Part shown: positions 1 through 64,000 of the stretch, piece after piece
Layout: the number at the start of each line of letters is the position of its first letter
How positions within the stretch are numbered: position 1 is the stretch's first letter
NCBI RefSeq assembly: GCF_008326305.1
Contig: NZ_BIXY01000027.1
Coordinates: 1 to 64,000, forward strand
DNA from: Dictyobacter arantiisoli
GTDB lineage: Bacteria; Chloroflexota; Ktedonobacteria; Ktedonobacterales; Ktedonobacteraceae
DNA: 64,000 nucleotides
Direction: 5' to 3'
Translations under genes and position numbers: made by a program
Notes under the pieces: generated by a model
Database searches by the model: none
Told to the model about the DNA's origin: nothing
What the model saw: the letters and a program-made list of their open reading frames with translations, nothing else

Positions 1-115
1 AGGAAAGGTGCACAGCACCTTTCCTGCACTACACAATAAAAAGGGCGCAGGCGCGCATGCGCCTGCCAGCCAGGGAGCAGCAAGATCCCGCTGGTATTGG
101 GAGGCAGACACTCTC
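1..115 (-). repeat. Dispersed palindromic repeat, copy A (cut by window edge)
   Basis: This stretch is a reverse-oriented copy of the sequence at about 42691-42810. The two share a run beginning AGAGAGTGTC, a central CAATACCAGCGGGATCTTGC, a GC-rich palindrome (GCAGGCGC...GCGCCTGC) and the arm GTGCAGGAAAGGTGC with its complement. A few substitutions separate the copies. It abuts the purH stop codon, so its hairpins may also end glyA-purH transcription. The left end lies outside the window. Confidence 0.85.
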
Positions 116-1291
116 TCAGTGATGGAACAGGCGCACGCCGGTAAAGGCCATTGCCATCCCGTAGTCGTTACAGGCTTCGATTACAACATCGTCGCGTACG
201 GAACCTCCGGGTTGGGCGACATATTTCACGCCATAGAGGGCGGCACAATCGATATTGTCGCGGAAAGGGAAGAAGGCATCCGAGCCCAGAGCAACTCCTT
301 GCAGCGTTTTGAGCCACTCATACTTCTCCTCTTTCGTCAGGCGTGCTGGCACCTCTTCAAAGTTCTGGGCCCAGGCTTCCAGCTCGACGGGCGTGGCATC
401 CTCAATTAGATAGAGATCGACAGCATTGACGCGATCCTGGCGCTTGACGCTTTCTTTCCAGCGGAATTCAGCGATACGGGGATGGAGACGTAGATACCAG
501 GTAGCGGCCTTCGAGGCGGCCAGACGGACACATTGGATGCGCGATTGTTGTCCCGCACCAATACCGATGCATTGTCCATCGACGGCAAAGCAGACCGAAT
601 TGGACTGTGTATATTTCAGGGTGATCAAGGAGATCAACAGGTCGCGCCGAGCTTCGGGGGTCAGATCTTTATTCGCGGTAGGGATCTCTTTGAACCAATC
701 GGTGCTGGCGAGGGCAGTATTGCGTTTTTGCTCGAAGGTCACGCCAAAGACTTCGCGCTGCTCAAACTCTCCAGGCTCATAGGTCGGATCAATTTGCAGG
801 ACGATATAGCGGCCCTTTTGCTTGTTGCGCAGGATCTCCAATGCCTCTGGCTCATAGCCGGGAGCAATCACGCCATCTGATACTTCGCGGCTCAAGATCT
901 TCGCGGTGGGAACATCCACGATATCACTGAGCGCGGCCCAGTCTCCAAAGGATGAGAGACGATCAGCGCCACGGGCGCGTGCATAGGCCGTCGCGAGTGG
1001 GGAGCGTTCCAGTTTCTCGACGCCATATGATTTCTTTAACTCATCGCTCAAAGGCAGACCAACCGCTGCTCCGGCCGGACTGACGTGCTTGAAGGATGCC
1101 GCTGCTGGCAGGTTCAATACTGTTTTTAGCTCTTTCACCAACTGCCATGAGTTGAGTGCATCGAGCAGATTGATATAGCCGGGAGCGCCATTGAGAACGG
1201 TAAAGGGTAAACTGCCTTCTTTAGCGAAGACGCGGGCCGGTTTCTGATGTGGATTACAGCCGTAACGTAAGGCCAGTTCGTTGTTTGTCAT
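116..1291 (-). CDS. purH: Stand-alone AICAR transformylase (PurH C-terminal domain type)
   Basis: Predicted to transfer the formyl group of 10-formyl-tetrahydrofolate to AICAR, the penultimate step of IMP synthesis, in the cytoplasm. The 391-aa protein matches only the transformylase half of bifunctional PurH; there is no IMP cyclohydrolase domain. The Lys-His pair of the family active site is seen in FKHVSPAG (K68, H69), and the C-terminal region has the conserved SNSVCFA and IGAGQQSR motifs. The start chosen is ATG at 1291 ([11 protein letters not shown]); an upstream in-frame extension to 1366 lacks similarity. It lies 119 nt downstream of glyA on the same strand, probably in one transcript behind a ZTP riboswitch. 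IMP cyclohydrolase would have to be encoded elsewhere. Confidence 0.93.
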
Positions 1292-1410
1292 GATATTTCT
1301 TCTGTTCCTGAATGATGATCTGGTTGAGACTACAATGCCATCATCATCGGCTCCTATCCCATGCATATTGGATGCGGAGCCGATGGTTGGTGCTAAGCAG
1401 CCTGAATGAC

Positions 1411-2928
1411 TTATGCCTCGGGCTGTAGCAGGTCGAGGTTCAATTCTGGATAGAGCGGATATTTTTCCAGCAGGGCCTGAACGCGTTGCTGAGCACTGAC
1501 CAGGATCTCATTATCCAGGATATATTTGGTGAGGCTTTGTTTGCCACTGGCTGTTTTAGCCGGTGTGGTATTGGAGAGCACGAGTTTGATGATACTGGCA
1601 ATCTCGCGCATCTCTGCCGCACCCATACCCAATGTTGTCATCGCAGGGGTACCGATGCGCAGGCCACTGGTATACCAGGGACCATTGGCGTCAAATGGCA
1701 GGGAATTACGGTTCAAGGTGAACTTGCATTCGCGCAGCACCGACTCCGCCTGGCGACCTGTCAGGCCAAAGGTTTTGGCGACATTGATTAGCAGAAGATG
1801 ATTATCCGATCCGCCTGTCAGTACATCCAGTCCCTCTTCGACGCAAGCTGCGGCCAAGGCCTGTGAGTTCTCAACGATCTTTTGCGCATAGTCATGGAAC
1901 TCGGGGCGTAACGCCTCACGGAAAGCAATCGCTTTGGCGGCCATTACGTGTGGCAAGGGACCACCCAGCAACTCGGGACAGCCTTTATTGACCCATTCGG
2001 CGAACTCTTCTTTACACAGCACTAGACCGCCGCGGGGTCCGCGCAAGGTCTTGTGTGTAGTCGAGGTAACGACATGAGCATGGGGAACGGGATCATACTC
2101 GCCAGTGAAGACCTTACCAGCGACCAATCCCGCGAAGTGGGCCATATCCACCATTAACACGGCTCCGACCTCATCGGCCATTTCGCGCATCTTCGCGAAG
2201 TTCAGTTTGCGGGGATAGGCACTATAGCCGGCCAGCAGAATCAGAGGACGCACCTCATGTAATTGCTTGCGCAACTGATCCAGATCAATCAAGCCGCTCT
2301 CGCGATCCACGCTATAGGTATAGACATCAAACAGATGGCTGGAAATATTGTGGCGATAGCCGTGGGTCAAATGGCCGCCGGAGTAATAATCCAGGGAGAG
2401 CAGGCGCTGATTATGGACGACCTCGCGTACCTTATTCCAATCCTCACGACTTAATTTAGAGGGATCTTCATAGCCCAGCTCGCTAAGAATTGGCTTCTGA
2501 GCTTTCGCTGAGAGGATAGCGAGATAAGCGACCAGATTGGCGTCCGCGCCTGAATGGGGCTGGACATAGGCATAATCCGCACCAAACAGTTCCTGAGCTA
2601 ATTGCGCCGCTTCGCTTTCGATAGCATCGACGTTATCACAGCCTGCATAGAAGCGATGATTGGGATAGCCCTCGGCATACTTATCGGTCAGCAGGTTGCC
2701 CATCGCCAGTTGTGTTGTTAATGAGCTATAGTTCTCGCTGGCAATCATCTTCAAATTGCTGCGCTGATCGCGTAACTCCTGCACGATATTGGCCGCAATC
2801 GAGGGGGAAACCGTCTGAATCTGATCGAGCGAGGCATAAAAAGCCGCCGCCGCAGATTGGGGGGCCTGTCCATTGAGATTGTTTAAGTAGCGAACCAGGA
2901 AGGATTGATCGGTGGCTGTTGTTGTCAT
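1411..2928 (-). CDS. glyA: Serine hydroxymethyltransferase, extended form
   Basis: PLP enzyme interconverting serine plus tetrahydrofolate with glycine plus 5,10-methylene-tetrahydrofolate. The PLP lysine is in [14 protein letters not shown]; other family motifs are [23 protein letters not shown] and VDMAHFAGL. At 505 aa it is roughly 80-90 residues longer than the usual bacterial enzyme. Much of the excess is an N-terminal extension and an insertion after the substrate-binding [14 protein letters not shown] region (around residues 150-200). Similar long forms are known in some other bacterial phyla. The start is ATG 2928, behind AAGGAG; the longer open frame to 3294 runs through the riboswitch and promoter and is not coding. 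It supplies one-carbon units used by the downstream purH. Confidence 0.95.
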
Positions 2929-2974
2929 CGTCGCTAACTCCTTATACTGTCGATATTTCACAACGAAATGAAAC

Positions 2975-3062
2975 ATCCAGCCCAGGCGAACGACTGTTAT
3001 AGGGTTAGATCCTCCCGGCTTCCTCGTGGTACTCCACTTTATCGCCAGTCGCCAGGAGAACA
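2975..3062 (-). promoter_or_regulatory. ZTP (pfl motif) riboswitch aptamer upstream of glyA-purH
   Basis: On the minus strand a 10-bp outer stem pairs the run at 3051-3060 with 3010-3019. Inside it are GACUGGCG (3043-3050), a GUGG-AGUA-CCAC hairpin (3025-3036) and GAGGAAGCC. About 20 nt further on is the conserved UCGCCUGGGC (2980-2989), whose CGCC can form the pseudoknot with UGGCG. This order and these motifs match the ZTP/pfl class, which senses Z nucleotides (AICAR derivatives) and is typically found before purH, glyA and folD. The location is therefore exactly as expected. A small hairpin (UUUCA/UGAAA, about 2957-2974) lies between the aptamer and the glyA ribosome site and may be part of the expression platform. 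Confidence 0.88.
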
Positions 3063-3109
3063 TAGTCTCTTCTTTTTTACGGGAATCACTGTTATGACTC
3101 ACCGCTATA

Positions 3110-3137
3110 AGTATAACAGCCCTGCCAACAGAGTCAA
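3110..3137 (-). promoter_or_regulatory. Sigma-70-like promoter for glyA-purH
   Basis: Minus strand: TTGACT (3137-3132), a 16-nt spacer, then TATACT (3115-3110). The predicted start, near 3103, is about 40 nt upstream of the ZTP aptamer. Confidence 0.7.
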
Positions 3138-3140
3138 GTA

Positions 3141-3440
3141 GCAGCCACCCTTCATGGGTGGAGTCAAACCGATCCTCTCGCCCCAACGCTCTGGAATGTT
3201 CCCTGATAGGGATGTTGGGGTGGGAATGGCCTACGGGCGTGGGAATCGTACGAGGAACGGGAATGCGCACCTCCGTTGCGACCTCGGCACGCACCTCCGT
3301 TTTTCGTCATGCTCACCAATTCAGGTCTGTTCATCTATTATCTGCGTTCGGGTTTTTCGCGTTGTTACACCATCCATTCTCGTCCTTGAAGCGGTATTGC
3401 CTGTGAAGGGTAGATGGCAATGATGCTTATAAAACGGGCA
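3141..3440. other. Non-coding stretch with dispersed repeat
   Basis: No convincing gene. The interval between the glyA promoter and the next minus-strand gene contains the repeat annotated at 3237-3310. Short open frames here have no ribosome site or recognisable product. Confidence 0.6.
3237..3310 (-). repeat. Dispersed short repeat, family 2, copy 1
   Basis: Read on the minus strand it contains ACGGAGGTGCG twice, around GCCGAGGTCGCA, followed by CCTCGTACGAT. The plus strand at 62834-62914 carries a diverged copy with the same order: AGGTGCGGCCCGACGTCGCA, ACGGAGGTCCG, then CTCGTACGAT. Both copies lie between genes. Confidence 0.75.
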
Positions 3441-3445
3441 TAAGG

Positions 3446-4078
3446 CTAAAATTCACCGAATGGCATTACAAAGTCAAAATTGCCTGGACCGGCTGTACGT
3501 TCTAGCTGATTGATGATCACTGTGGCATTATCGTGAGGCCCGGCTATAAACAGAGGTTTCCCTTTTTGACCAAATTCTATCTGATAGGGCTCTGGCAGTT
3601 CGCCCCTGGGGGTGAGCAGAAACTGTGAGAGATTAAAATCATTGTCAGGAGAGAAGCCAAACTGGTCCGCATATGCAATGGCCCCATAGATCATCTGTTG
3701 CGCTAACTCAAGCGAGCATTTCTCCAGTGGGGTGCGTTCATCTACTGGCTCAACAACCTCATCTTCGTAGCGCTGTTTTGAATAGTTAATTCGAATGAAG
3801 GTATTCTTGAGTCCCAGGCAGTACTTATCAACCAGATACACTCCGCAACTAATCATCCCATCGGGTTGCTGGCGAGCAACGATAAGTTGTACCAGACCTG
3901 ATCCCGCTTTCCAATCAGCACTAATCCAGCACTCATAGACAGGATAGTTACGCGCCTCACGAATAATCGTGCTTTTTGAGAACGACAGGTTTGCTTTCAT
4001 CGACACCTTGTGTTGATTGGCTGCTTTCTTGCGCTTCTTCATGACCGCTTTTTGTTGCTTTTTCGGGTCCTGTGGCAT
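3446..4078 (-). CDS. Conserved-looking protein of unknown function
   Basis: A 210-aa protein with a strongly basic N-terminus (about residues 6-25, KKQQKAVMKKRKKAA). A compact domain follows, including YPVYECWISADWKAG, a segment ending GVYLVDKYCLGLKN, and a C-terminal FIAGPHDNATVIINQLE. No signal peptide or membrane segment is seen. The mix of motif-like stretches and a clean ATG start supports a real gene, but I do not recognise its function. The basic tail could contact nucleic acid; that is a guess. Upstream (minus strand) the next gene is a coiled-coil protein 83 nt away. Confidence 0.75.
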   Translation of the reverse strand: MPQDPKKQQKAVMKKRKKAANQHKVSMKANLSFSKSTIIREARNYPVYECWISADWKAGSGLVQLIVARQQPDGMISCGVYLVDKYCLGLKNTFIRINYSKQRYEDEVVEPVDERTPLEKCSLELAQQMIYGAIAYADQFGFSPDNDFNLSQFLLTPRGELPEPYQIEFGQKGKPLFIAGPHDNATVIINQLERTAGPGNFDFVMPFGEF

Positions 4079-4161
4079 TTATCCAACTCCTGTTTCTACT
4101 TGCTAACATCTCTTTTGAACCCATTATAGCAGCAACGCAGTACCATGAAAACAAAGTCGGA

Positions 4162-5556
4162 TTATTGCTCTTCCAACTGTTGAGAATCCTGTGTCTGGAG
4201 TTGCGTATCAATCTCATCGATTTTTTGTTGATAGGCACGAATTTTTTGTGCAAACAGATTTTTCATATCTTTATACGAATCTATGATGCGGTCTCTTTCC
4301 TGATCATCATTCGCCAGGCTTGTATCGATATCTGCAATCTTCTGGTCAAGAGCAGTTATTTTATAGTGTGTGTTTGGCTGTCCGGTACGTGCCCGAACCG
4401 CGTTGTATTCTTCATTTACTTGATTGGTTTCGCGTTCAATGGTTGAGCGAGCTTGTTCTAAATCGGGAAGAAGTGCGCTCACTTGATCAACTTCGGCCTG
4501 TCCTTCTTGGATACGTGTAATCATATCGTTAGCCCGTTGTAAGAAATCATATTTTTGTTTTGCCTGTCCATGTTCATTACCCGTGGTATATAAATTATAT
4601 GATTGTTGGTTTTCATAATTTTGATTAAATATATCCTGTTTGGTTGCCCTATGGCCATCTATCCTCATTAATAAATCCTGTATTTCTTCAGTGGGGAGTA
4701 AGTCACCTTCCGCAATTGTTTGTGCTGTCCTTTTTATTTCTTGAGCCAGAGCACTATCTTTGTGATGAGACTCCATTTCCTTTTCATATTCCGTGCGAAG
4801 ATAGCGTGGCACATTGCTCTGCTCTTTTGCCTCTTTCAAGTTTTGATACAAACCATCATGTTCTTGAGCTTGTTTACTGGCTTCTTCTTGAACCTTTCTT
4901 GCATTTTCAGGATTGACTTCCTGGCTCATTAAGCGCAATTGCAGCATTGCTTTTGTGTTATCCATTAAACTGAGATCCTGCCCCGCTTGTCGTAGCGTGT
5001 TCTGGGTTTCCAGGCTCATTTTTATTTTATTTTTTTCATCGGCCAGGCTATCATTGATACTCTGTTGTAGTGTATCAATGTCTGGAGTGGCTTGTCCATT
5101 AATATAATCTCTGACTATCATCTCAGCGGCTCGATATGCTCTGGCATCGTCACGTAAGTGCTCAACTCTTTGGTGTAGCTTCCTCTCCGCTTTTTGTAGT
5201 AGCGCTTGCTCTTTGAGCATAGCATCTTTTTCTCTCAGAGAGGTTGTTTTTTCCCGCTTTTTGTTTGTGTAATCAGATAGGTTTACTTTAGCCCGTAACT
5301 CTTGGGCATGTTCTTTTAGTGAAATTTTTTGCCGTATTTCTGTAAAGGTTGTAAGAGCCTGTAATGTTTCTTTTTCTTTAACCAACGTTCCCCGCTCACG
5401 TGTGGTCTGACTTTCATCCTGAGTGCTTGTGGCCGGATTATCACTACTATTCACTTGATAGAACTCACTGTTTCCCATATCGGCAGGCGCTTCAAGCATA
5501 CTTCTATTCTCAATGGATTCCGAAGCAAGTTCTCGTATATGTGATCCTGAATTCAT
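4162..5556 (-). CDS. Large coiled-coil protein, AT-rich, unknown function
   Basis: A 464-aa acidic/basic heptad-rich protein, almost entirely helical, with long runs of E, K, Q, D and R and very few glycines or prolines after residue 50. No membrane segment, signal or enzymatic motif is visible. ATG 5556 is preferred over a TTG one codon upstream; AAAGGG lies upstream of it. The DNA is visibly richer in A+T than the flanking permease and argD genes and uses many rare-looking AT-ending codons, which may indicate acquisition by transfer. A structural or scaffolding role is possible but not shown. Confidence 0.75.
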   Translation of the reverse strand: MNSGSHIRELASESIENRSMLEAPADMGNSEFYQVNSSDNPATSTQDESQTTRERGTLVKEKETLQALTTFTEIRQKISLKEHAQELRAKVNLSDYTNKKREKTTSLREKDAMLKEQALLQKAERKLHQRVEHLRDDARAYRAAEMIVRDYINGQATPDIDTLQQSINDSLADEKNKIKMSLETQNTLRQAGQDLSLMDNTKAMLQLRLMSQEVNPENARKVQEEASKQAQEHDGLYQNLKEAKEQSNVPRYLRTEYEKEMESHHKDSALAQEIKRTAQTIAEGDLLPTEEIQDLLMRIDGHRATKQDIFNQNYENQQSYNLYTTGNEHGQAKQKYDFLQRANDMITRIQEGQAEVDQVSALLPDLEQARSTIERETNQVNEEYNAVRARTGQPNTHYKITALDQKIADIDTSLANDDQERDRIIDSYKDMKNLFAQKIRAYQQKIDEIDTQLQTQDSQQLEEQ

Positions 5557-5758
5557 CAAAGAATCCCTTTCTTACTCGTTGACTGGTATGATGGTAACTT
5601 TTTTATTGATACGTCTAAGTATAGAAATATCGTATGACAAATACCAGTAGTATGACAAATACCAGTATAAGAAAGGGAAACTTTGCTAAATTCAGGTAAG
5701 AAGAGTAGACATCAAGGGCGCTTGAAGCTCTTCAGGTGCTTCCTCTCGTATTTATTGG

Positions 5759-7327
5759 TTACTCGACGGCATAGGTTGGTTGTTTGGTTTGGTTTTCAGC
5801 TGTCAGCGCATCCTGCCGCTCTTCGTGTTTTTGATCGTGTCGTCCCCAGAAATAGAAGACAATGGTGAGCACGATAATCAAGGCCAGGGCCCCAAGTTGT
5901 GTAGCCTCATATGTGCCGCGCGGTACGTTTGACATTTTGATCACCTGATCCGTGGGGAAGAACATGAAGAAGGTGGCAATCGCGGCATAGGCGGTTGTCA
6001 AAATGGTCACGATCCAGGCTCCTACCATCCCTCCGGGTACGCTATAGGGGCGCGGAACATGCGGATACTTGTAGCGCAAGATGATGTAGGTTGGATAGAT
6101 GCAGAGATAGGCCAGAATGTTGATTGAGACGGTAAAGCCCAGTGTCAGACTGAATAGCGATTGCATCGAGCCATTCCCAGAGGCCGTTACTAATACTGTC
6201 GCAAGCATTGCAACGGTGGCGACGAGGCCACAGAGCAGTGTGGACGTAACGGGAGTACCATTCTTCGCGCTGAAGCGACCGAGGGCGCGGGGCACTACAT
6301 GATCCAGGGCTGCAATTGCATACGTACGGTTCCCGCCGCCCATCCAGGTTGAGCCACTGGCAATCAGCGTCAAAATAATGGCTGGTACCAGCAGTATTTT
6401 TAAAACGAATAGTACTGGCGTGGGGAGCACCACGGCGACATTACTGATCGCTTGTAGAAGCCCGCTGGTACTACTGATCTGGGTCTTATTTAAGGCGAGC
6501 AAGATCACACAGATGGGGATCAAATAGGCGACGACTGCGACGCTACCGGCGCGTATCAATGAGCGAGGTATGTCGCGCTGAGGATTTTTCATCTCTTCAC
6601 CTGCTCCACTCTGGACCTCAAAGCCGGTCCATTTGAAAATGAGAATGGGCAGGATGCCGCTGACGATCAGGCTCCAGTTGTTAGTGGGAAGGAAATCTTT
6701 CGCTTGCAGATGTTCACCAGAGGCAAGGCCGCCAATAAAGAATGCCAGAGCCAGTATCACAAAAATTCCTAGCAGAATCAGTTTGGTGAGTGCACCTATC
6801 GTTGCGAACCATTTACTTATGCGCATGGGTAACAGGACACAACCAATCGTGCCCCAGATAAAGGCCAGCGCGATCACGATCGTAATCAGTGTATCGCTGA
6901 TTTTATTGCCGCCAAAGAGCATCGTGGTTTGTCCAAACCAGAACAATTTGATGGCTGAGATCACTGTCACAAACATCGTGCCACCGATCCAGAGCGGATT
7001 TGAGATCCAATAGAACATCGAAGTCAGAGCGGCATAGGGGCGTCCGCACGCCTTACGCGCCCATTCATAGACGCCTCCCTCCTGTGGAAAGGCACTGCCT
7101 AACTCAGCGGATAAAAGACCATAGGGAATTAAGAAGGTAAACGCGGATATAACGATCCAGAACAGTGTTTGTCCGCCATACGAAGAGACTGCGCCAATAG
7201 TATCGATACCCAGGACCGCAGCAATCGTAAAGAAAACCATATCAATGAAATGGAAATCGCGTTTGATTTTCTTTTTCTCCGCTGCCATTCCGGATGATCT
7301 TGGAGAAGTTATATTTTCGTTGTTCAT
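5759..7327 (-). CDS. APC-superfamily amino acid permease
   Basis: A 522-aa integral membrane protein with about 12 hydrophobic segments. The first follows KKKIKRDFHFIDMVFFTIAA, typical of the APC family entry helix. Family motifs include the conserved glutamate region FPQEGGVYEWARKA and FEVQSGAGEEMKNPQRDIPRS. It probably imports or exchanges an amino acid at the cytoplasmic membrane; the substrate cannot be read from sequence. The start is ATG 7327 with AAAGG ten bases upstream; a GTG extension to 7351 would overlap that site. It stands alone between the coiled-coil gene and argD. Confidence 0.88.
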   Translation of the reverse strand: MNNENITSPRSSGMAAEKKKIKRDFHFIDMVFFTIAAVLGIDTIGAVSSYGGQTLFWIVISAFTFLIPYGLLSAELGSAFPQEGGVYEWARKACGRPYAALTSMFYWISNPLWIGGTMFVTVISAIKLFWFGQTTMLFGGNKISDTLITIVIALAFIWGTIGCVLLPMRISKWFATIGALTKLILLGIFVILALAFFIGGLASGEHLQAKDFLPTNNWSLIVSGILPILIFKWTGFEVQSGAGEEMKNPQRDIPRSLIRAGSVAVVAYLIPICVILLALNKTQISSTSGLLQAISNVAVVLPTPVLFVLKILLVPAIILTLIASGSTWMGGGNRTYAIAALDHVVPRALGRFSAKNGTPVTSTLLCGLVATVAMLATVLVTASGNGSMQSLFSLTLGFTVSINILAYLCIYPTYIILRYKYPHVPRPYSVPGGMVGAWIVTILTTAYAAIATFFMFFPTDQVIKMSNVPRGTYEATQLGALALIIVLTIVFYFWGRHDQKHEERQDALTAENQTKQPTYAVE

Positions 7328-7797
7328 GCTCAAAAAACCTTTGTGGATCACGCAATGACATCCCTGCTGAATAACAGGCTAGAAGGTAAGTCCAGTCAGG
7401 AAAGCATGGTTTCTCTGACGGCATTTAACTGCATGTCATTGGCAGGTAGTGATGAAGTTGAGATTGTACATTCTAAAAAATGAGATCGATGGTGAAAGAA
7501 GGTTACCCCCACTCACGTATGCACTGCGTCGTGCCACAGCCCCTGGAATATCTCGTAGCGAGATCACTGAGGAGATTTGCTGGTTCAAAGTATATCACTG
7601 TGTTCTATTGCATGTCAAAGAAGGTGGCTATCATCCCTGTCTGTCGCTCTCTTCACGCATGATGTTTCGCACCTACAGTGCTCACAGTGCTCAAAAATTT
7701 CATCAGGTTTTGCACAAAAAGTCCGCGGACTTTTTGTGCAAAACCTGATGAAAAAGGGACAAGCGCCTGAGCGCCTGTTTATAAACGAACTAAGCGC
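7328..7797. other. Intergenic region with long palindrome
   Basis: About 470 nt between the permease start and the argD stop. Its main structure is the 56-bp perfect palindrome at 7698-7753, preceded by a run (about 7652-7692) resembling sequence beside the 42.7 kb repeat. No supported gene. Confidence 0.6.
7698..7753. repeat. 56-bp perfect palindrome (28-bp arms, no loop)
   Basis: The left arm starts TTTCATCAGGTTTTGC and is copied exactly in reverse complement, ending GCAAAACCTGATGAAA; the centre is GTCCG|CGGAC. On the left flank, CGCACCTACAGTGCTCA resembles the reverse complement of TGAGCACCGTAGGTGCG next to the 42.77 kb inverted repeat, so both probably belong to one element type. Read towards argD's downstream side it could also act as a terminator. 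Confidence 0.9.
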
Positions 7798-9021
7798 TTA
7801 GTTTTGGGCGGCTGGTAGTTCTGCTACCTGTGCGAGGGTTTTATCCAGCAGATCGGTGGCCTCGTCGATATCGGCGGTGGTCAGGATCAATGGAGGAACC
7901 ATGCGCAGTGTCTGGGGATCGGGGCTGTTGAGCAGGAGCCCGTGTTCCAGGGCTGTCTGTACAATGACTGGACCCACGCCATGTTTGACATTAACTGCAC
8001 GCATCAGGCCGATACCCCGTGGGCTGTCGATGAAGGCATATTTCGCGCATAACTGTTCTAATTTTGTCTTCCAATACTCGCCCATGCGAGTAGCGTTGTC
8101 GAGTAGATTGTTTTCCTTGATGGTGGTAATGGTAGCGATACCAGCGGCGCAGGCAATGGGATTGCCACCAAAGGTGGTACCATGATCCCCTGGCTCAAAG
8201 ATATCGGTGCGGGGATCTGTGAGCATGGCGCCAATAGGAATACCGCCGGCCAGACCTTTCGCCATTGTAACGATATCGGGGCGTACATAATGTTCCCAGC
8301 TAAAGAACTTGCCGGTTCGACCTGAACCTGCCTGGACTTCATCACAGATCAGGACCAGATTCTGCTCGTCACACCACTGGCGTAGACCCTGCATATACTC
8401 CAGCGAGGCTGGCCAGATGCCACCTTCACCCTGTACAGCCTCAACCAGGATCGCGGCTGTCTTATCACTTGTGGCATCTTTGACCGCTTGTAGATCATTA
8501 AAAGGCACCTGCTTAAAGCCATCAGGAAGGGGTTGCCAGGTTGCCTGGTAGGAAGCCTGTCCGGTAGCCGCCGTGGTAGCCATTGTGCGACCATGGAAGC
8601 TATTGTTCATGCTGATGATCTCATAGGCCCCGTTGCGATGCAGTCGGCCATATTTGCGGGCCAGCTTAAACGCACCCTCATTGGCTTCTGCACCACTATT
8701 GGAGAAGAAGGAGCGCATACCGTTGCTTTGTACGCCCAGCAGTTCGGCAAGCTCAATCTGGCGTGTATTGTAGTAGAGATTCGACACATGTACCAGTTGG
8801 GTTACCTGCTGCTGGACCGCTTCGACGATGGCGGGATGACAGTGTCCCAGAACGTTGACGGCGATACCCGCGACAAAATCGAGGTACACTTTGCCTTCGC
8901 TATCCCATACTCGTGTGCCCTCGCCACGTACCAGAGTGATGGGTTGGCGTTTAAATGTGCCTTGATAATATTGCTGTTCAAGGCTCACCCAGTCGCGTTG
9001 TTGTTGCTTTGTCGTTGTCAT
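7798..9021 (-). CDS. argD: Acetylornithine aminotransferase
   Basis: A 407-aa class-III PLP aminotransferase, predicted to form N-acetylornithine in arginine synthesis, in the cytoplasm. The PLP-binding lysine is in TMAKGLAGGIPIGAM. Other family marks are NSGAEANEGAFKLARKYG, SFHGRTMATTAATGQ, EAVQGEGGI, ICDEVQAGSGRTG and GTTFGGNPIACAAG. Length and motifs fit ArgD; related ornithine or succinylornithine aminotransferases cannot be excluded. No other arg genes flank it. The ATG at 9021 follows GAGGAG, and a promoter lies upstream at 9147-9175. Confidence 0.9.
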   Translation of the reverse strand: MTTTKQQQRDWVSLEQQYYQGTFKRQPITLVRGEGTRVWDSEGKVYLDFVAGIAVNVLGHCHPAIVEAVQQQVTQLVHVSNLYYNTRQIELAELLGVQSNGMRSFFSNSGAEANEGAFKLARKYGRLHRNGAYEIISMNNSFHGRTMATTAATGQASYQATWQPLPDGFKQVPFNDLQAVKDATSDKTAAILVEAVQGEGGIWPASLEYMQGLRQWCDEQNLVLICDEVQAGSGRTGKFFSWEHYVRPDIVTMAKGLAGGIPIGAMLTDPRTDIFEPGDHGTTFGGNPIACAAGIATITTIKENNLLDNATRMGEYWKTKLEQLCAKYAFIDSPRGIGLMRAVNVKHGVGPVIVQTALEHGLLLNSPDPQTLRMVPPLILTTADIDEATDLLDKTLAQVAELPAAQN

Positions 9022-9146
9022 AAACCGCGCTCCTCTTCAAATGTTGTCCGCACCAATGAAAAAAAGCTCCAATCGATGCCCCACGATTTCCCAGATAGAT
9101 CTTAAATAACCAGGGAATGCAGCATCTGGAACTCTTCATCACTTCC

Positions 9147-9175
9147 ATTGTACTATCTACTTCCTGCTGGGACAA
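9147..9175 (-). promoter_or_regulatory. Sigma-70-like promoter for argD
   Basis: Minus strand: TTGTCC (9175-9170), 17-nt spacer, TACAAT (9152-9147). It leaves a leader of roughly 120 nt before the argD ATG. Confidence 0.6.
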
Positions 9176-9239
9176 GTACCATTTTCTTTTGATTGTAACC
9201 TACCATTTCCGGGTCAGTCCGCTACTTCGTCGGATGCCA

Positions 9240-11237
9240 TTATGAGGCATCCAAGGAATATGGTGGTTGAAGTTGAGGCGGTAAAGGATAGGATGGCTGT
9301 GGCAGGGCCAGTTCATGTTCTTCTAGTGGTCCGCCCGCACGTACCTCAGTCATACCTGCTGTAAGGGAGGGCGCTTCGCAGGCATGTTCTTCGTTCATTG
9401 GCTGATTGAAGAGCGATTCAAAGACTGGACCCTCAAGCGTCTCCTCTTTGATCAGGCGTTCGCTGATCATGATCAGGCGATTCTTGTTATTCATCAGAAT
9501 ATTGTATGCTTTATCAAAGCCCTCCTGAATGATGCGGCGCACCTCTTCATCGATTTCACGGGCGGTCTGCTCGCTATAGTTACGCTGCTCGCCAAAGTCG
9601 CGTCCCAGGAAGACAAGCTCTTCCTTATGTCCCAGTGCCATTGGGCCAATACGTTGGCTCATGCCGTATTCAGTGACCATAGAGCGCGCAATCTTGGTGA
9701 CGCGTTCAATATCATTTGACGCTCCAGTGGTCACTTCGCCAAAGGTGATCAGTTCTGCAACATGTCCACCCAGCGCGTAGGCGAGCATATCCTCAAATTG
9801 AGGCTTACTCCACAGATAGCGATCTTCCGTTGGCAGCAGCATCGTGAAGCCACCAGCCTGTCCACGTGCGACAATTGAGACCTTGTGAACGGGATCAGTA
9901 TTACGCAATAAGCGGGCGACCAGGGCATGTCCCACCTCATGATAGGCGGTAATGGATTTTTCGCGCTCGCTAATGATCCGGCTTTTGCGTGCAGGTCCGG
10001 CCACGACACGATCAATGGCCTCTTCCATCTCACTCATCCCAATATTCTTTTTGTTGCGTCTGGCGGCCAGAATTGCAGCTTCATTTAAGAGATTGGCAAC
10101 ATCGGCACCTGAGAAGCCGGGTGTTTGTTTGGCGAGTACCTCCAACGAGATATCAGATGCTAAAGGCTTGCCCTTGGCATGAACCTCGAGAATTGCGATG
10201 CGCCCACGAATATCGGGACGATCCAATACGACCTGCCGATCAAAGCGGCCTGGACGCAACAGGGCGGGATCAAGCACGTCAGGGCGATTGGTGGCGGCGA
10301 TCACAATCACATTGGTATTGGTATCAAAGCCATCCATCTCGACCAGTATTTGATTTAAGGTTTGCTCACGCTCATCGTGGGAACCGCCCAGGCCAGCGCC
10401 GCGTTGGCGCCCAACGGCATCAATCTCATCGACAAAGACGATACAGGGGCTATTGCGTTTGGCTTGCTCAAAGAGATCGCGTACGCGGCTGGCCCCGACA
10501 CCAACAAACATCTCTACAAACTCGGAGCCACTGATGCTAAAGAAGGGGACACCGGCTTCGCCCGCCACTGCGCGCGAAATCAGCGTCTTACCCGTTCCTG
10601 GAGGGCCAACTAATAACAAACCTTTAGGGATACGAGCTCCCAGGGCGGCGAATTTGTCTGGATACTTGAGAAACTCTACAATTTCCTGCAGTTCTTGTTT
10701 GGCTTCCTCCACGCCTGCGACATCGGCAAAGGTGACAGACGGCTTATTGCCCATAAAGATACGTGCCCGGCTTTTCCCAAACGATAATGCCTGATTATTG
10801 CTGCCCTGTGTTTGCCGCAACATGAAGAAGAGCAAGAGGGCCAGTAAGATAAAGGGAATCCAGCCAGCCAGCGTGCCCAACCAGCCCCAGATGGGACTTG
10901 TGGGTTCAAATTGAAGTTTCACAACCTGTGGATTGGTATAATCGATGCTATTATCTTTTAGCACCTGGGTAACATTAAATGTGCTGTCAACAGTTGCTGA
11001 TTCTTGAGTTGCGCTGGTCGTTTGCCCGCGCGCCAGCGTCAATGTTCCACCAGCTACGGTTAGCGCGTCAAGCTGACCCTTCGCAATATCTGTCTTGAGA
11101 TTGCTCATAAGGGTTGAGACCGAAACAGATTTCACATATGTCTGTGGTCGAACAATAATGAGAATGATCAGAACGGCAATTAGCAAGATCAGGAGCCAGA
11201 AAAAGCTCGTTCTGAGCCGTTTTCCATTATAAGACAT
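9240..11237 (-). CDS. ftsH: ATP-dependent zinc metalloprotease FtsH (copy 1)
   Basis: A 665-aa membrane-bound AAA+ protease for quality control of membrane and soluble proteins. It has a TM helix at about 11-29, an extracytoplasmic domain, and a second TM at about 120-140. The AAA domain carries GPPGTGKT (211-218), a Walker B ending VDEIDAVG and an SRH of the [20 protein letters not shown] type. The peptidase domain has zinc motif HEVGH (433-437). The C-terminal tail beyond residue 620 is proline-rich and poorly conserved. It appears monocistronic. A second ftsH at 60.4 kb shares the architecture but differs in the periplasmic region and tail. Confidence 0.96.
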
Positions 11238-11705
11238 GGAGGCTCCTCTCTAAACATGCGGCGATACAAGTGGCACGCGTGTTTTTATCACAACCAGTAA
11301 GGTTGGTAAAAAATTCATAGCTGGTAAAAAACGAAACAGGTACCCTCAGGTCACCTGGCAGTAATTTTATGACTCTTGTGGGCTTCATTATAGCACACCC
11401 GGTTGTTGATCTATTATGGAACAATCTGGGAAAATTAGCATACAATTCATGTCTAAGCCTCTCCTGTGTATTATAGTGAAATTGAATCGTGCTATGCCAT
11501 AAATATCGCTGACATAGGCATCAACTTGTGTTATCACACAATTTAAGATGCATAGGATACGTCTGCACACGCATTTTTCGCACAGAACTGGCGCAGGAAA
11601 ACGCGTGAATTTTTTTGCGCGCTACCAAAATAAGGACTTTTTTCTTATCCGTATCTGTCAACTTTGCTGTATTTCTATCGTCGCTTCTTTGTTATTCTAT
11701 TATCT
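11238..11705. other. Intergenic region, ftsH leader
   Basis: About 470 nt between comF and ftsH (both minus strand). A TATAAT-like box (minus strand, near 11389-11394) is a possible ftsH -10 element without a clear -35. I see no gene or strong hairpin. Confidence 0.4.
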
Positions 11706-12446
11706 CTACGTGGCAGTTGTATAGTTTGTAACAGTTGGGCGGGCCAGAACGAGTCCCCACACATTTTTTGCCCCTGCCGCGATGAGCGGTGCCGCACAGG
11801 CTTCGAGCGTTGCCCCTGTTGTACAGACATCATCGATGATAAGTATTCTACGATTTCGGATTATTGTGTTTGTAGAGCCGTGCTGGCACTGAAATGCACC
11901 CTGTAAATTAATACGACGCTCATATGCCGACAACTGTACCTGCGTTGAGGTTGTACGCACTCGTGTCAGCAGGGTTGGCACAAGAGGGATATTTAGCTGG
12001 CGCGCACAGATGGTTGCCAATACCTGTGCCTGATTATAGCCGCGCCGCTGGAGGCGTTCGTGGTGTAGTGGTACGGGAATAATCAGATCCGACTGCATGC
12101 CATAGCGTTGATATGCCTGTGCCAGCAAACATCCCAGCGGTTCCCCTAACTGGCGTTTGCCCTCATATTTCAGAGCATGAATGGTTGAGCGTAAGGGTTC
12201 TCGATAACTACTCGCGACGCGCAATCCACTCAAGCGCAGTGGTAGATACTGGCAGGGCAGACAGCGTTCCCCACGTCCCAGTGGATTCCCACAATGTCGA
12301 CAGATGGGTGGAGGAATAGATGGGATCGTCGCGATACAGCGCGGGCAAAGCAAGGCACCACTCGTGCCGCAGTGCAGACAATGAATGGGAAACAATAAAT
12401 TTAAGGCATATTCGATTGTCTCTTTGAACATCCGCATATTCCGCAT
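11706..12446 (-). CDS. comF: ComF-family phosphoribosyltransferase-like protein
   Basis: A 246-aa protein with two N-terminal Cys pairs (CLHCG...CPRC and CRHCG...CLPC), probably a zinc ribbon. A type-I PRT fold follows, with the PRPP-loop motif RILIIDDVCTTGATLEAC. ComF proteins are linked to DNA uptake in competent bacteria, but many non-competent bacteria have them, so the exact role here is open. ATG 12446 was chosen because AGGAAAGGA lies ten bases upstream; two further in-frame ATGs follow closely. It is divergent from the metal ABC transporter operon. Confidence 0.9.
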   Translation of the reverse strand: MRNMRMFKETIEYALNLLFPIHCLHCGTSGALLCPRCIATIPSIPPPICRHCGNPLGRGERCLPCQYLPLRLSGLRVASSYREPLRSTIHALKYEGKRQLGEPLGCLLAQAYQRYGMQSDLIIPVPLHHERLQRRGYNQAQVLATICARQLNIPLVPTLLTRVRTTSTQVQLSAYERRINLQGAFQCQHGSTNTIIRNRRILIIDDVCTTGATLEACAAPLIAAGAKNVWGLVLARPTVTNYTTAT

Positions 12447-12551
12447 ATAAAGCAAGTATCCTTTCCTGATAACCACTGTGCTTTCCAGGTACCTACTATT
12501 TCTATACTGAGTAAATGTCTCAATCTGGAAATATTCAAACTTTTTTGTTAT

Positions 12552-12566
12552 TGATACTGAATATCA
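12552..12566. promoter_or_regulatory. Possible Fur/Zur-like operator
   Basis: The inverted repeat TGATA-CTGAA-TATCA lies in the comF/metal-transporter divergent region, about 120 nt before the binding-protein start. Its size and AT-rich arms recall Fur-family boxes, and metal importers are usually controlled by Zur or MntR. One short palindrome is weak evidence. Confidence 0.35.
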
Positions 12567-12689
12567 TTGACAGAAATGATTTTCTCCTGTATCCTTGTCC
12601 TTAAAGATACGGTGTCTCAATTGGGATGTGTGGTGCGCACCGCTCGTGTCTCTAGATTTTATAGCTGCTTATTTTTGAGGGAGAATAGT

Positions 12690-13628
12690 ATGCCTCTATC
12701 CCATGTTCTGAGAAGAGTTCTAACCCTGATCAGTACTTTTCTGCTTGTGGTCATACTGGCTGCTTGTGGTACCATTGCTCAAAGCACCACTTCTAGCAAT
12801 ACCAGTAACAACATTATCCATGTTGTTGCTGCTGAAAACTTTTGGGGAAGTATCGTCGCGCAGATTGGCGGCAATTATATTCAAGTTACCAGTATTATTT
12901 CTGACCCCAATGCTGATCCTCATAGCTATGAGCCGACCACAGCTGATGCTCGTACAGTCGCTGATGCCCAATATGTCATTCTAAACGGGGCAGGTTACGA
13001 TCCCTGGGCCGACAAACTCTTGCAATCAAATCCTGTCAGTGGACGCAAAGCGTTAAATATTGGCACATTTAATGGTAAGTATGCAGGTGATAATCCCCAT
13101 ATGTGGTACAACCCGGCATATGTTATGGCTACTATTGCAAAGATCCGTGACGATTTGAAGACGCTTGATCCAGCCCATGCCGTAGCATTTGACCAATTCG
13201 CGCAATCTTTCCAACAACGGGGTCTCAAACAGTATCATGATTTGATTGCGGCGATCAAAGCAAGATATAGTGGTACGCCGGTTGGGGCTACAGAAAGCAT
13301 TTTTTCTTATCTGGCGCCAGCACTGGGCTTACAACTCATCACACCCTACTCCTATCTCAAGGCTGTCTCTGAAGGAGAAGATATCTCGGCGGCTGATGAA
13401 GCGCTCGTTGAGCAGCAGATCACCCAGAAACAGATCAAGATCTTGATCTATAACTCTCAGAATACTCCCAATAATATCCAGACTCTGATCAAAAAAGCTC
13501 AGGCGAACCATATCCCGGTGGCGACCATTACCGAGACATTGACGCCCGCGCATGCTACATTCCAAGACTGGCAAAGCAAGCAGTTGCAAGGTATCCAGAC
13601 TGCTTTACAGCAAGCTATTGGCAAGTAA
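12690..13628 (+). CDS. Metal ABC transporter substrate-binding lipoprotein (ZnuA/TroA type)
   Basis: A 312-aa exported lipoprotein of the cluster A-I metal-binding family, probably delivering Zn2+ or Mn2+ to the membrane permease. It has an N-terminal hydrophobic signal and the lipobox VILAAC (Cys26). Family metal-ligand histidines occur in DPHSYEP and NPHMWYNP, and a conserved glutamate in GATESIFSYLAP. The typical His-rich zinc loop is absent, so manganese is possible. The start is ATG 12690 after GAGGGAG. It is the first gene of a four-gene operon with the ATPase and two permeases. Confidence 0.9.
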   Translation: MPLSHVLRRVLTLISTFLLVVILAACGTIAQSTTSSNTSNNIIHVVAAENFWGSIVAQIGGNYIQVTSIISDPNADPHSYEPTTADARTVADAQYVILNGAGYDPWADKLLQSNPVSGRKALNIGTFNGKYAGDNPHMWYNPAYVMATIAKIRDDLKTLDPAHAVAFDQFAQSFQQRGLKQYHDLIAAIKARYSGTPVGATESIFSYLAPALGLQLITPYSYLKAVSEGEDISAADEALVEQQITQKQIKILIYNSQNTPNNIQTLIKKAQANHIPVATITETLTPAHATFQDWQSKQLQGIQTALQQAIGK

Positions 13629-13683
13629 TACCATAGCAGATGGCCGACGAAAGCCGGCCATCTGGAAAGGAATCCATTGGGTC

Positions 13684-14550
13684 ATGACTGATTTAAGCTC
13701 AACTTCTGTTGCTGTTTCTCTGCCTTCTAGCTTACATTCCTTGATTGAAGTTGAGAATGCTGCTGTTGTGCTGGGTGGACGGACGATCTGGCAAAATGTG
13801 CAGTTGACTGTTCAGCAAGGAGAGTTTCTTGCTATTCTGGGTCCTAACGGTGCGGGTAAATCCACTTTATTGAAAGCGTTGCTTGGCTTGCTGCCCCTTG
13901 CTGCGGGTACGATTACTGTGCTGGGACATCCTGCTCGGCGTGGTAATGCCGCAATTGGATATGTACCACAGCGGCGACATTTTGAGGCCGATGTGCATGT
14001 GCGTGGGCGTAGCATTGTACGTCTGGGATTGGATGGTGGTCAGTGGGGATTTCCATTGCCGTTTATACAACGTCGTCAGGCGCGTATGGCGGCTGCACGA
14101 GTGCAGGAAGCGATAGATCTGGTAGGAGCTACGGCTTATGCTGATCGATCGATTGGCGAACTATCAGGTGGTGAGCAACAGCGCTTGTTAATCGCGCAGG
14201 CATTAATCACCAGCCCTCAGATCCTGGTGTTGGATGAACCGCTGGATAGTCTGGATCTGCGCAATCAACAGGGGGTTGCTGGAGTCATCCGACAGGTGAG
14301 CCGGGAAACAGGTGCTGCGGTACTGATTGTGGCCCATGATATTAATCCACTCCTCGCTGCGGTAGATCGTGTGGTATATGTCGCACATGGACAGGTTGAG
14401 GTCGGAACTCCACAAGCTGTGATCACGACAGAAACGCTCTCACGCCTCTACAATACTCCTATCGAGGTACTACGTGCACGCGATGGATGTATTGTGGTTG
14501 TGGGTCAACCCGAAGAGGAGATTAGCTATCATGCTCATCGTGCGCGCTGA
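13684..14550 (+). CDS. Metal ABC transporter ATP-binding protein
   Basis: A 288-aa ABC ATPase energising the importer. It has Walker A GPNGAGKST, Q-loop VPQRRH, signature LSGGEQQR, Walker B ILVLDEP and H-loop VAHDIN. It starts at ATG 13684, 55 nt after the binding-protein stop, and overlaps the next permease by 20 nt, so translational coupling is likely. The family (ZnuC/MntB type) is supported mainly by neighbours. Confidence 0.92.
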   Translation: MTDLSSTSVAVSLPSSLHSLIEVENAAVVLGGRTIWQNVQLTVQQGEFLAILGPNGAGKSTLLKALLGLLPLAAGTITVLGHPARRGNAAIGYVPQRRHFEADVHVRGRSIVRLGLDGGQWGFPLPFIQRRQARMAAARVQEAIDLVGATAYADRSIGELSGGEQQRLLIAQALITSPQILVLDEPLDSLDLRNQQGVAGVIRQVSRETGAAVLIVAHDINPLLAAVDRVVYVAHGQVEVGTPQAVITTETLSRLYNTPIEVLRARDGCIVVVGQPEEEISYHAHRAR

Positions 14551-15454
14551 AATGCTCCCATTTTCCTGGAATCTAATTATGGACATCCAGATGCTCTTAC
14601 ACTATCACTTTATGCAAAATGCCTATGTTGCGGGTACTCTTGTCGCTTTGATGGCTGGCATGATGGGATATTTTATGGTATTGCGTGGTCAGAGCTTTGC
14701 TGGTCACAGTCTTGCTAATGTCGGCTTTGTAGGCGCGACAGGTGCGGTTCTGTTTGGCATTTCTCCTATTATAGGTCTGTTTATCGCTGGTATCTGTGCT
14801 GCTCTCGGCATTCATATACTCAATCTGACCACGCGTCAAAGCCGACAGAGCGATATTGCGTCTGGAGTCATTCTCTCAGCCTCACTGGCTTCAGGCTTCC
14901 TCTTTATTCATCTGGCGACGGCAGAATATGCCGCCAATATCCTAAATGTGTTATTTGGCAATGTGCTGGGTATCAGTGATATCGACGTAAGCATTATTCT
15001 CTGGTCAACACTCTTGCTGATAAGTGTGCTGGCTGTGATTGCCAGGCCATTGTTTTTTGCCTCGCTTGATCCAGCCGTGGCCGCGGCGCGGAGGGTACCT
15101 GTACGTCTATTGTCCTTTGGCTATCTTGTATTGCTAGCGCTGGAGGTGGCCGTAGCTGTACAAGTGGTGGGGGTGTTATTGATCTTTGCATTGCTGGTAA
15201 CCCCTGCCGCTATTGCTCAACACCTGACATCTCGTCCTATGGTAGCGCTGGTGTTGGCGATCGTTCTGGCTCTCCTCTTTATGTCGTTGGGACTGACCAT
15301 TGGCTACATTACGCCATATCCCGTAGGCTTTTTCATCACAACCTGTGCGTTTGGTACATATGTCTGCGTACGTGTGGGACGTTTTATCAGCAAGCGGCTA
15401 GCGAGAACGCGTTTCACTGTCTCTACTGAGACAAAAATAGGGAGAATTTCATGA
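14531..15454 (+). CDS. Metal ABC transporter permease 1 (ABC-3 family)
   Basis: A 307-aa permease with about eight or nine hydrophobic helices. Family motifs are YFMVLRGQSFAGHSLANVGF near the N-terminus and DPAVAAARRVPVR in the cytoplasmic loop that contacts the ATPase. The start ATG 14531 follows GAGGAG inside the ATPase gene. It is paired with a homologous second permease, so the channel may be a heterodimer. Confidence 0.9.
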   Translation: MLIVRAEMLPFSWNLIMDIQMLLHYHFMQNAYVAGTLVALMAGMMGYFMVLRGQSFAGHSLANVGFVGATGAVLFGISPIIGLFIAGICAALGIHILNLTTRQSRQSDIASGVILSASLASGFLFIHLATAEYAANILNVLFGNVLGISDIDVSIILWSTLLLISVLAVIARPLFFASLDPAVAAARRVPVRLLSFGYLVLLALEVAVAVQVVGVLLIFALLVTPAAIAQHLTSRPMVALVLAIVLALLFMSLGLTIGYITPYPVGFFITTCAFGTYVCVRVGRFISKRLARTRFTVSTETKIGRIS

Positions 15455-16362
15455 CTTTTGTTGTAGCAGATGCCCTTCCTCCTTTTACTCTCAATTTCGG
15501 GTTAGATATTCAGGTGATGCTGCGTTATGATTTTATGCGGCAGGCTTTTATTGCTGGTGCTATCTTGAGTGTGCTGGCAGGTTTGGTGGGATATTTTATG
15601 GTGCTGAGGCATCAGGTTTTTGCCGGTGAGTCGTTATCTGATGTGGCGTTTACAGGAGCACTTGGTGGAGCAGTCATTGGTATTAATCCTTTTGTGAGCC
15701 TGCTGATTACGACCGTTGCAGTGGGATTAGGCATGAGCGTATTTGGTGAGCGTTTACGGGAACGGGATGTGGCTATTGGTACTGTATTGGCCTGGATTAT
15801 GGGATTGGGCGCGTTCTTCCTTAATCTGTTCACTACTCAAGTCAGCGGTACAGGGACGGGGTTTTCCGGGATCACCATCTTATTTGGCAATATCCTTGAT
15901 ATATCAGTAGAGCAGTTACGCCTGATCAGCATCGTCAGTGGATTAACCATTCTGGCCCTTTGCTTGATTGCGCGACCGCTGCTCTTTGCCTCACTTGATC
16001 CTGATGTAGCAGCGGCACGCGGCATCCCTGTGCGTTTCCTTGGTGCGGGCTTTATGATATTGTTGGCGATAACAGTGGCTGAAGCCACCATGGCAGTCGG
16101 TGCATTTCTAGCGTTTGCCCTGTTGCTCTTGCCCGCCGCTCTTGCCCATCAGACGACCAGCCGTCCCTTTGTTGCCTTGAGTCTCGCACTCATCTTTGCG
16201 GTTGTCTTAACATGGCTGGGCCTGACAATTGGTTTCTACACGGGCTATCCCAGCAGTGTATGTATCACCCTGCTGGCATTCATAAGTTATCTGTGTACTG
16301 TAGGTACCATACATGTCAGAGCATGGCTACAGCGTAGTAATTATTTGCGACAACCTGCTTGA
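15451..16362 (+). CDS. Metal ABC transporter permease 2 (ABC-3 family)
   Basis: A 303-aa ABC-3 permease, paralogous to the preceding gene. It has matching motifs (YFMVLRHQVFAGESLSDVAF, DPDVAAARGIPVR) and a similar helix pattern. It overlaps the first permease by four bases (ATGA), implying coupled translation. Two adjacent ABC-3 permeases in one operon are typical of heterodimeric metal importers. It ends the operon. Confidence 0.9.
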   Translation: MTFVVADALPPFTLNFGLDIQVMLRYDFMRQAFIAGAILSVLAGLVGYFMVLRHQVFAGESLSDVAFTGALGGAVIGINPFVSLLITTVAVGLGMSVFGERLRERDVAIGTVLAWIMGLGAFFLNLFTTQVSGTGTGFSGITILFGNILDISVEQLRLISIVSGLTILALCLIARPLLFASLDPDVAAARGIPVRFLGAGFMILLAITVAEATMAVGAFLAFALLLLPAALAHQTTSRPFVALSLALIFAVVLTWLGLTIGFYTGYPSSVCITLLAFISYLCTVGTIHVRAWLQRSNYLRQPA

Positions 16363-16381
16363 TTGTTCATAGGACAAAATT

Positions 16382-16418
16382 CTGGCATCCGGGAGGCTAG
16401 CAACAGGCTGGATGCCAG
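16382..16418 (-). terminator. Terminator hairpin between convergent genes
   Basis: CTGGCATCC (16382-16390) pairs with GGATGCCAG (16410-16418), directly after the lysS stop. On the minus strand it is followed by AATTTTG, so it most likely ends lysS. Confidence 0.65.
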
Positions 16419-17909
16419 TTATGATGGTTCTTGTTGCTCGTCGGCGGCTTTGCGCATGGTGGGGAAGAGGATCACATCGCGGATCGATTCTTGATCCGCC
16501 ATAAGCATTGCCAGGCGATCAATACCCAGTCCAACGCCGCTGGTAGGTGGCATACCCACTTCGAGAGCCTCCAGAAAATCCTCATCTAGCACCTGTGCCT
16601 CATCATCGCCCTGGGCGCGCTGGCGAGCCTGATCCTCAAATCTGGCGCGTTGATCCAGGGGATCATTGAGCTCAGTATAGGCATTGCCACATTCTAACCC
16701 TCCGATAAAAGGTTGGAAGCGTTCGACCAGACCCGGGAGCGAGCGGTGCTGTTTGGTCAACGGCGAGACATCCTCGGGATAGTCCAATAAGAAGAGGGCC
16801 TGTTTTGTTGCTGGATGGTTGCTGCGGAAGATCTCGCTCTTGAGATCATCAATCAGGCGACCACGTCCCAGGTGAGGATCGACATCATAGTGTTTTTCGC
16901 GCATGGCCGCAGCCAGACTTTCCCGCTCAGGATATTTGCGCACATCAATGCCTGTAAACTCGGTGATGGCATCCAGTAGCGAGTAGCGTTTCCAGGGTGG
17001 CGTCAGATCGATTGTCACGCCTTGATAGGTGATGGTTGGTGTGCCAGTGATGGCAGTAGCGATGTTTGCCAGCATTTCTTCCACTAACTTCATCGTATCG
17101 TTATAGTCGGCATAGGCCATATAGAACTCGATCATAGTGAACTCGGGATTATGGCTGCGATCAATGCCCTCATTGCGGAAGTTGCGTCCGATCTCATAGA
17201 CACGTTCAAAGCCACCAACAAGCAGGCGCTTATGATAGAGTTCAATCGCGATACGTAAGAAAAGATCCCGTTCAAGCGTATTGTGATGAGTGATGAACGG
17301 ACGCGCATTTGCGCCACCATAAATTGGTTGTAGGATTGGTGTTTCCACCTCGATAAAATCATGCTGATCGAGATAATGGCGCATGGCGGTAATCATGCGA
17401 CTGCGAATGACAAAAATTCTTCTGATCTCATCCCCATTGGCGACCAGATCGAGATAGCGTTTGCGCTGCCGTGTATCCCGATCTTCCAGACCATGATACT
17501 TATCAGGTAGAGGACGTAAGCCTTTGGCGAGAATACGCAGCGCACGGACATGCAGAGTGCGCTCATTAGTGCGTGTTACAAATAAGAAGCCACTCACCTG
17601 AATAAAATCGCCCAGATCCAGCAGTTTGATCAGTTGATACGTTTCCACACCGACATCGTTCACGCGGATATACACCTGCATTCTGCCAGTGCCATCCTCT
17701 ATTTGAGCAAAGGTCGCTTTACCCATTTCGCGCAACAGACGGATGCGTCCGACAAGTGTATAGGAGCCTTCTGGACCGCTGAGGGCATCAAACTGAGCCA
17801 ATATTTCGGCAATGGTATGTGTACGTTCAACCGTATTGGGATAAGGATTGATGCCTAAATCGCGTAACGCTTGCACTCGTTGTATGCGTATAGCACGTTC
17901 TTCTGTCAT
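16419..17909 (-). CDS. lysS: Lysyl-tRNA synthetase, class II
   Basis: A 496-aa cytoplasmic enzyme charging tRNA-Lys. An N-terminal OB-fold (about residues 50-145, with [20 protein letters not shown]) is followed by the class-II core. Motif 2 includes [13 protein letters not shown] near the [10 protein letters not shown] segment, and motif 3 includes [12 protein letters not shown]. Length is normal for bacterial LysS. It starts with ATG 17909. greA lies upstream on the same strand, separated by a terminator. Confidence 0.96.
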
Positions 17910-18083
17910 ACGACTGTTTAGTCCTCCAATTTATACCAGGGCGAATGCATCAGATTTTTATGCTGGTACATATAGAACACATTGTAGCATTGTTTTATGC
18001 GTATGGATAGTGAGAACAGAATGGACGAGCGATTGTGCGCTTTTGTCCTCCTATTCCTCTTTCGCGAGAAAAGTGGCAAGAAA

Positions 18084-18127
18084 AAGCGACCTGTGGGCTG
18101 TATTATTTATTTGCCCATAGATCGCTT
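18084..18127 (-). terminator. Rho-independent terminator of greA
   Basis: Minus strand: AAGCGATCTATGGGC pairs with GCCCACAGGTCGCTT (internal mismatches in the stem), followed by TTTCTT. It lies 53 nt downstream of greA. Confidence 0.7.
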
Positions 18128-18179
18128 ATATCTGGTAAAGTGAATACCTGTGCGAGTTTCTCTATCTGTGCGCAGATGA

Positions 18180-18644
18180 TTACTCGATGGTGAGGATAGT
18201 ATATTCTCGGACGCCACCAGGAGTCGAAACGATCACGAGGTCACCGGCTTTATGGCCCAGTAAGGCTCTGCCCACCGGGGACTCGTTCGAAATACGTCCG
18301 GAGCTGGGATCGGCCTCAAAGGCTCCCACGAGGCGGTAATGATATTGGCGTCCATTGCTGGTTTCCAGATGGACCGTTGAACCCAGTGAAACCTGATCGC
18401 TGTGAACTTCATCGATCAATTTGGCACGGGCCAGCATCTCCTCGAGTTCGGAGATACGCTTTTCGAGCAGAGCATGCTGTGACTTGGCTTCTTCGTATGC
18501 GGCGTTGTCGATGACATCGCCTGATTCTTTGGCGTCACGAAGATATTGCGCGATCTCAGCGCGTTTGATAGTGCTCAAGTATTCGAGTTGATTGGCTGCA
18601 CGCTCTATTCCGTCGTTGGTGAGGAAAATTTCTTGTGATTCCAT
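18180..18644 (-). CDS. greA: Transcription elongation factor GreA
   Basis: A 154-aa factor that rescues backtracked RNA polymerase by stimulating transcript cleavage. The N-terminal coiled coil (about residues 10-75) carries the acidic tip in GDVIDNAAYEEAKSQ. The C-terminal FKBP-like domain ends with SPVGRALLGHKAGD and VSTPGG motifs. Length is normal. A terminator follows it. Confidence 0.95.
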   Translation of the reverse strand: MESQEIFLTNDGIERAANQLEYLSTIKRAEIAQYLRDAKESGDVIDNAAYEEAKSQHALLEKRISELEEMLARAKLIDEVHSDQVSLGSTVHLETSNGRQYHYRLVGAFEADPSSGRISNESPVGRALLGHKAGDLVIVSTPGGVREYTILTIE

Positions 18645-18736
18645 AATAGGCTTCCTCTCGTTTGTCTGCTGGAGGAGATCCTCCGCATACTGAATTTATC
18701 TCGCTGCTTTCCCTGTTGCTTTGTCTGAAATTGCTT

Positions 18737-19594
18737 TCAATTTACATCGCCCCAGGTAATAGTGATACCTGTCCCAGAAAGATCGCGGAGTAATAATTCT
18801 CCTTGTTCATTCACATCCTCAGCCACGCCGCTGAGTAGCTTCGCTCCCTGATGCACTGTAACGGTGCGACCAAGGGTCGAAAGATGACGACGCCATTGCT
18901 CTCGTATCAAGCGAGAGATAGGTCCATGGCTCTGAGCCGTGGACTCGCGGACTTCTTGCTGTAAGGCCAGATAGCGTGTTTCGATTTGATACAGCAAACT
19001 GGCAATGAATGCCTCGCGACTCACTACATGGCCACACGCTTCTTCAAGCGTAATAGCGGTCTCTGTCAGCTCTGGTTTGGCCTGTAGTGTTTGCTTGTCG
19101 GTAGCAGATGCTCTGAGCCGACCATTGACATTCACCCCGATTCCAAGGATGGCAACCAGCTGTCCGGTATGATCGTGACTGGTCTCAATCAGGATTCCCG
19201 TAACTTTTCGTTCCCCAATCAGAATATCATTGGGCCATTTAATGGTTGCCTCGACACCACAAATATCAGCAATTGTTTGCACGACTGCCAGTGATGCAAT
19301 CATCACAAGCTGATAGGGTGGAAAGACGGGTCGGAGGACTGTAGATGACAAAACGTTCTTCCCTGCCATGTCGACCCAGTGCCTTCCTTGTCTGCCCTTA
19401 CCGGCTGTCTGGCTATCGGTAAGTACCACCACCCCTTCCTCTGACCCCGTCCGGGCCAGTTGCATGGCGAATGAATTTGTCGAATCTACTACGGGTTTAT
19501 AGATGATACGGTTGCCGATGCCTGTTAATTTTGTATCCAGAAGCCGCTGGATTTGTGCAACATCGAGTGTGTTGGATAGTGTAATCTCGTTCAA
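18737..19594 (-). CDS. birA: Biotin--[acetyl-CoA-carboxylase] ligase, no repressor domain
   Basis: A 285-aa enzyme that activates biotin with ATP and attaches it to biotin carboxyl carrier proteins. Seen are VVDSTNSFA, the nucleotide-loop motif AGKGRQGRHW, and KWPNDILIGERKVTGIL with GIGVNVNG. The N-terminal DNA-binding HTH of E. coli BirA is absent, so it should be enzyme only. The best start is TTG at 19594, since no in-frame ATG lies near the conserved region; the ribosome site is weak, which may mean low expression. Its upstream region carries a separate short structured transcript. Confidence 0.93.
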   Translation of the reverse strand: MNEITLSNTLDVAQIQRLLDTKLTGIGNRIIYKPVVDSTNSFAMQLARTGSEEGVVVLTDSQTAGKGRQGRHWVDMAGKNVLSSTVLRPVFPPYQLVMIASLAVVQTIADICGVEATIKWPNDILIGERKVTGILIETSHDHTGQLVAILGIGVNVNGRLRASATDKQTLQAKPELTETAITLEEACGHVVSREAFIASLLYQIETRYLALQQEVRESTAQSHGPISRLIREQWRRHLSTLGRTVTVHQGAKLLSGVAEDVNEQGELLLRDLSGTGITITWGDVN

Positions 19595-19840
19595 GCTCTA
19601 CCACTTCTATCTATCAATGGGACTATCTTTCCGTGCCTCCCAGTTATGGAGGCCCCGCCTTTCACGCTTCACGCTTAAAGAAACAGGCATCGCTCGTGGT
19701 GTGAAAAGATTTTTGTATTATATACGACCAGACCGATAGGATACAGTGTAAATATAGGAGATACCGTATAGGGGCCCGGCCCGTCTTGTATTGCGTGCCT
19801 TTATGCTACGAATCAATGATTAGATGAGATTGCTCGATTT
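19595..19840. other. birA upstream region
   Basis: This 246-nt stretch lies between birA and the terminator of the small transcript. It contains a CCTCCATAACTGGGAGG-type hairpin (about 19640-19660) and an AT-rich run near 19710-19760 that could hold the birA promoter. No coding sequence is supported. Confidence 0.4.
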
Positions 19841-19890
19841 ATAAAAATCCCAGAGCAAGGGCAAATGAGTTTTTTCGCCAATGCTCTGGG
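19841..19890 (-). terminator. Rho-independent terminator of the small transcript
   Basis: Minus strand: CCCAGAGCA...TGCTCTGGG (19890-19849), followed by ATTTTTAT. Confidence 0.85.
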
Positions 19891-19986
19891 GGTGCTGCAC
19901 AGGCAGGTAACATGCACTACCTTGCCAGTGAGTGTTCTTATCAACCCTTCACCAAGCTCCAAAGCCGGGTGCGAGACAAAGCGTAT

Positions 19987-20061
19987 TTAACGCCCCATCC
20001 CTCGTTTCTGGAAGGTGTGGGAAGTTACACCGCTGCCTGTGCAGCGAATACGTTCATGCAT
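19987..20061 (-). CDS. Possible 24-aa peptide in the small transcript
   Basis: ATG 20061 follows AAAGGAGG with a 9-nt spacer, one of the best ribosome sites in the window. The product is a 24-residue basic peptide beginning MHERIRCTGSG and ending KRGMGR. Its codons overlap the 5' arm of the long closing stem, so translation would prevent that stem forming. It could be a regulatory leader peptide or a genuine small protein; neither is established. Confidence 0.4.
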   Translation of the reverse strand: MHERIRCTGSGVTSHTFQKRGMGR

Positions 20062-20088
20062 TACACACCACCTCCTTTCGTTGTCGAT

Positions 20089-20118
20089 ATTGTACCATCA
20101 GTATTTAACTGTTGTCAA
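20089..20118 (-). promoter_or_regulatory. Strong sigma-70-like promoter of the small transcript
   Basis: Minus strand: consensus TTGACA (20118-20113), 18-nt spacer, TACAAT (20094-20089). Predicted start near 20082. Confidence 0.8.
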
Positions 20119-20131
20119 GCTTTGTCTTAAA

Positions 20132-20927
20132 ACTCATTCCCGGCATTGTAGAGATTGAGGTGCGCAAATGGCTTGTAGAGAGGCCTGGGCCCCTCTACAC
20201 TCCTGTGAAGATTGTGTGAAGATGACTGTATCTGACCGGGTTTATTTCTGTAGAGAAGCAAGCATATGGTAGGGATAAGTCAGCAATAGGACTTCTTGTT
20301 CTCTGGTGGCATGGCGGAACGACTGTATGCTATACTAGTGTAAGTAACGGATAAGAGAGTAGCGTGGCGTGTGAGGATGAGAGGAGGAAGAACTTCGTCT
20401 GCTGTTACTTACGCTCAAACTCCATGCCGTCAACGTATTGCTGTTGACCAGTTGCGCGCCCTGCCATGTTGTCAGATGAGCACTGTGAGTTGTCAGGCAT
20501 ACCTGCCCTCTGACCACGCCCATCGTAGGAAGCCTTCTGGTTGGTCTGTCATTTCGTAGACGGGCCAATAGATTCATTTGGGTCTAGGCGGCAGTTTCAA
20601 TCGTGATGTGTATGGGGATAATCAATGTGCGTACCTTCGTGCACAGATTGTATCTGGCTCTGAGTAGCATTTTTCTTGTGCCAGGCCATTGGACCTATCC
20701 GACGGAAAATTCAGATGCCATCACGTTTTTCTTGACTATAGCTGAGCCTTTTCTTCTTTTTTAACAGGTTGCCGGAGATGTGGCAGTGAGGCCGCTTCTG
20801 CTACCAATGAGTCAGTCCTCGATTCTTTGATGTGTATGGCTGAACGCTATCCAGCGAATAGGATGTGCCTGGAATCTACACAATTGGTTGATGACACTAT
20901 CGAAGCGAAAGAAGGAGGAATCTATAA
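20132..20927. other. Long intergenic region without an evident gene
   Basis: About 800 nt. It contains a GC-rich hairpin (TGTAGAG...CTCTACA, about 20176-20201) and a TATACT box near 20331. A separated inverted pair, GTAAGTAAC/GTTACTTAC (about 20340 and 20402), brackets a purine-rich loop. Open frames on either strand lack ribosome sites and family features. An RNA gene is possible but I cannot name one. Confidence 0.4.
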
Positions 20928-21107
20928 ATGCAGCAATACCTTGACTTGCTCGTCGATGCCCTCCTGGATGAGGGATTCACAGTAAGCGAAGCTCAGCGGC
21001 TCATCCAACTACAGCAAGAGTATGAGGAGCGTAAGGCGACGGAAGAGACCAATTATCATCGTTTTGTACGCTGGCTGGTAGAACACGGGCGTTTTAGCGA
21101 ATGGTAG
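20928..21107 (+). CDS. Small protein of 59 aa, unknown function
   Basis: ATG 20928 is preceded by AAGGAGGAA at good spacing, and the frame encodes a compact, mainly helical acidic protein beginning MQQYLDLLVDALLDEG. It includes SEAQRLIQLQQEYEERKA and ends FVRWLVEHGRFSEW. There is no membrane segment or Cys. The strong ribosome site and helical pattern support a real gene. I do not recognise it. A hairpin at 21187-21213 may end its transcript before the next gene. Confidence 0.65.
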   Translation: MQQYLDLLVDALLDEGFTVSEAQRLIQLQQEYEERKATEETNYHRFVRWLVEHGRFSEW

Positions 21108-21186
21108 CAGTGTCTCGATTTAGAATGCAAAGCAATCTTGCGACGCTCTTCGTGGATGTTGTACAATAAAAAGAGCGGAGCAGATG

Positions 21187-21213
21187 GGACGGCGTGGCAT
21201 TGCTACGCCGTCC
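21187..21213 (+). terminator. Terminator-like hairpin
   Basis: GGACGGCGT pairs with ACGCCGTCC, followed by TTATATTT. It lies 80 nt after the 59-aa protein and 63 nt before the fusion-enzyme start. Confidence 0.6.
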
Positions 21214-21275
21214 TTATATTTCCTAGAACAGCTCGGATAACTGGGCAAGTTGTCCGGACACAAGGGGAGGCCTCT

Positions 21276-23777
21276 ATGAAAGCGGTTGTTATGGCCGGAG
21301 GGGAAGGATCGAGGCTACGACCATTGACGATTCGACGGCCAAAGCCAATGGTTCCTATCGTGGGCAAGCCTGTGATGGAGCATATACTTAACTTGTTGAA
21401 GCGCCATGGGATCACCGAGGTCGTCATTACGGTTCAGTATCTGGCGAGTAATATCGAAGATTACTTTGGCAATGGATCACAGTTAGGTATGCGTATTACC
21501 TACTCGCGTGAAGATGTGCCTCTGGGTACTGCAGGTAGCGTAAAGAATGCCGAAGATCAACTGACCGAACCCTTCCTGGTGATCAGTGGGGACGCCCTCA
21601 CTGACTATGACTTGACGGAACTGATCAAGTACCACAACGAAAAAAAATCGCTCGCCACACTTCTTCTTGCACACGTCCCCAATCCTTTGGAATATGGAGT
21701 CATCATTACCAATGAGGACGGTCATATTACCCAATTCCTGGAGAAGCCAAGCTGGGGCGAAGTGTTCAGCGATACAATCAATACTGGCATCTATGTATTA
21801 GACCCTAAAATTTTTAGTTACTTTGAAAAAGATAAGCAGTTTGATTTCAGCCAGGAATTGTTCCCCATGATGTTGAAGCAGGGAGACCCTATTTACGGCT
21901 ATGTGGTCCCTGAGGGCTACTGGTGCGATGTAGGTAACCTGAGCGAATACATGCGTGCCAATGCAGATATGTTGCAGCGCAATGTCCAGTTGGATATTCC
22001 TGCGCGCCATATTGGCAATAACATCTGGTGCGAAGAGGGTGTGGAAATCGATGAGGACGCGCAACTATATGGTCCTGTCTATCTGGGACGGGATTGTAAA
22101 GTGCGTGCCGGGGCGATTATCCATGGCCCCAGCATGATTGGTAGCTATTCCATTGTCGATGAGCGCGCCCAGGTCGATCGCAGTATTGTCTGGAATAATT
22201 CTTATATCGGGGATCGTGCGGAGCTTAGAGGAGCTATTGTTGGTTCATCCACGAACATCAAAAGTAAAGCAGTGATGTTTGAAGGCTCGGTGATCGGCGA
22301 TAATTCGATTATTCAGGATGGCGCGATAATTCAGCCAAACGTGAAAATCTGGCCGGATAAAGAAGTTGAGGCCGGTGCGGTCGTCAATACCAGTATCATC
22401 TGGGGATCGCAGGGACGCCGTAGCCTGTTTAGCCGTTATGGGGTAACGGGCCTGGTTAATGTGGATTTGACGCCTGAGTTCGCCACGAAACTGGGTGCTG
22501 TCTATGGTGGTATTCTGCCCAAGGGCGCGGTGGTCTGCTTGAACCGCGATACCCATCGTACTTCGCGGATGATTAAACGTGGTATTAACGCAGGCTTGCC
22601 CTCGGCCGGTGTGAATGTACACGATATCAATCAGGTCCCTTTGCCGGTGGCGCGCTATTACATCCGTACTACTGAGTCGGCTGGTGGTGTACATGTCAGC
22701 ATGTCCCCTGTAGATCGACGCGTCGTAGAGATTAAAATTTTTGATCAGAATGGGCTCGATATTAATAAGACGACCGAGCGTAAGATTGAGAATCTGTACT
22801 TCCGCGAGGATTTCCGCCGTGTCTATCTGGATGAGATTGGCGCGATCGATGTTTTGAGCACAACTGATGTGGTCGGCCATTACCTCGAAGGTTTCAATCG
22901 TGTGGTGGACTACGATGTGGTGCGCAAGCGCAAATTTCAACTGGTGGTTGACTATGCCCATGGCAGCACGAATGAAATGATGGCAAGGATCTTTAATGAT
23001 CTTGGCTGTGAGGTGATCGTGTTGAATTCGGGAGGGGAAGAGACCACAACGGCACGTACTCCTGATGAGCTGAATAAGGATATGCAGCGTCTGGCGACGA
23101 TTAGTTCGGCCTTGAATACCGATATGGGTATTCGCATTGATCCCAGTGGTGAGCGTATCTCTGTAGTCGATGATCGAGGCCGTATCCTGGATGGCATGAA
23201 GATTCTTTCTGTAATGACAAGTCTCTTCCTGCGCCGCCATCGCAATGGTATTGTGGCTGCTCCTGTTACGGCTCCCAGTGCCTTACAGCATATTGCCAAA
23301 CGTTATGATGGTACGATTCAATATACAAAAGTATTGCCACATGCTTTGATGACGGCAGCTGGTCGCGAGGGCGTGGTTCTGGTTGGTGATGGCAGTGGAC
23401 AGTTTGCTTTCCCAGAATTACATCCCGCCTTTGATGGCTTACTGGCGATTGCAAAACTACTTGAGCTATTGGCGAGCTTTGATATGCGTCTCTCTGAGGT
23501 GGTGGACGATCTGCCTGCTTACTATATGAGTAGCGCACGTGTCACCTGTCCGTGGGAGCATAAGGGTAAGGTAATGCGTATCTTGAGCGAGCAATATCGT
23601 GAGCGACGTTCCAAGCCCATCGATGGCATCAAAATCGATCTGGGCAAAGAATGGGTGTTGATTCTACCCGATGCGGATAGTCCATTTTTCCATATTTTTG
23701 CTGAGTCGGTTTCTAGTGAGCAGGCGCAGGCATTGGCGGAAAAATACGCACGGGTTGTGAGTGGTTTACAACAATAA
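21276..23777 (+). CDS. Sugar-1-phosphate nucleotidyltransferase / phosphomannomutase-like fusion
   Basis: An 833-aa three-part protein. Residues 1-235 are a GT-A nucleotidyltransferase ([48 protein letters not shown]), likely making GDP-mannose or a related NDP-sugar. A left-handed beta-helix of hexapeptide repeats follows (about 250-370). The C-terminal 450 residues have the phosphohexomutase fold, including [11 protein letters not shown]. The mutase phosphoserine loop (usually TASHNP) reads GGVHVSMSP, so normal phosphoglucomutase chemistry is doubtful. Such fusions are known in cyanobacteria and Chloroflexi. The start ATG 21276 follows AGGGGAGG. It probably serves cell-surface polysaccharide or glycan synthesis. 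Confidence 0.88.
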
Positions 23778-23802
23778 TCCAGATTGGATCGTGCTAGTAC
23801 GA

Positions 23803-23844
23803 TAGAAAAGGACAGGTCGGATCAATCCGACCTGTCCTTTTCTA
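23803..23844. terminator. Bidirectional terminator between convergent genes
   Basis: Perfect 20-bp arms (TAGAAAAGGACAGGTCGGAT and its complement) separated by two bases, with A and T tracts at the ends. It can serve both the fusion gene and the convergent epimerase-like gene. Confidence 0.85.
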
Positions 23845-23893
23845 TGTTCAAATTGTGCGTTCAAATACAGACAGCTTTGTCTGCAACGAAGCG

Positions 23894-24904
23894 TCAGGCA
23901 TGTGTTAAGGATACCCGCGCAGGAATGGTAATTTCCTCTGGTTGTGGAGTTTGGACAATGCGTGGGAGCGTATTCTGACGCGGTAGCAGGCGCAACGTCG
24001 CCTGCCGAATCCCTTCTGGGAGGGAGGTCTGGGGTTGCCAATCCAGCGCCTGTCGTGCCCGCGTATTGTCAAGGATAATTGAAGAGAGCGCCAGATGCGA
24101 ACCGAGCAGATGGAGCGGTTCAAGATGGCTGTCTTGCATGCTGGCTGCCAGATGATAGAGTTGGTTAAGCGAACTCCCCTGACCACTACTGATATGGAAG
24201 GTACGATTCTCGCTACGTGGCAACCGTTTCAAAATCTGTAGATTGGCTTCGATGACGTCGTCAATAAAGATATGATCGCGTATTTCGGCGCCATTTCCAT
24301 GTATGATGGGTTGTTGCATCTGATGTAACATTTGAATGCAATGGCTGAGGGGATGGTGCATCGACTGAAGCTCTGTTTCTCCATAGATATCAGCATAGCG
24401 CAGAATCGTATGTTTGATGCCATATTGCTGGGTATAATAGCGAATATACCATTCACCCGCAACTTTACTGATAGCCTGTGCGCTTCTCGGATGAAGAGGC
24501 ATGTCTTCGATGAGTGGCAATTGTTGGGCATCGACCTGTCCATAAAGATTATTTCCGCCTGAGGCAAAGATAAATCTTTTCACTGAGGCGTTGACACAGC
24601 TATCCAAAACATTGATCAGTCCTCTCACGTGGACATCGGCGTCCGCCAGGGTATGGGCTCCCGTTCCTGTTTCGTGTCGTTGAGTTGCATGGTGGCTAAC
24701 CACATCTGGACGTTCACGGTGCAGGATATCCTGAAGTTTGTGGTCACGTATATCAACGCTATAGAAGCGCGCACGTGGGTCAACGGCTTGCCGCGAACCG
24801 CTACTCAGGTTGTCTAAGACAAAGACATCATGTCCTGCATCCAGATATGCTTTTGTTAGATGGCTTCCAACGAAACCCGCTCCACCTATGATAGCTATTT
24901 TCAT
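23894..24904 (-). CDS. NAD-dependent epimerase/dehydratase-like protein, catalytic Tyr replaced
   Basis: A 336-aa extended short-chain dehydrogenase. The Rossmann motif GGAGFVGSH (7-15), the DNLSSG loop and the C-terminal DNTRARQALDWQPQTSL are typical of UDP-glucose 4-epimerase relatives. The catalytic Tyr-x-x-x-Lys reads Q-A-I-S-K (Gln143, Lys147), and the usual SSxxVYG segment reads ASGGNNLYG. A normal hydride-transfer mechanism is therefore unlikely without compensation. It may bind a nucleotide sugar or have a changed reaction. ATG 24904 follows GGAGAGG. It is convergent with the nucleotidyltransferase fusion, suggesting a shared theme in surface sugars. Confidence 0.82.
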   Translation of the reverse strand: MKIAIIGGAGFVGSHLTKAYLDAGHDVFVLDNLSSGSRQAVDPRARFYSVDIRDHKLQDILHRERPDVVSHHATQRHETGTGAHTLADADVHVRGLINVLDSCVNASVKRFIFASGGNNLYGQVDAQQLPLIEDMPLHPRSAQAISKVAGEWYIRYYTQQYGIKHTILRYADIYGETELQSMHHPLSHCIQMLHQMQQPIIHGNGAEIRDHIFIDDVIEANLQILKRLPRSENRTFHISSGQGSSLNQLYHLAASMQDSHLEPLHLLGSHLALSSIILDNTRARQALDWQPQTSLPEGIRQATLRLLPRQNTLPRIVQTPQPEEITIPARVSLTHA

Positions 24905-25235
24905 ACTGGGCCTCTCCATGTATTTTCTATTGTTTTGTGTTTATGCTGTATGATAAGTGTGCTGCGTTTGAACGCGGGTGAGTGGTTTTTGAGGTAGTAA
25001 TCGTGTTGAAAGTGCCAATCAAAGAGAAAGGATTTCTCTCACGAGTGTCTCTCCTTTTTAGTGTATGCAGGTTTCCTATTGATAAGTGTACATATATATT
25101 TATTTTATTAAACATGTTTAGAATGAGATAGAAGAGCATCCCCATGCTGAGGTAGCCCTACCGGGATGGCAGGGCCTACTGACTTTGTCATACAGGTGGC
25201 TTTGTCCTTGCTAGCTATTTCTCTCTATTTTCTGC
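24905..25235. other. Intergenic region
   Basis: About 330 nt. It contains a GTAGCCCT...AGGGCCTAC hairpin (about 25151-25178), probably a terminator for the HTH gene, then a very AT-rich stretch (25075-25130). No gene is supported. Confidence 0.45.
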
Positions 25236-25496
25236 TCAGGCAACCGGAAGAGCACCTTCCAGCAGGACATCAAGCGTGGTGCGCTTGATGCGATAGGCCT
25301 GGCGCTTACCGCGATGTGGCAACGTAATGGCCTCCAATGCCCCGCTTTTGATCCAACGGCGGACTGTCGTATCGTCAACCCGTAAGCGGCGTGCCACCTC
25401 ATGGACAGTCAGAAGGTCGCCTCCTTTGCCCTGCTCTGGCGACTGTTTTCCTGCCTCGGATGAATCAGCTGCTAATGTAGCGTTCCTCTGTGACAT
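25236..25496 (-). CDS. Small excisionase-type helix-turn-helix protein
   Basis: An 86-aa protein. Residues about 28-78 form a MerR-like winged helix of the HTH_17/excisionase group: LLTVHEVARRLRVDDTTVRRW, then KSGALEAITLPHRGKRQAYRI. It should bind DNA and could be a regulator or a recombination directionality factor. No integrase, attachment site or phage gene is nearby, so a solitary chromosomal regulator is more likely. ATG 25496 follows AGAGGGGAAA. Confidence 0.82.
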   Translation of the reverse strand: MSQRNATLAADSSEAGKQSPEQGKGGDLLTVHEVARRLRVDDTTVRRWIKSGALEAITLPHRGKRQAYRIKRTTLDVLLEGALPVA

Positions 25497-25874
25497 AATT
25501 TCCCCTCTGGTAACAATTATTCATGTAGACATGACCTCAGTACATCCTGAAGTCGTATCGTTATGTGAAAAGCTGTGAACTTGACTATACTATACATCTC
25601 GACCCAAACATATTAAAATACAGCAAGAGCAAGTGCCACCCGCCAAAACAACAGCTGACATAGGTGGTATAACCCGGAGGTGGTAAGCAAGGCTTCTTAA
25701 GCAGGATTGCACAGGAGACGAGCCCTTTGCCGGATTTTGGGGTGCCCAAGAGGAAGAGAGATGTATGAGGTACCGCACATCAGGTCCAACAAATGTGGGA
25801 AAGAGTGGAGGCGGCTACCTGGTTTCTTATGGGGCCTGGAATGAGATAGAGAGATGGTGGTTTAAAAAAATAGC
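25497..25874. other. Intergenic region before polA
   Basis: About 380 nt with several purine-rich runs and weak hairpins. A CACAGGAGACGAGCC run recalls part of a cobalamin-riboswitch box, but the rest of that class is missing. No gene is supported. Confidence 0.4.
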
Positions 25875-28800
25875 ATGATAAAAGAGATGAAACGAAAAAA
25901 GCTTGTTTTGATTGATGGACATGCCGTGATCCATCGCGCCTTCCATGCCGTACCGGAGAATCTTTCAACCAGTGCTGGCGAACCTGTGAATGCGACCTTT
26001 GGTTTTACGTCGATGCTGATGAAGGCACTGCTGGAAGAGAGGCCTGATTATATCGCTGTGACCTTCGATTTGCCGAAGCCGACCTTTCGCCATTTAGAGT
26101 ATACACCCTATAAGGCGCATCGTCCGACCTTGCCTGATAATATGAAACCGCAATTTGCGCGTATTCGCGAGGTCGTGAGCTCCTTTGGCATTCAGATTTA
26201 TGAGAAGGAGGGCTTTGAGGCGGATGATGTGTTGGGAACTCTCTCTGTTCAGGCGACGCAACAGGGTGTCAATACGATTATCTATACAGGAGATATGGAT
26301 ACCCTGCAACTGGTCAATGATCAGGTGATGGTGAAGGTGGCGAAGCGCGGGATCTCTGAGGTGGTTGAGTATGATGAATCCGAGGTCCAGGCTCGTTATG
26401 GCTTTGAGCCGTGCAAGTTGCCCGACTTCAAAGGTTTGATTGGCGATAAATCGGACAATATTCCGGGCGTACCGGGGATTGGTGAGAAGACTGCTGGTCG
26501 CTTGCTGAATGACTATGGGGATCTAGAAGGGGTTCTGGCGCATGTCGAGAGTCTGAAGCCGAAAGAACAGAAATTGCTTTCTACCTATGCGGATCAGGCT
26601 CGCCAGAGTAAACATCTCGCGACCATTGTGTTGGATGCTCCCGTTGCATTGGATCTGGAAGCATGCCGTATGAAGCATGTGGATGGAGAAGAGGTGATTA
26701 CGTTGTTCCGCCAGCTTGAGTTCCGTACGCTGGTTGAACGAGCACTCTCTCTTTTCCGCCAGCTGGGAATTCCTATCTCCGAAAATGTGCTTCCTTCCTC
26801 CGTTGCTTCGGCGACTTCCTCTGATCTGACAGATGAGACCAGCTTTGCTCCTGGAGAAGATCCACTCTACGCTGCTCCGTTGGGTGTTGTGCCGATTCTT
26901 GAGCCGCCCCTGCCGCCCGGCGAGGAGACGGTGGTATCTCAGAATGTGCTTGATCCTTTGTCTATTCTTTCTCCTCACGCGGAACGTATCGAGACAGCAA
27001 CAGGATCAGATAGGGATAATGAGCAGATCGCTGTGACGCGGGCCGTGAAAGAGGAACCGGCGCAGTTGAGCCTGTTTGAGGTCGAGGTGCCGCATGTTGA
27101 GGTGGTGCATAGCCTGCATCTACCAGGCCAGCAGTCTTCCCTGTTTGCCGATCCTGATCTGAGCAAGCAAACCAGTACCATGATTGTGGATAGTGAAGAG
27201 GGGTTGCGTGTTCTGCTGAAGAGTCTGACTGATGCCGGACGCTTTGCGGTGGATACTGAGACGTCATCTGAAGAGCCCCGGCATGCTGAGCTGGTCGGGA
27301 TTTCGTTCTCGATGGCCCCCGGTGAGGCGTATTATGTGCCTGTGGGACATAAGCAGACACTTGATGGACAGCCGCCCGCCGCTCAGCTTCCCTGTGCGTA
27401 TGTAATCGAGAAGCTGAAGCTGGTGCTGGAAGACGAAAACATCTTAAAATATATGCATAATGCCAAGTATGATCTGGCAATCTTCTTGCGCTATGGCATT
27501 GATGTGCAGGGATTGGCTTTTGATACGATGTTAGGAGCCTATCTGGCGGAACCGGGACGGCGTGGTGTGGGCTTAAAGGATCAGGCTTTCCAGCGCTTGG
27601 GCATCTTGATGACTCCGATTAGCGATCTAATCGGTTCGGGAAGTAAGGCAATCAGTATGGCCCAGGTACCGATCCGTCGGGCCGCAGACTATGCGGGTGC
27701 GGATGCCGACATGACCTTGCGTTTGGTTGAGCCAATTCAGGCTGAAGTACAGAAGCATGGCTTGATGGATATGTATCAGCGCATCGAGTTGCCGTTGATC
27801 AATGTCCTGATGCAGATGGAACTCTATGGTGTGGCTCTGGATGAACAGTTCCTCCATCAGTTTGGCGTGGCCCTGGATGAACAACTCCATGCCATGGAGG
27901 AGGCGATTTACGCTGCGGTCGGCCATCATTTCAATATCAATTCAACCAGGCAGTTGGCTGATGTGTTGTTTGTGGAATTGAAGCTACCGACCGGTAAGAA
28001 GACGAAGACAGGTTTTTCTGTGAATGCGGATGTCATCGAAGGGTTGCGCGGCAAGCATGAGGTGGTGGATTATCTGCTGGAATATCGCCAGATGAACAAG
28101 CTGAAGTCAACCTATATCGATGGCTTGCTGACGTTGATGGATCGTCAGACTGGTAGAGTCTATACTTCGTTTAATCAGACAATTGCGTCCAGTGGACGCC
28201 TCTCGTCGAGTAATCCTAATCTTCAGAATATTCCAGTTCGTACCGAGCTGGGCCGTCAGATCCGTCGTGCCTTTATTGCTGATCCCAGTTATGTCTTTCT
28301 TACGGCTGACTATTCACAATTCGAGCTGCGCATTCTGGCCCATATTACCCACGAGCCACGTCTGGTGGAGGCTTTTACGCAGGGTGAGGATATTCATACC
28401 ATTACCGCCTCAACCCTCTTCAACGTTCCGGTGGCGGAGGTGACAAAGGATCAGCGGCGTCTGGCAAAAACTGTCGTCTATGCGGTACTCTATGGGCAGT
28501 CGGCCTATGGTCTGGCGAATGTGACGGGTATGACGAATGCCGAGTCGGCCGAGTTTATTAAGCGCTATCATGAGACCTTTCCCAGCGTGAAGGTATACGT
28601 GGATGCGACCTTGCAGCAGGCGCGCACCCAGGGCTTTGTGAACACACTCTATGGTCGCAAGCGCTTCTTTCCAGATATGCATGCTCTATCCCATACCGAG
28701 CGCCAGGCATTAGAGCGTGAGGCCATCAATATGCCAATCCAGGGCACCAATGCGGATTTGATCAAGATTGCGATGATTCGTATGCAGCATGTGCTGAAGT

Positions 28801-28991
28801 CGCAGCATTTGAAGACACGCATGATTCTTCAGGTGCATGATGAACTGGCGTTTGAGGTGCCGGTTGAAGAAATTGAGCGCGTCAAAAAATTGATCAAAGC
28901 CACAATGGAGGGCGTTGCGGAACTGGCTGTGCCCATCAAAGTTGATATGAAGATGGGCAAAAATTGGTATGAAGCAGAACCTATGGTGTAA
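25875..28991 (+). CDS. polA: DNA polymerase I
   Basis: A 1038-aa replication/repair polymerase removing primers and filling gaps. Residues 1-290 are the 5'-3' flap exonuclease (IDGHAVIHRAFHA, GFEADDVLGTL, GDKSDNIPGVPGIG). A long acidic, proline-rich linker (about 300-430) follows. The 3'-5' exonuclease keeps its acidic residues: DTE at about 460-462, HNAKYDLAIFL and YAGADADMT, so proofreading looks intact. The polymerase has motif A DYSQFELRILAH, the O-helix near RRLAKTVVYAVLYGQSAYG and motif C QVHDELAFEVP. The linker explains the extra length over the E. coli enzyme (928 aa). Start is ATG 25875 or an ATG four codons later; neither has a strong SD. Confidence 0.96.
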   Translation: MIKEMKRKKLVLIDGHAVIHRAFHAVPENLSTSAGEPVNATFGFTSMLMKALLEERPDYIAVTFDLPKPTFRHLEYTPYKAHRPTLPDNMKPQFARIREVVSSFGIQIYEKEGFEADDVLGTLSVQATQQGVNTIIYTGDMDTLQLVNDQVMVKVAKRGISEVVEYDESEVQARYGFEPCKLPDFKGLIGDKSDNIPGVPGIGEKTAGRLLNDYGDLEGVLAHVESLKPKEQKLLSTYADQARQSKHLATIVLDAPVALDLEACRMKHVDGEEVITLFRQLEFRTLVERALSLFRQLGIPISENVLPSSVASATSSDLTDETSFAPGEDPLYAAPLGVVPILEPPLPPGEETVVSQNVLDPLSILSPHAERIETATGSDRDNEQIAVTRAVKEEPAQLSLFEVEVPHVEVVHSLHLPGQQSSLFADPDLSKQTSTMIVDSEEGLRVLLKSLTDAGRFAVDTETSSEEPRHAELVGISFSMAPGEAYYVPVGHKQTLDGQPPAAQLPCAYVIEKLKLVLEDENILKYMHNAKYDLAIFLRYGIDVQGLAFDTMLGAYLAEPGRRGVGLKDQAFQRLGILMTPISDLIGSGSKAISMAQVPIRRAADYAGADADMTLRLVEPIQAEVQKHGLMDMYQRIELPLINVLMQMELYGVALDEQFLHQFGVALDEQLHAMEEAIYAAVGHHFNINSTRQLADVLFVELKLPTGKKTKTGFSVNADVIEGLRGKHEVVDYLLEYRQMNKLKSTYIDGLLTLMDRQTGRVYTSFNQTIASSGRLSSSNPNLQNIPVRTELGRQIRRAFIADPSYVFLTADYSQFELRILAHITHEPRLVEAFTQGEDIHTITASTLFNVPVAEVTKDQRRLAKTVVYAVLYGQSAYGLANVTGMTNAESAEFIKRYHETFPSVKVYVDATLQQARTQGFVNTLYGRKRFFPDMHALSHTERQALEREAINMPIQGTNADLIKIAMIRMQHVLKSQHLKTRMILQVHDELAFEVPVEEIERVKKLIKATMEGVAELAVPIKVDMKMGKNWYEAEPMV

Positions 28992-29053
28992 CATAGAGGG
29001 AAGCAACAGTTTCACAACTGCCTGCTTTACTTTCACCATTGAGGAGTCTATTC

Positions 29054-30220
29054 ATGCAACTGTCAAAATTGGTCAATAGTTTACCTCCGTATCATTTTGC
29101 CGATGCGAAGAAGAAAATTCAGGATCGCGAGGCGGCCGGAGTGGACGTGATTTCCCTATCGATGGGTGATCCCGATCTGCCCGCGCCTCCCGCGGTGATC
29201 GAGCGTCTCTGCACGTCATTACAGGATACGCAGAATCATCGCTATCCTGAGTATCGTGGCATGCGTGCGCTGCATGAGGCGATAGCTGACTGGTTCGCGC
29301 AACGTTTTGGTGTGCAATTGACTCCAGAGCAGGATATTTTGCCACTGCTTGGTTCAAAAGAAGGCCTGGCTTATGGCGCGACGTCGGTCCTTGACGCTGG
29401 CGATATCGCGCTCATACCCGATCCCTACTATCCCGTCTATGTTTCAGGGACAACATCAACCGGGGCTGAACCCTATCTTCTGCCATTGCGCGAGGAGAAT
29501 CACTATCTTCCTGATCTGGAGAACATTCCAGCGGATATTCTGCACAGGGCACGTCTGCTCTGGCTCAATTATCCCAATAATCCGACGGCGGCCTGTGCGG
29601 ATCGTGCTTTCTTTGAGCGTGTCGTGGAGTTTGCGCAACAACATAATATCGTAATTATTCACGATATGGCGTATGCTGAAGTGTACTTTGATGATTTTCG
29701 TCCGATGAGTATCCTGGAGATACCCGGAGCACGTGATGTAGCTGTTGAGCTTCATTCATTGAGTAAAACCTATAATATGGCTGGCTTCCGGCTTGGGATG
29801 CTGGTTGGGAATTCTGTGCTGGTGGACGCGGTGGGACGTCTGAAAAGCAACATTGATAGCGGTATTTTTCGTCCTATTCAATATGCTGCGATTGAGGCTT
29901 TAAGAATGCCGCCCACCTGGTTGGAGGAGCGCAATGCGATCTATAAGCGTCGGCGCGATATCCTGTTTGAAGGTTGTAATGCGCTGGGGATGAGTACGGA
30001 AAAGACGCGTGCTGGTCTCTATATCTGGGCCCATATCCCACAGAATTTCGTGACCTCACGTGAATTCACTACCTGGCTCTTTGATCGTACTGGCGTGTTC
30101 CTGACCCCTGGAACTAATTTTGGGGCTGGTGGCGAGGGCTATGTGCGCATCTCAATGACCGAACCTGAGGAGCGTCTAAATGAGGCTCTGAAACGTATGC
30201 ATACTGTATTGCGTGGATAG
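29054..30220 (+). CDS. Class I/II aminotransferase, LL-diaminopimelate aminotransferase-like
   Basis: A 388-aa PLP aminotransferase. The PLP lysine lies in HSLSKTYNMAGFRLG, with conserved NYPNNPTAA, PDPYYPVY and a C-terminal arginine segment YVRISMTEPEERL. Sequence style fits the DapL/aspartate aminotransferase branch that makes LL-diaminopimelate for lysine and peptidoglycan; another amino-acid specificity remains possible. ATG 29054 follows GAGGAG, 62 nt after polA, so it may be co-transcribed. Confidence 0.85.
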   Translation: MQLSKLVNSLPPYHFADAKKKIQDREAAGVDVISLSMGDPDLPAPPAVIERLCTSLQDTQNHRYPEYRGMRALHEAIADWFAQRFGVQLTPEQDILPLLGSKEGLAYGATSVLDAGDIALIPDPYYPVYVSGTTSTGAEPYLLPLREENHYLPDLENIPADILHRARLLWLNYPNNPTAACADRAFFERVVEFAQQHNIVIIHDMAYAEVYFDDFRPMSILEIPGARDVAVELHSLSKTYNMAGFRLGMLVGNSVLVDAVGRLKSNIDSGIFRPIQYAAIEALRMPPTWLEERNAIYKRRRDILFEGCNALGMSTEKTRAGLYIWAHIPQNFVTSREFTTWLFDRTGVFLTPGTNFGAGGEGYVRISMTEPEERLNEALKRMHTVLRG

Positions 30221-30432
30221 GGCAGCTTACTGTGATGGGTAAGGTGATCTAATGGTCAATATTCCTGCCCATCAGACAGGGTGCGTGTTCAGGGTAAACA
30301 GGAACCAATCTACGTGAACAAACGGGATTTAATAGAACAGGTGTGTGAGCGTCATTGTTTTGGAGTATCTGTCCTGGAATTGACTTCAACTTTGTTTGCC
30401 TGGGATTGTCATATGAGAAGAGGATATGGATT

Positions 30433-32616
30433 ATGGTCCTGAAGCAAGATGCATCTATTTCTCATCATGAGCGCATTGACCCCTGGAATATTCAGGTCAA
30501 CTCCGAACTCTGCCATGATACGGAGGCTGGACTTGATCACGAATGGTTAGTTACTAATGGATTGGGGGGCTATGCGTCAGGTTCTCTGGTCGGGGCAGTG
30601 ACACGCTCCTATCATGGACTGCTGGTTGCCTCACTTCATCCTCCTGTTGAGCGTAGCGTGTTGGTGGCGAAAGTAGATGAGGTCGCGCATCTCCCCTCTG
30701 GTGAGCGTCTGGCCCTGGGCGTGAATGAGTATGCTGGAGGTATCATTGAGCCAGCCGGAAATAGCTATCTGGATAGTGTGGTGCTCGATGGCGACATTCC
30801 CTGTTTTTTCTATCGCTTAAGCGAGACACTTATGTTGGAAAAGCGTATCTGGATGGAATATGGACAGAACATTACCTATATCCAGTATATGCTGCATGGT
30901 GCCTTTGATGAGGAGCGCGAGCTGAGCGGGGTAGAGATTGCTGGAGAGTATACATGGCATAGCCTGATACTGGAGGTTTCTCCCTTCTGTCTCTCACGCG
31001 ATTATCATAGCGTGACTACTGGAGCGGATGATTGGCATTTTCTGGTGGAATGCCAGGAGCAACGTTGCCGTATTCGAGCCTATGATGGTGCTCCTGCCTA
31101 CCATCTGATTGCTGATCCGAATACTTCTTTCACTCCCACCGGCTTATGGTACTGGCATTTCTGGCATCGACGCGATCATGAGCGTGGCGTGGCCGAGCAG
31201 GAGGATATGTATCAACCGGGCATTTTTCGTCTGGAACTGGTGCCTGGGATACGGAAGACCCTGGTACTGGCGGCGGAGACGGAGACAGTCTGTGCTTCAG
31301 GCTATGGCTCTGCCAGACATGAGAATGTGGTCGCGCATGCTTTGATGAGCCACCAGAGGCGCGTCCAACAACTGCTCGCCGTCGCTGATCGTACGACTAA
31401 TGATCTTCCGGCTTGCGATCCCATCCAGGCGCGCCTCACGCTGGCGGCGGATCAATTTATCGTTGTGCGTCCCGATTATTCTGTCTCTTCCACTGTTTCA
31501 TCCCCGTTACGCTTAGCGCCCGATCGGAAAACGATCATTGCTGGTTATCCCTGGTTTACCGATTGGGGACGCGATAGTATGATTGCTCTACCGGGCCTCT
31601 TGCTCTGTACTGGACGGTATAGCGAGGCGCGCGGTCTGCTTAAAGCTTTTGCCTCCGTGGTTCACCATGGTCTGATTCCCAATCGTTTCCCCGATCAAGG
31701 AGTGGAGGATCTAGCTTATAATACAGCCGATGCAACACTCTGGATGTTCCGTACTCTCGATTACTATGTGCTAAAAACCGGCGATTGGACGCTGGTGAAA
31801 GAATTATTCCTGACGTTAAGTGAGATTATTCAATGGCATATTGCAGGCACCGATTATGGGATTAAGATGGACCCGGGTGATGGCCTGTTGCAGGCCGGTG
31901 CGCCCGGCGTACAGTTGACCTGGATGGATGCGAAGGTGGGCGATTGGGTAGTGACACCCCGGCGTGGAAAGCCGGTAGAGGTGAATGCCCTCTGGTATTA
32001 TGCGCTGGCAGCAATGGAGACCTGGGCTGTTCGTCTGTCGACGGATGCCGTGTTATATGGACAGTTGCGTGCTCAGGTTCGGCAAAACTTCGCGGCGCGT
32101 TACTGGTTTGCCGAGGGCGGCTATCTCTATGACGTGGTGGATGTTGAGGGCGTGACTGGACAAAATGATACCTCGCTACGCCCCAATCAGTTGTTTGCCG
32201 CTTCCCTGACACATGAACTCTTGTCCGAGGCGCAGGTTGCCAGCATGTTAAAGCAGGTCACGGATCATCTCTTAACCCCCGTTGGTTTGCGCTCCCTCAG
32301 TCCCAGCGATCCCGCCTATCAAGCGCACTTTGCGGGTGATCGTTTGCAACGGGATGCCGCATATCATCAAGGAACCGTCTGGCAGTGGCTGGTTGGGCCT
32401 TATGTGGATGTGCATCTTCAGGTACATAATGATCCTCAGGTGTTGTTACCCTTGCTGCAACCATTTGTAGAACAATTATGGGCAACCTGCCTGGGCACGA
32501 TTGGTGAGATTGCGGAGCCAGAAACTCCCTTTACCCTGCGCGGCTGTTTTGCCCAGGCCTGGAGCGTGGCCGAAGTACTGCGTTGCTGGCTGGTTGTTCG
32601 CAATAGTACCCACTAA
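30433..32616 (+). CDS. Amylo-alpha-1,6-glucosidase / glycogen debranching-type enzyme
   Basis: A 727-aa protein with an N-terminal beta-rich domain (WLVTNGLGGYASGSLVGAVT, RSYHGLLVA) and a C-terminal (alpha/alpha)6 glucosidase domain. Characteristic motifs are PWFTDWGRDSMIALPG, SVVHHGLIPNRF, the NTADATLWMF region and ALWYYALAAME. The family hydrolyses alpha-1,6 branches of glycogen or starch in the cytoplasm. No secretion signal is seen. No glycogen synthase or phosphorylase gene is adjacent. The start is ATG 30433 with AGAGGA upstream. Confidence 0.92.
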   Translation: MVLKQDASISHHERIDPWNIQVNSELCHDTEAGLDHEWLVTNGLGGYASGSLVGAVTRSYHGLLVASLHPPVERSVLVAKVDEVAHLPSGERLALGVNEYAGGIIEPAGNSYLDSVVLDGDIPCFFYRLSETLMLEKRIWMEYGQNITYIQYMLHGAFDEERELSGVEIAGEYTWHSLILEVSPFCLSRDYHSVTTGADDWHFLVECQEQRCRIRAYDGAPAYHLIADPNTSFTPTGLWYWHFWHRRDHERGVAEQEDMYQPGIFRLELVPGIRKTLVLAAETETVCASGYGSARHENVVAHALMSHQRRVQQLLAVADRTTNDLPACDPIQARLTLAADQFIVVRPDYSVSSTVSSPLRLAPDRKTIIAGYPWFTDWGRDSMIALPGLLLCTGRYSEARGLLKAFASVVHHGLIPNRFPDQGVEDLAYNTADATLWMFRTLDYYVLKTGDWTLVKELFLTLSEIIQWHIAGTDYGIKMDPGDGLLQAGAPGVQLTWMDAKVGDWVVTPRRGKPVEVNALWYYALAAMETWAVRLSTDAVLYGQLRAQVRQNFAARYWFAEGGYLYDVVDVEGVTGQNDTSLRPNQLFAASLTHELLSEAQVASMLKQVTDHLLTPVGLRSLSPSDPAYQAHFAGDRLQRDAAYHQGTVWQWLVGPYVDVHLQVHNDPQVLLPLLQPFVEQLWATCLGTIGEIAEPETPFTLRGCFAQAWSVAEVLRCWLVVRNSTH

Positions 32617-32658
32617 TTTCATCTTCTTCTCATAAAAGCAATTTAAAATTGCTGATGT

Positions 32659-32728
32659 TGCATTGGTTGTTTATTTATCGGCTGGAGTCGCCGAAAATGC
32701 AACCAATGCACTGCATTTTAGCGGCGAC
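32659..32728 (+). promoter_or_regulatory. Two mutually exclusive hairpins in the response-regulator leader
   Basis: Hairpin A pairs TGCATTGGTTG (32659-32669) with CAACCAATGCA (32700-32710). Hairpin B pairs GTCGCCGAAAATGCA (32687-32701) with TGCATTTT-AG-CGGCGAC (32712-32728, two-base bulge). They share bases, so only one forms at a time. B ends at the base before the SD sequence AGGAGG (32729-32734) and could shield it. No known riboswitch class is recognised. Confidence 0.5.
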
Positions 32729-32747
32729 AGGAGGTGCATAAGAATAT

Positions 32748-33425
32748 ATGCGAATTCTCATTGTAGAAGATGATCCCCGCCTCGGACCGAGTTTAAAAAA
32801 AGGCCTGGAAGGGAACCACTATGCCGTTGATCTGGTCGCGCATGGAGAAGATGCTTTTTTGTCCGCTCTGGCTACCCCTTATGATCTGGTCGTGCTGGAT
32901 ATTTTGTTGCCGGGCATCAATGGTTTTGAGGTCTGTAAACGGCTGCGCGAAAAGGGCCGTACCATGCCCATTTTGCTGTTGACCGCGCTGGGTGAGGTGG
33001 AGCACCGCGTCAAAGGTTTGGACCTGGGTGCGGATGACTATCTTATTAAACCCTTTGCCTTTAGTGAACTTGAAGCGCGTGTACGTGCTTTGCTGCGGCG
33101 GCGTGGTCCGACGCGTACCCCCATTCTCCAATTCTTAGATATTACCCTGGATACGCGTACCCATGAGGTCTATCGAGGCGAACGCTTGATTTCTCTGGGG
33201 AGTAAGGAATATGCTTTACTTGAATTCTTTATGCGTCATCCACATCAGGTATTGAGTCGCACGATGATTGCCGAACATGTATGGGATAGCGATACGGAGC
33301 ATTTGTCGAATGTCATCGATGTGTATATCCGTTACCTGCGTCGTAAGTTGTGTGACCAGAATGAGCCAGATGTGATCTGCACCGTACGTGGTGCGGGTTA
33401 TCAATTGAAGGAACCACCGGTATGA
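32748..33425 (+). CDS. OmpR/PhoB-family response regulator
   Basis: A 225-aa two-component regulator. The receiver domain has the acidic pair D8/D9, phospho-acceptor D51 (VVLDILLPG) and K102 (LIKPF). The C-terminal winged helix (about 130-222) ends VRGAGYQL. It should bind DNA when phosphorylated by the adjoining kinase, with which it shares a four-base overlap. The leader carries alternative hairpins next to its ribosome site. Signal and targets are unknown. Confidence 0.95.
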   Translation: MRILIVEDDPRLGPSLKKGLEGNHYAVDLVAHGEDAFLSALATPYDLVVLDILLPGINGFEVCKRLREKGRTMPILLLTALGEVEHRVKGLDLGADDYLIKPFAFSELEARVRALLRRRGPTRTPILQFLDITLDTRTHEVYRGERLISLGSKEYALLEFFMRHPHQVLSRTMIAEHVWDSDTEHLSNVIDVYIRYLRRKLCDQNEPDVICTVRGAGYQLKEPPV

Positions 33426-34933
33426 TCAATGCGATGCGCCATTTTTCTCCACCTGGGTTACGTTTGCAATTGACCCTCTGGTACACCATTGTCTCCTCTA
33501 TTCTGATGCTCATTTTCTGTATCGCATTTTATTCCGCCCTCAAATACATCCTCTTCAGTAGTTTTGACTCCACCCTTCAGCAGCGGGCCCAGCATGTCGC
33601 TGAAGCAGTAAATATGGACCAGGGGAAGCTTGTCATTGACGATATGCTCCACCAATTGCCCGAGCTCACTGCCCCCGCCGCATTGATGGATTCCTCTATT
33701 CTTTATAATGGTACGCTTGTGCTGCCCAATGGACGACGTATCCAGCGTCAGGCAGCCAATACCGATGATATATTTGTGCGTGTTTTTGATACTCACGCCC
33801 ATGAAATTTACCAGTCCAATCCTTTTGATCAGTTGCCAAGCCCATCCGAGAGTATCAGTCAGCCTCTCAATGGCACGCCGTGGCGCGCAACCCTGTCGGT
33901 AGAAGATGATCAATCGGTGCGCGTGTATAGTACGATGCTCGTCGATGGACATACGGTGGTTGGAGTGGTGCAGGTTGGTCAATCCCTGGAAAGCATCAAT
34001 CTGTTATTGAACCATATTATACTGGCGCTCTTTATTGCTATGCTGGTGGGATTAGGCTTCTGTGCATTGGGTAGTTACTGGTTATCTGGCCGGGCCTTCC
34101 GTTCAATCCATCAGTTAACCAGAACCGCGCTGGAAATTAACGCCAACGATCTGCATCAGCGCGTCCTGGTACCGGCGGCGCGGGATGAAGTACGTGACTT
34201 ATCGATCATCTTTAATCAAATGATTGCGCGGCTGGAGCGAGCTTTTGTGCAGCAGCGGCGTCTGGTGGCCGATGCCTCCCATGAATTACGCACTCCCGTA
34301 TCTGTAATTCGCAATATGACTGAGATTGCGCTCACCCAGGCTGAGAGTCCTGGCGAATATAAGCATGTCCTCAGTGAAGTAAACGCAGAATCTGAGCATC
34401 TGGGACACCTGATCAATGATCTGTTAGTGCTGGCTCGTGCTGATGAGGGGCAGATCCAACTTGATAGCGAGCCTGTGCGGCTGGATCTGCTGGCATTGGA
34501 TGTGGTTGAGAGCCTTGCACCGCTGGCGCAGGAGCAGCAGATTACCCTCAAAACCGAACAGCTCTTGCCTGCGACGGTCCTTGGGGATGCTGCCCGTTTG
34601 ATCCAGGTCATTATCAGTCTGGTTGATAACGCCCTGAATTATAGTAATCGCGGAGGAACTATTACCCTCTCGGTAGAGATTCATGATGCCTGGGCCTATC
34701 TCCATGTTACTGATGATGGGATTGGCATTGCGCCAGAGGATATCGGACATATCTTTGAACGTTTCTATCGGGCTGATCCCGCGCGTACCAAGGCCCTCGG
34801 TGGAAGTGGATTAGGGCTCTCGATTGTGGAATGGATGGTCCAGGCGCACAAAGGCACCGTGGAAGTCAAAAGCCAACCTGATCAAGGTTCCACCTTTACT
34901 ATTATCCTGCCTCTTGCCAGCGAACAAGGCTGA
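33422..34933 (+). CDS. Membrane sensor histidine kinase
   Basis: A 503-aa kinase with TM helices at about 18-46 and 198-220 bracketing a roughly 150-residue extracytoplasmic sensor region. HAMP follows. The H-box is ADASHELRTPVSVIRN (His287). The ATPase domain has the N-box SLVDNALNYSN, G1 DDGIGIAPEDIGHIFERFYR and G2 GGSGLGLSIV. It overlaps the response regulator by ATGA, so they form one two-component system. The sensor domain has no motif I recognise. Confidence 0.94.
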   Translation: MINAMRHFSPPGLRLQLTLWYTIVSSILMLIFCIAFYSALKYILFSSFDSTLQQRAQHVAEAVNMDQGKLVIDDMLHQLPELTAPAALMDSSILYNGTLVLPNGRRIQRQAANTDDIFVRVFDTHAHEIYQSNPFDQLPSPSESISQPLNGTPWRATLSVEDDQSVRVYSTMLVDGHTVVGVVQVGQSLESINLLLNHIILALFIAMLVGLGFCALGSYWLSGRAFRSIHQLTRTALEINANDLHQRVLVPAARDEVRDLSIIFNQMIARLERAFVQQRRLVADASHELRTPVSVIRNMTEIALTQAESPGEYKHVLSEVNAESEHLGHLINDLLVLARADEGQIQLDSEPVRLDLLALDVVESLAPLAQEQQITLKTEQLLPATVLGDAARLIQVIISLVDNALNYSNRGGTITLSVEIHDAWAYLHVTDDGIGIAPEDIGHIFERFYRADPARTKALGGSGLGLSIVEWMVQAHKGTVEVKSQPDQGSTFTIILPLASEQG

Positions 34934-34949
34934 GGCTATCCAATCCAAT

Positions 34950-36896
34950 CTACTGCACACGAATGACGATAGCGCTCACATTGCCAGTTCCGCCCGCGCT
35001 ATTGGCGGCTTCTACCAGGAGTAGGGCCAGTTTCTGGGTATCCTCTTCTTGTGCCAGTATCTTCTTTATCTGCTCATCGGAGAGCATATGCCAGAGTCCA
35101 TCGGTACAGAGCAAGATTAGATCGTTGGCTGCAACCTTGTATTCAAAGAGGTCGATTATGACAGTATAGTTTTGTCCCAGATAGCGATAATGCTGATTCC
35201 GTTTGGGACTCTGAGCCACCTCATCTGGCTTGAGTAGATTCGCCTCAACCTGCCTGGCGGCAATTGTATGATCCTGTGTCAGACAGTGTAGTTCGCTCTG
35301 CGCATTATAGTGATAGGCCCGGCTATCGCCAACGCTTGCGATCAGGAGTTGTCGTTTATAGAGCAGAGCCAACGTCAGCGTGCTCGCCATCGTCGTCTCA
35401 TAATCCGCATTGCAATGATAAATCACTTGATTGGCCTGGCGGACAGCATCCCGCATCCACTGTGCAAGGACTGTATCCTGGGGAGGTGTCAGGTGTCGTG
35501 GAGTGTTTCCCGATCCCTGTGTGCCCTGTGGGGTACTCTGACTGTGGGGAGATGTGCTGGTGGGGGTTGTCAGCAGAGGCAATAAAATATCCGCGATGGT
35601 TTCAATTGCCAGGCGACTGGCTTCATGTCCTTTGGGTTGCTTATTCTGTGGTTGACGTAGACCATCCGCAACCGCGAACAGTCCAAAGGGGCGTGGTGGC
35701 GGAGCAAGATTGAGCGGTAATCCCTGCACAACCAGGAGCATATCTTCATTGTTTGGCGCGCTATTCCCGATATCGCTGAGATAGCCGACCTGACAGGCCT
35801 CGTAGACCAGCGGTGAGGTATCGCTGAGGGTATGTCCACAATAGCGACAGAAGCGTGATGCATGCCGATTCTCTCGTCCGCATTGCGCGCAAGGATTTTC
35901 AGGAATGATCATGCGTATCAAGGCATTTTCATTACTGGTTGCGATCAACGTTTCCGCCATCTCATCCATTGCCACCGTTGGCTCAAACCAGATTCCCTGC
36001 TGCGTCAGCGCAGTATTAAGTGCCGTCGCGAATTCCTGTGCTGTACGATAGCGCTTGTTTGGGTCTACATCAATAGCTTGCATAATTACCGTATCGAGTG
36101 TGGGTGGTAACGCGCTATTCAAGCTACTGGGATGTGGAAGCTCTGTGGCATGTGTTTTGATGATGGCTTGAAAAGGTAGCATCCCTGTGAACATCTGGTA
36201 GGCCACCACGCCCATCGCATAGATGTCGCTTGCCGGTTCTGCCTTCCCATGCTCCTGTTCGGGCGCAATATAGTGTTCCGTACCGAGCGACCAGCCACGT
36301 TGGGTCAACGGTTTCTCCTGTTGCATCGCGCGTGCAATCCCAAAATCCGCCACCATCAGGCGTTGATCATCCTGATTCAGCAACAGATTGGAGGGTTTGA
36401 TGTCGCGATGAATAATCTGTTGCGGATGCTGGTGAATGGCATCGATGGCCGCGGCCAGTTCATTGAGATAGCGCTGTGCAAGCTCTGTTGGTAAAGGATT
36501 CTGACTGCGCAACAGCTCCTTGATGGTTCCACCGGTAATCAGGGGCATCGTAATATAAAGAAGCTGACCATCCTGTCCAAAATTAACCACCGGCACAATA
36601 TTGGGATGGTGTAACTGGTGAGCATAGCGCGCCTCGCGGCGGAAGCGCTCAATAGCAGTATCCGTATCCATCTTGCTAGCGGCAAGATTGAGCACCTTCA
36701 ACGCGATCTGCTGGCTCTCAAACGTATCACTGGCCCGATAGACAGAGCCCATTCCACCGATACCGATCAACGTCTCGATGCGATAGCGGCCCGCCACCAC
36801 TGCCTCTGGCAGCAAGCAGCGACAAAAGGGATTAGTACATTGGGTTGTTCCGGATGGGTAGATTGTCTGGCAGCGAGGATTTGGACAAGCAGGCAT
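34950..36896 (-). CDS. Ser/Thr protein kinase fused to a PP2C-like phosphatase
   Basis: A 648-aa soluble protein. Order: a Cys-rich ribbon (residues 4-27); a Hanks kinase (about 37-300) with GIGGMG, ALK (Lys67), HRDIKPSN (163-170), DFG (184-186) and APE; a second CxxC...CxxC ribbon (336-354); and a PP2C-type domain (about 365-648). The PP2C part keeps NNEDMLLV, VADG (Asp411), SVGDSRAY and CTDGLW (Asp599). The final metal-binding motif, normally DN, reads GGTGNVSA, with Gly638 in place of Asp. The kinase looks active. The phosphatase may be weak or a sensor. No transmembrane helix is seen, unlike most PASTA kinases. ATG 36896 follows GAGAG. Confidence 0.93.
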   Translation of the reverse strand: MPACPNPRCQTIYPSGTTQCTNPFCRCLLPEAVVAGRYRIETLIGIGGMGSVYRASDTFESQQIALKVLNLAASKMDTDTAIERFRREARYAHQLHHPNIVPVVNFGQDGQLLYITMPLITGGTIKELLRSQNPLPTELAQRYLNELAAAIDAIHQHPQQIIHRDIKPSNLLLNQDDQRLMVADFGIARAMQQEKPLTQRGWSLGTEHYIAPEQEHGKAEPASDIYAMGVVAYQMFTGMLPFQAIIKTHATELPHPSSLNSALPPTLDTVIMQAIDVDPNKRYRTAQEFATALNTALTQQGIWFEPTVAMDEMAETLIATSNENALIRMIIPENPCAQCGRENRHASRFCRYCGHTLSDTSPLVYEACQVGYLSDIGNSAPNNEDMLLVVQGLPLNLAPPPRPFGLFAVADGLRQPQNKQPKGHEASRLAIETIADILLPLLTTPTSTSPHSQSTPQGTQGSGNTPRHLTPPQDTVLAQWMRDAVRQANQVIYHCNADYETTMASTLTLALLYKRQLLIASVGDSRAYHYNAQSELHCLTQDHTIAARQVEANLLKPDEVAQSPKRNQHYRYLGQNYTVIIDLFEYKVAANDLILLCTDGLWHMLSDEQIKKILAQEEDTQKLALLLVEAANSAGGTGNVSAIVIRVQ

Positions 36897-37057
36897 ACTT
36901 TTTTCTCTCAATAATTGATATCCAGAAACAGCGGAAGTCGTTGATAGCAAATGCTCTTCTAGTGTAGAAGAATTCCAGGTACGTGTCAATAGAACGCGTG
37001 CACGAGCAAAATTTCCATAAGCTCCATCGGCATGGTGGATGGTGCAGTGTTCAAAAG

Positions 37058-37086
37058 TTGTCGACGTTCGAGAACAGCGTTATAAT
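37058..37086 (+). promoter_or_regulatory. Sigma-70-like promoter
   Basis: TTGTCG (37058-37063), 17-nt spacer, consensus TATAAT (37081-37086). It sits about 65 nt before the next membrane-protein gene. Confidence 0.65.
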
Positions 37087-37153
37087 CTAAACGGTGGTGG
37101 AAGATTTCATGCTCCAGACACTGATTGACGCACTCAAAGGATAAAAGGATATC

Positions 37154-38146
37154 ATGCTGCTACAAACGTTACCGTTAGTTCTTTTTATTGTTATGGCCGA
37201 AGTCTCAATAGGCGCGGTGAGCGTACTTGTGTTCCTTGATTGGCGTAACGAGGTCAAGCGTGGTTTTCTGACCTCATATGCTCTTATCTATCTGGTCCTG
37301 GCTGGTTTAACCTATTGGTTCCAGCAGGGATTTTCGACGGCACCTTTACTCAATACGTATCCTCAACTTGATCATAACTGGACTGGCTATCAGTCGCTGC
37401 CATTATTGCTCTTCTTCTTGCTATTGATTCCCTATGCCATCTTCTTGTTTTTGGATAAAACGGCGGGCGTACAGGAGAAGTCAGAATCTTCTGAGGAAGG
37501 AAATGCTGAGGTAGTCGCTGCCCCCGTAGCACCACGCAAGTCTTCAGCACTGCGCGTTTTGCGCCTGTTGAGTGGCGTGGCGACGGTTGTGGCCGGCTTT
37601 GTAACGCTCTTCGTGATGGCGATGATATATCGTCCTCTGGGCGGAGGAAGCCTGGGTGGCATCTTTACGGTGGCTGGTTTCTTCGCGGCAGCCTTCGCGC
37701 TGGGTGGCGTTATGACTGCCATGTGGTTGGGACATTGGTATCTTGTTACACCGGCGTTGTCTGGTCGTCCCTTACAGTTTTCGACGACGCTGGTACTGGT
37801 CGCGGTACTCGCACAGATCATCTTCTTTATTGTTGGTGGGCCAAATTCGACTTATGCCAATAAGGCTCAGACCACAACACCTGCCATCACCGCGCAGGCA
37901 ACACCTGCCCCAAAGAATCAGGTCAAGCCAGCAGATGCTCCGGTCGTAGCTCCTCTGGGAGCGACCGCGATTAGCTGGTTGCGTGTCGTCGTCGGTTATG
38001 CCATGCCTCTTATCTTAGGAATCCTGGCATGGATTCTGATTCGTGAGCGTTCATTCCAGTCCGCAACTGGCATGCTCTATCTGGTCGTCGTTTTAACCCT
38101 GGCCGGTGAGATTATGTCGCGTGGACTCTTTGTTGGCGGCCTCTAA
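37154..38146 (+). CDS. Multi-pass membrane protein of unknown function
   Basis: A 330-aa protein with about eight hydrophobic helices. A charged loop (about 105-128, EKSESSEEGNAEVV) and an Ala/Pro/Thr-rich loop (about 235-270) interrupt them. A segment GHWYLVTPALSGRPLQF looks conserved-like. I do not recognise the family. It has its own promoter, and a long inverted repeat follows the stop. Confidence 0.78.
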   Translation: MLLQTLPLVLFIVMAEVSIGAVSVLVFLDWRNEVKRGFLTSYALIYLVLAGLTYWFQQGFSTAPLLNTYPQLDHNWTGYQSLPLLLFFLLLIPYAIFLFLDKTAGVQEKSESSEEGNAEVVAAPVAPRKSSALRVLRLLSGVATVVAGFVTLFVMAMIYRPLGGGSLGGIFTVAGFFAAAFALGGVMTAMWLGHWYLVTPALSGRPLQFSTTLVLVAVLAQIIFFIVGGPNSTYANKAQTTTPAITAQATPAPKNQVKPADAPVVAPLGATAISWLRVVVGYAMPLILGILAWILIRERSFQSATGMLYLVVVLTLAGEIMSRGLFVGGL

Positions 38147-38173
38147 TCATTCCCTCACGTTTGAGGAAATGAT

Positions 38174-38228
38174 AGGGAGGAGGATGGATTACAAAGGGCG
38201 GCGCTCCCTTTGTAATCCATCCTCCTCC
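38174..38228. repeat. Inverted repeat with 24-bp perfect arms between convergent genes
   Basis: The left arm 38174-38197 (GGGAGGAGG...CAAAGGG) and right arm 38205-38228 are exact complements around a 7-nt loop. It lies between the convergent membrane protein and acyl-CoA synthetase genes and could end both transcripts. The long perfect arms resemble the other palindromic elements in this window, though the sequence differs. Confidence 0.85.
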
Positions 38229-38264
38229 CTTCCGCCGCAGGCGCGGCAGCAGGATGTTTCGTGA

Positions 38265-39872
38265 TCATGCTCCTTGCTGCCGTGCTTTTTCACGCTCTAT
38301 CAGTTCGCGGCGTAGAATCTTTCCCGATGTTGTCTTGGGTATGCTGTCAATGAATTCAATAAAATGGATGCGTTTATAGCCAGCCAGTTTGCCATTGGCG
38401 AAGGTCAGTACATCAGCAGGTGTCAGGGTGCTGTTGGGACGCGGAATGACGATCCCTTTGATTAATTCGCCTGCCTCGTCATCTGGCACTCCGATAACTG
38501 CGGCATCGATGAGGCCGGGATGTTCCAGGAGGAGCGCTTCGATTTCCGCCGGTGCGATGCCGAAGCCATGATATTTAATCATCTCCTTTTTTCGATCCAC
38601 GATATAGGTGTATCCTTCTTCGTCAACATACGCTACATCGCCCGTGTGTAACCAGCCATCCTGGAGGGCATAGGCAGTCTCTTCGGGTGCGTTCCAGTAG
38701 CTTTGCATGACCTGCGGGCCACGGATCAGCAACTCACCGGTTTCCCCTGCTTGCAGTTCGTGTGTACCAGTCTCAATATCGACAATTTTCTGTTTTGTAT
38801 TATGGGTGAGGAAGCCAATACTGCCAATGCGTTGCAATTTGGGATCGCGTGCCTGTGAATGAGTCAATGGTGAGGCTTCGGTGAGCCCATATCCCTGGAC
38901 CACACAGGCTGAAATCTTGGCCTGTAGTTTGCGCGCTGGCTCGATTGGCAGAGGAGCCGCGCCCGAGAAGACGTATTTGACCGTTTGCATTTTGCTGAGG
39001 TCAACCGGCGCATTTGCCAGAGCGAGGATAATTGGTGGGACGGCAAAATAAAAGGTGACATGATGTTGGCTGCACAACTCTAATGATTCTAGCAGATCGA
39101 AGCGTTCCATGATGACCTGTGTGCCGCTACAGGCGAGAAAACTGCCGGTGAGCATAACCCCATAGATGTGATAGAAAGGGAGGAAGAGTAGGGCAGTATC
39201 CGTGAGATCAACTCCTACCGCGTGGATGAATTGGAGATTGTTACTGACCAGATTGCGATGGGTGAGCATGACCCCTTTGGGTAGTCCAGTGGTTCCCGAT
39301 GAATAGGGGAGCGCGAGCAGATCGTCAGGAAGGATATCAACCTGTGGTGGTCGTTTGGGTGATGAGCGACGCAACAGCCTGGCAAAGGGAATAGCTTCTG
39401 GCAACTCCGCCGGTACCTTATCCCCGGTGATGATAGTGTGCTTAAGGTGTGGAAATTGAGTATGTGAGAATGCCAGACTGAGGATCGGCACTAACTCTTT
39501 CTGAGCCAGGATCGCCTGGACCTCGGCGTTTTCGATCTGATAACTTACTTCACGCTCTTTGTAGGATGGATTCATAGGACTGACGACGACCCCGATTGAG
39601 GCGGCGGCAATAAAGGTGATAATATATTCTGGGCGATTAGTCAGAAAGAGGGCGATGCGGTCGCCTTTGCGTAATCCCAGTTCGTAGAGACCGTTGGCGA
39701 TACTGTTGACCATGGAGACAACTTCTCGATAGGTCAGACTAAGATCATGATAGATAATTGCGACACGATTAGGGGTACGTTCAGCGGCTGAGCGAAGGAG
39801 TTGATCGTAGGATACTTCTGGAATATCCAGAGGAGGGCGGAATAGCTCGGGGGCAAACATATTATTTGACAT
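38265..39872 (-). CDS. AMP-forming acyl-CoA synthetase / 4-coumarate-CoA ligase-like
   Basis: A 535-aa adenylate-forming enzyme that activates a carboxylic acid with ATP and joins it to CoA. Motifs: the phosphate loop YSSGTTGLPKGVMLTH, QGYGLTEASPL, the aspartate motif WLHTGDVAYVDEEGYTYIVDR, and the C-terminal lysine in IPKTTSGKILRREL. Substrate is not determined; medium-/long-chain fatty acids or aryl acids are typical. It is monocistronic with ATG 39872 preceded by AGAAAGGA. Confidence 0.9.
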   Translation of the reverse strand: MSNNMFAPELFRPPLDIPEVSYDQLLRSAAERTPNRVAIIYHDLSLTYREVVSMVNSIANGLYELGLRKGDRIALFLTNRPEYIITFIAAASIGVVVSPMNPSYKEREVSYQIENAEVQAILAQKELVPILSLAFSHTQFPHLKHTIITGDKVPAELPEAIPFARLLRRSSPKRPPQVDILPDDLLALPYSSGTTGLPKGVMLTHRNLVSNNLQFIHAVGVDLTDTALLFLPFYHIYGVMLTGSFLACSGTQVIMERFDLLESLELCSQHHVTFYFAVPPIILALANAPVDLSKMQTVKYVFSGAAPLPIEPARKLQAKISACVVQGYGLTEASPLTHSQARDPKLQRIGSIGFLTHNTKQKIVDIETGTHELQAGETGELLIRGPQVMQSYWNAPEETAYALQDGWLHTGDVAYVDEEGYTYIVDRKKEMIKYHGFGIAPAEIEALLLEHPGLIDAAVIGVPDDEAGELIKGIVIPRPNSTLTPADVLTFANGKLAGYKRIHFIEFIDSIPKTTSGKILRRELIEREKARQQGA

Positions 39873-40163
39873 GGCAGGCGTCCTTTCTGGGAAACTCGAC
39901 TATGAGCATTCAGAAAAAAAATTACAGGGACTGCAGATCTTTGACACAAGAGTGGCCCATGTACATATGTCAGTTTGCTTGAATGTTTTTATATACTGTG
40001 TAGCATACTCTGCTTTCTCTTCAAGGTCAAGTTTTAGCATGCTGTTTTATATATCTTCTCATAGTGGATGAATTTGGACATACTGTATATGTTCAAATAA
40101 GTTATCATACGTCCTATACACGTCCTATACAAAGATTAATTTTATGGTCGAAAGGATCTTTGA

Positions 40164-41771
40164 ATGCGTACTATTATGCCCGGTCTGGATTGGTCTGATG
40201 CACGCTTGATCCCTGCTTTTCAAATGGTGATCCATCTGGATGTGTATGATCTGCGTGGGGCTTCCCGTCCTGAACTGATCACTGCTACTGTGATAGCTGG
40301 TCTGGTGAATCGTCCACGTCCACGCATCTATTTGATTGCCTGTGAGGATGATGTTTTCTGGCTACAACAGGCACTGCGCCATGTATCCACAACCTATTTT
40401 TCCCATCACGGTTCTGAATCCTTGCATGCCTTGCTCTTCACCTATCGTTCCCTGGTGCAGGGCGTCATTATTTATCAATCTGAACTATTGGATACTATCA
40501 ACATTGCTACCACGATGGCGGGACAGCGAGACGCCTTGATCGCAGATCCTGAACTGGCTGTGGCTTTGATTAAGCGCTATCATTTGCCTGTTGTGGACGA
40601 CTTACGCAAGTATGGCTGGCGCAGTCGTTTGCAGGCCTATCATTGGGCGGTCCAACAGCTATTGCCCCGCTCATCGCCGCGTATCCTGGCGGGATTGGAC
40701 CCCGGAGCCTTTTGTGGCTTGCGTTCGTTTCTGGTGGCGACCGGCGCATTTGTCTACTGGCTGGATTCCCAACAATATCTCCCTGATTTTACAGCAGGAA
40801 TGCTCTCTGAACGTGCTTTAATGCAGCAGCTCTTTGCAACCTATGCCCCGACCGTTGGTGCGGTCCATCTTGGCTGGGTGATCCATGAGCAGAGCGCGGT
40901 TGCCCTGGCCTCGGAAGCCGGTATGGCTGTAGTTGCTTCGGATTATGTCCTGAACCTGGAGGTATGGACAGCTGTGCAGCCAGAAGCGTTGCCTCTGCCA
41001 GCAACGCATATGGATGTACCGCCGTTAGAGGATAAAATCTATCTGTCCTTTACCATGAGTGATGGAGATAATCTGCAATATTGCCAGCATCATTTGCGCA
41101 CGATCTGGAATGATCCAGCACGAGAAACTGTTCCATTGGGATGGACCATGTCGCCGCTGCTGGCTCAGGCTATGCCTGCTCTGGCTGCCTATTATACTTC
41201 AACTGCCGGACCAAATGACGAGTTGATCGCAGGTCCCAGTGGCATGGGTTATATCTATCCCTCACGCTATCCACGTGCACGACAGGATCTCTATCTTCAG
41301 CAGACAGGCAGCTTGATGCACAGATTGGGGATGACTTCGTTGACATTGCTCGATGTGGATGCGCTCTATCGCACCGGATTGCCGTTGGTGGCTGCCTTTA
41401 GTTTTGCTGGCATGCGTCTCTCTACGCGACATGTGCAGCAGGAGTGGGCTTCAACGCTGGCACGCTATGGAGTAACCGGTATTTTAAATGGAGCCGGCTT
41501 TACGGGTAGACCGGCGCAATGGCATAACCAGCACCAACTCGTATTCCATAATACGCTTGGTTTTACCACGAACGTCGAGCGCACGGTTCGCCTGATCAAG
41601 TTAGCATCGCGCATATTTCGGCGCCGTCCCCTGTTCCTCCATGTCTACCTGATAGCCTGGAATATGACGCCCACGGCTGTTCAGCAGATCCTGCAACAAC
41701 TGGGACCAGATTATGAATGTATCCTGCCACGAACCATGTTTGCTCTCCAGGCTCATTCTCACAAAAGATAA
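40164..41771 (+). CDS. GxGYxYP-family protein (putative glycoside hydrolase)
   Basis: A 535-aa protein with the family-naming motif in GPSGMGYIYPSRYP (from about residue 356). Other marks are FTMSDGDNLQYCQHH, LGWTMSPLL and an N-terminal subdomain with LVNRPRPRIYL. GxGYxYP proteins are thought to be carbohydrate-active on structural grounds, but substrate is unknown. No signal peptide is obvious, so it may act inside the cell. ATG 40164 has AAAGGA upstream. Confidence 0.85.
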   Translation: MRTIMPGLDWSDARLIPAFQMVIHLDVYDLRGASRPELITATVIAGLVNRPRPRIYLIACEDDVFWLQQALRHVSTTYFSHHGSESLHALLFTYRSLVQGVIIYQSELLDTINIATTMAGQRDALIADPELAVALIKRYHLPVVDDLRKYGWRSRLQAYHWAVQQLLPRSSPRILAGLDPGAFCGLRSFLVATGAFVYWLDSQQYLPDFTAGMLSERALMQQLFATYAPTVGAVHLGWVIHEQSAVALASEAGMAVVASDYVLNLEVWTAVQPEALPLPATHMDVPPLEDKIYLSFTMSDGDNLQYCQHHLRTIWNDPARETVPLGWTMSPLLAQAMPALAAYYTSTAGPNDELIAGPSGMGYIYPSRYPRARQDLYLQQTGSLMHRLGMTSLTLLDVDALYRTGLPLVAAFSFAGMRLSTRHVQQEWASTLARYGVTGILNGAGFTGRPAQWHNQHQLVFHNTLGFTTNVERTVRLIKLASRIFRRRPLFLHVYLIAWNMTPTAVQQILQQLGPDYECILPRTMFALQAHSHKR

Positions 41772-41792
41772 CCCTCACCACAAGAGTGAGGG
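41772..41792. terminator. Terminator hairpin between convergent genes
   Basis: CCCTCAC and GTGAGGG separated by 7 nt, immediately after the GxGYxYP gene. T-rich sequence on either side is limited. Confidence 0.55.
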
Positions 41793-41805
41793 CTACATGC
41801 GTGGG

Positions 41806-42045
41806 CTATTTTTTTGCGACAATTTTTACGGCAGGCTCGATTTCAAGTTGCTCTTCGCTGGCTGGCTCTTCCAGACTTTCCTCTTCTTCTTCCTCTCCCT
41901 CTTCCTCGTCTAATTGCGCGAGTTGTTGATCAATCCAATCGGCGGTTCGTGGGCCGCGTTTATACGGCCGTCGTTGTTCGCCTGCGTTATTATGAAATGG
42001 ATCGCGCTTATTTATCGAACCTTTGTCGCGTAATTTTCCTCTCAT
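41806..42045 (-). CDS. Small highly acidic protein, 79 aa
   Basis: The ATG at 42045 follows GAGGGGAGGTGA, a very strong ribosome site. The N-terminal half is basic (MRGKLRDKGSINKRD, RRPYKRGPRT) and the C-terminal half is nearly continuous Glu. There is no membrane segment or known motif. The charge split suggests a disordered protein binding a partner. Function unknown. Confidence 0.7.
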   Translation of the reverse strand: MRGKLRDKGSINKRDPFHNNAGEQRRPYKRGPRTADWIDQQLAQLDEEEGEEEEEESLEEPASEEQLEIEPAVKIVAKK

Positions 42046-42690
42046 GCTATCACCTCCCCTCTTTTGAGGCCGGAATATGGCTGTAGTGTGGGACGCATAA
42101 ATACTGTATTTTTTATACTAGAATCGCGGTGAAACTGCCATGGATCAAATGCTGTAATCTGGCAAGATACAACCATGAGATATGCCTTCTACTTTCGCTA
42201 TCCTGCTGGCAGGTATATTGACAATTGACAGCATGAAAAAGGTTGCTATGGGATGAGGGGATTTTGAGGCGACTTGGATTTCTGGAACGCTCGGGCTATT
42301 CCCGCTAATGCTCGTTCTGTAGCGCGTATTGTTGTCATTGATACCGCGCTGTTGTTGATTGCCTACGTACCATTTTTTCATACTCGGTAGTGTACGAGTA
42401 TCTGTATATTTTACAAGGCACGAAGCTTTGAATTCTTTTTGTAAATCCATATCTACTATATGCCGAGAATGGAAGGCCTACTAACTGCTAATGAGTGTAC
42501 TTGGAGGCGCTATAATTGTCAAGCTATTTTTGTATCATCTTTTGAGTTTCTTGGAAGATTAGCCGGATATGGCTATCAATGGCAAATGAAGGAGGACTTC
42601 TGCCTGATGCATTTGGGCATTTTGGCCCCTTTTAAGCATGAGGATTTTATTGCCCGTTTGTAGGCGGTGCCTCTGCATCTACGTTCTTTT
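42046..42690. other. AT-rich intergenic region
   Basis: About 640 nt with no gene I can support. Short open frames at 42145-42450 (minus) and 42460-42663 (plus) lack ribosome sites and family features. Confidence 0.5.
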
Positions 42691-42865
42691 TAAGAGAGTG
42701 TCAGCCCCCCAATACCAGCGGGATCTTGCTGCTCACCTGCTGGCAGGCGCGTGCGCGCCTGCGCCCTTTTTAGTATGTGGTGCAGGAAAGGTGCACAGCA
42801 CCTTTCCTGCACCACATACTAAAAAGATGTTTGAGCACCGTAGGTGCGAAAACGCATGCACAGAG
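42691..42865 (+). repeat. Dispersed palindromic repeat, copy B
   Basis: Shares its first ~120 bp with positions 1-115 in opposite orientation. Its core is a GC-rich palindrome (GCAGGCGCG/CGCGCCTGC, about 42742-42761). Next comes a 29-bp perfect inverted repeat, 42766-42794 and 42798-42826, with loop ACA. The right flank (TGAGCACCGTAGGTGCG) resembles, in complement, the flank of the palindrome at 7.7 kb. No open reading frame lies inside it, so it looks like a non-autonomous, MITE-like or REP-like element. Confidence 0.85.
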
Positions 42866-42957
42866 ACGATGGAGAGCACGGGAGTCTGACCTGTCTTAGA
42901 GAGTATGCGAGAAAAATCATGGGTGAAGATCAGGGAAGATAAAGGAGGCTGATACGG

Positions 42958-42998
42958 CATCATGGAGACTGCATCTTTACGGTGCAATCTCCATGATG
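42958..42998 (-). terminator. Terminator hairpin downstream of the 134-aa membrane protein
   Basis: CATCATGGAGACTGCA (42958-42973) pairs with TGCAATCTCCATGATG (42983-42998) with one mismatch, 13 nt past the stop of the minus-strand gene. Confidence 0.6.
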
Positions 42999-43010
42999 TA
43001 GTGAGTATAA

Positions 43011-43415
43011 TTATGCACGATAGTTGCCAGCCTGGGTTAAGAAGGCTTTGAGAATACCACGTGCGATTACTGCGAAGAGCAGCATTTCAATCACAATCAT
43101 CGTGACCCATACCCAGAGGAGTTGTGCTTCCTGGGTGTGGGAAGTGCCAATGGCTGAGATAGAGTTGAACAACAACGGGATCAGGATAATCAGAGGAATA
43201 ACAAAGAGCGCAACGCAGCAAATAATCACAACGGCTGGAAGAAGCAGTCGCCAGAGCCCGGAATCGCGTAAATTTTCGGTCTTTGCGGTCCCATACGCCT
43301 GGCGACGTTCGCTGCCAGCTATCTCTGCTGAAGGTTCTACCTGCTGCACTGCCGTATTTTTCAGCACTGAGTTCTTCGTTTGTTCCGCCGTGGAGCTTAC
43401 GGTCTTTTCATCCAT
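43011..43415 (-). CDS. Small membrane protein with two helices, unknown function
   Basis: A 134-aa protein. The first 50 residues are polar and probably cytoplasmic. Two hydrophobic helices follow (about 57-82 and 98-120). No enzymatic motif. ATG 43415 follows AGGAGA at good spacing. It lies about 100 nt from a tiny single-helix gene on the same strand, and beyond that a slipin; a membrane-related cluster is conceivable. Confidence 0.72.
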   Translation of the reverse strand: MDEKTVSSTAEQTKNSVLKNTAVQQVEPSAEIAGSERRQAYGTAKTENLRDSGLWRLLLPAVVIICCVALFVIPLIILIPLLFNSISAIGTSHTQEAQLLWVWVTMIVIEMLLFAVIARGILKAFLTQAGNYRA

Positions 43416-43518
43416 AGGAAGTCTCCTGAAGAGCGTTTATTATAACTTTGTCCTTCAGTATACCATATAGTAGAACCGTGTTCCCGAACGGCGAAGGCGA
43501 AGGGTAGGATACAGATTA

Positions 43519-43623
43519 TTAGAAGCGCTTGTCGATCTGTTCGAAGATACGTTTGCGCAATACCAGTACAACTGCTGGTAACACAACCGCGCTGACAATC
43601 CATTTGGCGACGAATTTTTTCAT
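43519..43623 (-). CDS. 34-aa single-helix membrane peptide
   Basis: ATG 43623 follows AAAGGAACAC. The product begins MKKFVAKWIVSAVVLPAVV and ends with basic/acidic residues (RKRIFEQIDKRF), giving one transmembrane helix with a positive N-terminus. It resembles many small bacterial membrane proteins in form but I cannot assign a family. It lies 90 nt downstream of the slipin gene on the same strand. Confidence 0.55.
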   Translation of the reverse strand: MKKFVAKWIVSAVVLPAVVLVLRKRIFEQIDKRF

Positions 43624-43712
43624 TTTTGTGTTCCTTTCAAGCAAGTGTGAGGAATTGCCATCCCTGGCGGTTACCTCAATCTATTGACAAATTTTTGATC
43701 AGGGAATAGACG

Positions 43713-44588
43713 TTAATCGTTGTGTTGAAGTTGCGCGGGCCGCGTGATGGTTTGATCAGTATAGACATTCAGCGGCACTTCATGCGTATATTGCTCTGGT
43801 GCGGGTTGTTTACCAGGCTTTTCGTGCTGTTCTGCCGCCGCATCGGGGCGCATTTTGAGAAATGGCTCGATGATATCCATTGGCAAAGGAAAAATGATCG
43901 TTGAGTTTTTCTCAACGGCAATCTCGGTGAGCGTTTGTAGATAGCGCAATTGGAGGGCGCTGGATTGCGATCCGATCACGCTGGCGGCCTGTGCCAGTTG
44001 TGTTGAAGCCTGTAACTCGCCTTCGGCATGGATAACCTTGGCGCGTTTTTCGCGCTCAGCCTCGGCCTGTTTTGCCATTGCACGCTGCATCGTTGGTGGT
44101 AGTTCAATATCCTTGACCTCAACGGCCGTAACCTTGACACCCCAACGCTCAGTATACTGATCAATAATGGTCTGCAGGCTCTGATTGATACGGTCGCGAT
44201 GTGCCAGCAACTCATCCAGTTCAGCCTGTCCCAGCACATTGCGGAGCGTAGTTTGACCGATCTGCATTGAAGCATCCACAAAATTCACCACATTGATCAC
44301 TGCCGCTTCGGGATTGACAACCTGGAAGTAGACAACTGCCGTCACACGGATCGTCACATTATCCCGCGTGATTAGTTCCTGTGGGGGAACCTGCATCGTC
44401 ACCACGCGCAAATCTACCTTCACCATACGCGTGATAAATGGTGGCACCCAGAAGATACCCGGTCCTTTCGCGCCTTTCGACGCTCCCAGGGTAAAGATAA
44501 CGCCACGTTCATATTGTTGCACTACACGTAAACCTGAGAGCACAAACAGAACGATAATGGCGACAACCAGACCAATGAAAATACCCAT
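43713..44588 (-). CDS. Slipin / stomatin-like SPFH protein
   Basis: A 291-aa membrane-anchored scaffold protein. It has one N-terminal TM helix (about 3-22) and an SPFH domain (VVQQYERGVIFTLG, GPGIFWVPPF, ELITRDNVTIRVTAVVYFQV, AELDELLAHRDRI). An Ala/Glu-rich coiled coil follows (AMAKQAEAEREKRAKVIHAEGE). Such proteins organise membrane microdomains, often with an NfeD partner; none is adjacent here. The tail beyond 255 is variable. ATG 44588 follows GGAGAGGG; the longer frame to 44699 has no support. Confidence 0.92.
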   Translation of the reverse strand: MGIFIGLVVAIIVLFVLSGLRVVQQYERGVIFTLGASKGAKGPGIFWVPPFITRMVKVDLRVVTMQVPPQELITRDNVTIRVTAVVYFQVVNPEAAVINVVNFVDASMQIGQTTLRNVLGQAELDELLAHRDRINQSLQTIIDQYTERWGVKVTAVEVKDIELPPTMQRAMAKQAEAEREKRAKVIHAEGELQASTQLAQAASVIGSQSSALQLRYLQTLTEIAVEKNSTIIFPLPMDIIEPFLKMRPDAAAEQHEKPGKQPAPEQYTHEVPLNVYTDQTITRPAQLQHND

Positions 44589-44692
44589 GGAACCCTCTCC
44601 TTTAGAGATATTCCGTCCCCCCTTGAGGGACGGTAGACATCCTTCCTGGATCTTGAAAGATGGTGGCTGGTGGAAATCTGTTGTGAAAGCGC

Positions 44693-44721
44693 TTGACAAT
44701 TTGATGCACTAATGATATAGT
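44693..44721 (+). promoter_or_regulatory. Promoter of the tRNA-Val gene
   Basis: Consensus TTGACA (44693-44698), 17-nt spacer, TATAGT (44716-44721), ending 17 nt before the tRNA. Divergent from the slipin. Confidence 0.85.
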
Positions 44722-44738
44722 TATTCCCGTCAGCATAA

Positions 44739-44810
44739 GGGCGCTTAGCTCAGTGGGAGAGCGCTTCGTTCACACCGAAGAGGTCACTGGTTCGATACCA
44801 GTAGCGCCCA
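44739..44810 (+). tRNA. tRNA-Val (anticodon CAC)
   Basis: All four helices can be drawn: acceptor GGGCGCT/AGCGCCC, D stem GCTC/GAGC, anticodon stem CTTCG/CGAAG with loop TTCACAC, and T stem ACTGG/CCAGT with loop TTCGATA. Discriminator A is at 44810. The 3' CCA is not fully encoded (ACCC follows), so it must be added after transcription. 72 nt to the discriminator. Confidence 0.97.
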
Positions 44811-44934
44811 CCCTTTCTCCTGATGTAGATGTTTCCACACCTGAATTATATACGATTATCCCCGTATCTAGTTGTTGATTAGTACCATCAAATTTCGTTA
44901 CAACTATTCCAGCCCAACCAACCGTGTTTTTTCT

Positions 44935-45576
44935 ATGGGATACGATTTTTCAGCACAGCGCCAACAACTTATGACTCAGCTTCAACACAGTGGTATCCAT
45001 GATCCTCGTGTTCTCCATGCCCTGACAACGGTGCCGCGTGAACAATTTGTGGACACATCATTGCATACGATGGCTTATGCCAATCAAGCTCTACCTCTGC
45101 TCCTTGGTCAAACCATCTCTCAACCGTTAATGGTTGCTGTTATGACACAGGCACTGCATCTCACGGGTAATGAGCGCGTCTTAGAGGTAGGGACCGGTTC
45201 AGGCTATCAGGCGGCCATTTTATCGTTGTTGGCAGCTCAGGTCTATAGTATCGAACGCCATGTCCAACTCTCTCTGCAAGCTGCTGAGCATTTGAAAAGT
45301 TTAGGCTATCTCAATGTTGAGTTATTGGTAGGAGACGGTTCACTGGGCTGGCCTGAACATGCTCCTTATGACCGCATTATTGTCACCGCTGCCGCTCCTT
45401 ACGCGCCAGCCCAACTGCTGGCGCAACTTCATTTCGGTGGTTCCCTGGTTATCCCCATTGGCGATCAAACCCTGCAAGATTTGCAAATCATCCAAAAGGT
45501 TGAAGGGGGGACACAAACCTATTCTCTTGGTCGCTGTGTCTTCGTCCCGCTGGTTGGCGAAGATGCCTGGCAATAG
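44935..45576 (+). CDS. pcm: Protein-L-isoaspartate O-methyltransferase
   Basis: A 213-aa SAM-dependent enzyme that starts repair of isomerised aspartyl residues in damaged proteins. Motifs: VPREQFVDTSL, TISQPLMVAVM, the SAM loop VLEVGTGSGYQAAIL, and YDRIIVTAAAP with the family PAQLLAQL stretch. Length is typical. ATG 44935 is chosen on family alignment; the ribosome site is weak. It lies downstream of tRNA-Val. Confidence 0.93.
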   Translation: MGYDFSAQRQQLMTQLQHSGIHDPRVLHALTTVPREQFVDTSLHTMAYANQALPLLLGQTISQPLMVAVMTQALHLTGNERVLEVGTGSGYQAAILSLLAAQVYSIERHVQLSLQAAEHLKSLGYLNVELLVGDGSLGWPEHAPYDRIIVTAAAPYAPAQLLAQLHFGGSLVIPIGDQTLQDLQIIQKVEGGTQTYSLGRCVFVPLVGEDAWQ

Positions 45577-45656
45577 TTTTGAGAGTAAAATTTGCCGCTA
45601 TTTGGGCTGTATAATTGCGAGAATGGGAATTGTTGCTTTATAATAAGGAATATAGA

Positions 45657-46229
45657 ATGTTTCCTCAAAGACCAGTTGCCGCAGTGGAGGAATTTCGCAT
45701 GCCAGGTTTTTTACTTCGTAATGGTTTTCATCTTGCAAACTTCTTGATGTTGATTGTGTTCCTGGTTATTTGGTTTGTCCTCTGTCAGTTAATGCATATT
45801 CTGATAATGGTATGGCGGCATGAGCCGCTGATTGGTTGGGCTGTCAGTCCCTTTGGGGTGACGTTGATGGCCATCCGCGAACCATCGCTCCTCTACATCT
45901 GGCTCGATGTCCTCTGTCCCGCGATTGTCTCAGGCGGCATTCTGGCCGTCGGGCTCTTTACCCCTTTGAGCCCCATTCCATTGCGCAATCATACGCTGGT
46001 AAAGCTCGTCGTGATCGCCTGTGGCATCCTGGTGACAAGTTGTGCTGATATCCTCAACGCATTACGCGATGTGCGCTATCCACTCTGGGGCGAAGCCCGT
46101 ATTTTACGCACTATGCAGATCATGCGAGCCAACTGGTCAAAATTCCATTTCACACCATTTGGCTATTCCTATGTGCGCAGTCATTTTGGATCAAATCCCC
46201 ACGAGCTTCTACAACTGTTATCCCTTTAG
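45657..46229 (+). CDS. Multi-pass membrane protein, unknown function
   Basis: A 190-aa protein with about four hydrophobic helices (the first at about 25-50, with a conserved-looking WFVLCQLMHILIMVWRHEP). The C-terminal tail is soluble. ATG 45657 follows AAGGAA. The gene is convergent with the histidine kinase. I do not recognise the family. Confidence 0.72.
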   Translation: MFPQRPVAAVEEFRMPGFLLRNGFHLANFLMLIVFLVIWFVLCQLMHILIMVWRHEPLIGWAVSPFGVTLMAIREPSLLYIWLDVLCPAIVSGGILAVGLFTPLSPIPLRNHTLVKLVVIACGILVTSCADILNALRDVRYPLWGEARILRTMQIMRANWSKFHFTPFGYSYVRSHFGSNPHELLQLLSL

Positions 46230-46251
46230 TCAGGGATCATGCCATGCCATA

Positions 46252-48015
46252 CTATGCGGTTGCCTGTTCCGCACTCTGTGTGGGTGGGACAACCGGGATG
46301 CTGACGTGGAAAGTGCTGCCATTTTCTGGATTGCTCTCTAACCAGATGTGTCCTCCATGTCTGCGAATAATCGCTTTAGCAACATAGAGACCAAGCCCAA
46401 TTCCAGCATAGTGCTGGCTAGCAGTGTTTTGGATACGATAGAAGCGCTCAAAGATGTGCTCGAAATGTTCGGGACTGACTCCAATGCCCTGATCTTTGAC
46501 GCTGATATGGTATGTCTGCGCTTGCTTGCGCAGACTGACAAGTATCTGACCACCGTGGGGCGAATATTTGACTGCATTGTCCAGTATGTTTCCGATAACT
46601 TGCTCGATTCTGACCTGATCAGCGGTAACGGTCGTTTCTTCTTCTACGACCTCTAGCATCAATAGATGCTGCTCCGCGCTGGCCTGGACTGAGCGTACCA
46701 GATTTTCAAGCATTGCTTTCATCTGAAAGGTTGTATAGTGCAAATGGATGTCCCCCCACTGCACCTGAGAGAGATCGAGCAGATCATTGACGAGCCGCTC
46801 AAGGTGTTCGGTCTGGCTCTGGATGATCGCCAGGCTGTGCAGATCATGCTGCTCTGGATGGTTGTGTTCTGGCTCACTGGCGCGTAATTTGTGCAGCCGC
46901 CGCTCAGCACGCCGTACCAGATGTTGCGTATAGCCTTTTATGGCGGTGAGAGGAGTGCGCAGTTCATGCGAGACGACCGAGACAAAATCGTCCTTGAGTC
47001 GTTCCACCTGCTTACTTGAGGTAATATCATTGAGGACCGCGACAACTCCGCTAGGCTTCAATGAAAACTCACCTGCTTCATGCAGGGGAGCGGCACTGAT
47101 ACTCAATGTCAGGGGGACGCGTTCGTCAGTTTTGCCTGCTACCAGTTCCTGTCCCTTCACGACTTTGCCGCTGAGTGCCTGCTGGATAATTTCAACCAGC
47201 CGGGGAAGCCAGGGAATATCGCTGGTCTCGGCCAGGCGCCGCAAAGGCACGCCAGATGTGAGAACCGTCTGTGCCTGTGCCAGCAACTGTTCAGCGGATT
47301 TATTGAGGGATTTGATGGTGCCGTTGGTATCTGTAATTAAGAGTCCCTCAGCCATACTCCCAATAATCAATTCCAGGCGCATGCGTTCAAATTCCGCCTG
47401 TCGCCAGAGAGCATTCTCGCGCTCGCGTAGCCGGACATTCTCCAATGCGACCGCTGCATAATCGGCGATCATAGTGGTTAATTTCAAGAGATTGGCGTCA
47501 AATGTCCCGGGCTTCTCGTCAAAGAGGCTCAGGATGCCAATAATACGGTCCTCGACGGTCAGTGGGATATTCAGACAGGAACCGATGGTGGTACTGGATA
47601 GCTCGCCTTGAGCGCGATTCTGGGCTAATTCATCGGGGGCGTCAAAGTAGGCACTACGCGTCAATTGTTCGGCTGTGACTGTGGGAAAATCGAGCGCGTT
47701 GGCTGCGCTGGCGATGCGCTGGATCATTGATTCCAGAAAGGATGCATTTAATGGATAACATGGGATAATAAAGAGGTCGAATGGATTTCCTTTGAGTAAG
47801 ATGCAGCAAGCTGAAAAACTATAAATTTCTTTTAATGCTGCCAGTAGAGCACGATGAACCTGAAAGCGGTCGAAGGCGGCTACGAATTGTTTGCCAATCG
47901 TGTTGAGATATTCCATCTCCCCTTTGAGTGCGAGCAAACGCTCTGCGTTTAGCCCATTGGGGGGCCGAATGGGAATATCTACGGTTTGCGACTTGGATTG
48001 TACGCTGCTCTCCAT
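46252..48015 (-). CDS. Soluble GAF-PAS sensor histidine kinase
   Basis: A 587-aa kinase without membrane helices: a GAF domain (about 30-195), a PAS domain (about 210-335), an H-box VVSHELRTPLTAIKG (His350), and an HATPase with GNILDNAVKYSP, DQGIGVSPEHFEHIFERFYR and GIGLGLYVAKAI. It should sense a cytoplasmic ligand or redox signal. No response regulator adjoins it. A 125-aa gene ends 10 nt upstream and is likely co-transcribed, perhaps a partner. Confidence 0.93.
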   Translation of the reverse strand: MESSVQSKSQTVDIPIRPPNGLNAERLLALKGEMEYLNTIGKQFVAAFDRFQVHRALLAALKEIYSFSACCILLKGNPFDLFIIPCYPLNASFLESMIQRIASAANALDFPTVTAEQLTRSAYFDAPDELAQNRAQGELSSTTIGSCLNIPLTVEDRIIGILSLFDEKPGTFDANLLKLTTMIADYAAVALENVRLRERENALWRQAEFERMRLELIIGSMAEGLLITDTNGTIKSLNKSAEQLLAQAQTVLTSGVPLRRLAETSDIPWLPRLVEIIQQALSGKVVKGQELVAGKTDERVPLTLSISAAPLHEAGEFSLKPSGVVAVLNDITSSKQVERLKDDFVSVVSHELRTPLTAIKGYTQHLVRRAERRLHKLRASEPEHNHPEQHDLHSLAIIQSQTEHLERLVNDLLDLSQVQWGDIHLHYTTFQMKAMLENLVRSVQASAEQHLLMLEVVEEETTVTADQVRIEQVIGNILDNAVKYSPHGGQILVSLRKQAQTYHISVKDQGIGVSPEHFEHIFERFYRIQNTASQHYAGIGLGLYVAKAIIRRHGGHIWLESNPENGSTFHVSIPVVPPTQSAEQATA

Positions 48016-48025
48016 GCTGATCCCC

Positions 48026-48403
48026 TTACTGTAGTTGTTGTAATTGGTTCGTTACTTCGTCATGAAGGGGTGGAACAATAAGGTCACCAGTAAGCTCGCG
48101 TAAACCTGCAAAACATGCATCCAATAGAGCCATTAAGCCTTCTTCGAGCTCGTTCGCAGTGATGCTGCCGAGTTGTTCATGTATAATAGCTGGAATAAGT
48201 GCGGTATAAGGACGATTCACCAGACAGTTGAGAAATGGATAGGTAATAGTGAGGCGCTTGGCGGCACCTTGCACCAGAACACGAGTGGTTGCCTTCCCTA
48301 AGTAGGGGGCGACTCGCTCATCAATCAACCCAATGGCTTGCAGGTACGCCTCTGTAACTTGCTCACGGGAGACGGAAGAGGAGTTGTTATGTATGGGTAA
48401 CAC
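48026..48403 (-). CDS. 125-aa protein co-transcribed with a histidine kinase
   Basis: A helical, soluble protein: AYLQAIGLIDERVAPYLG, KATTRVLVQGAAKRLT, then IHEQLGSITANELEEGLMALLD. No known motif. It lies 10 nt before the GAF-PAS kinase, which suggests a shared role such as signal input. ATG 48403 starts it. Confidence 0.72.
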   Translation of the reverse strand: MLPIHNNSSSVSREQVTEAYLQAIGLIDERVAPYLGKATTRVLVQGAAKRLTITYPFLNCLVNRPYTALIPAIIHEQLGSITANELEEGLMALLDACFAGLRELTGDLIVPPLHDEVTNQLQQLQ

Positions 48404-48710
48404 TATTTCCTCCCTTCGCTTGTTGGTAATGCTCTCCGATGTTTATTATAGCATAGTCACCTATATATTGTAAGTGGATAGTACCTACAACAATATAGCT
48501 ATCAATAAATACAGTTTAACTACTCTTGTATATTTTAATCTCTGGTCATAGAAAAAACGTTAGTTGCCTATTCATAGATACAGTGAGATAAATGCGTTCA
48601 AAACTCTTCCATATATAATGCGAGACCCATCTTTATCATAAAGATGAGCCTCGCATTATATATGGCAATCTCATTCCTCCCGGCAAAGAAGGCCCTCACC
48701 GCAAGGCTAT
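48404..48710. other. Intergenic region with inverted repeat
   Basis: About 300 nt, very AT-rich, containing the 48609-48665 inverted repeat and otherwise nothing I can identify. It probably includes the promoter of the two-gene kinase unit. Confidence 0.5.
48609..48665. repeat. Long inverted repeat
   Basis: CCATATATAATGCGAG (48609-48624) pairs with CTCGCATTATATATGG (48650-48665). An inner CATCTTTA/TAAAGATG stem surrounds a TCA loop, giving a near-perfect hairpin of about 57 nt. It is 46 nt beyond the cdc48 stop and may end that transcript. Confidence 0.8.
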
Positions 48711-51338
48711 TCAGGCCAGGCCAAAGAGGCGGGCAAGCCAGAGGCGGAAACCGCGTAAGGGTGGCTTTTCTTCCCGGTCAGCTGCCATCTCAATCAGGCG
48801 TTGACGTCCGCGATCCTGACGCGCGCGCTCTGTTTCCGACGCTTCTTGAATCGCGTAGCGTTTGCTCTGTTCTTCAATGGCGGCGGCAAAGTGTTCGGGC
48901 AGGATCTTAAAGCGTTTAGGGACTGACTGCTCGGCTTCAACAGCTGTTCCATCTGTATTGGTGGCCGATGTGGTACCTGCTGAACTGCTGTCGCCCGTCT
49001 CGGTCACCTGCGTAATCTGGACCTGTCCCGGCAGTAAGCGTGGGGCGATCCATTCGCGTAAGGCTAGCAGAGCGGCGCGGCGGCAGATGGCTTCAATATC
49101 TGCTCCACTGCGTCCCGGTGTCAGTTTGGCTAATTCCTCGGCGGTGACTTCGGGGGCCAGTGGTCGGTCGTGAAGATGGACGGCAAAGATTTCTCGACGT
49201 CCATCTTCATCTGGATATTGCAGTTCGACGCTGAGATCAAAGCGGCCTGGACGCAATAAAGCGGGATCGATCATATCGAGACGGTTGGTGGCTGCCAGGA
49301 CAATCACGCCCTCACGGCCTTCAATACCATCCATCTCGGTCAGCAATTGAGCAATCACGCGATCTCCCACATTGCCATCGTTGCCCTGTCCTCGGCGCGG
49401 GGCCAGGGCATCCAACTCATCGAAGAAGACAATACACGGTGCGGCCTGTTTGGCATGCCGGAAGATTTCTCGAATCCCTTTTTCTGATTCCCCTACCCAT
49501 TTTGAGAGGAGCTCTGGTCCCTTAATGGAGATAAAGCTGGCTTCGCATTGATTGGCTAAAGCACGTGCGAGCAGGGTTTTACCTGATCCGGGAGGGCCGG
49601 AGAGAATGATGCCGCGTGGTGGTTCTACCCTGGCGTTAGAGTAGATCTCTGGATAGCGCAATGGCCATTCAACGCTCTCTGTGAGCAGGTTTTTCGTATA
49701 TTCAAGCCCCCCGATATCATCCCATGAGGTATCGCTGACTTCAACGTAGACTTCGCGCGTCGTCGAGGGTTCAATTTCGCGTAAGGCGGCCTGGAAATCT
49801 GCCATGGTGATATTCAGGTTGACCAGCGTTTCATAGGGAATATAGCCGCGCTGATAGTCGATATGTGGGAGGACGCGCCGTAAAGCGATCATGGCGGCTT
49901 CACGGCACAGGGATTCCAGGTCCGCACCGACAAAGCCAGGCGTGAGTTGGGCCAGACGTTGAATATCCACATCGTTGGCGAGCGCGGCATCCCGGCTGTG
50001 AATCTGGAGGATCTCCATGCGTCCATGCGTATCGGGCACGCGCAGGCCAATTTCACGATCAAAGCGTCCTGGACGGCGTATGGCTGGATCAAGCGCGTTG
50101 GGCTGATTGGTGGCTCCGATAATGACAACCTGTCCACGGGACTCCATTCCATCCATCAGCGCGAGCAGTTGTCCTACGATGCGCCGCTCGACTTCACCGC
50201 CGGTCTCGGCTCGTTTGGGGGCCAGGGCGTCGATTTCGTCGATAAAGATCACGCTGGGGGCGCGCTTTTGAGCTTCCTGGAAGACCGAGCGTAACCGCGA
50301 CTCGCTTTCACCATAGAATTTATTGATGATTTCAGGCCCGTTGATGATAAAAAAGGAAGCATTGGTCTCGGTGGCGACGATGCGAGCGATCAATGTTTTA
50401 CCGGTTCCAGGAGGTCCATAGAGTAGGACACCTTTGGGCGGTTCAACTCCCAGGCGATCAAAGACGGCTGGATATTTGAGTGGCAGTTCAAGCATCTCGC
50501 GGATACGTTGAATTTCTTTGCCCAATCCGCCGACATCTTCATAGCCCACCCTGCGAGGTGCGCCATTATTGCTTGAACTGCGCGATTGTGAGCGTATAAT
50601 CGTTCCGGGTTGTACCAGGACCGCTTCGACATCACCATTAGCGGTCGGCGAGATGGCAATTGGCAGTTCGCCGGTCTTCTGTCGGTTCTGCAAGGTATAA
50701 GCCGGTGTGGCGGGATTGGTCCCAATGATCAGGAATTCGCGTGGTGCGGCTCCGGGTGTACCGACGCGCAACAGATCACCTATTGTGACCGGAAGTCCAA
50801 CCAGATAGCGGGCGATATATTGCAGGTCGCTCTCCTGAATCGGTGTGCCGCTACTGAGTGGGAGCAGGGTAACCTTCTCAGCCGTTTGGACATTGGCTTT
50901 GTGGACGGTAACATACTCTCCCAGTCCTGAGGCGCTATTCTGGCGCACCTGGCTATCCATCTGGATTGATTGCTGGTTGCGATCAACCAGGGCATTAGGA
51001 ATGACCTTGGCGGCGGTGGTGCGTGCACCCTCGATCATGATGATATCGCCAGCCTGACATCCTAACTTCGCCATATCGTTGGGGTCCATACGGGCTACGC
51101 CGCGTCCAACCTGGAAGCCTTCTACCACAACCAGTTTCAGGTGGTCGGTTGTGGGCGTCGTTGTTTCAGTGATTGTATTTTGTGTGGTCGTCTCTGTATC
51201 CATATCATCGTCATCTGCTGTTAGTTTGGTTGTGATATGTTTGGATGCGCCTGTGGGCAGTTTATCAGTAATCTGCGCCGTGGTATTGGAGCTAGTATTA
51301 GTGCCTGGTAGATTGGATGGTACGCGTGGCTCCTCCAT
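48711..51338 (-). CDS. Cdc48/p97-type double AAA+ ATPase
   Basis: An 875-aa unfoldase of the archaeal VAT / eukaryotic p97 group. Order: a low-complexity Thr/Asp-rich N-terminal tail (1-65); a Cdc48 N-domain (about 66-250, with VGRGVARMDPNDMAKLGC); and D1 with GPPGTGKT (308-315), IFIDEIDAL and NQPNALDPAIRRPGRFDRE. D2 follows with GPPGSGKT (581-588), VFFDELDAL and [18 protein letters not shown]. The C-terminal extension ends FRLWLARLFGLA, a hydrophobic tip unlike the archaeal HbYX tail. It should extract or unfold proteins. Bacterial members are uncommon but known. A partner protease is not adjacent. Confidence 0.95.
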   Translation of the reverse strand: MEEPRVPSNLPGTNTSSNTTAQITDKLPTGASKHITTKLTADDDDMDTETTTQNTITETTTPTTDHLKLVVVEGFQVGRGVARMDPNDMAKLGCQAGDIIMIEGARTTAAKVIPNALVDRNQQSIQMDSQVRQNSASGLGEYVTVHKANVQTAEKVTLLPLSSGTPIQESDLQYIARYLVGLPVTIGDLLRVGTPGAAPREFLIIGTNPATPAYTLQNRQKTGELPIAISPTANGDVEAVLVQPGTIIRSQSRSSSNNGAPRRVGYEDVGGLGKEIQRIREMLELPLKYPAVFDRLGVEPPKGVLLYGPPGTGKTLIARIVATETNASFFIINGPEIINKFYGESESRLRSVFQEAQKRAPSVIFIDEIDALAPKRAETGGEVERRIVGQLLALMDGMESRGQVVIIGATNQPNALDPAIRRPGRFDREIGLRVPDTHGRMEILQIHSRDAALANDVDIQRLAQLTPGFVGADLESLCREAAMIALRRVLPHIDYQRGYIPYETLVNLNITMADFQAALREIEPSTTREVYVEVSDTSWDDIGGLEYTKNLLTESVEWPLRYPEIYSNARVEPPRGIILSGPPGSGKTLLARALANQCEASFISIKGPELLSKWVGESEKGIREIFRHAKQAAPCIVFFDELDALAPRRGQGNDGNVGDRVIAQLLTEMDGIEGREGVIVLAATNRLDMIDPALLRPGRFDLSVELQYPDEDGRREIFAVHLHDRPLAPEVTAEELAKLTPGRSGADIEAICRRAALLALREWIAPRLLPGQVQITQVTETGDSSSAGTTSATNTDGTAVEAEQSVPKRFKILPEHFAAAIEEQSKRYAIQEASETERARQDRGRQRLIEMAADREEKPPLRGFRLWLARLFGLA

Positions 51339-51534
51339 TATATCCCTCTCTTAACTCTACAAATATCTCTACACATCTGTAGAGGTCGCTTGTTACCATT
51401 ATTTTGGATGCATAAGCATGTACGTAACAGGTATGAAGAAGGTTAGAGTAGAGATAGGCCCAAAGATCGTTTCTTGGATGGCAGATCCCACGGGATGCGC
51501 AACGAGGCTGCAGCAAGCAGGCTGTACGATATAA

Positions 51535-51780
51535 AGTTGAAGGACGAGAGGCTGATGCCACCACCTGTTGCAACTGAAGGAACTCAGGTAAGCCCTGAAT
51601 ACCCTGTGACTCATCAACGGGGCTGGTGAGCAGCACAATGTTGGCAGCTGGTGCGATTGCATGGGCCCACTCGACATCAAGTGTGGTTTCGAGCGCCCAT
51701 GCATCATCGGCTGCGACACGATCATTAAAGGTATGCGTCCCTAATGGGGCGAGGATCTTGTTGGCGTCTATTTTATTTTT
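51535..51780 (-). pseudogene. Remnant of a sedolisin (peptidase S53) gene
   Basis: On the minus strand a frame reads ALETTLDVEWAHAIAPAAN and then IVLLTSPVDES, the segment of S53 peptidases around the catalytic Glu/Asp helix (ETSLDVEWAHAIAPGA-like). Nothing recognisable continues on either side: no propeptide, no Ser motif and no start. It is a short degraded piece, perhaps left by recombination. Confidence 0.7.
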
Positions 51781-51864
51781 TTAATTAGTAATGTTTGTCA
51801 AGTCAAACATACGAAAGCACTACGCTTTTCACTGTTTTATAGGATTTTTACCTTATCATTGCTA

Positions 51865-51894
51865 TTGACAAAAAAATTATTGTTCAGGTACAAT
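51865..51894 (+). promoter_or_regulatory. Sigma-70-like promoter before the RHS fragment
   Basis: TTGACA (51865-51870), 18-nt spacer, TACAAT (51889-51894). It points towards the RHS frame, with a leader of about 160 nt. Confidence 0.6.
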
Positions 51895-52060
51895 TCATGC
51901 TGTGCTCTAGATATTCTGTTATATAGGAATATGCAATTTTTTATCCTTTTTGGCAGAGTGATAATTATTTCTGTTGAAGGTAGAAATACCACAAATGTAT
52001 CCCTTAAAGGAATCGTCTCTATTTTTGGTGTATTCATCATTGTATTTCTATGCGTAAAGG

Positions 52061-53254
52061 ATGAACGCTGAGCAGAAAGTCCAGAAGGTCAGCGGCAGCG
52101 TGACGCTCTTTGACCAGACGCGCACCTATGATGCAGTAGGCAATGTCAGTACGGTGAATACAACGCTGCCAACAGGCACCGATAATCAGATGTACTGCTA
52201 TGATGAGCTGAATCGCACGACCTGGGCTGGTTCAACAGGCACCGCTCCCTGTGGGACGCTCACGGCAGGCACACTTACTGCCGCAAACTACCAACAGAGC
52301 TATGTCTTCGACACGCTCAATCGGCTCACCACTGGCCCGAGTGGGAGTGAGACCTATGGTGATCCGAATCACCTGAATGCCGTGACTAGCGCGCCAGGGT
52401 ATACCGCGAGCTATGATCCAGCTGGCAATATGACCACGCGTAACGGCCAACCAATCGTGTATGATGCCTTGAGTCGTCAGACGAACTGGCAGAGCACGGC
52501 GACGAGTCCAACGCAAACCGCCACGTATGCCTATAATGGCGAAGGTGAGCGGGTCCAACAAGTGGTGGCCGATAGTGGTACCACGACCACCACCAACTAT
52601 ATCGGCCCGAACGAGGAGGTGAGCACCACCGGCTCGACCACAACAACGACCAAGTACTACAATGCTGGCGTGGCATCTGTAACCAATGTGAATGGGACGC
52701 TGTCCTATTTGGTCAGAGATTTCCTCGGCAGCACCACTATAGCATTGGATAATACTGGCAATGTCACCGCGACAACGTTGTATGCACCCTATGGAATGAC
52801 GCGCTACAGCACGGGAACGATGCCAACGACGCGAAGCTACACGAGCATGGCAAGTGACCCCAGTGGGTTATTCTATGACCATGCGCGCTACTATGATGAT
52901 GGGGTAGGCCAGTTCACATCGGCAGACACAGTGCAAGGGCCAAACCGCTATGGGTATGTTGCCGGAAATCCTGAAACATACACCGATCCGACGGGACACC
53001 TAACCTTTGCTGGGTCACATATCAATTGGGCGCGTCGGTGGCCACCCGATTGGGATGGCTGGATTAACATCAATTTCAACAATAATGACATTAATTTTTT
53101 ATGGGATTTTATTTGGAGTTCGCCTGGTGTCATTCTTGGGTTGATCTGTTCAGCAGCTACTGTAGGATTTGGATCTTTCTTATGTGGTCTTCTTGGCGTC
53201 GCTGTGGGGCTGGTAGGTGTTTTGGTTGGACGTAACTACTCAGGTACCCTATAG
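52061..53254 (+). CDS. 5'-truncated RHS/YD-repeat protein with novel C-terminal tip
   Basis: A 397-aa frame. It has YD repeats (TRTYDAVGNVST, CYDELNRTTW, SYDPAGNMTT, YAYNGEGERV) and the RHS core (LVRDFLGSTTIALD, GLFYDHARYYDDGVGQFTSAD, GNPETYTDPTGH). A variable 85-residue tip with two hydrophobic segments (about 350-390) follows. Full RHS proteins are usually well over 1000 aa with a secretion signal; here the upstream part is missing and ATG 52061 has no spaced SD. RHS tips are often toxins in contact-dependent competition. This one has no nuclease motif and could act on membranes. It is probably a displaced cassette rather than a working gene. Confidence 0.8.
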   Translation: MNAEQKVQKVSGSVTLFDQTRTYDAVGNVSTVNTTLPTGTDNQMYCYDELNRTTWAGSTGTAPCGTLTAGTLTAANYQQSYVFDTLNRLTTGPSGSETYGDPNHLNAVTSAPGYTASYDPAGNMTTRNGQPIVYDALSRQTNWQSTATSPTQTATYAYNGEGERVQQVVADSGTTTTTNYIGPNEEVSTTGSTTTTTKYYNAGVASVTNVNGTLSYLVRDFLGSTTIALDNTGNVTATTLYAPYGMTRYSTGTMPTTRSYTSMASDPSGLFYDHARYYDDGVGQFTSADTVQGPNRYGYVAGNPETYTDPTGHLTFAGSHINWARRWPPDWDGWININFNNNDINFLWDFIWSSPGVILGLICSAATVGFGSFLCGLLGVAVGLVGVLVGRNYSGTL

Positions 53255-53876
53255 AGTATTTTTGAGCTCAAAAGTGCTCACTATTGTCTCATCAATAGCT
53301 ATTTAAAGGCCACTTTTGGACGTTTTATAAACTATTGTTAAGCTTATTGCTACTAGATGTAGTAACAAGAATCGCTAACGACACAAAATGTGGTCCTGAG
53401 TAGTTACGGTTGGACGAGCCATATGGAGTCACTTTTTTAGTGGCGTTACCGCTGGAGTTACAGTCCAAATCAGGGCCACCCACAGATGGGATTATTTCCC
53501 GATATACTGGTGGTGGGGCTGGGGATGGGGTTTTTGGGGATTGCACCGAAGTGGTGGTTTTTGGTCCTATGATCAGTATTTATCAGGCGGTTATTGGCGC
53601 TATAATGGGGTCTGAGCTTGCCCAAGGCTTTCGTTCTTCCCCCAACCTCTCGTAAATCAATGAAAGATGAAGCTGGCAGATTCCCTGCAAAGCCTGTTCT
53701 CCCCTTTCCTCATGGAAAAGAGGGAAGGGGTTGGGGATAGCCCTTACTTACACAAAAAAGCATGTTTACCTAATGCAGTGGTAGCTTTAAGGGGAGTACG
53801 TTAAGTTATTGCTACCACCAGCAAGAGTAAGGGGATGATACATGTTGTCATCCCTGCCTATCTGGAGAGGAATTAT
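53255..53876. other. Post-RHS region with possible gene debris
   Basis: About 620 nt. The minus strand holds the fragment at 53325-53546. A G/A-rich run near 53690-53740 can fold weakly. No intact gene. Confidence 0.45.
53325..53546 (-). pseudogene. Possible fragment of a secreted protein with a GGxDxDC motif
   Basis: A 73-codon minus-strand frame reads APPPVYREIIPSVGGPDLDC. A Pro-rich linker followed by GG-x-D-x-D-C resembles the small C-terminal domain of some secreted nucleases and surface proteins. The rest of that domain (the DGDGxGCE part) is not present, and there is no ribosome site. Low confidence. Confidence 0.25.
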
Positions 53877-54329
53877 ATGTCGTCGTCACGTTTATTTTGG
53901 ATAAAACTCCTTCAATGGGGTGGCGCTCTCGTATTGGTATTTGTTCTAATTATACAGTTGGTATATCCATCCTCTTTCGGTATCCCTCCATCCTTGAGCC
54001 TTTGGAAGCTCGCTTTAAATAGTGTCGTGCTTATCGTCTGGATCGTTGCCTCCGGGTACTTTGGGAAGAAAATTTCATCTTCCCTTATTGCCTTCCGGCC
54101 CATCTCATCTTCCCCTATTGCCGCCCGACCCATGTCATTTTATCGGTTGTTGATAGTGAATATTACTGGATTCATTGGGCTGCTTCTTCTGATCATGATG
54201 GAGGTATTGACCGATGGTAAATCATTGGATGCTGCCGTACAGTTCGGAATTTTTATGGGCTTGTTATTCGGTATTGTACCAATTATCCAGACTTTTTTGT
54301 CCTGGTACCTTTATCGACGTCTCAAGTAA
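53877..54329 (+). CDS. Four-helix membrane protein beside the RHS tip
   Basis: A 150-aa protein with about four TM helices (roughly 7-30, 40-62, 86-108 and 118-142). ATG 53877 follows GGAGAGGAA. The loop around residues 65-82 contains an imperfect tandem duplication (SSSLIAFRPI then SSSPIAARPM). Its position after an RHS tip suggests an immunity protein against a membrane-active toxin, but there is a 620-nt gap and no sequence support. Otherwise unknown. Confidence 0.6.
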   Translation: MSSSRLFWIKLLQWGGALVLVFVLIIQLVYPSSFGIPPSLSLWKLALNSVVLIVWIVASGYFGKKISSSLIAFRPISSSPIAARPMSFYRLLIVNITGFIGLLLLIMMEVLTDGKSLDAAVQFGIFMGLLFGIVPIIQTFLSWYLYRRLK

Positions 54330-54484
54330 CCAGCACCGATAGAGTTTTAGGCCATGCACGCTCTCTGTGCTCATGGAGCATAAAGAAGCGTTCACGCCTT
54401 TGTTCACGAAACCCTGGAAAAGAAGAAAAGCCCCATCACCTGCAACATATAATAAATAGTGTGCAGGTGCGTGAGTGCTGGCAT

Positions 54485-55636
54485 TTAACGTCTGGCGTTC
54501 CAGAGGGTGGTGCGGGCGTCAGCACTGGAGGCATGACCTGCGTTGACGACGGTGCGCCGTAAGAAGTAGCCTCCCATCAGGACGAGCAGGGAGACAAGCA
54601 GTCCCATGCCGCCGCGTTTGGTCGGCTGTCCCTGACTGGTATGTTGTCGGGGTTGCTTTGATCCTGCGATGAGCATGAGCGTTTGGAGCAGCCAGGGAAG
54701 GATCAGGCCGCCACCAAACATCATGGTCCAGAAGGTCGGCCCCTGTTCTTTGGGTTCGCTGCCTACCAGCGCCTTTGCGGTGCGGCCCGCTGTGCGTAGA
54801 TAGGTGAGCAGGCAAGTGATCTCAATCAACATATTGGCCCATTCGATCTTTTCCAGCTTATACAATGTCTTCGCAGGTGCTCCTATGATACGCAGGATGA
54901 CCGAGATCAGGGCGGTGCTGGTCGAGAAGGCCGATGAGACAAACAGCGCTCCCAGCATCTTGCTGCGCGACCAGACGGGAATACTGGTCACTGTGAGCAG
55001 TACGCCAGTATAGCCTCCCAGAAAGACTCCGAAGATGCTGCCAGGTATGGCAAGTAGCTTCAATGGGATGCGTGAGAGCAAGCGTGTTCCCCACCATCTG
55101 CCCAATAGTCCATCGTGTGATGCCTGTACCATAGCGGTGATGCCGCTAAAGCCTGAGAAGGTTAACAATCCCCAGACGCCCATCGACATGGGTGACTTGA
55201 ATTTAAAGACGCGCAACATGTTCAAGAATTTTTCGGGACGACCCAGATCTTTGATCAAGAGCGGTGGACAGGGGAGCAGGGCCAGCAGGGAGGCGTAGTA
55301 GCCCACCCGGGCGACGATGCGATCCTCTTTTTTGCCAAAGAGCGTGGCGATACTGGCTAAGACATAGCTGCCCGCCGCCAGTCCGCCCATAAAGAAGTAC
55401 CAGATGATTTCCCAACTCCAGAGCGGCGCCTTGACAGCAGGATAATCAAAATAGGTCTTCTCTTTGAGCTCGCTGATGGAGTCAGGTGTATAGCCAGTGG
55501 TCAGGCTGGCGAGCCTCTCCAGCAACGTTGATTGATGTGGGATTGGCTCTATCGCTGATGTGTGACTATGTGTTTTATTGATGAACGCTTCATCGGTTGG
55601 CGCTCGTTCTGTTTTTTCATGCTGTGTATCTCGCAT
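54485..55636 (-). CDS. NrfD-family membrane subunit of formate dehydrogenase
   Basis: A 383-aa membrane subunit with about nine hydrophobic helices and a polar N-terminus (1-75). NrfD-type motifs are PLWSWEIIWYFFMGGLAAGSY, KDLGRPEKFLNMLRV and FKSPMSMGVWGL. The family exchanges electrons between an Fe-S subunit and quinone without haem. It starts 17 nt after the Fe-S subunit and is last in the operon. ATG 55636 follows GGAGAGGAAA. Confidence 0.9.
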   Translation of the reverse strand: MRDTQHEKTERAPTDEAFINKTHSHTSAIEPIPHQSTLLERLASLTTGYTPDSISELKEKTYFDYPAVKAPLWSWEIIWYFFMGGLAAGSYVLASIATLFGKKEDRIVARVGYYASLLALLPCPPLLIKDLGRPEKFLNMLRVFKFKSPMSMGVWGLLTFSGFSGITAMVQASHDGLLGRWWGTRLLSRIPLKLLAIPGSIFGVFLGGYTGVLLTVTSIPVWSRSKMLGALFVSSAFSTSTALISVILRIIGAPAKTLYKLEKIEWANMLIEITCLLTYLRTAGRTAKALVGSEPKEQGPTFWTMMFGGGLILPWLLQTLMLIAGSKQPRQHTSQGQPTKRGGMGLLVSLLVLMGGYFLRRTVVNAGHASSADARTTLWNARR

Positions 55637-55653
55637 ACATTTCCTCTCCCGCG

Positions 55654-56661
55654 CTATTCTTGTTTAAAGAAGAATGTCCCGATCAGACCCATCACGGCGG
55701 CGGTGACGATGACGCCGAGTGAAGTCGGCAAGACATGATTGCTGGGACGCGCTGGATTGCTGGGTAGGTTGTAGGTTTCTGGCTCATCGAGGAGCAGGAA
55801 GAATGAATTTAATCCCCCCTCCAGAATTTTATCATCCGCTCCATACAAGCGTGCATCCGTCAGACCGCGTTCCTGGAGAAATCCCAGCCGCTCTTGCGCA
55901 TCTCTTTTGAGCTGTTCTACCTCGCCAAACTGGATCGAATCAGTGGGACAGGCTTTGGCGCAGGCTGGTTTCATCCCATCTTTCAAACGGTCATAGCAGA
56001 GGGTACATTTATGCGCCTGCCCATCGCCTTCAGAATCGCGGGCGATGACATCAAAGGGACAGGCCACTACGCAATAGCCGCAGCCATTACAGATATCCTG
56101 TTGCACGTAGACCGTATCGAATTCGGTATGGATGATGGCTCCTGTGGGACAGGCTTCCTGGCAGGGAGCATTGGCGCAGTGTTTGCAGACATCGCTACGC
56201 ATCAGCCAGCGATCAGTGCTGAAGAATGGCAGGGCTGTACCGGTAGGTGTCCCGGCCAATTCCGGCAATGCTGAGAGATCCATGCCCATTTGGGGTACCG
56301 GTGTATCCATTTCGAATAGTGGTAGCTTCAGCACTTTCTCATCTGATGCGTTGACATGTGGGATACGGCGCTCGATCTGCTCGATAAACTGGACATGACG
56401 CCAGGTTGTAGCGCCCAGGCTTTGGGTATTATCATAGCTGGTTCCCGTCCACTCAGGTGTGGTGGCGGGCAACTGGTTCCATTGTTTACAGGCAATCTCG
56501 CAGGCTTTACAGCCGATGCAGAGACTGGTATCCGTGAAGAAGCCCATCTTTGGCTGCTCGGGGAGCGGTTTTTCCTTCTTGAAGGGAGCCAGCAGTTGTG
56601 TTAACTGCTGAACTCTCTCCGTGATGGGCGTCGCCGAGACTTGCCCATTATGATCTGACAT
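55654..56661 (-). CDS. Formate dehydrogenase iron-sulfur (beta) subunit
   Basis: A 335-aa ferredoxin-like subunit with four Cys clusters: CIGCKACEIACKQWN, CKHCANAPCQEACP, CNGCGYCVVACPFD and CTLC...CAKACP. They should hold four [4Fe-4S] clusters passing electrons from the catalytic subunit to NrfD. A C-terminal hydrophobic helix (about 308-330, GVIVTAAVMGLIGTFFF) anchors it, as in FdnH. No Tat signal. It begins 2 nt after the catalytic-subunit stop, with AAGGAAGGAA inside that gene's end. Confidence 0.93.
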   Translation of the reverse strand: MSDHNGQVSATPITERVQQLTQLLAPFKKEKPLPEQPKMGFFTDTSLCIGCKACEIACKQWNQLPATTPEWTGTSYDNTQSLGATTWRHVQFIEQIERRIPHVNASDEKVLKLPLFEMDTPVPQMGMDLSALPELAGTPTGTALPFFSTDRWLMRSDVCKHCANAPCQEACPTGAIIHTEFDTVYVQQDICNGCGYCVVACPFDVIARDSEGDGQAHKCTLCYDRLKDGMKPACAKACPTDSIQFGEVEQLKRDAQERLGFLQERGLTDARLYGADDKILEGGLNSFFLLLDEPETYNLPSNPARPSNHVLPTSLGVIVTAAVMGLIGTFFFKQE

Positions 56662-56663
56662 TG

Positions 56664-59600
56664 TCAGTGTTCCTTCCTTCCTACGTTGTGCTCGCTTGAG
56701 GAAAGGCGCCCGGGGCGTATATCGCAGAGAAACGCCTTGGCTTCCTCGATACTGACATTCGGTTCAAGCACTGAATGCGTCAGGTCATTGGTGATGCTGC
56801 CTGTACTCTTGCCCTGGAAACCCCAGTGGAACGGCAGTCCGATCTGATGAACGATGCGTCCACGAATGCGTAGTGGGCGTAAGCGCCGTGTCACCATCGC
56901 ACGCGCCTCGATCTCACCCCGAGGGGTTCGTAGTACCATCCATCCTTTATCCACAATATTGCGCTCTTGTGCGAGTTCGGGACTGATCTCAGCGAATAAG
57001 GATGGCTGGAGCGCGTTCAGCCAGGGCATCCAGCGTGTCATCGGTCCACTGACATGATGTTCGGTGAGCCGATAGGTGGTGATGACAAAAGGATAATTTG
57101 GATCTCCCAATTCGATTAAAACATTGTCTTTGCGGTCGCGATGATACTTGGCCGCTGGATTGCTTTGCTGTTTGTACAACGCGTTCTGAACCGGCGACTC
57201 GATGGCCTCGTAATGGGCCGGGAGTGGACCATCCTTGAGACCTGTTGGTGCATAGAGCCAGGCGCGTCCATCGGGCTTCATAAAGAAGGGATCGGTACCA
57301 GCAATTGCATCCATCCCGGTTGAGTCGGGGGCGGGCCGATAATCGGGAGCCTTATCCGGTGGAAAATCGGGAATATCGTTGCCGACCCATTTGTGCTGTT
57401 CAGCATCCCACCAGATGTGCTTTTTGCGTTCTGACCATGGCTTGCCAGCGGGATCTGCTGAGGCGCGATTATAGAGAATACGCCGGTTGGCGGGCCAGGC
57501 GAAGCCCCAATCCAGATTCATCTTGCCATCACTGATCCGCGACGCGGCCCGATTCCTGCCCGGTTCTGGATAGACACCACTATAGATCCAGGAGCCACAG
57601 GCGGTACTCCCATCGGTCTTTAGCGCGGTAAAGGTTGGTACATGTGGCGCGTTATGCAAGTCATACTGTGTCACCTGCCCATCTGAATTGGTTTGGGTCA
57701 CATAGTAGCCATTCACCTCTTTCAGCACCAACTGGGCATCTGGCTCATCGGTGAGATGCGAGTCTGGTTGAGGCTCCTCCATCTCATAATCCCAGGTCAA
57801 ATTGAGCAAGCCCTGGTCCCGGGGGGCGGTACTGTCAGCATAAAGCTTTTTGAGCCGCTTGCCAAGTTGATAGATCAGCCAGAGATCCGAGCGCGCATCC
57901 CCGGGAGGATCGATAGCTTTATCACGCCATTGCAGCAAGCGTTGGGTATTGGTAAAGGTACCCTCTTTCTCCGTTGAGGCCGCGGCTGGCATGAAGAAGA
58001 CCTCGGTTTTAAGCGTTGCCGGATCTACCTTTTCCCCATTGGTCCCTTTATACCAGAAGGCCGCCGACTCAACCTCATAGAGATCCCCAACTACCATCCA
58101 ATCGAGTTGAGCCAGGGCTTTGCGTTGCATTCGCGCATTGGTACTCCCCGCAGCAGGATTCTGGCCCAGCAGGAAGTAGCCTTTGACTTTGCCATCCAGC
58201 ATGGCGTAACTGGTATTGATATGGGAATGATCACCGGTAATCTTAGGAATCCAGTGATAGCCCCAATCGTTGTCAGCGGTCGCAGCGTCTCCATACCAGG
58301 CTTTGAGTAGACTGATGATATAGGATGGCACATTGGACCACCAGCCGAGTTTTTGGCCGGTGACATCAATATATTCTTGCAGGGTTTGCTGTGTATTTTT
58401 ATGTACATGCTTATCCTGCCGTGCGCCCCAGGTGGTTGAGGTTGGCTCATGCTGAGATTCAGGTTTTGTACTGAGCATTTCAGCGGGCTGGGGCATATAG
58501 CCCGCAAGCAGATCATAGAGCGTCGGCACATCGGTTGAACCCTGGATCGAGGCATGGCCGCGTAAGGCCAGCACGCCGCCGCCTGGCCGTCCCATATTGC
58601 CCAATAGGAGTTGCATAATCGAGCCTGCGCGAATGATCTGTACACCCTTGGATTGCTGTGTCCAACCTACGGCATAACACAGTGTACTCGTACGCTCGCG
58701 TCCCGAGTTCTCGACCAGCGCCTGGACGACCTGTAACCATTCTTCACGCGATACTCCGCACTCAGATTCTACCAGTTCTGGTGTATAGCGGGCGAAATGG
58801 CGTTTCATAATCTGCAACACACACTGTGGATTTTGCAGGGTCGGATCGGTTAAGGGCTTATCATACTCATCGCGTTGATAATCCCAACTTTCCTGATTCG
58901 AGTACGTCCCGCTTGCGGGATCGAAGCCAGAGAAGAGGCCATTCAGGTCCTCTGTATCCTGGAAATCCTCGCGGATTAGCATCGGCGCGTTGGTATAATT
59001 CACGACATAGTCATGGAAGTATACTTGATTTTCAAGCAGATAGTGAATAATCGCGCCCAGAAAGACGATATCTGAGCCTGCGCGTGTAGACACATAGAGA
59101 TTCGACACTGCGGATGTGCGTGAGAAATGTGGATCGACATGGATGATCTTTGCTCCACGATCTTTTGCTTTCATCACATTCGCAAAGCCAACTGGATGGG
59201 CCTCCGCCATATTACTACCCATAATCAGGATGCAGTCGCTATTGACCAGATCCTGAGGAAAAGATGTGGCCCCGCCACGTCCTAGTGTTGTACCCAGACC
59301 GGGCACTGTAGAACTGTGTCATATCCGGGCCTGGTTCTCGATCGATACGATGCCTAAGCCAGCGTTAAAGAGCTTCTTGATCAGATAATTCTCTTCAATA
59401 TCCAGTGTTGCGCCACCCAGCGAGGCAATGCCCTGGGTCTGATTGATCACACGACCATCGTCGAGGCGTTCGACAAAGGTCTCATCGCGTGTCTTTTTCA
59501 CACGTTGCGCAATTTGATCCAGTGCCCATTCCGAGGATTTGACTTCCCAATGATCGCTATAAGGAGCGCGATAAAGCACCTGAGTCGTACGACTGGCATT

Positions 59601-59885
59601 AACTGTATACTGGAAGGTCGCTGATCCTTTTGGACAGAGCGTGCCATGGTTAATAAAGCTATCGGGATTGCCCTCGATATCAATAACCTTCCCATTCTTC
59701 ACATAGACATTCAGCCCGCAGCCAACAGCGCAATAGGGGCAGACGCTATGGACTACCTTTGCATCGCGGATACGTGGAGCCTTCTCGCGACTCTCCTTAC
59801 TGAATGGTTGAACGCGCGAACCAATCTCCATTAAATTTGAGAGCATTGGCAATGCGCGCACTGAGCGATTTGCTGGTTCATGCAT
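56664..59885 (-). CDS. Selenocysteine-containing formate dehydrogenase catalytic subunit
   Basis: A 1073-aa molybdopterin enzyme oxidising formate to CO2. The frame is interrupted once, by UGA at 59321-59319 (residue 189), in IENQARI-U-HSSTVPG. This is the exact site of the Sec ligand of Mo/W in FdnG/FdhF. The [4Fe-4S] Cys are C49, C52, C56 and C84. MGSNMAEAHPVGF, AGSIMQLLLGNMGRPGGG and a C-terminal molybdopterin-binding domain follow. A bacterial SECIS lies just after the UGA. Read as two genes, neither half would be complete. There is no twin-arginine signal, so a cytoplasm-facing complex is likely. ATG 59885 has AGAGG upstream. Confidence 0.95.
59290..59321 (-). promoter_or_regulatory. SECIS element with in-frame UGA (Sec) codon
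   Basis: UGA at 59321-59319 is followed after 18 nt by the loop GGUCU (59300-59296), closed by stem GUGCCC (59306-59301) / GGGUAC (59295-59290). Loop sequence and spacing equal those of E. coli fdhF, the standard SelB binding site. Confidence 0.93.
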
Positions 59886-60407
59886 AGCTAAAACCTCTTC
59901 GTACAGCTTTTATCTCAACAATAAGTTATGGCTTTTTCTCTTATACTATCTCTATATTGTACCATGTCGATGGGCAAGAAGATGCACGTATCCTCCAAAC
60001 GAGCTATCAACCCACTCAAATTCGCATCCCACCATTTCTAACAGACTGACTCTATCCTGTTTGACAATCCAGGTTTTCATACCTCGATAGTAGTGTTTTA
60101 TTATTCTATGTATACTAAAAAATAGCCTCCATCTTTTTACCTGCATTATAATGCTGAGTTTGTAAACTCAAAATCGGATGAACCACCGTGGCATACTACG
60201 TACCTTAGTACTAATCTCTAAGCCTTCTAAGCTTTCTAAGCATATACTTATCTTGCTAAACAAATTCTCATACGCTATACTAGCTTCAAGAGACAGAATG
60301 AGTAAGAAAAACACACTGCAATATGCATTGATATAAGTATGGTAGGTATGTCTTTTATGGCATACATAAGTTAGCTAGAAAATTATAGAAGGGTCTACTG
60401 TTATCGC
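59886..60407. other. Divergent regulatory region
   Basis: About 520 nt, AT-rich, between the formate dehydrogenase operon and ftsH-thpR. It includes the ftsH promoter (60253-60281) and three tandem CTAAGC-type units near 60220-60240. A short minus-strand frame (59952-60146) has a poor ribosome site and is not called. Confidence 0.5.
60253..60281 (+). promoter_or_regulatory. Sigma-70-like promoter for ftsH-thpR
   Basis: TTGCTA (60253-60258), 17-nt spacer, TATACT (60276-60281), about 125 nt before the ftsH start. Confidence 0.6.
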
Positions 60408-62255
60408 ATGGAAACGCCTCAAAAAGGAAACCGGGAAACACCAAACTCCGATACACAAAATTCAACTCCGAAAGTAACGAAAAAGCGCAGCTTTCTTGCG
60501 CGTTACAGTCTTCCTATTGCGCTCATTATAGTGGGAGTGCTGCTACTGGGAATCGTCGGAGCTCGTTGGGTTGCCCTTTCGCAGGGTGCCGCTGCCGTTC
60601 AGGAGCGGCCCATTAGTGATGTCCTCAATATGGCAGATCGTCACCAATTAAAATCAGCCATTCTCAATGGTAACGACGTCACTGCTACCAGCGGAAACGG
60701 TTTACAGTATCATGCCGTCAAGGAAGATGGGCAGTCGGTAACAGAAATATTTCGTCATGATGGCGTTCAGGTTGGCATTGATACCAATCAACCGGCTCAG
60801 TGGGTACAGGGTGGAGTCGGTTTAGTGCTGGTTCTCCTGGTGCTTGGTTTGTCTTTTGTATTTTTGCGCCGTAATGGCCTGGGGGGACAGGCGATGCCTT
60901 TTGCGCGTTCAAAGGCCAAACGTTTTTCTGAGTCCCGTCCTACCGTCCTCTTTAAGGATGTGGCTGGCGTGGAAGAGGCCAAGACTGAGCTAGAGGAAAT
61001 TGTTGAATTTTTGAAGCGTCCCGAGCGCTTTACTTCGATGGGCGCGCGCACTCCGAAGGGTGTATTGCTGGTAGGCGCGCCTGGTACTGGTAAGACCTTG
61101 ATTTCACGCGCTGTGGCCGGTGAGGCTGGCGTGGCATTCTATAGTGTGAGTGGCTCTGAATTTGTAGAGATGTTTGTCGGTATTGGTGCGGCCCGTGTGC
61201 GTGATCTGTTTAAAGAAGCCAAATCCCATGCCCCCTGCATCATCTTTATTGACGAGATCGATGCGGTTGGTCGTCAGCGTACCAATTCTGGCATGGGTGG
61301 TAACGATGAGCGTGAGCAGACCCTGAACCAGTTGCTGGTTGAGATGGATGGTTTTGATAAGAACTCGAATGTCGTGGTGATTGCTGCCACGAACCGTCCC
61401 GATGTCCTTGATCCAGCTCTGTTGCGTCCCGGTCGCTTCGATCGGCGCGTGATGCTGGACGCTCCCGATATTCGTGGGCGTCAGGCAATTTTGGAGGTCC
61501 ATGCCGCTGACAAGCCGATGGCTGAAGGTATCACCATGGCGGATCTGGCTCGTCAAACGGCTGGCTTCTCGGGTGCGGATCTGGCAAATCTATTGAATGA
61601 GGCGGCCCTGCTGGCTGCTCGCAAAGGTTTCACTGAAATCGGCAAAGTCGAGTTAGAAGAGGCGATCCTGCGAGTGATGGCTGGTCCTGAGCGCAAGAGC
61701 CGTATTATGACCGATGCTGAAAAAGCTATCATTGCCTATCACGAGGTTGGACACGCGATTGTGATGCGTTCGGTACCTGGTGCTGATCCTGTGCATAAAG
61801 TATCGGCGATTGCGCGTGGTATGGCTCTGGGTATCACTGTTCAGGCCCCCGCTGAGGACCGCTATCTGCTCCGTCGTTCCGAATTGCTGGCCAAACTGGC
61901 TGGCGCAATGGGTGGCCGGGCGGCTGAAGAGATCACCTTTGGCGATGTAACGACCGGTGCCAGCCAGGATATCGAATATGTCACCAATATCGCACGCCGC
62001 ATGGTCTGTGAGTTTGGTATGTCCCCACTTGGCAACATTGCTTTAAAGGCTGATGCAGAAGGCAATAGTTTCGTGGGTGCCGAACTGGCAGCTAAAATTG
62101 ATAAAGAGGTCTCAATCCTGATCGATCAAGCCTACGAGAAAGCATTAACGGTACTGCGCGAAAAGCAGGATCGTTTGATCTTGATTGCTGAGCATCTGAT
62201 CCAGGTTGAAACCATTGATGGAGCGGAATTAGATCGCATGTTGTTTGCCGCATGA
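60408..62255 (+). CDS. ftsH: ATP-dependent zinc metalloprotease FtsH (copy 2)
   Basis: A 615-aa FtsH paralogue. A polar N-terminus precedes TM1 (about 33-52). A short extracytoplasmic domain and TM2 (about 134-153) follow, then AAA with GAPGTGKT (223-230; Ala replaces the more usual Pro), FIDEIDAVG and HEVGHA (445-449). It lacks the Pro-rich tail of the 9.2-11.2 kb copy. The two may serve different substrates or hetero-assemble. Its stop overlaps thpR by four bases. Confidence 0.95.
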
Positions 62256-62824
62256 CCCGCACATTTATTGCCCTTAACATGAATAAAGCTATGCAGAGCC
62301 ACCTGTCTGGAGTGATCCAGCAGGTGGCAACTGTTCTTCCTGAACTGCGCTGCGTAGATGCCAGCAATATTCATCTTACGCTGGCCTTCCTGGGCGAATT
62401 GGATGATGAGCAACTTGCCGCAGCCGCAGCAGCCACACAAGAAGCCGCCCAGCAAGCAACTTCTTTTACCTATCGCCTGACAGGCCTGGGGATTTTTGGT
62501 TCTCCGCGTCAACCCAGAGTACTCTGGATGGGATTGCAGGAGCCCACAGGATCGTTAACGCGTCTGCATGCCTCATTATCCCACAGCCTCATACAACGTG
62601 GCTTCTCAGTCGATTCACGGCCATTCTCGCCTCATCTCACGCTAGCACGGGGGAAAGCGCCCTTGAATCCTGAAGCGCAAAGCGCCCTGCAAAAGCTCCT
62701 TTCAGGCACCGCACCATCCAGACAAAGTTATCCCGCCACCTACCTTCACGTCATGAAAAGCCAGTTCACTCCCGCCGGAGTAAAATATAGCAGCCTGCAC
62801 AGCTACCCATTAAAGCCACAATAA
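62252..62824 (+). CDS. thpR: RNA 2',3'-cyclic phosphodiesterase (2H family)
   Basis: A 190-aa 2H phosphoesterase that opens 2',3'-cyclic phosphates, historically called 2'-5' RNA ligase. Both catalytic HxT motifs are present: NIHLTLAFLGEL and FSPHLTLARG. RTFIALNM is a typical N-terminus. ATGA overlap with ftsH implies coupled translation; a functional link between the two is not established. Confidence 0.93.
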   Translation: MTRTFIALNMNKAMQSHLSGVIQQVATVLPELRCVDASNIHLTLAFLGELDDEQLAAAAAATQEAAQQATSFTYRLTGLGIFGSPRQPRVLWMGLQEPTGSLTRLHASLSHSLIQRGFSVDSRPFSPHLTLARGKAPLNPEAQSALQKLLSGTAPSRQSYPATYLHVMKSQFTPAGVKYSSLHSYPLKPQ

Positions 62825-63279
62825 TGGGAAAATATGAAGGAAAACGTAGGTGCGGCCCGACGTCGCAACGGAGGTCCGCTTTCTCCTTGCTCGTACGATA
62901 ATCTTCCCAAAACAGATGTTGGGGATCGAAGTGCATGTTTATGTTTTCCATTAATGGGGAGGATTTTTGTTGAGGGATGTTATTCCTATTTGGAATTATA
63001 TCCATCAAGTATACCATAAAGTTGTCTTTGGAATCAAGACTTGATAGGGCAAAAGTATGTGTTAATCATACATAGCTTTCCGTTTGCTTGTGTACGCTTT
63101 CTCCAGACATCGCTTCAGATGCCTTCTTGAGGGTTGACAAGCATTCCACAGGTGGTGTATCCTCGAAAACATCAAAGACATATTCCAGAATGATCTGGCA
63201 ATGATGCCTGATGGTCTTTCTGCAATATCGTAAAAACACTTAAACTATTTGTTTTGTGCCTTGATGCACGGCAAAGATT
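62825..63279. other. Intergenic region with dispersed repeat
   Basis: About 455 nt. It starts with the family-2 repeat (62834-62914). The rest shows no gene; it should contain the ilv leader promoter, but no clear -35/-10 pair stands out. Confidence 0.5.
62834..62914 (+). repeat. Dispersed short repeat, family 2, copy 2
   Basis: Aligns with the complement of 3237-3310: AGGTGCGGCCCGACGTCGCA, ACGGAGGTCCG and CTCGTACGAT in the same order and nearly the same spacing. Confidence 0.75.
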
Positions 63280-63618
63280 ATGACGGGAGTAAGAGCAATG
63301 ATGGCGATGTCACGAGGAAAGGGAGCCGCAAAAAATAACGGCCAGGGTCCCTCTCGACATATGCCCTGCTCTATGCCCGCGCAGCCTATGTGCGCGTTCG
63401 CCGCTGCCGCAGGTGCAGTGATTCTCTTGATTAAAACCGACGTTGTAACGTCGGTTTCTTTGTTTGTGCTCATACACTTGTTGGTTCCCGTCTCCCTTAT
63501 TGCCGGACTTGTGGTCCTTATTAGCCTCCTCCTTACGGGCCTTACCGGACTCGTTGGGCTAGAGAGTCTGGTAGGGCTAAACATTGAGCCAATCACAAGC
63601 AGTGCACAGGGAGATTAA
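63280..63618 (+). CDS. Leu/Val/Ile-rich leader peptide frame upstream of ilvB
   Basis: The frame ends at TAA 63616-63618, 43 nt before a terminator and 102 nt before ilvB. Its last part is packed with branched-chain codons: of the 40 residues starting at GTG 63466 (VLIHLLVPVSLIAGLVVLIS and on), 25 are Leu, Val or Ile. The starved-ribosome attenuation model for ilv operons predicts just this. The true start is uncertain: ATG 63280 gives 112 aa, while TTG 63460 or GTG 63466 would give a leader-sized peptide of about 50 aa but lack a good SD. A small membrane protein is the alternative. Confidence 0.6.
   Translation: MTGVRAMMAMSRGKGAAKNNGQGPSRHMPCSMPAQPMCAFAAAAGAVILLIKTDVVTSVSLFVLIHLLVPVSLIAGLVVLISLLLTGLTGLVGLESLVGLNIEPITSSAQGD
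63434..63465 (+). terminator. Hairpin followed by T-rich run inside the ilvB leader
   Basis: AAACCGACGTT and AACGTCGGTTT (63434-63457) with a two-base loop, then CTTTGTTT. It could end an upstream transcript or be part of leader folding. Confidence 0.5.
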
Positions 63619-63661
63619 GCGGGAGCAACGGAGCCACCCAATCCAAAGAAGGTATCCTTAC

Positions 63662-63694
63662 GAGGACCTCCCAGCATGGGAGGTTCTCTTTTTT
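63662..63694 (+). terminator. Attenuator-like terminator before ilvB
   Basis: GAGGACCTCCC pairs with GGGAGGTTCTC (11 bp, one G-U) around AGCAT, followed by six Ts. It lies 26 nt before the ilvB start, so it must be read through for ilvB expression. Confidence 0.85.
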
Positions 63695-63720
63695 ATGATC
63701 GAATGTTTTCAGGAGGAATT

Positions 63721-64000
63721 ATGGCAATCGCTGCAAAGGATATTCAGCAAGCGGGCACGGCCAATCAGACCGGTCAGCAGAATGACGAAATTCGCGAATT
63801 AACAGGTACTGAAATCATGTGTGAAGTGCTTGTGCGTGAGGGTGTTGATGTATTGTACGGCTATCCCGGTGGCGCAATCATGCCATTCTATGATGCGCTG
63901 ACATCCTATCCTGCCCTCCATCATGTTTTGACACGCCATGAGCAAGGGGCTTCGCATGCGGCTGATGGTTATGCCCGTGCCACTGGTAAAGTTGGCGTCT
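63721..64000 (+). CDS. ilvB: Acetolactate synthase large subunit (N-terminal part, cut by window edge)
   Basis: The first 93 codons of the ThDP enzyme that condenses pyruvate to acetolactate in branched-chain amino acid synthesis. After a variable N-terminus come [34 protein letters not shown] and [20 protein letters not shown]; this HEQGA segment contains the catalytic ThDP-activating glutamate. ATG 63721 follows AGGAGG. An attenuator and a branched-chain-rich leader lie upstream. The rest is outside the window. Confidence 0.95.

Follow-up and report, generated by a model that had tools for sequence, protein, structure and literature searches.

A compact element upstream of birA

The window, by which we mean the whole stretch of 64,000 nucleotides of Dictyobacter arantiisoli DNA that was analyzed, holds a unit that runs from promoter to terminator on the minus strand. 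A preliminary description of this DNA had proposed a discrete structured transcript with a near-consensus promoter, an optimal Shine-Dalgarno (SD) sequence and ATG, a 24-codon open reading frame (ORF), a 13-bp closing stem, a hairpin inside the ORF that overlaps the 5' arm of that stem, and a strong terminator. We found each of these parts in place. What that description lacked was the strand, the pairing of the SD with an anti-SD strand within the ORF, and a second alternative pairing that releases the SD. A plus-strand reading was dropped, as it is the minus strand that carries the promoter, SD, and ORF. The features are as follows, where A1 is an alignment of 35 relatives and A, A', B, and B' are strands of the two predicted folds.

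20089..20118, minus strand: sigma-70-type promoter, TTGACA-18-TACAAT, 11 of 12 consensus matches
~20082, minus strand: predicted RNA 5' end, from the promoter position
20069..20079, minus strand: extended SD GAAAGGAGGTG, invariant in A1, complementary to the 16S 3' tail
19987..20061, minus strand: mini-ORF MHERIRCTGSGVTSHTFQKRGMGR, start to stop; ATG at 20061, 24 codons, TAA ending at 19987
20031..20046, minus strand: local hairpin CGCUGC-ACAG-GCAGCG within the ORF, closed fold; 17 double-change cells, 35 sequences
20033..20045, minus strand: strand A GCUGCACAGGCAG, 5' arm of the long-range (closing) stem; 13 of 13 pairs with A'
20008..20019, minus strand: strand B CACACCUUCCAG, in the ORF; partner is the SD region GGAG-GU-GGUGUG (closed fold) or B' (open fold)
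19919..19928, minus strand: strand B' CUGGCAAGGU, partner of B in the open fold and in the minimum-free-energy structures of most birA-type relatives
19894..19906, minus strand: strand A' CUGCCUGUGCAGC, 3' arm of the long-range stem; double changes in 10 of 13 pairs, 95.6% of cells paired (inflated, as A' was picked by complementarity)
19843..19890, minus strand: intrinsic terminator hairpin with U5 tract, which forms in relatives too
18737..19594, minus strand: birA, nearest downstream gene; Pfam BPL_LplA_LipB and BPL_C
18180-18644: greA, after birA in the order birA-greA-lysS
16419-17909: lysS, after greA in the same order

The predicted RNA is about 220 to 240 nt long and starts about 20 nt 5' of the mini-ORF. 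Its folding z-score is -5.3, and none of 200 shuffles was equally stable. The extended SD is the complement of the final 11 nt of the 16S-tail match GGCTGGATCACCTCCTTTC of the same genome. It is rare, with 10 copies in 7.2 Mb, one of which comes from the 16S tail read on the complementary strand. We considered whether the motif was a ribosomal antisense sequence and dropped this, as the downstream sequence, promoter, and ORF belong to the element.

The claim that the transcript fits no recognized RNA class held against Rfam 15: no family matched the element at the gathering or a relaxed threshold, and its counterparts at 22 related loci gave no match either. The best match (terC, E 1.2) lies outside the element at 19724-19787 and was treated as chance. 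The element resembles 6S RNA in its length of about 200 nt and its long closing stem. However, the 6S covariance model RF00013 had no match in this genome and the conserved SD and ORF are foreign to 6S RNA, so that identity was rejected. We found no description of the element in the open-access literature, which is weak evidence of absence. It is apparently an undescribed, tiny gene of Chloroflexota.

Elsewhere in the window there are a ZMP/ZTP riboswitch (2973-3062, minus strand; RF01750, 64.8 bits) and a tRNA-Val (CAC) gene (44739-44812, plus strand). A 59-residue ORF at 20928-21107 (plus strand) has a good SD, AGAAGGAGGAATC, and no Pfam match; it lies directly 5' of a terminator (21186-21214) and a nucleotidyltransferase-like gene.

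Distribution of the element

Of 61 related genomes, 35 had homologues by DNA search. The covariance model R1, built from the 5' half of the element, matched 39 of 47 genomes of the Ktedonobacteria class, including 14 of the 14 that are complete and clean. There is usually one copy per genome, as in the genome of the window. R1 also gave weaker matches elsewhere in the phylum, most of which share the order of parts when read; two distant matches (L076 and L089) were judged false from their sequence. The first of these (G023:C1 near 6060818) is a long near-perfect hairpin, GGGAACGTGGTGTGGTAGTGTA...TACACTACCACACCACGTCCC, preceding an aminotransferase-like gene.

Shorter related forms occur in other Chloroflexota, mostly immediately 5' of smpB. 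A second covariance model (R2), for this short smpB-linked form, found it in 44 of 400 genomes of the phylum. A scan for GAAAGGAGGTGRTGTGNRRTG in one genome per species returned at least 80 loci, and about 70 of the matches listed were labeled Chloroflexota or a subgroup of it. For most other Chloroflexota, the covariance and motif searches gave no match. Read from these results, the family is found in Ktedonobacteria and in a Limnocylindrales-like group, has sporadic members elsewhere, and is carried by Chloroflexota of soil and water. Three metagenome-assembled genomes (MAGs) labeled Steroidobacteraceae, Actinomycetota, and Proteobacteria (L128, L142, and L143, respectively) carry a Chloroflexota-type element, and the peptide of L143 is that of G033 (L028), a member of the Ktedonobacteria class. 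The labels or bins of these three are probably wrong.

The mini-ORF and its two predicted folds

We compared the mini-ORF across relatives. In 40 smpB-type loci, the start codon lies 15, 18, 21, or 24 nt from the conserved core; the spacing at 43 other loci is 13, 16, or 19 nt. These distances step by three; thus, insertions and deletions preserve the frame. Internal length differences in the birA-type ORF are likewise multiples of three, and starts (ATG, GTG, or TTG) and stops (TAG, TAA, or TGA) swap between relatives. Start, frame, and stop are retained over deep divergence, which supports a translated ORF. In many relatives, the third positions of codons 2 to 5 are mostly pyrimidine, often T, while the first and second positions vary (NNT); this pattern is the opposite of usual coding variation and holds in GC-rich genomes too.

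The retained frame, start, and stop would also fit a small conserved protein whose peptide is the product and whose mRNA is structured incidentally, as would amino-acid identity at codon 2, which exceeds that of column shuffles in both groups (uncorrected for phylogeny). However, the sequence of the predicted peptide and its length (13 to 28 residues) vary widely between clades, the best-conserved residues fall where RNA helices constrain the bases, and neither Pfam nor NCBIfam has a match to it. We therefore regard it as improbable that the peptide is the only product.

The ORF contains a strand, CACACCUUCC, that has two partners by complementarity: the SD region and, downstream, the strand CUGGNAGGU. 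In the closed fold, the SD-side GGUGUG pairs with the in-ORF CACACC across A1, with 5 of 6 pairs forming one helix, while the 5' GAAA of GAAAGGAGGTG stays unpaired. The core helix of SD and B is 97.7% paired in A1, with one compensated change (G-C to A-U, in L008); the SD side is nearly invariant, and the helix thus has little two-sided covariation. In the predicted open fold, B, the anti-SD strand, has CUGGNAGGU, further downstream, as its partner in place of the SD.

The 13-bp stem had been put forward for a covariation check among homologues, and compensatory changes are present in it. The two-sided changes were seen over 30 distinct sequences, and the covariation score was 0.434 versus 0.276 in shuffles. 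By a fairer control than percentage paired, the A' pick was better, in nearly all relatives, than the best one from dinucleotide-shuffled DNA. Because homologues carry these compensatory changes, the reading as a structured transcript with competing stems, the 5' arm of one lying in the mini-ORF, survives and is supported by the alignments. The support for competing stems exceeds what had been proposed, in that a second competing pair of helices involves the SD.

The short smpB-linked form shows the same folding logic in different sequences. Its closed fold pairs GAGGUG-AU-GUGCAGUG, from the SD through the start codon, with CGCUGCACCACCUC. This helix is 97.3% paired; changes in it mostly preserve pairing, and none is two-sided. 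Its B:B' helix, CACCACC-U-CGCAGG with CCUGCG-GGUGGUG, has 27 double-change cells versus 6.6 in shuffles. The 5' part alone likewise folds over the ribosome-binding site (RBS) in several other relatives. As judged by these comparisons, the RNA is one with an RBS-closed and an RBS-open fold that are mutually exclusive and both conserved.

When the 3' half was added in equilibrium folding, 17 smpB-type RNAs opened and none closed (n = 44), while 15 birA-type RNAs opened and 10 closed (n = 43). This shift is only partial. Thus, the two states would be near in energy, and a trigger or the kinetics of folding must matter. In one relative (L075, G042:C207), a second, perfect anti-SD, CATCACCTCCTTTCG, stands right after the mini-ORF stop and matches the SD region by complementarity over 15 nt; the first anti-SD, which adjoins it, has partly lost its pairing.

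An SD hidden by a structure that involves the ORF is known from toxin mRNAs. The hok mRNA has long-range pairing in the full RNA. In the Helicobacter pylori type I toxin aapA3, the SD is hidden by a hairpin inside the ORF (PMC6733600). The element is similarly a small mRNA with an SD-sequestering hairpin involving the ORF, here predicted from sequence comparison and folding, and a type I toxin mRNA of the Hok/AapA kind, with metastable SD-sequestering hairpins, would account for this likeness. However, the peptides are hydrophilic on average (mean GRAVY -0.51, n = 127), a consensus scan of 43 loci found no antisense promoter-like site in any of them, and the element is mostly single copy and conserved across the class and beyond. 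A toxin is therefore very improbable. Structured RNAs with a short conserved ORF and indels in multiples of three have also been described as Downstream-peptide/yfr6-type RNAs (Weinberg 2010, PMC2864571). In those, the conserved RNA is a 5' untranslated region, whereas the helices of the present element lie in and after the ORF, and Rfam has no match to it.

Genomic setting and a putative switch

In most Ktedonobacteria the element is followed by birA; in L139 greA-lysS comes next, and in L148 birA and lysS do. Nearly all smpB-type loci have smpB in this place, and several of them have a tmRNA gene nearby; in the genome of the window, smpB and the tmRNA gene are on another contig. The promoter recurs at a fixed distance, its -10 element ending 26 to 29 nt 5' of the start codon in 41 of 43 relatives, and the unit is by this measure more than a chance arrangement.

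Mini-ORFs with their own promoter, alternative helices, and a terminator before a gene are the layout of trp-type leader-peptide and erm-type translational attenuators, and the element has the same parts. We asked whether it is a cis-acting transcription attenuator, a leader of birA-greA-lysS (or of smpB in other clades) in which translation of a leader peptide sets read-through of the terminator. Such a role fits the position of the element, which precedes birA, greA-lysS, or smpB in the same direction at most loci. It also fits the scarcity of other promoters: promoter-like sites between the element and birA were found in 4 of 38 loci versus 4.8 expected, no excess over chance, and between the element and smpB in 0 of 61. 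Moreover, the promoter is still there in G015, G020, G023, and G025, genomes whose birA-linked copy has decayed. That birA and smpB show no promoter-like site of their own beyond the chance level and that the promoter outlasts a decayed element favor read-through into the gene.

However, the two folds both include the terminator, and the predicted structures showed no evident conserved antiterminator competing with it. One simple candidate, GCUUUGG against CCAGAGC in the window, was rejected: three unlinked paralogs (L021 to L023) keep the first and change the second. In contrast to trp and erm attenuators, the SD that is switched is that of the mini-ORF itself, the ORF has no run of a single amino acid, and unlinked copies persist. 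Three of the genomes with a decayed birA-linked element (G020, G023, and G025) retain an intact unlinked copy (L016 to L018). The paralogs L021 to L023 are 85 to 93% identical from -60 to +200, while their flanks on both sides are 55 to 66% identical, against 59% for random DNA. A convergent gene follows L023, L024, and L038, so the element is not always 5' of a regulated gene, and birA and smpB have no common function. An attenuator is thus possible but doubtful. We conclude, from the unlinked copies as compared here, that the unit is probably an independent gene, and that the gene that follows it often uses its promoter as well. In one clade the element is almost always next to smpB, and promoter-like sites are lacking before birA and smpB; these two observations suggest a role in cis beyond pure autonomy.

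The reading that we favor, by a narrow preference, is a translated mini-gene RNA that is autonomous, has a bistable RBS, and is perhaps also a leader. Comparison of relatives shows the promoter, the SD, the frame, both predicted folds, and the autonomy of unlinked copies. Together these suggest a compact RNA switch tied to translation, and translation, the alternative fold, and the very strong SD all appear to be under selection. For what would throw the switch, the preliminary description had offered translation or ligand binding. We found nothing in support of a ligand, and putative switching by ribosomes or translation is more economical. There is no invariant unpaired core outside the SD leader, and the middle domain is variable or absent in relatives.

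We infer transcription and translation of the unit and the 30S subunit as the trigger. In the nascent RNA, B would pair with the SD soon after transcription and close the RBS; in smpB-type relatives it would also cover the start codon. Alternatively, B:B' and A:A' would form one long hairpin over the ORF and leave the SD free, and the RNA could thereby toggle between an untranslated and a translatable form. A 30S subunit would most likely invade the closed form at the GAAA next to the SD, which is left unpaired and could admit the 16S tail; B would then be displaced and trapped by B', and A by A', and the mini-ORF would be translated. Its translation would report the availability of competent ribosomes, and candidate outputs are the peptide, an action of the RNA in trans, and read-through into birA or smpB. 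That the signal sensed is free 30S is our guess. A ribosome gauge of this kind, in which the free 16S 3' end binds GAAA, strand exchange displaces B, B' traps B, and one RNA records an excess of competent 30S and relays it to genes of ribosome rescue and elongation (smpB, greA, and lysS) or to targets in trans, is a speculative and rather unlikely extension.

The element is widespread and absent from Rfam, and would be an RNA gene of less than 250 nt in a phylum that to our knowledge has almost no RNA biology. Should the switch respond to free ribosomes, it would offer a direct and testable route to the way bacteria gauge translational capacity, as well as a ready-made riboregulator.

A third form of the element, found 5' of smpB in CF_ soil MAGs such as L158, L102, and L142, has a conserved peptide, MGDASGNPKTQ..SLQPF. 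Downstream partners likewise exist for its strands AAUCCAAAGACCC and UCACUUCAG.

Follow-up and report, generated by a model that had tools for sequence, protein, structure and literature searches.

The formate dehydrogenase (FDH) FdhA is the most widespread selenoprotein of bacteria and often the only one (PMC13188914). In the Chloroflexi, selenoproteins were counted in 2006 (PMC1794560), the selenocysteine (Sec)-decoding trait was noted in 2015 (PMC5322559), and UGA-Sec formate dehydrogenases have been published for Dehalogenimonas alkenigignens (DEALK_19115; PMC4918011) and for RBG-2 (PMC3971608). The latter two belong to anaerobic lineages, the Dehalococcoidia and the sediment genome RBG-2, respectively, whereas the locus described here comes from the Ktedonobacterales. 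Concerning the Ktedonobacteria, formate dehydrogenase is named in two metabolic surveys, neither of which mentions selenium, and our literature search, which was of incomplete coverage and is weak evidence of absence, found no description of a published Sec-FDH.

In Escherichia coli, FdnG and FdoG are members of the TIGR01553 family, carry the motif NQAR-[IV]-U-H, with the loop of the fdnG SECIS element at an offset of 18 nt, and are encoded next to the gene of an FeS beta subunit. All of these features are shared by a gene of Dictyobacter arantiisoli situated in the 64-kb stretch of DNA that we analysed (the window). A counterpart is present in another phylum, in the actinobacterium Corynebacterium senegalense (locus L035), whose protein is 49% identical. 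There the UGA occupies the corresponding position, and fdhB and NrfD-like genes follow in an unchanged order. Its hairpin, GGUUCCC-AGUUU-GGGAUCC, differs from the one described below in containing one U-U mismatch and another loop.

A formate dehydrogenase gene with an in-frame UGA

Positions 56664-59885 of the minus strand (fdhA, fdnG-like) translate as one frame of 1073 residues followed by a terminal stop, with one internal stop only, a TGA at residue 189 (59319-59321, minus strand). Plain ORF calling breaks the gene into two pieces, 59319-59885 (188 aa) and 56664-59306 (880 aa, with a GTG start). The original prediction had joined two adjacent frames into a single 1073-aa FDH across one UGA. 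The joining and the length were borne out by the translation, but the two pieces share one and the same reading frame. The ATG at 59885 is preceded, at a distance of 8 nt, by AGAGG (59894-59898, minus strand), probably the ribosome-binding site. The residues surrounding the UGA, SIENQARI-U-HSSTVPGLG, align with DNQARV-U-HGPTVASLA of E. coli FdnG and CCARV-U-HGPSVAGLH of FdhF, and the UGA matches the position of E. coli U196/U140. The in-frame UGA is therefore aligned with the Sec or Cys of its homologues, as had been proposed and as is expected of a selenoprotein gene.

The protein was then compared with known families. Residue 189 was entered as Cys in these searches, and the profile matches are therefore in themselves no test of Sec. 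FdhA scored 1025 bits against TIGR01553 (formate dehydrogenase-N alpha; cut-off 814.2) over residues 31-1056, and 1471 bits against NF041513 (actinobacterial formate dehydrogenase; cut-off 1400); these NCBIfam models extend across the UGA site, and the earlier expectation of a broken gene in automatic annotation is less well supported than the rest of the prediction. The Pfam domains of Mo-bisPGD enzymes (PF04879, PF00384 and PF01568) were all found above their cut-offs, and the best solved relatives, 1h0h, 6sdr and 1kqf, are Sec- or W/Mo-formate dehydrogenases. FdhA has the 4Fe-4S and molybdopterin domains that characterize FDH-N alpha subunits, as well as a Sec/Cys position preceding His at the catalytic site (UGA here, Cys in Vogesella).

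Two further genes follow on the same strand. fdhB (55654-56661) encodes a 4Fe-4S electron-transfer subunit of 335 aa with Fer4_11 and other Fer4 domains, which scored 173 bits against TIGR01582 (FDH-beta), under the cut-off of 335. The next gene (54485-55636) encodes an NrfD/PsrC-type membrane subunit of 383 aa (Pfam NrfD, 109 bits), likely a quinone-reactive anchor. The order fdhA-fdhB-nrfD is kept in relatives for which enough flanking sequence was available. The complex differs from the periplasmic FDH-N of E. coli, which has a twin-arginine leader and the cytochrome b FdnI; here the partner is of the NrfD type, and no twin-arginine (RR) motif was visible in the N-terminus of FdhA, a point in which the Allochromatium homologue differs. 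Because this leader is absent, FdhA probably faces the cytoplasm.

An order-wide search with the FdhA protein covered 47 Ktedonobacterales genomes. Wherever a close match covered the site and its codon was read out, this was TGA, never TAA or TAG and never a Cys codon. Homologues about 40% identical from Vogesella (Betaproteobacteria) have TGT, that is, Cys. Identity with the protein of Dictyobacter kobayashii was 82.4% before the UGA and 81.9% after it. A true premature stop, due to a pseudogene or to a sequencing error in the assembly, would be in keeping with the two pieces that ORF calling yields, but dozens of relatives, each sequenced independently, have this UGA too, and conservation is as strong over the 880 residues beyond it as over the 188 that precede it, leaving this explanation next to no probability. 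That the UGA is kept across Ktedonobacterales relatives excludes both a pseudogene private to this genome and an error in sequencing, the latter including the correction of UGA to a Cys codon which the original prediction had named as a possible refutation.

The hairpin downstream of the UGA

The RNA following the UGA reads CAC AGU UCU ACA GUG CCC GGU CUG GGU ACA. After a spacer of 12 nt, it can form the hairpin GUGCCC-GGUCU-GGGUAC (59290-59306, minus strand; loop at 59296-59300), the upper hairpin of a bacterial SECIS, with a stem of 6 bp including one G-U pair and a GGUCU loop that begins 18 nt past the UGA. Comparison of the sequences confirmed the proposed likeness to E. coli fdhF, which has the same GGUCU loop at 18 nt; the loop of E. 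coli fdnG, also at 18 nt, is AGUCU. The lower stem of fdhF is not evident here, and the minimum free energy (MFE) fold consists of the 6-bp upper stem alone.

This hairpin was examined by folding and with covariance models, as had been suggested for a SECIS model. Folding of the 42 nt gave exactly this hairpin as the MFE structure (−9.6 kcal/mol). We rejected the folding energy itself as evidence for a SECIS, as it was no better than that of shuffled sequences (z 0.02). In a permissive Rfam search of 141 bases, SECIS_3 aligned end to end with 59266-59324 (E 0.0011) at 24.5 bits against a gathering score of 63, so that the fold and the end-to-end alignment agreed with the prediction but the gathering score was not reached; a search of the whole window at the gathering threshold returned no SECIS. 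Counting either strand, a single UGA in the window is followed at 14-22 nt by a GGTCT loop borne on a stem of at least 5 bp; in shuffled sequence there are about 0.1 such cases per strand. R1, a covariance model for this hairpin, consists mostly of sequence and would miss other SECIS types; it recovered the fdhA site with 64 bits from the whole genome of D. arantiisoli. A second R1 match (contig C74, E 4.8) lies in a frame similar to a type I restriction enzyme and was dismissed as chance.

Selection on the hairpin was examined with 21 full-length orthologues of the family, in which 272 codons specify invariant residues of four- to six-fold degenerate amino acids. Across the 21 orthologues, synonymous variation is absent from just three of the 272: CCC, GGU and CUG at +6, +7 and +8 after the UGA. 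These never-varying codons are adjacent and form the upper stem and loop of the hairpin. The codons flanking them in the stem do vary, but only in ways that preserve pairing (GUG or GUA opposite GGU or GGC). Among 21 sequences chosen for diversity, 99.2% of stem cells were paired, and two-sided changes were seen in 10 cells, at two pairs, one of these being the change of the loop-closing pair from C-G to G-C in paralogues. None of 500 shuffles reached the covariation score, and all slid controls scored far lower. The hairpin is under selection as an RNA structure within the coding sequence, as is expected of the SECIS of a bacterial selenoprotein gene.

These results also bear on the possibility that the UGA is a real stop and that two polypeptides are made, the second from a nearby GTG (59306). 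The downstream ORF does begin with an in-frame GTG, 12 nt past the UGA. However, this codon is GTA in nine of 21 orthologues, relatives never have TAA or TAG in place of the UGA, the split would cut the active-site motif, and neither the hairpin nor the sel genes would be accounted for. We regard separate translation of the two pieces as exceedingly unlikely.

Sec machinery and the distribution of the trait

The original prediction had called for a search of the genome for selA, selB, selD and tRNA-Sec. All four were present above their curated cut-offs in the assembly, which comprises 7.2 Mb in 256 contigs and is 97% complete. The tRNA-Sec (selC) scored 67.8 bits and was also recognized by ARAGORN as tRNA-SeC with the anticodon tca, and SelB, SelA and SelD scored 370, 571 and 384 bits against cut-offs of 242, 268 and 125, respectively. 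SelD is of the Cys form, judged by SCAGCAAK. An EF-Tu-like gene near selA (contig C39) was considered as a second SelB and rejected, being an ordinary EF-Tu.

One further explanation is that the UGA stands for a different amino acid, through suppression with Trp or Cys or through reassignment in this lineage. Apart from the Cys at this site in Vogesella, we found no support for it. There is a dedicated tRNA-Sec (UCA anticodon) along with the full sel set, UGA is an ordinary stop elsewhere, including the stop at the end of fdhA itself (56664), and the hairpin is under selection; the chance of such a reading is minimal.

We conclude, with a probability of about 0.97, that the locus is an intact fdhA-fdhB-nrfD operon for a quinone-linked, membrane-anchored FDH, and that its catalytic subunit is a selenoprotein in which the UGA is read as Sec. 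In the proposed mechanism, SelA and SelD would make Sec-tRNA(Sec) on the selC tRNA, and SelB would carry it and bind the hairpin at 59290-59306. The UGA at 59319-59321 would then be decoded as Sec and the ribosome would continue to the stop at 56664. By analogy with E. coli FDH-N, Sec189 would be a ligand of the Mo/W-bisPGD centre. The enzyme would oxidize formate to CO2; the electrons would go to the FeS subunit, from there to the membrane subunit of the NrfD type and then probably to the menaquinone pool. What looked like a broken gene belongs to a well-known kind and is an ordinary example of it; the split made by naive calling is now corrected.

Among the 47 Ktedonobacterales genomes, selB was over the cut-off in 41 and tRNA-Sec in 40, the two occurring nearly always together. 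Two genomes of genus g18 (G006 and G007) have neither selB nor tRNA-Sec nor any close Sec-FDH match, an apparent loss of the entire Sec trait. Five others (G001, G002, G005, G012 and G018) have selB, and all but G001 also tRNA-Sec, with no close Sec-FDH match; other selenoproteins are therefore expected in these five. In the phylum, selB was over the cut-off in 234 of 301 sampled genomes, and the Sec trait is thus common rather than exceptional. Together with the published Chloroflexi Sec-FDHs (PMC4918011, PMC3971608), this count weakens the earlier statement that selenoproteins are sparsely recorded in the phylum. What is new may at most be the family-wide record of a Sec-FDH in the Ktedonobacteraceae; the enzyme is conserved across that family, and the underlying biology is textbook.

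Members of the Ktedonobacteraceae are usually seen as aerobic heterotrophs of soils and caves and as oxidizers of trace gases. We see even odds that a Sec-dependent, cytoplasm-facing, NrfD-anchored formate:quinone oxidoreductase is an ancestral and near-universal trait of the family, several of whose members have a second Sec-FDH paralogue. If this is so, formate oxidation and a selenium requirement would be a general, unnoticed part of the energy metabolism of the family.

Several observations were made in the course of these searches. The second Sec-FDH paralogue, about 60% identical, was seen in several Ktedonobacteraceae (L063-L066 and L069-L073), with the UGA at the same site and the loop-closing pair of the hairpin flipped (CCG-GGUCU-CGG). 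A genome of family f4 (G014), which has no close match to the FdhA of the window, encodes an FdhF/NuoG-like formate dehydrogenase (L083; contig C115, minus strand) with an in-frame UGA in SCNRT-U-HAPSVAGL. In G038 (C1:547200-547285), G039, G041 and G004, the tRNA-Sec model gave second matches that barely exceeded the cut-off (about 50 bits, 86-89 nt); these could be long-variable-arm or unusual tRNAs.

Other features in the window

A ZMP/ZTP riboswitch was found at 2973-3062 (minus strand), within ORF 1411-3294, in a 5' part that has been extended too far. The ORF codes for a serine hydroxymethyltransferase-like protein, and its true start is probably downstream of the riboswitch. Judging from their translations, the window also encodes two FtsH-like AAA proteases (9240-11237, minus strand, and 60408-62255, plus strand) and a two-domain CDC48/VAT-like AAA ATPase (48711-51338). 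The end of ORF 52061-53254 (plus strand) resembles the core of RHS/YD-repeat proteins, and the ORF may be a piece of some larger gene of that type.
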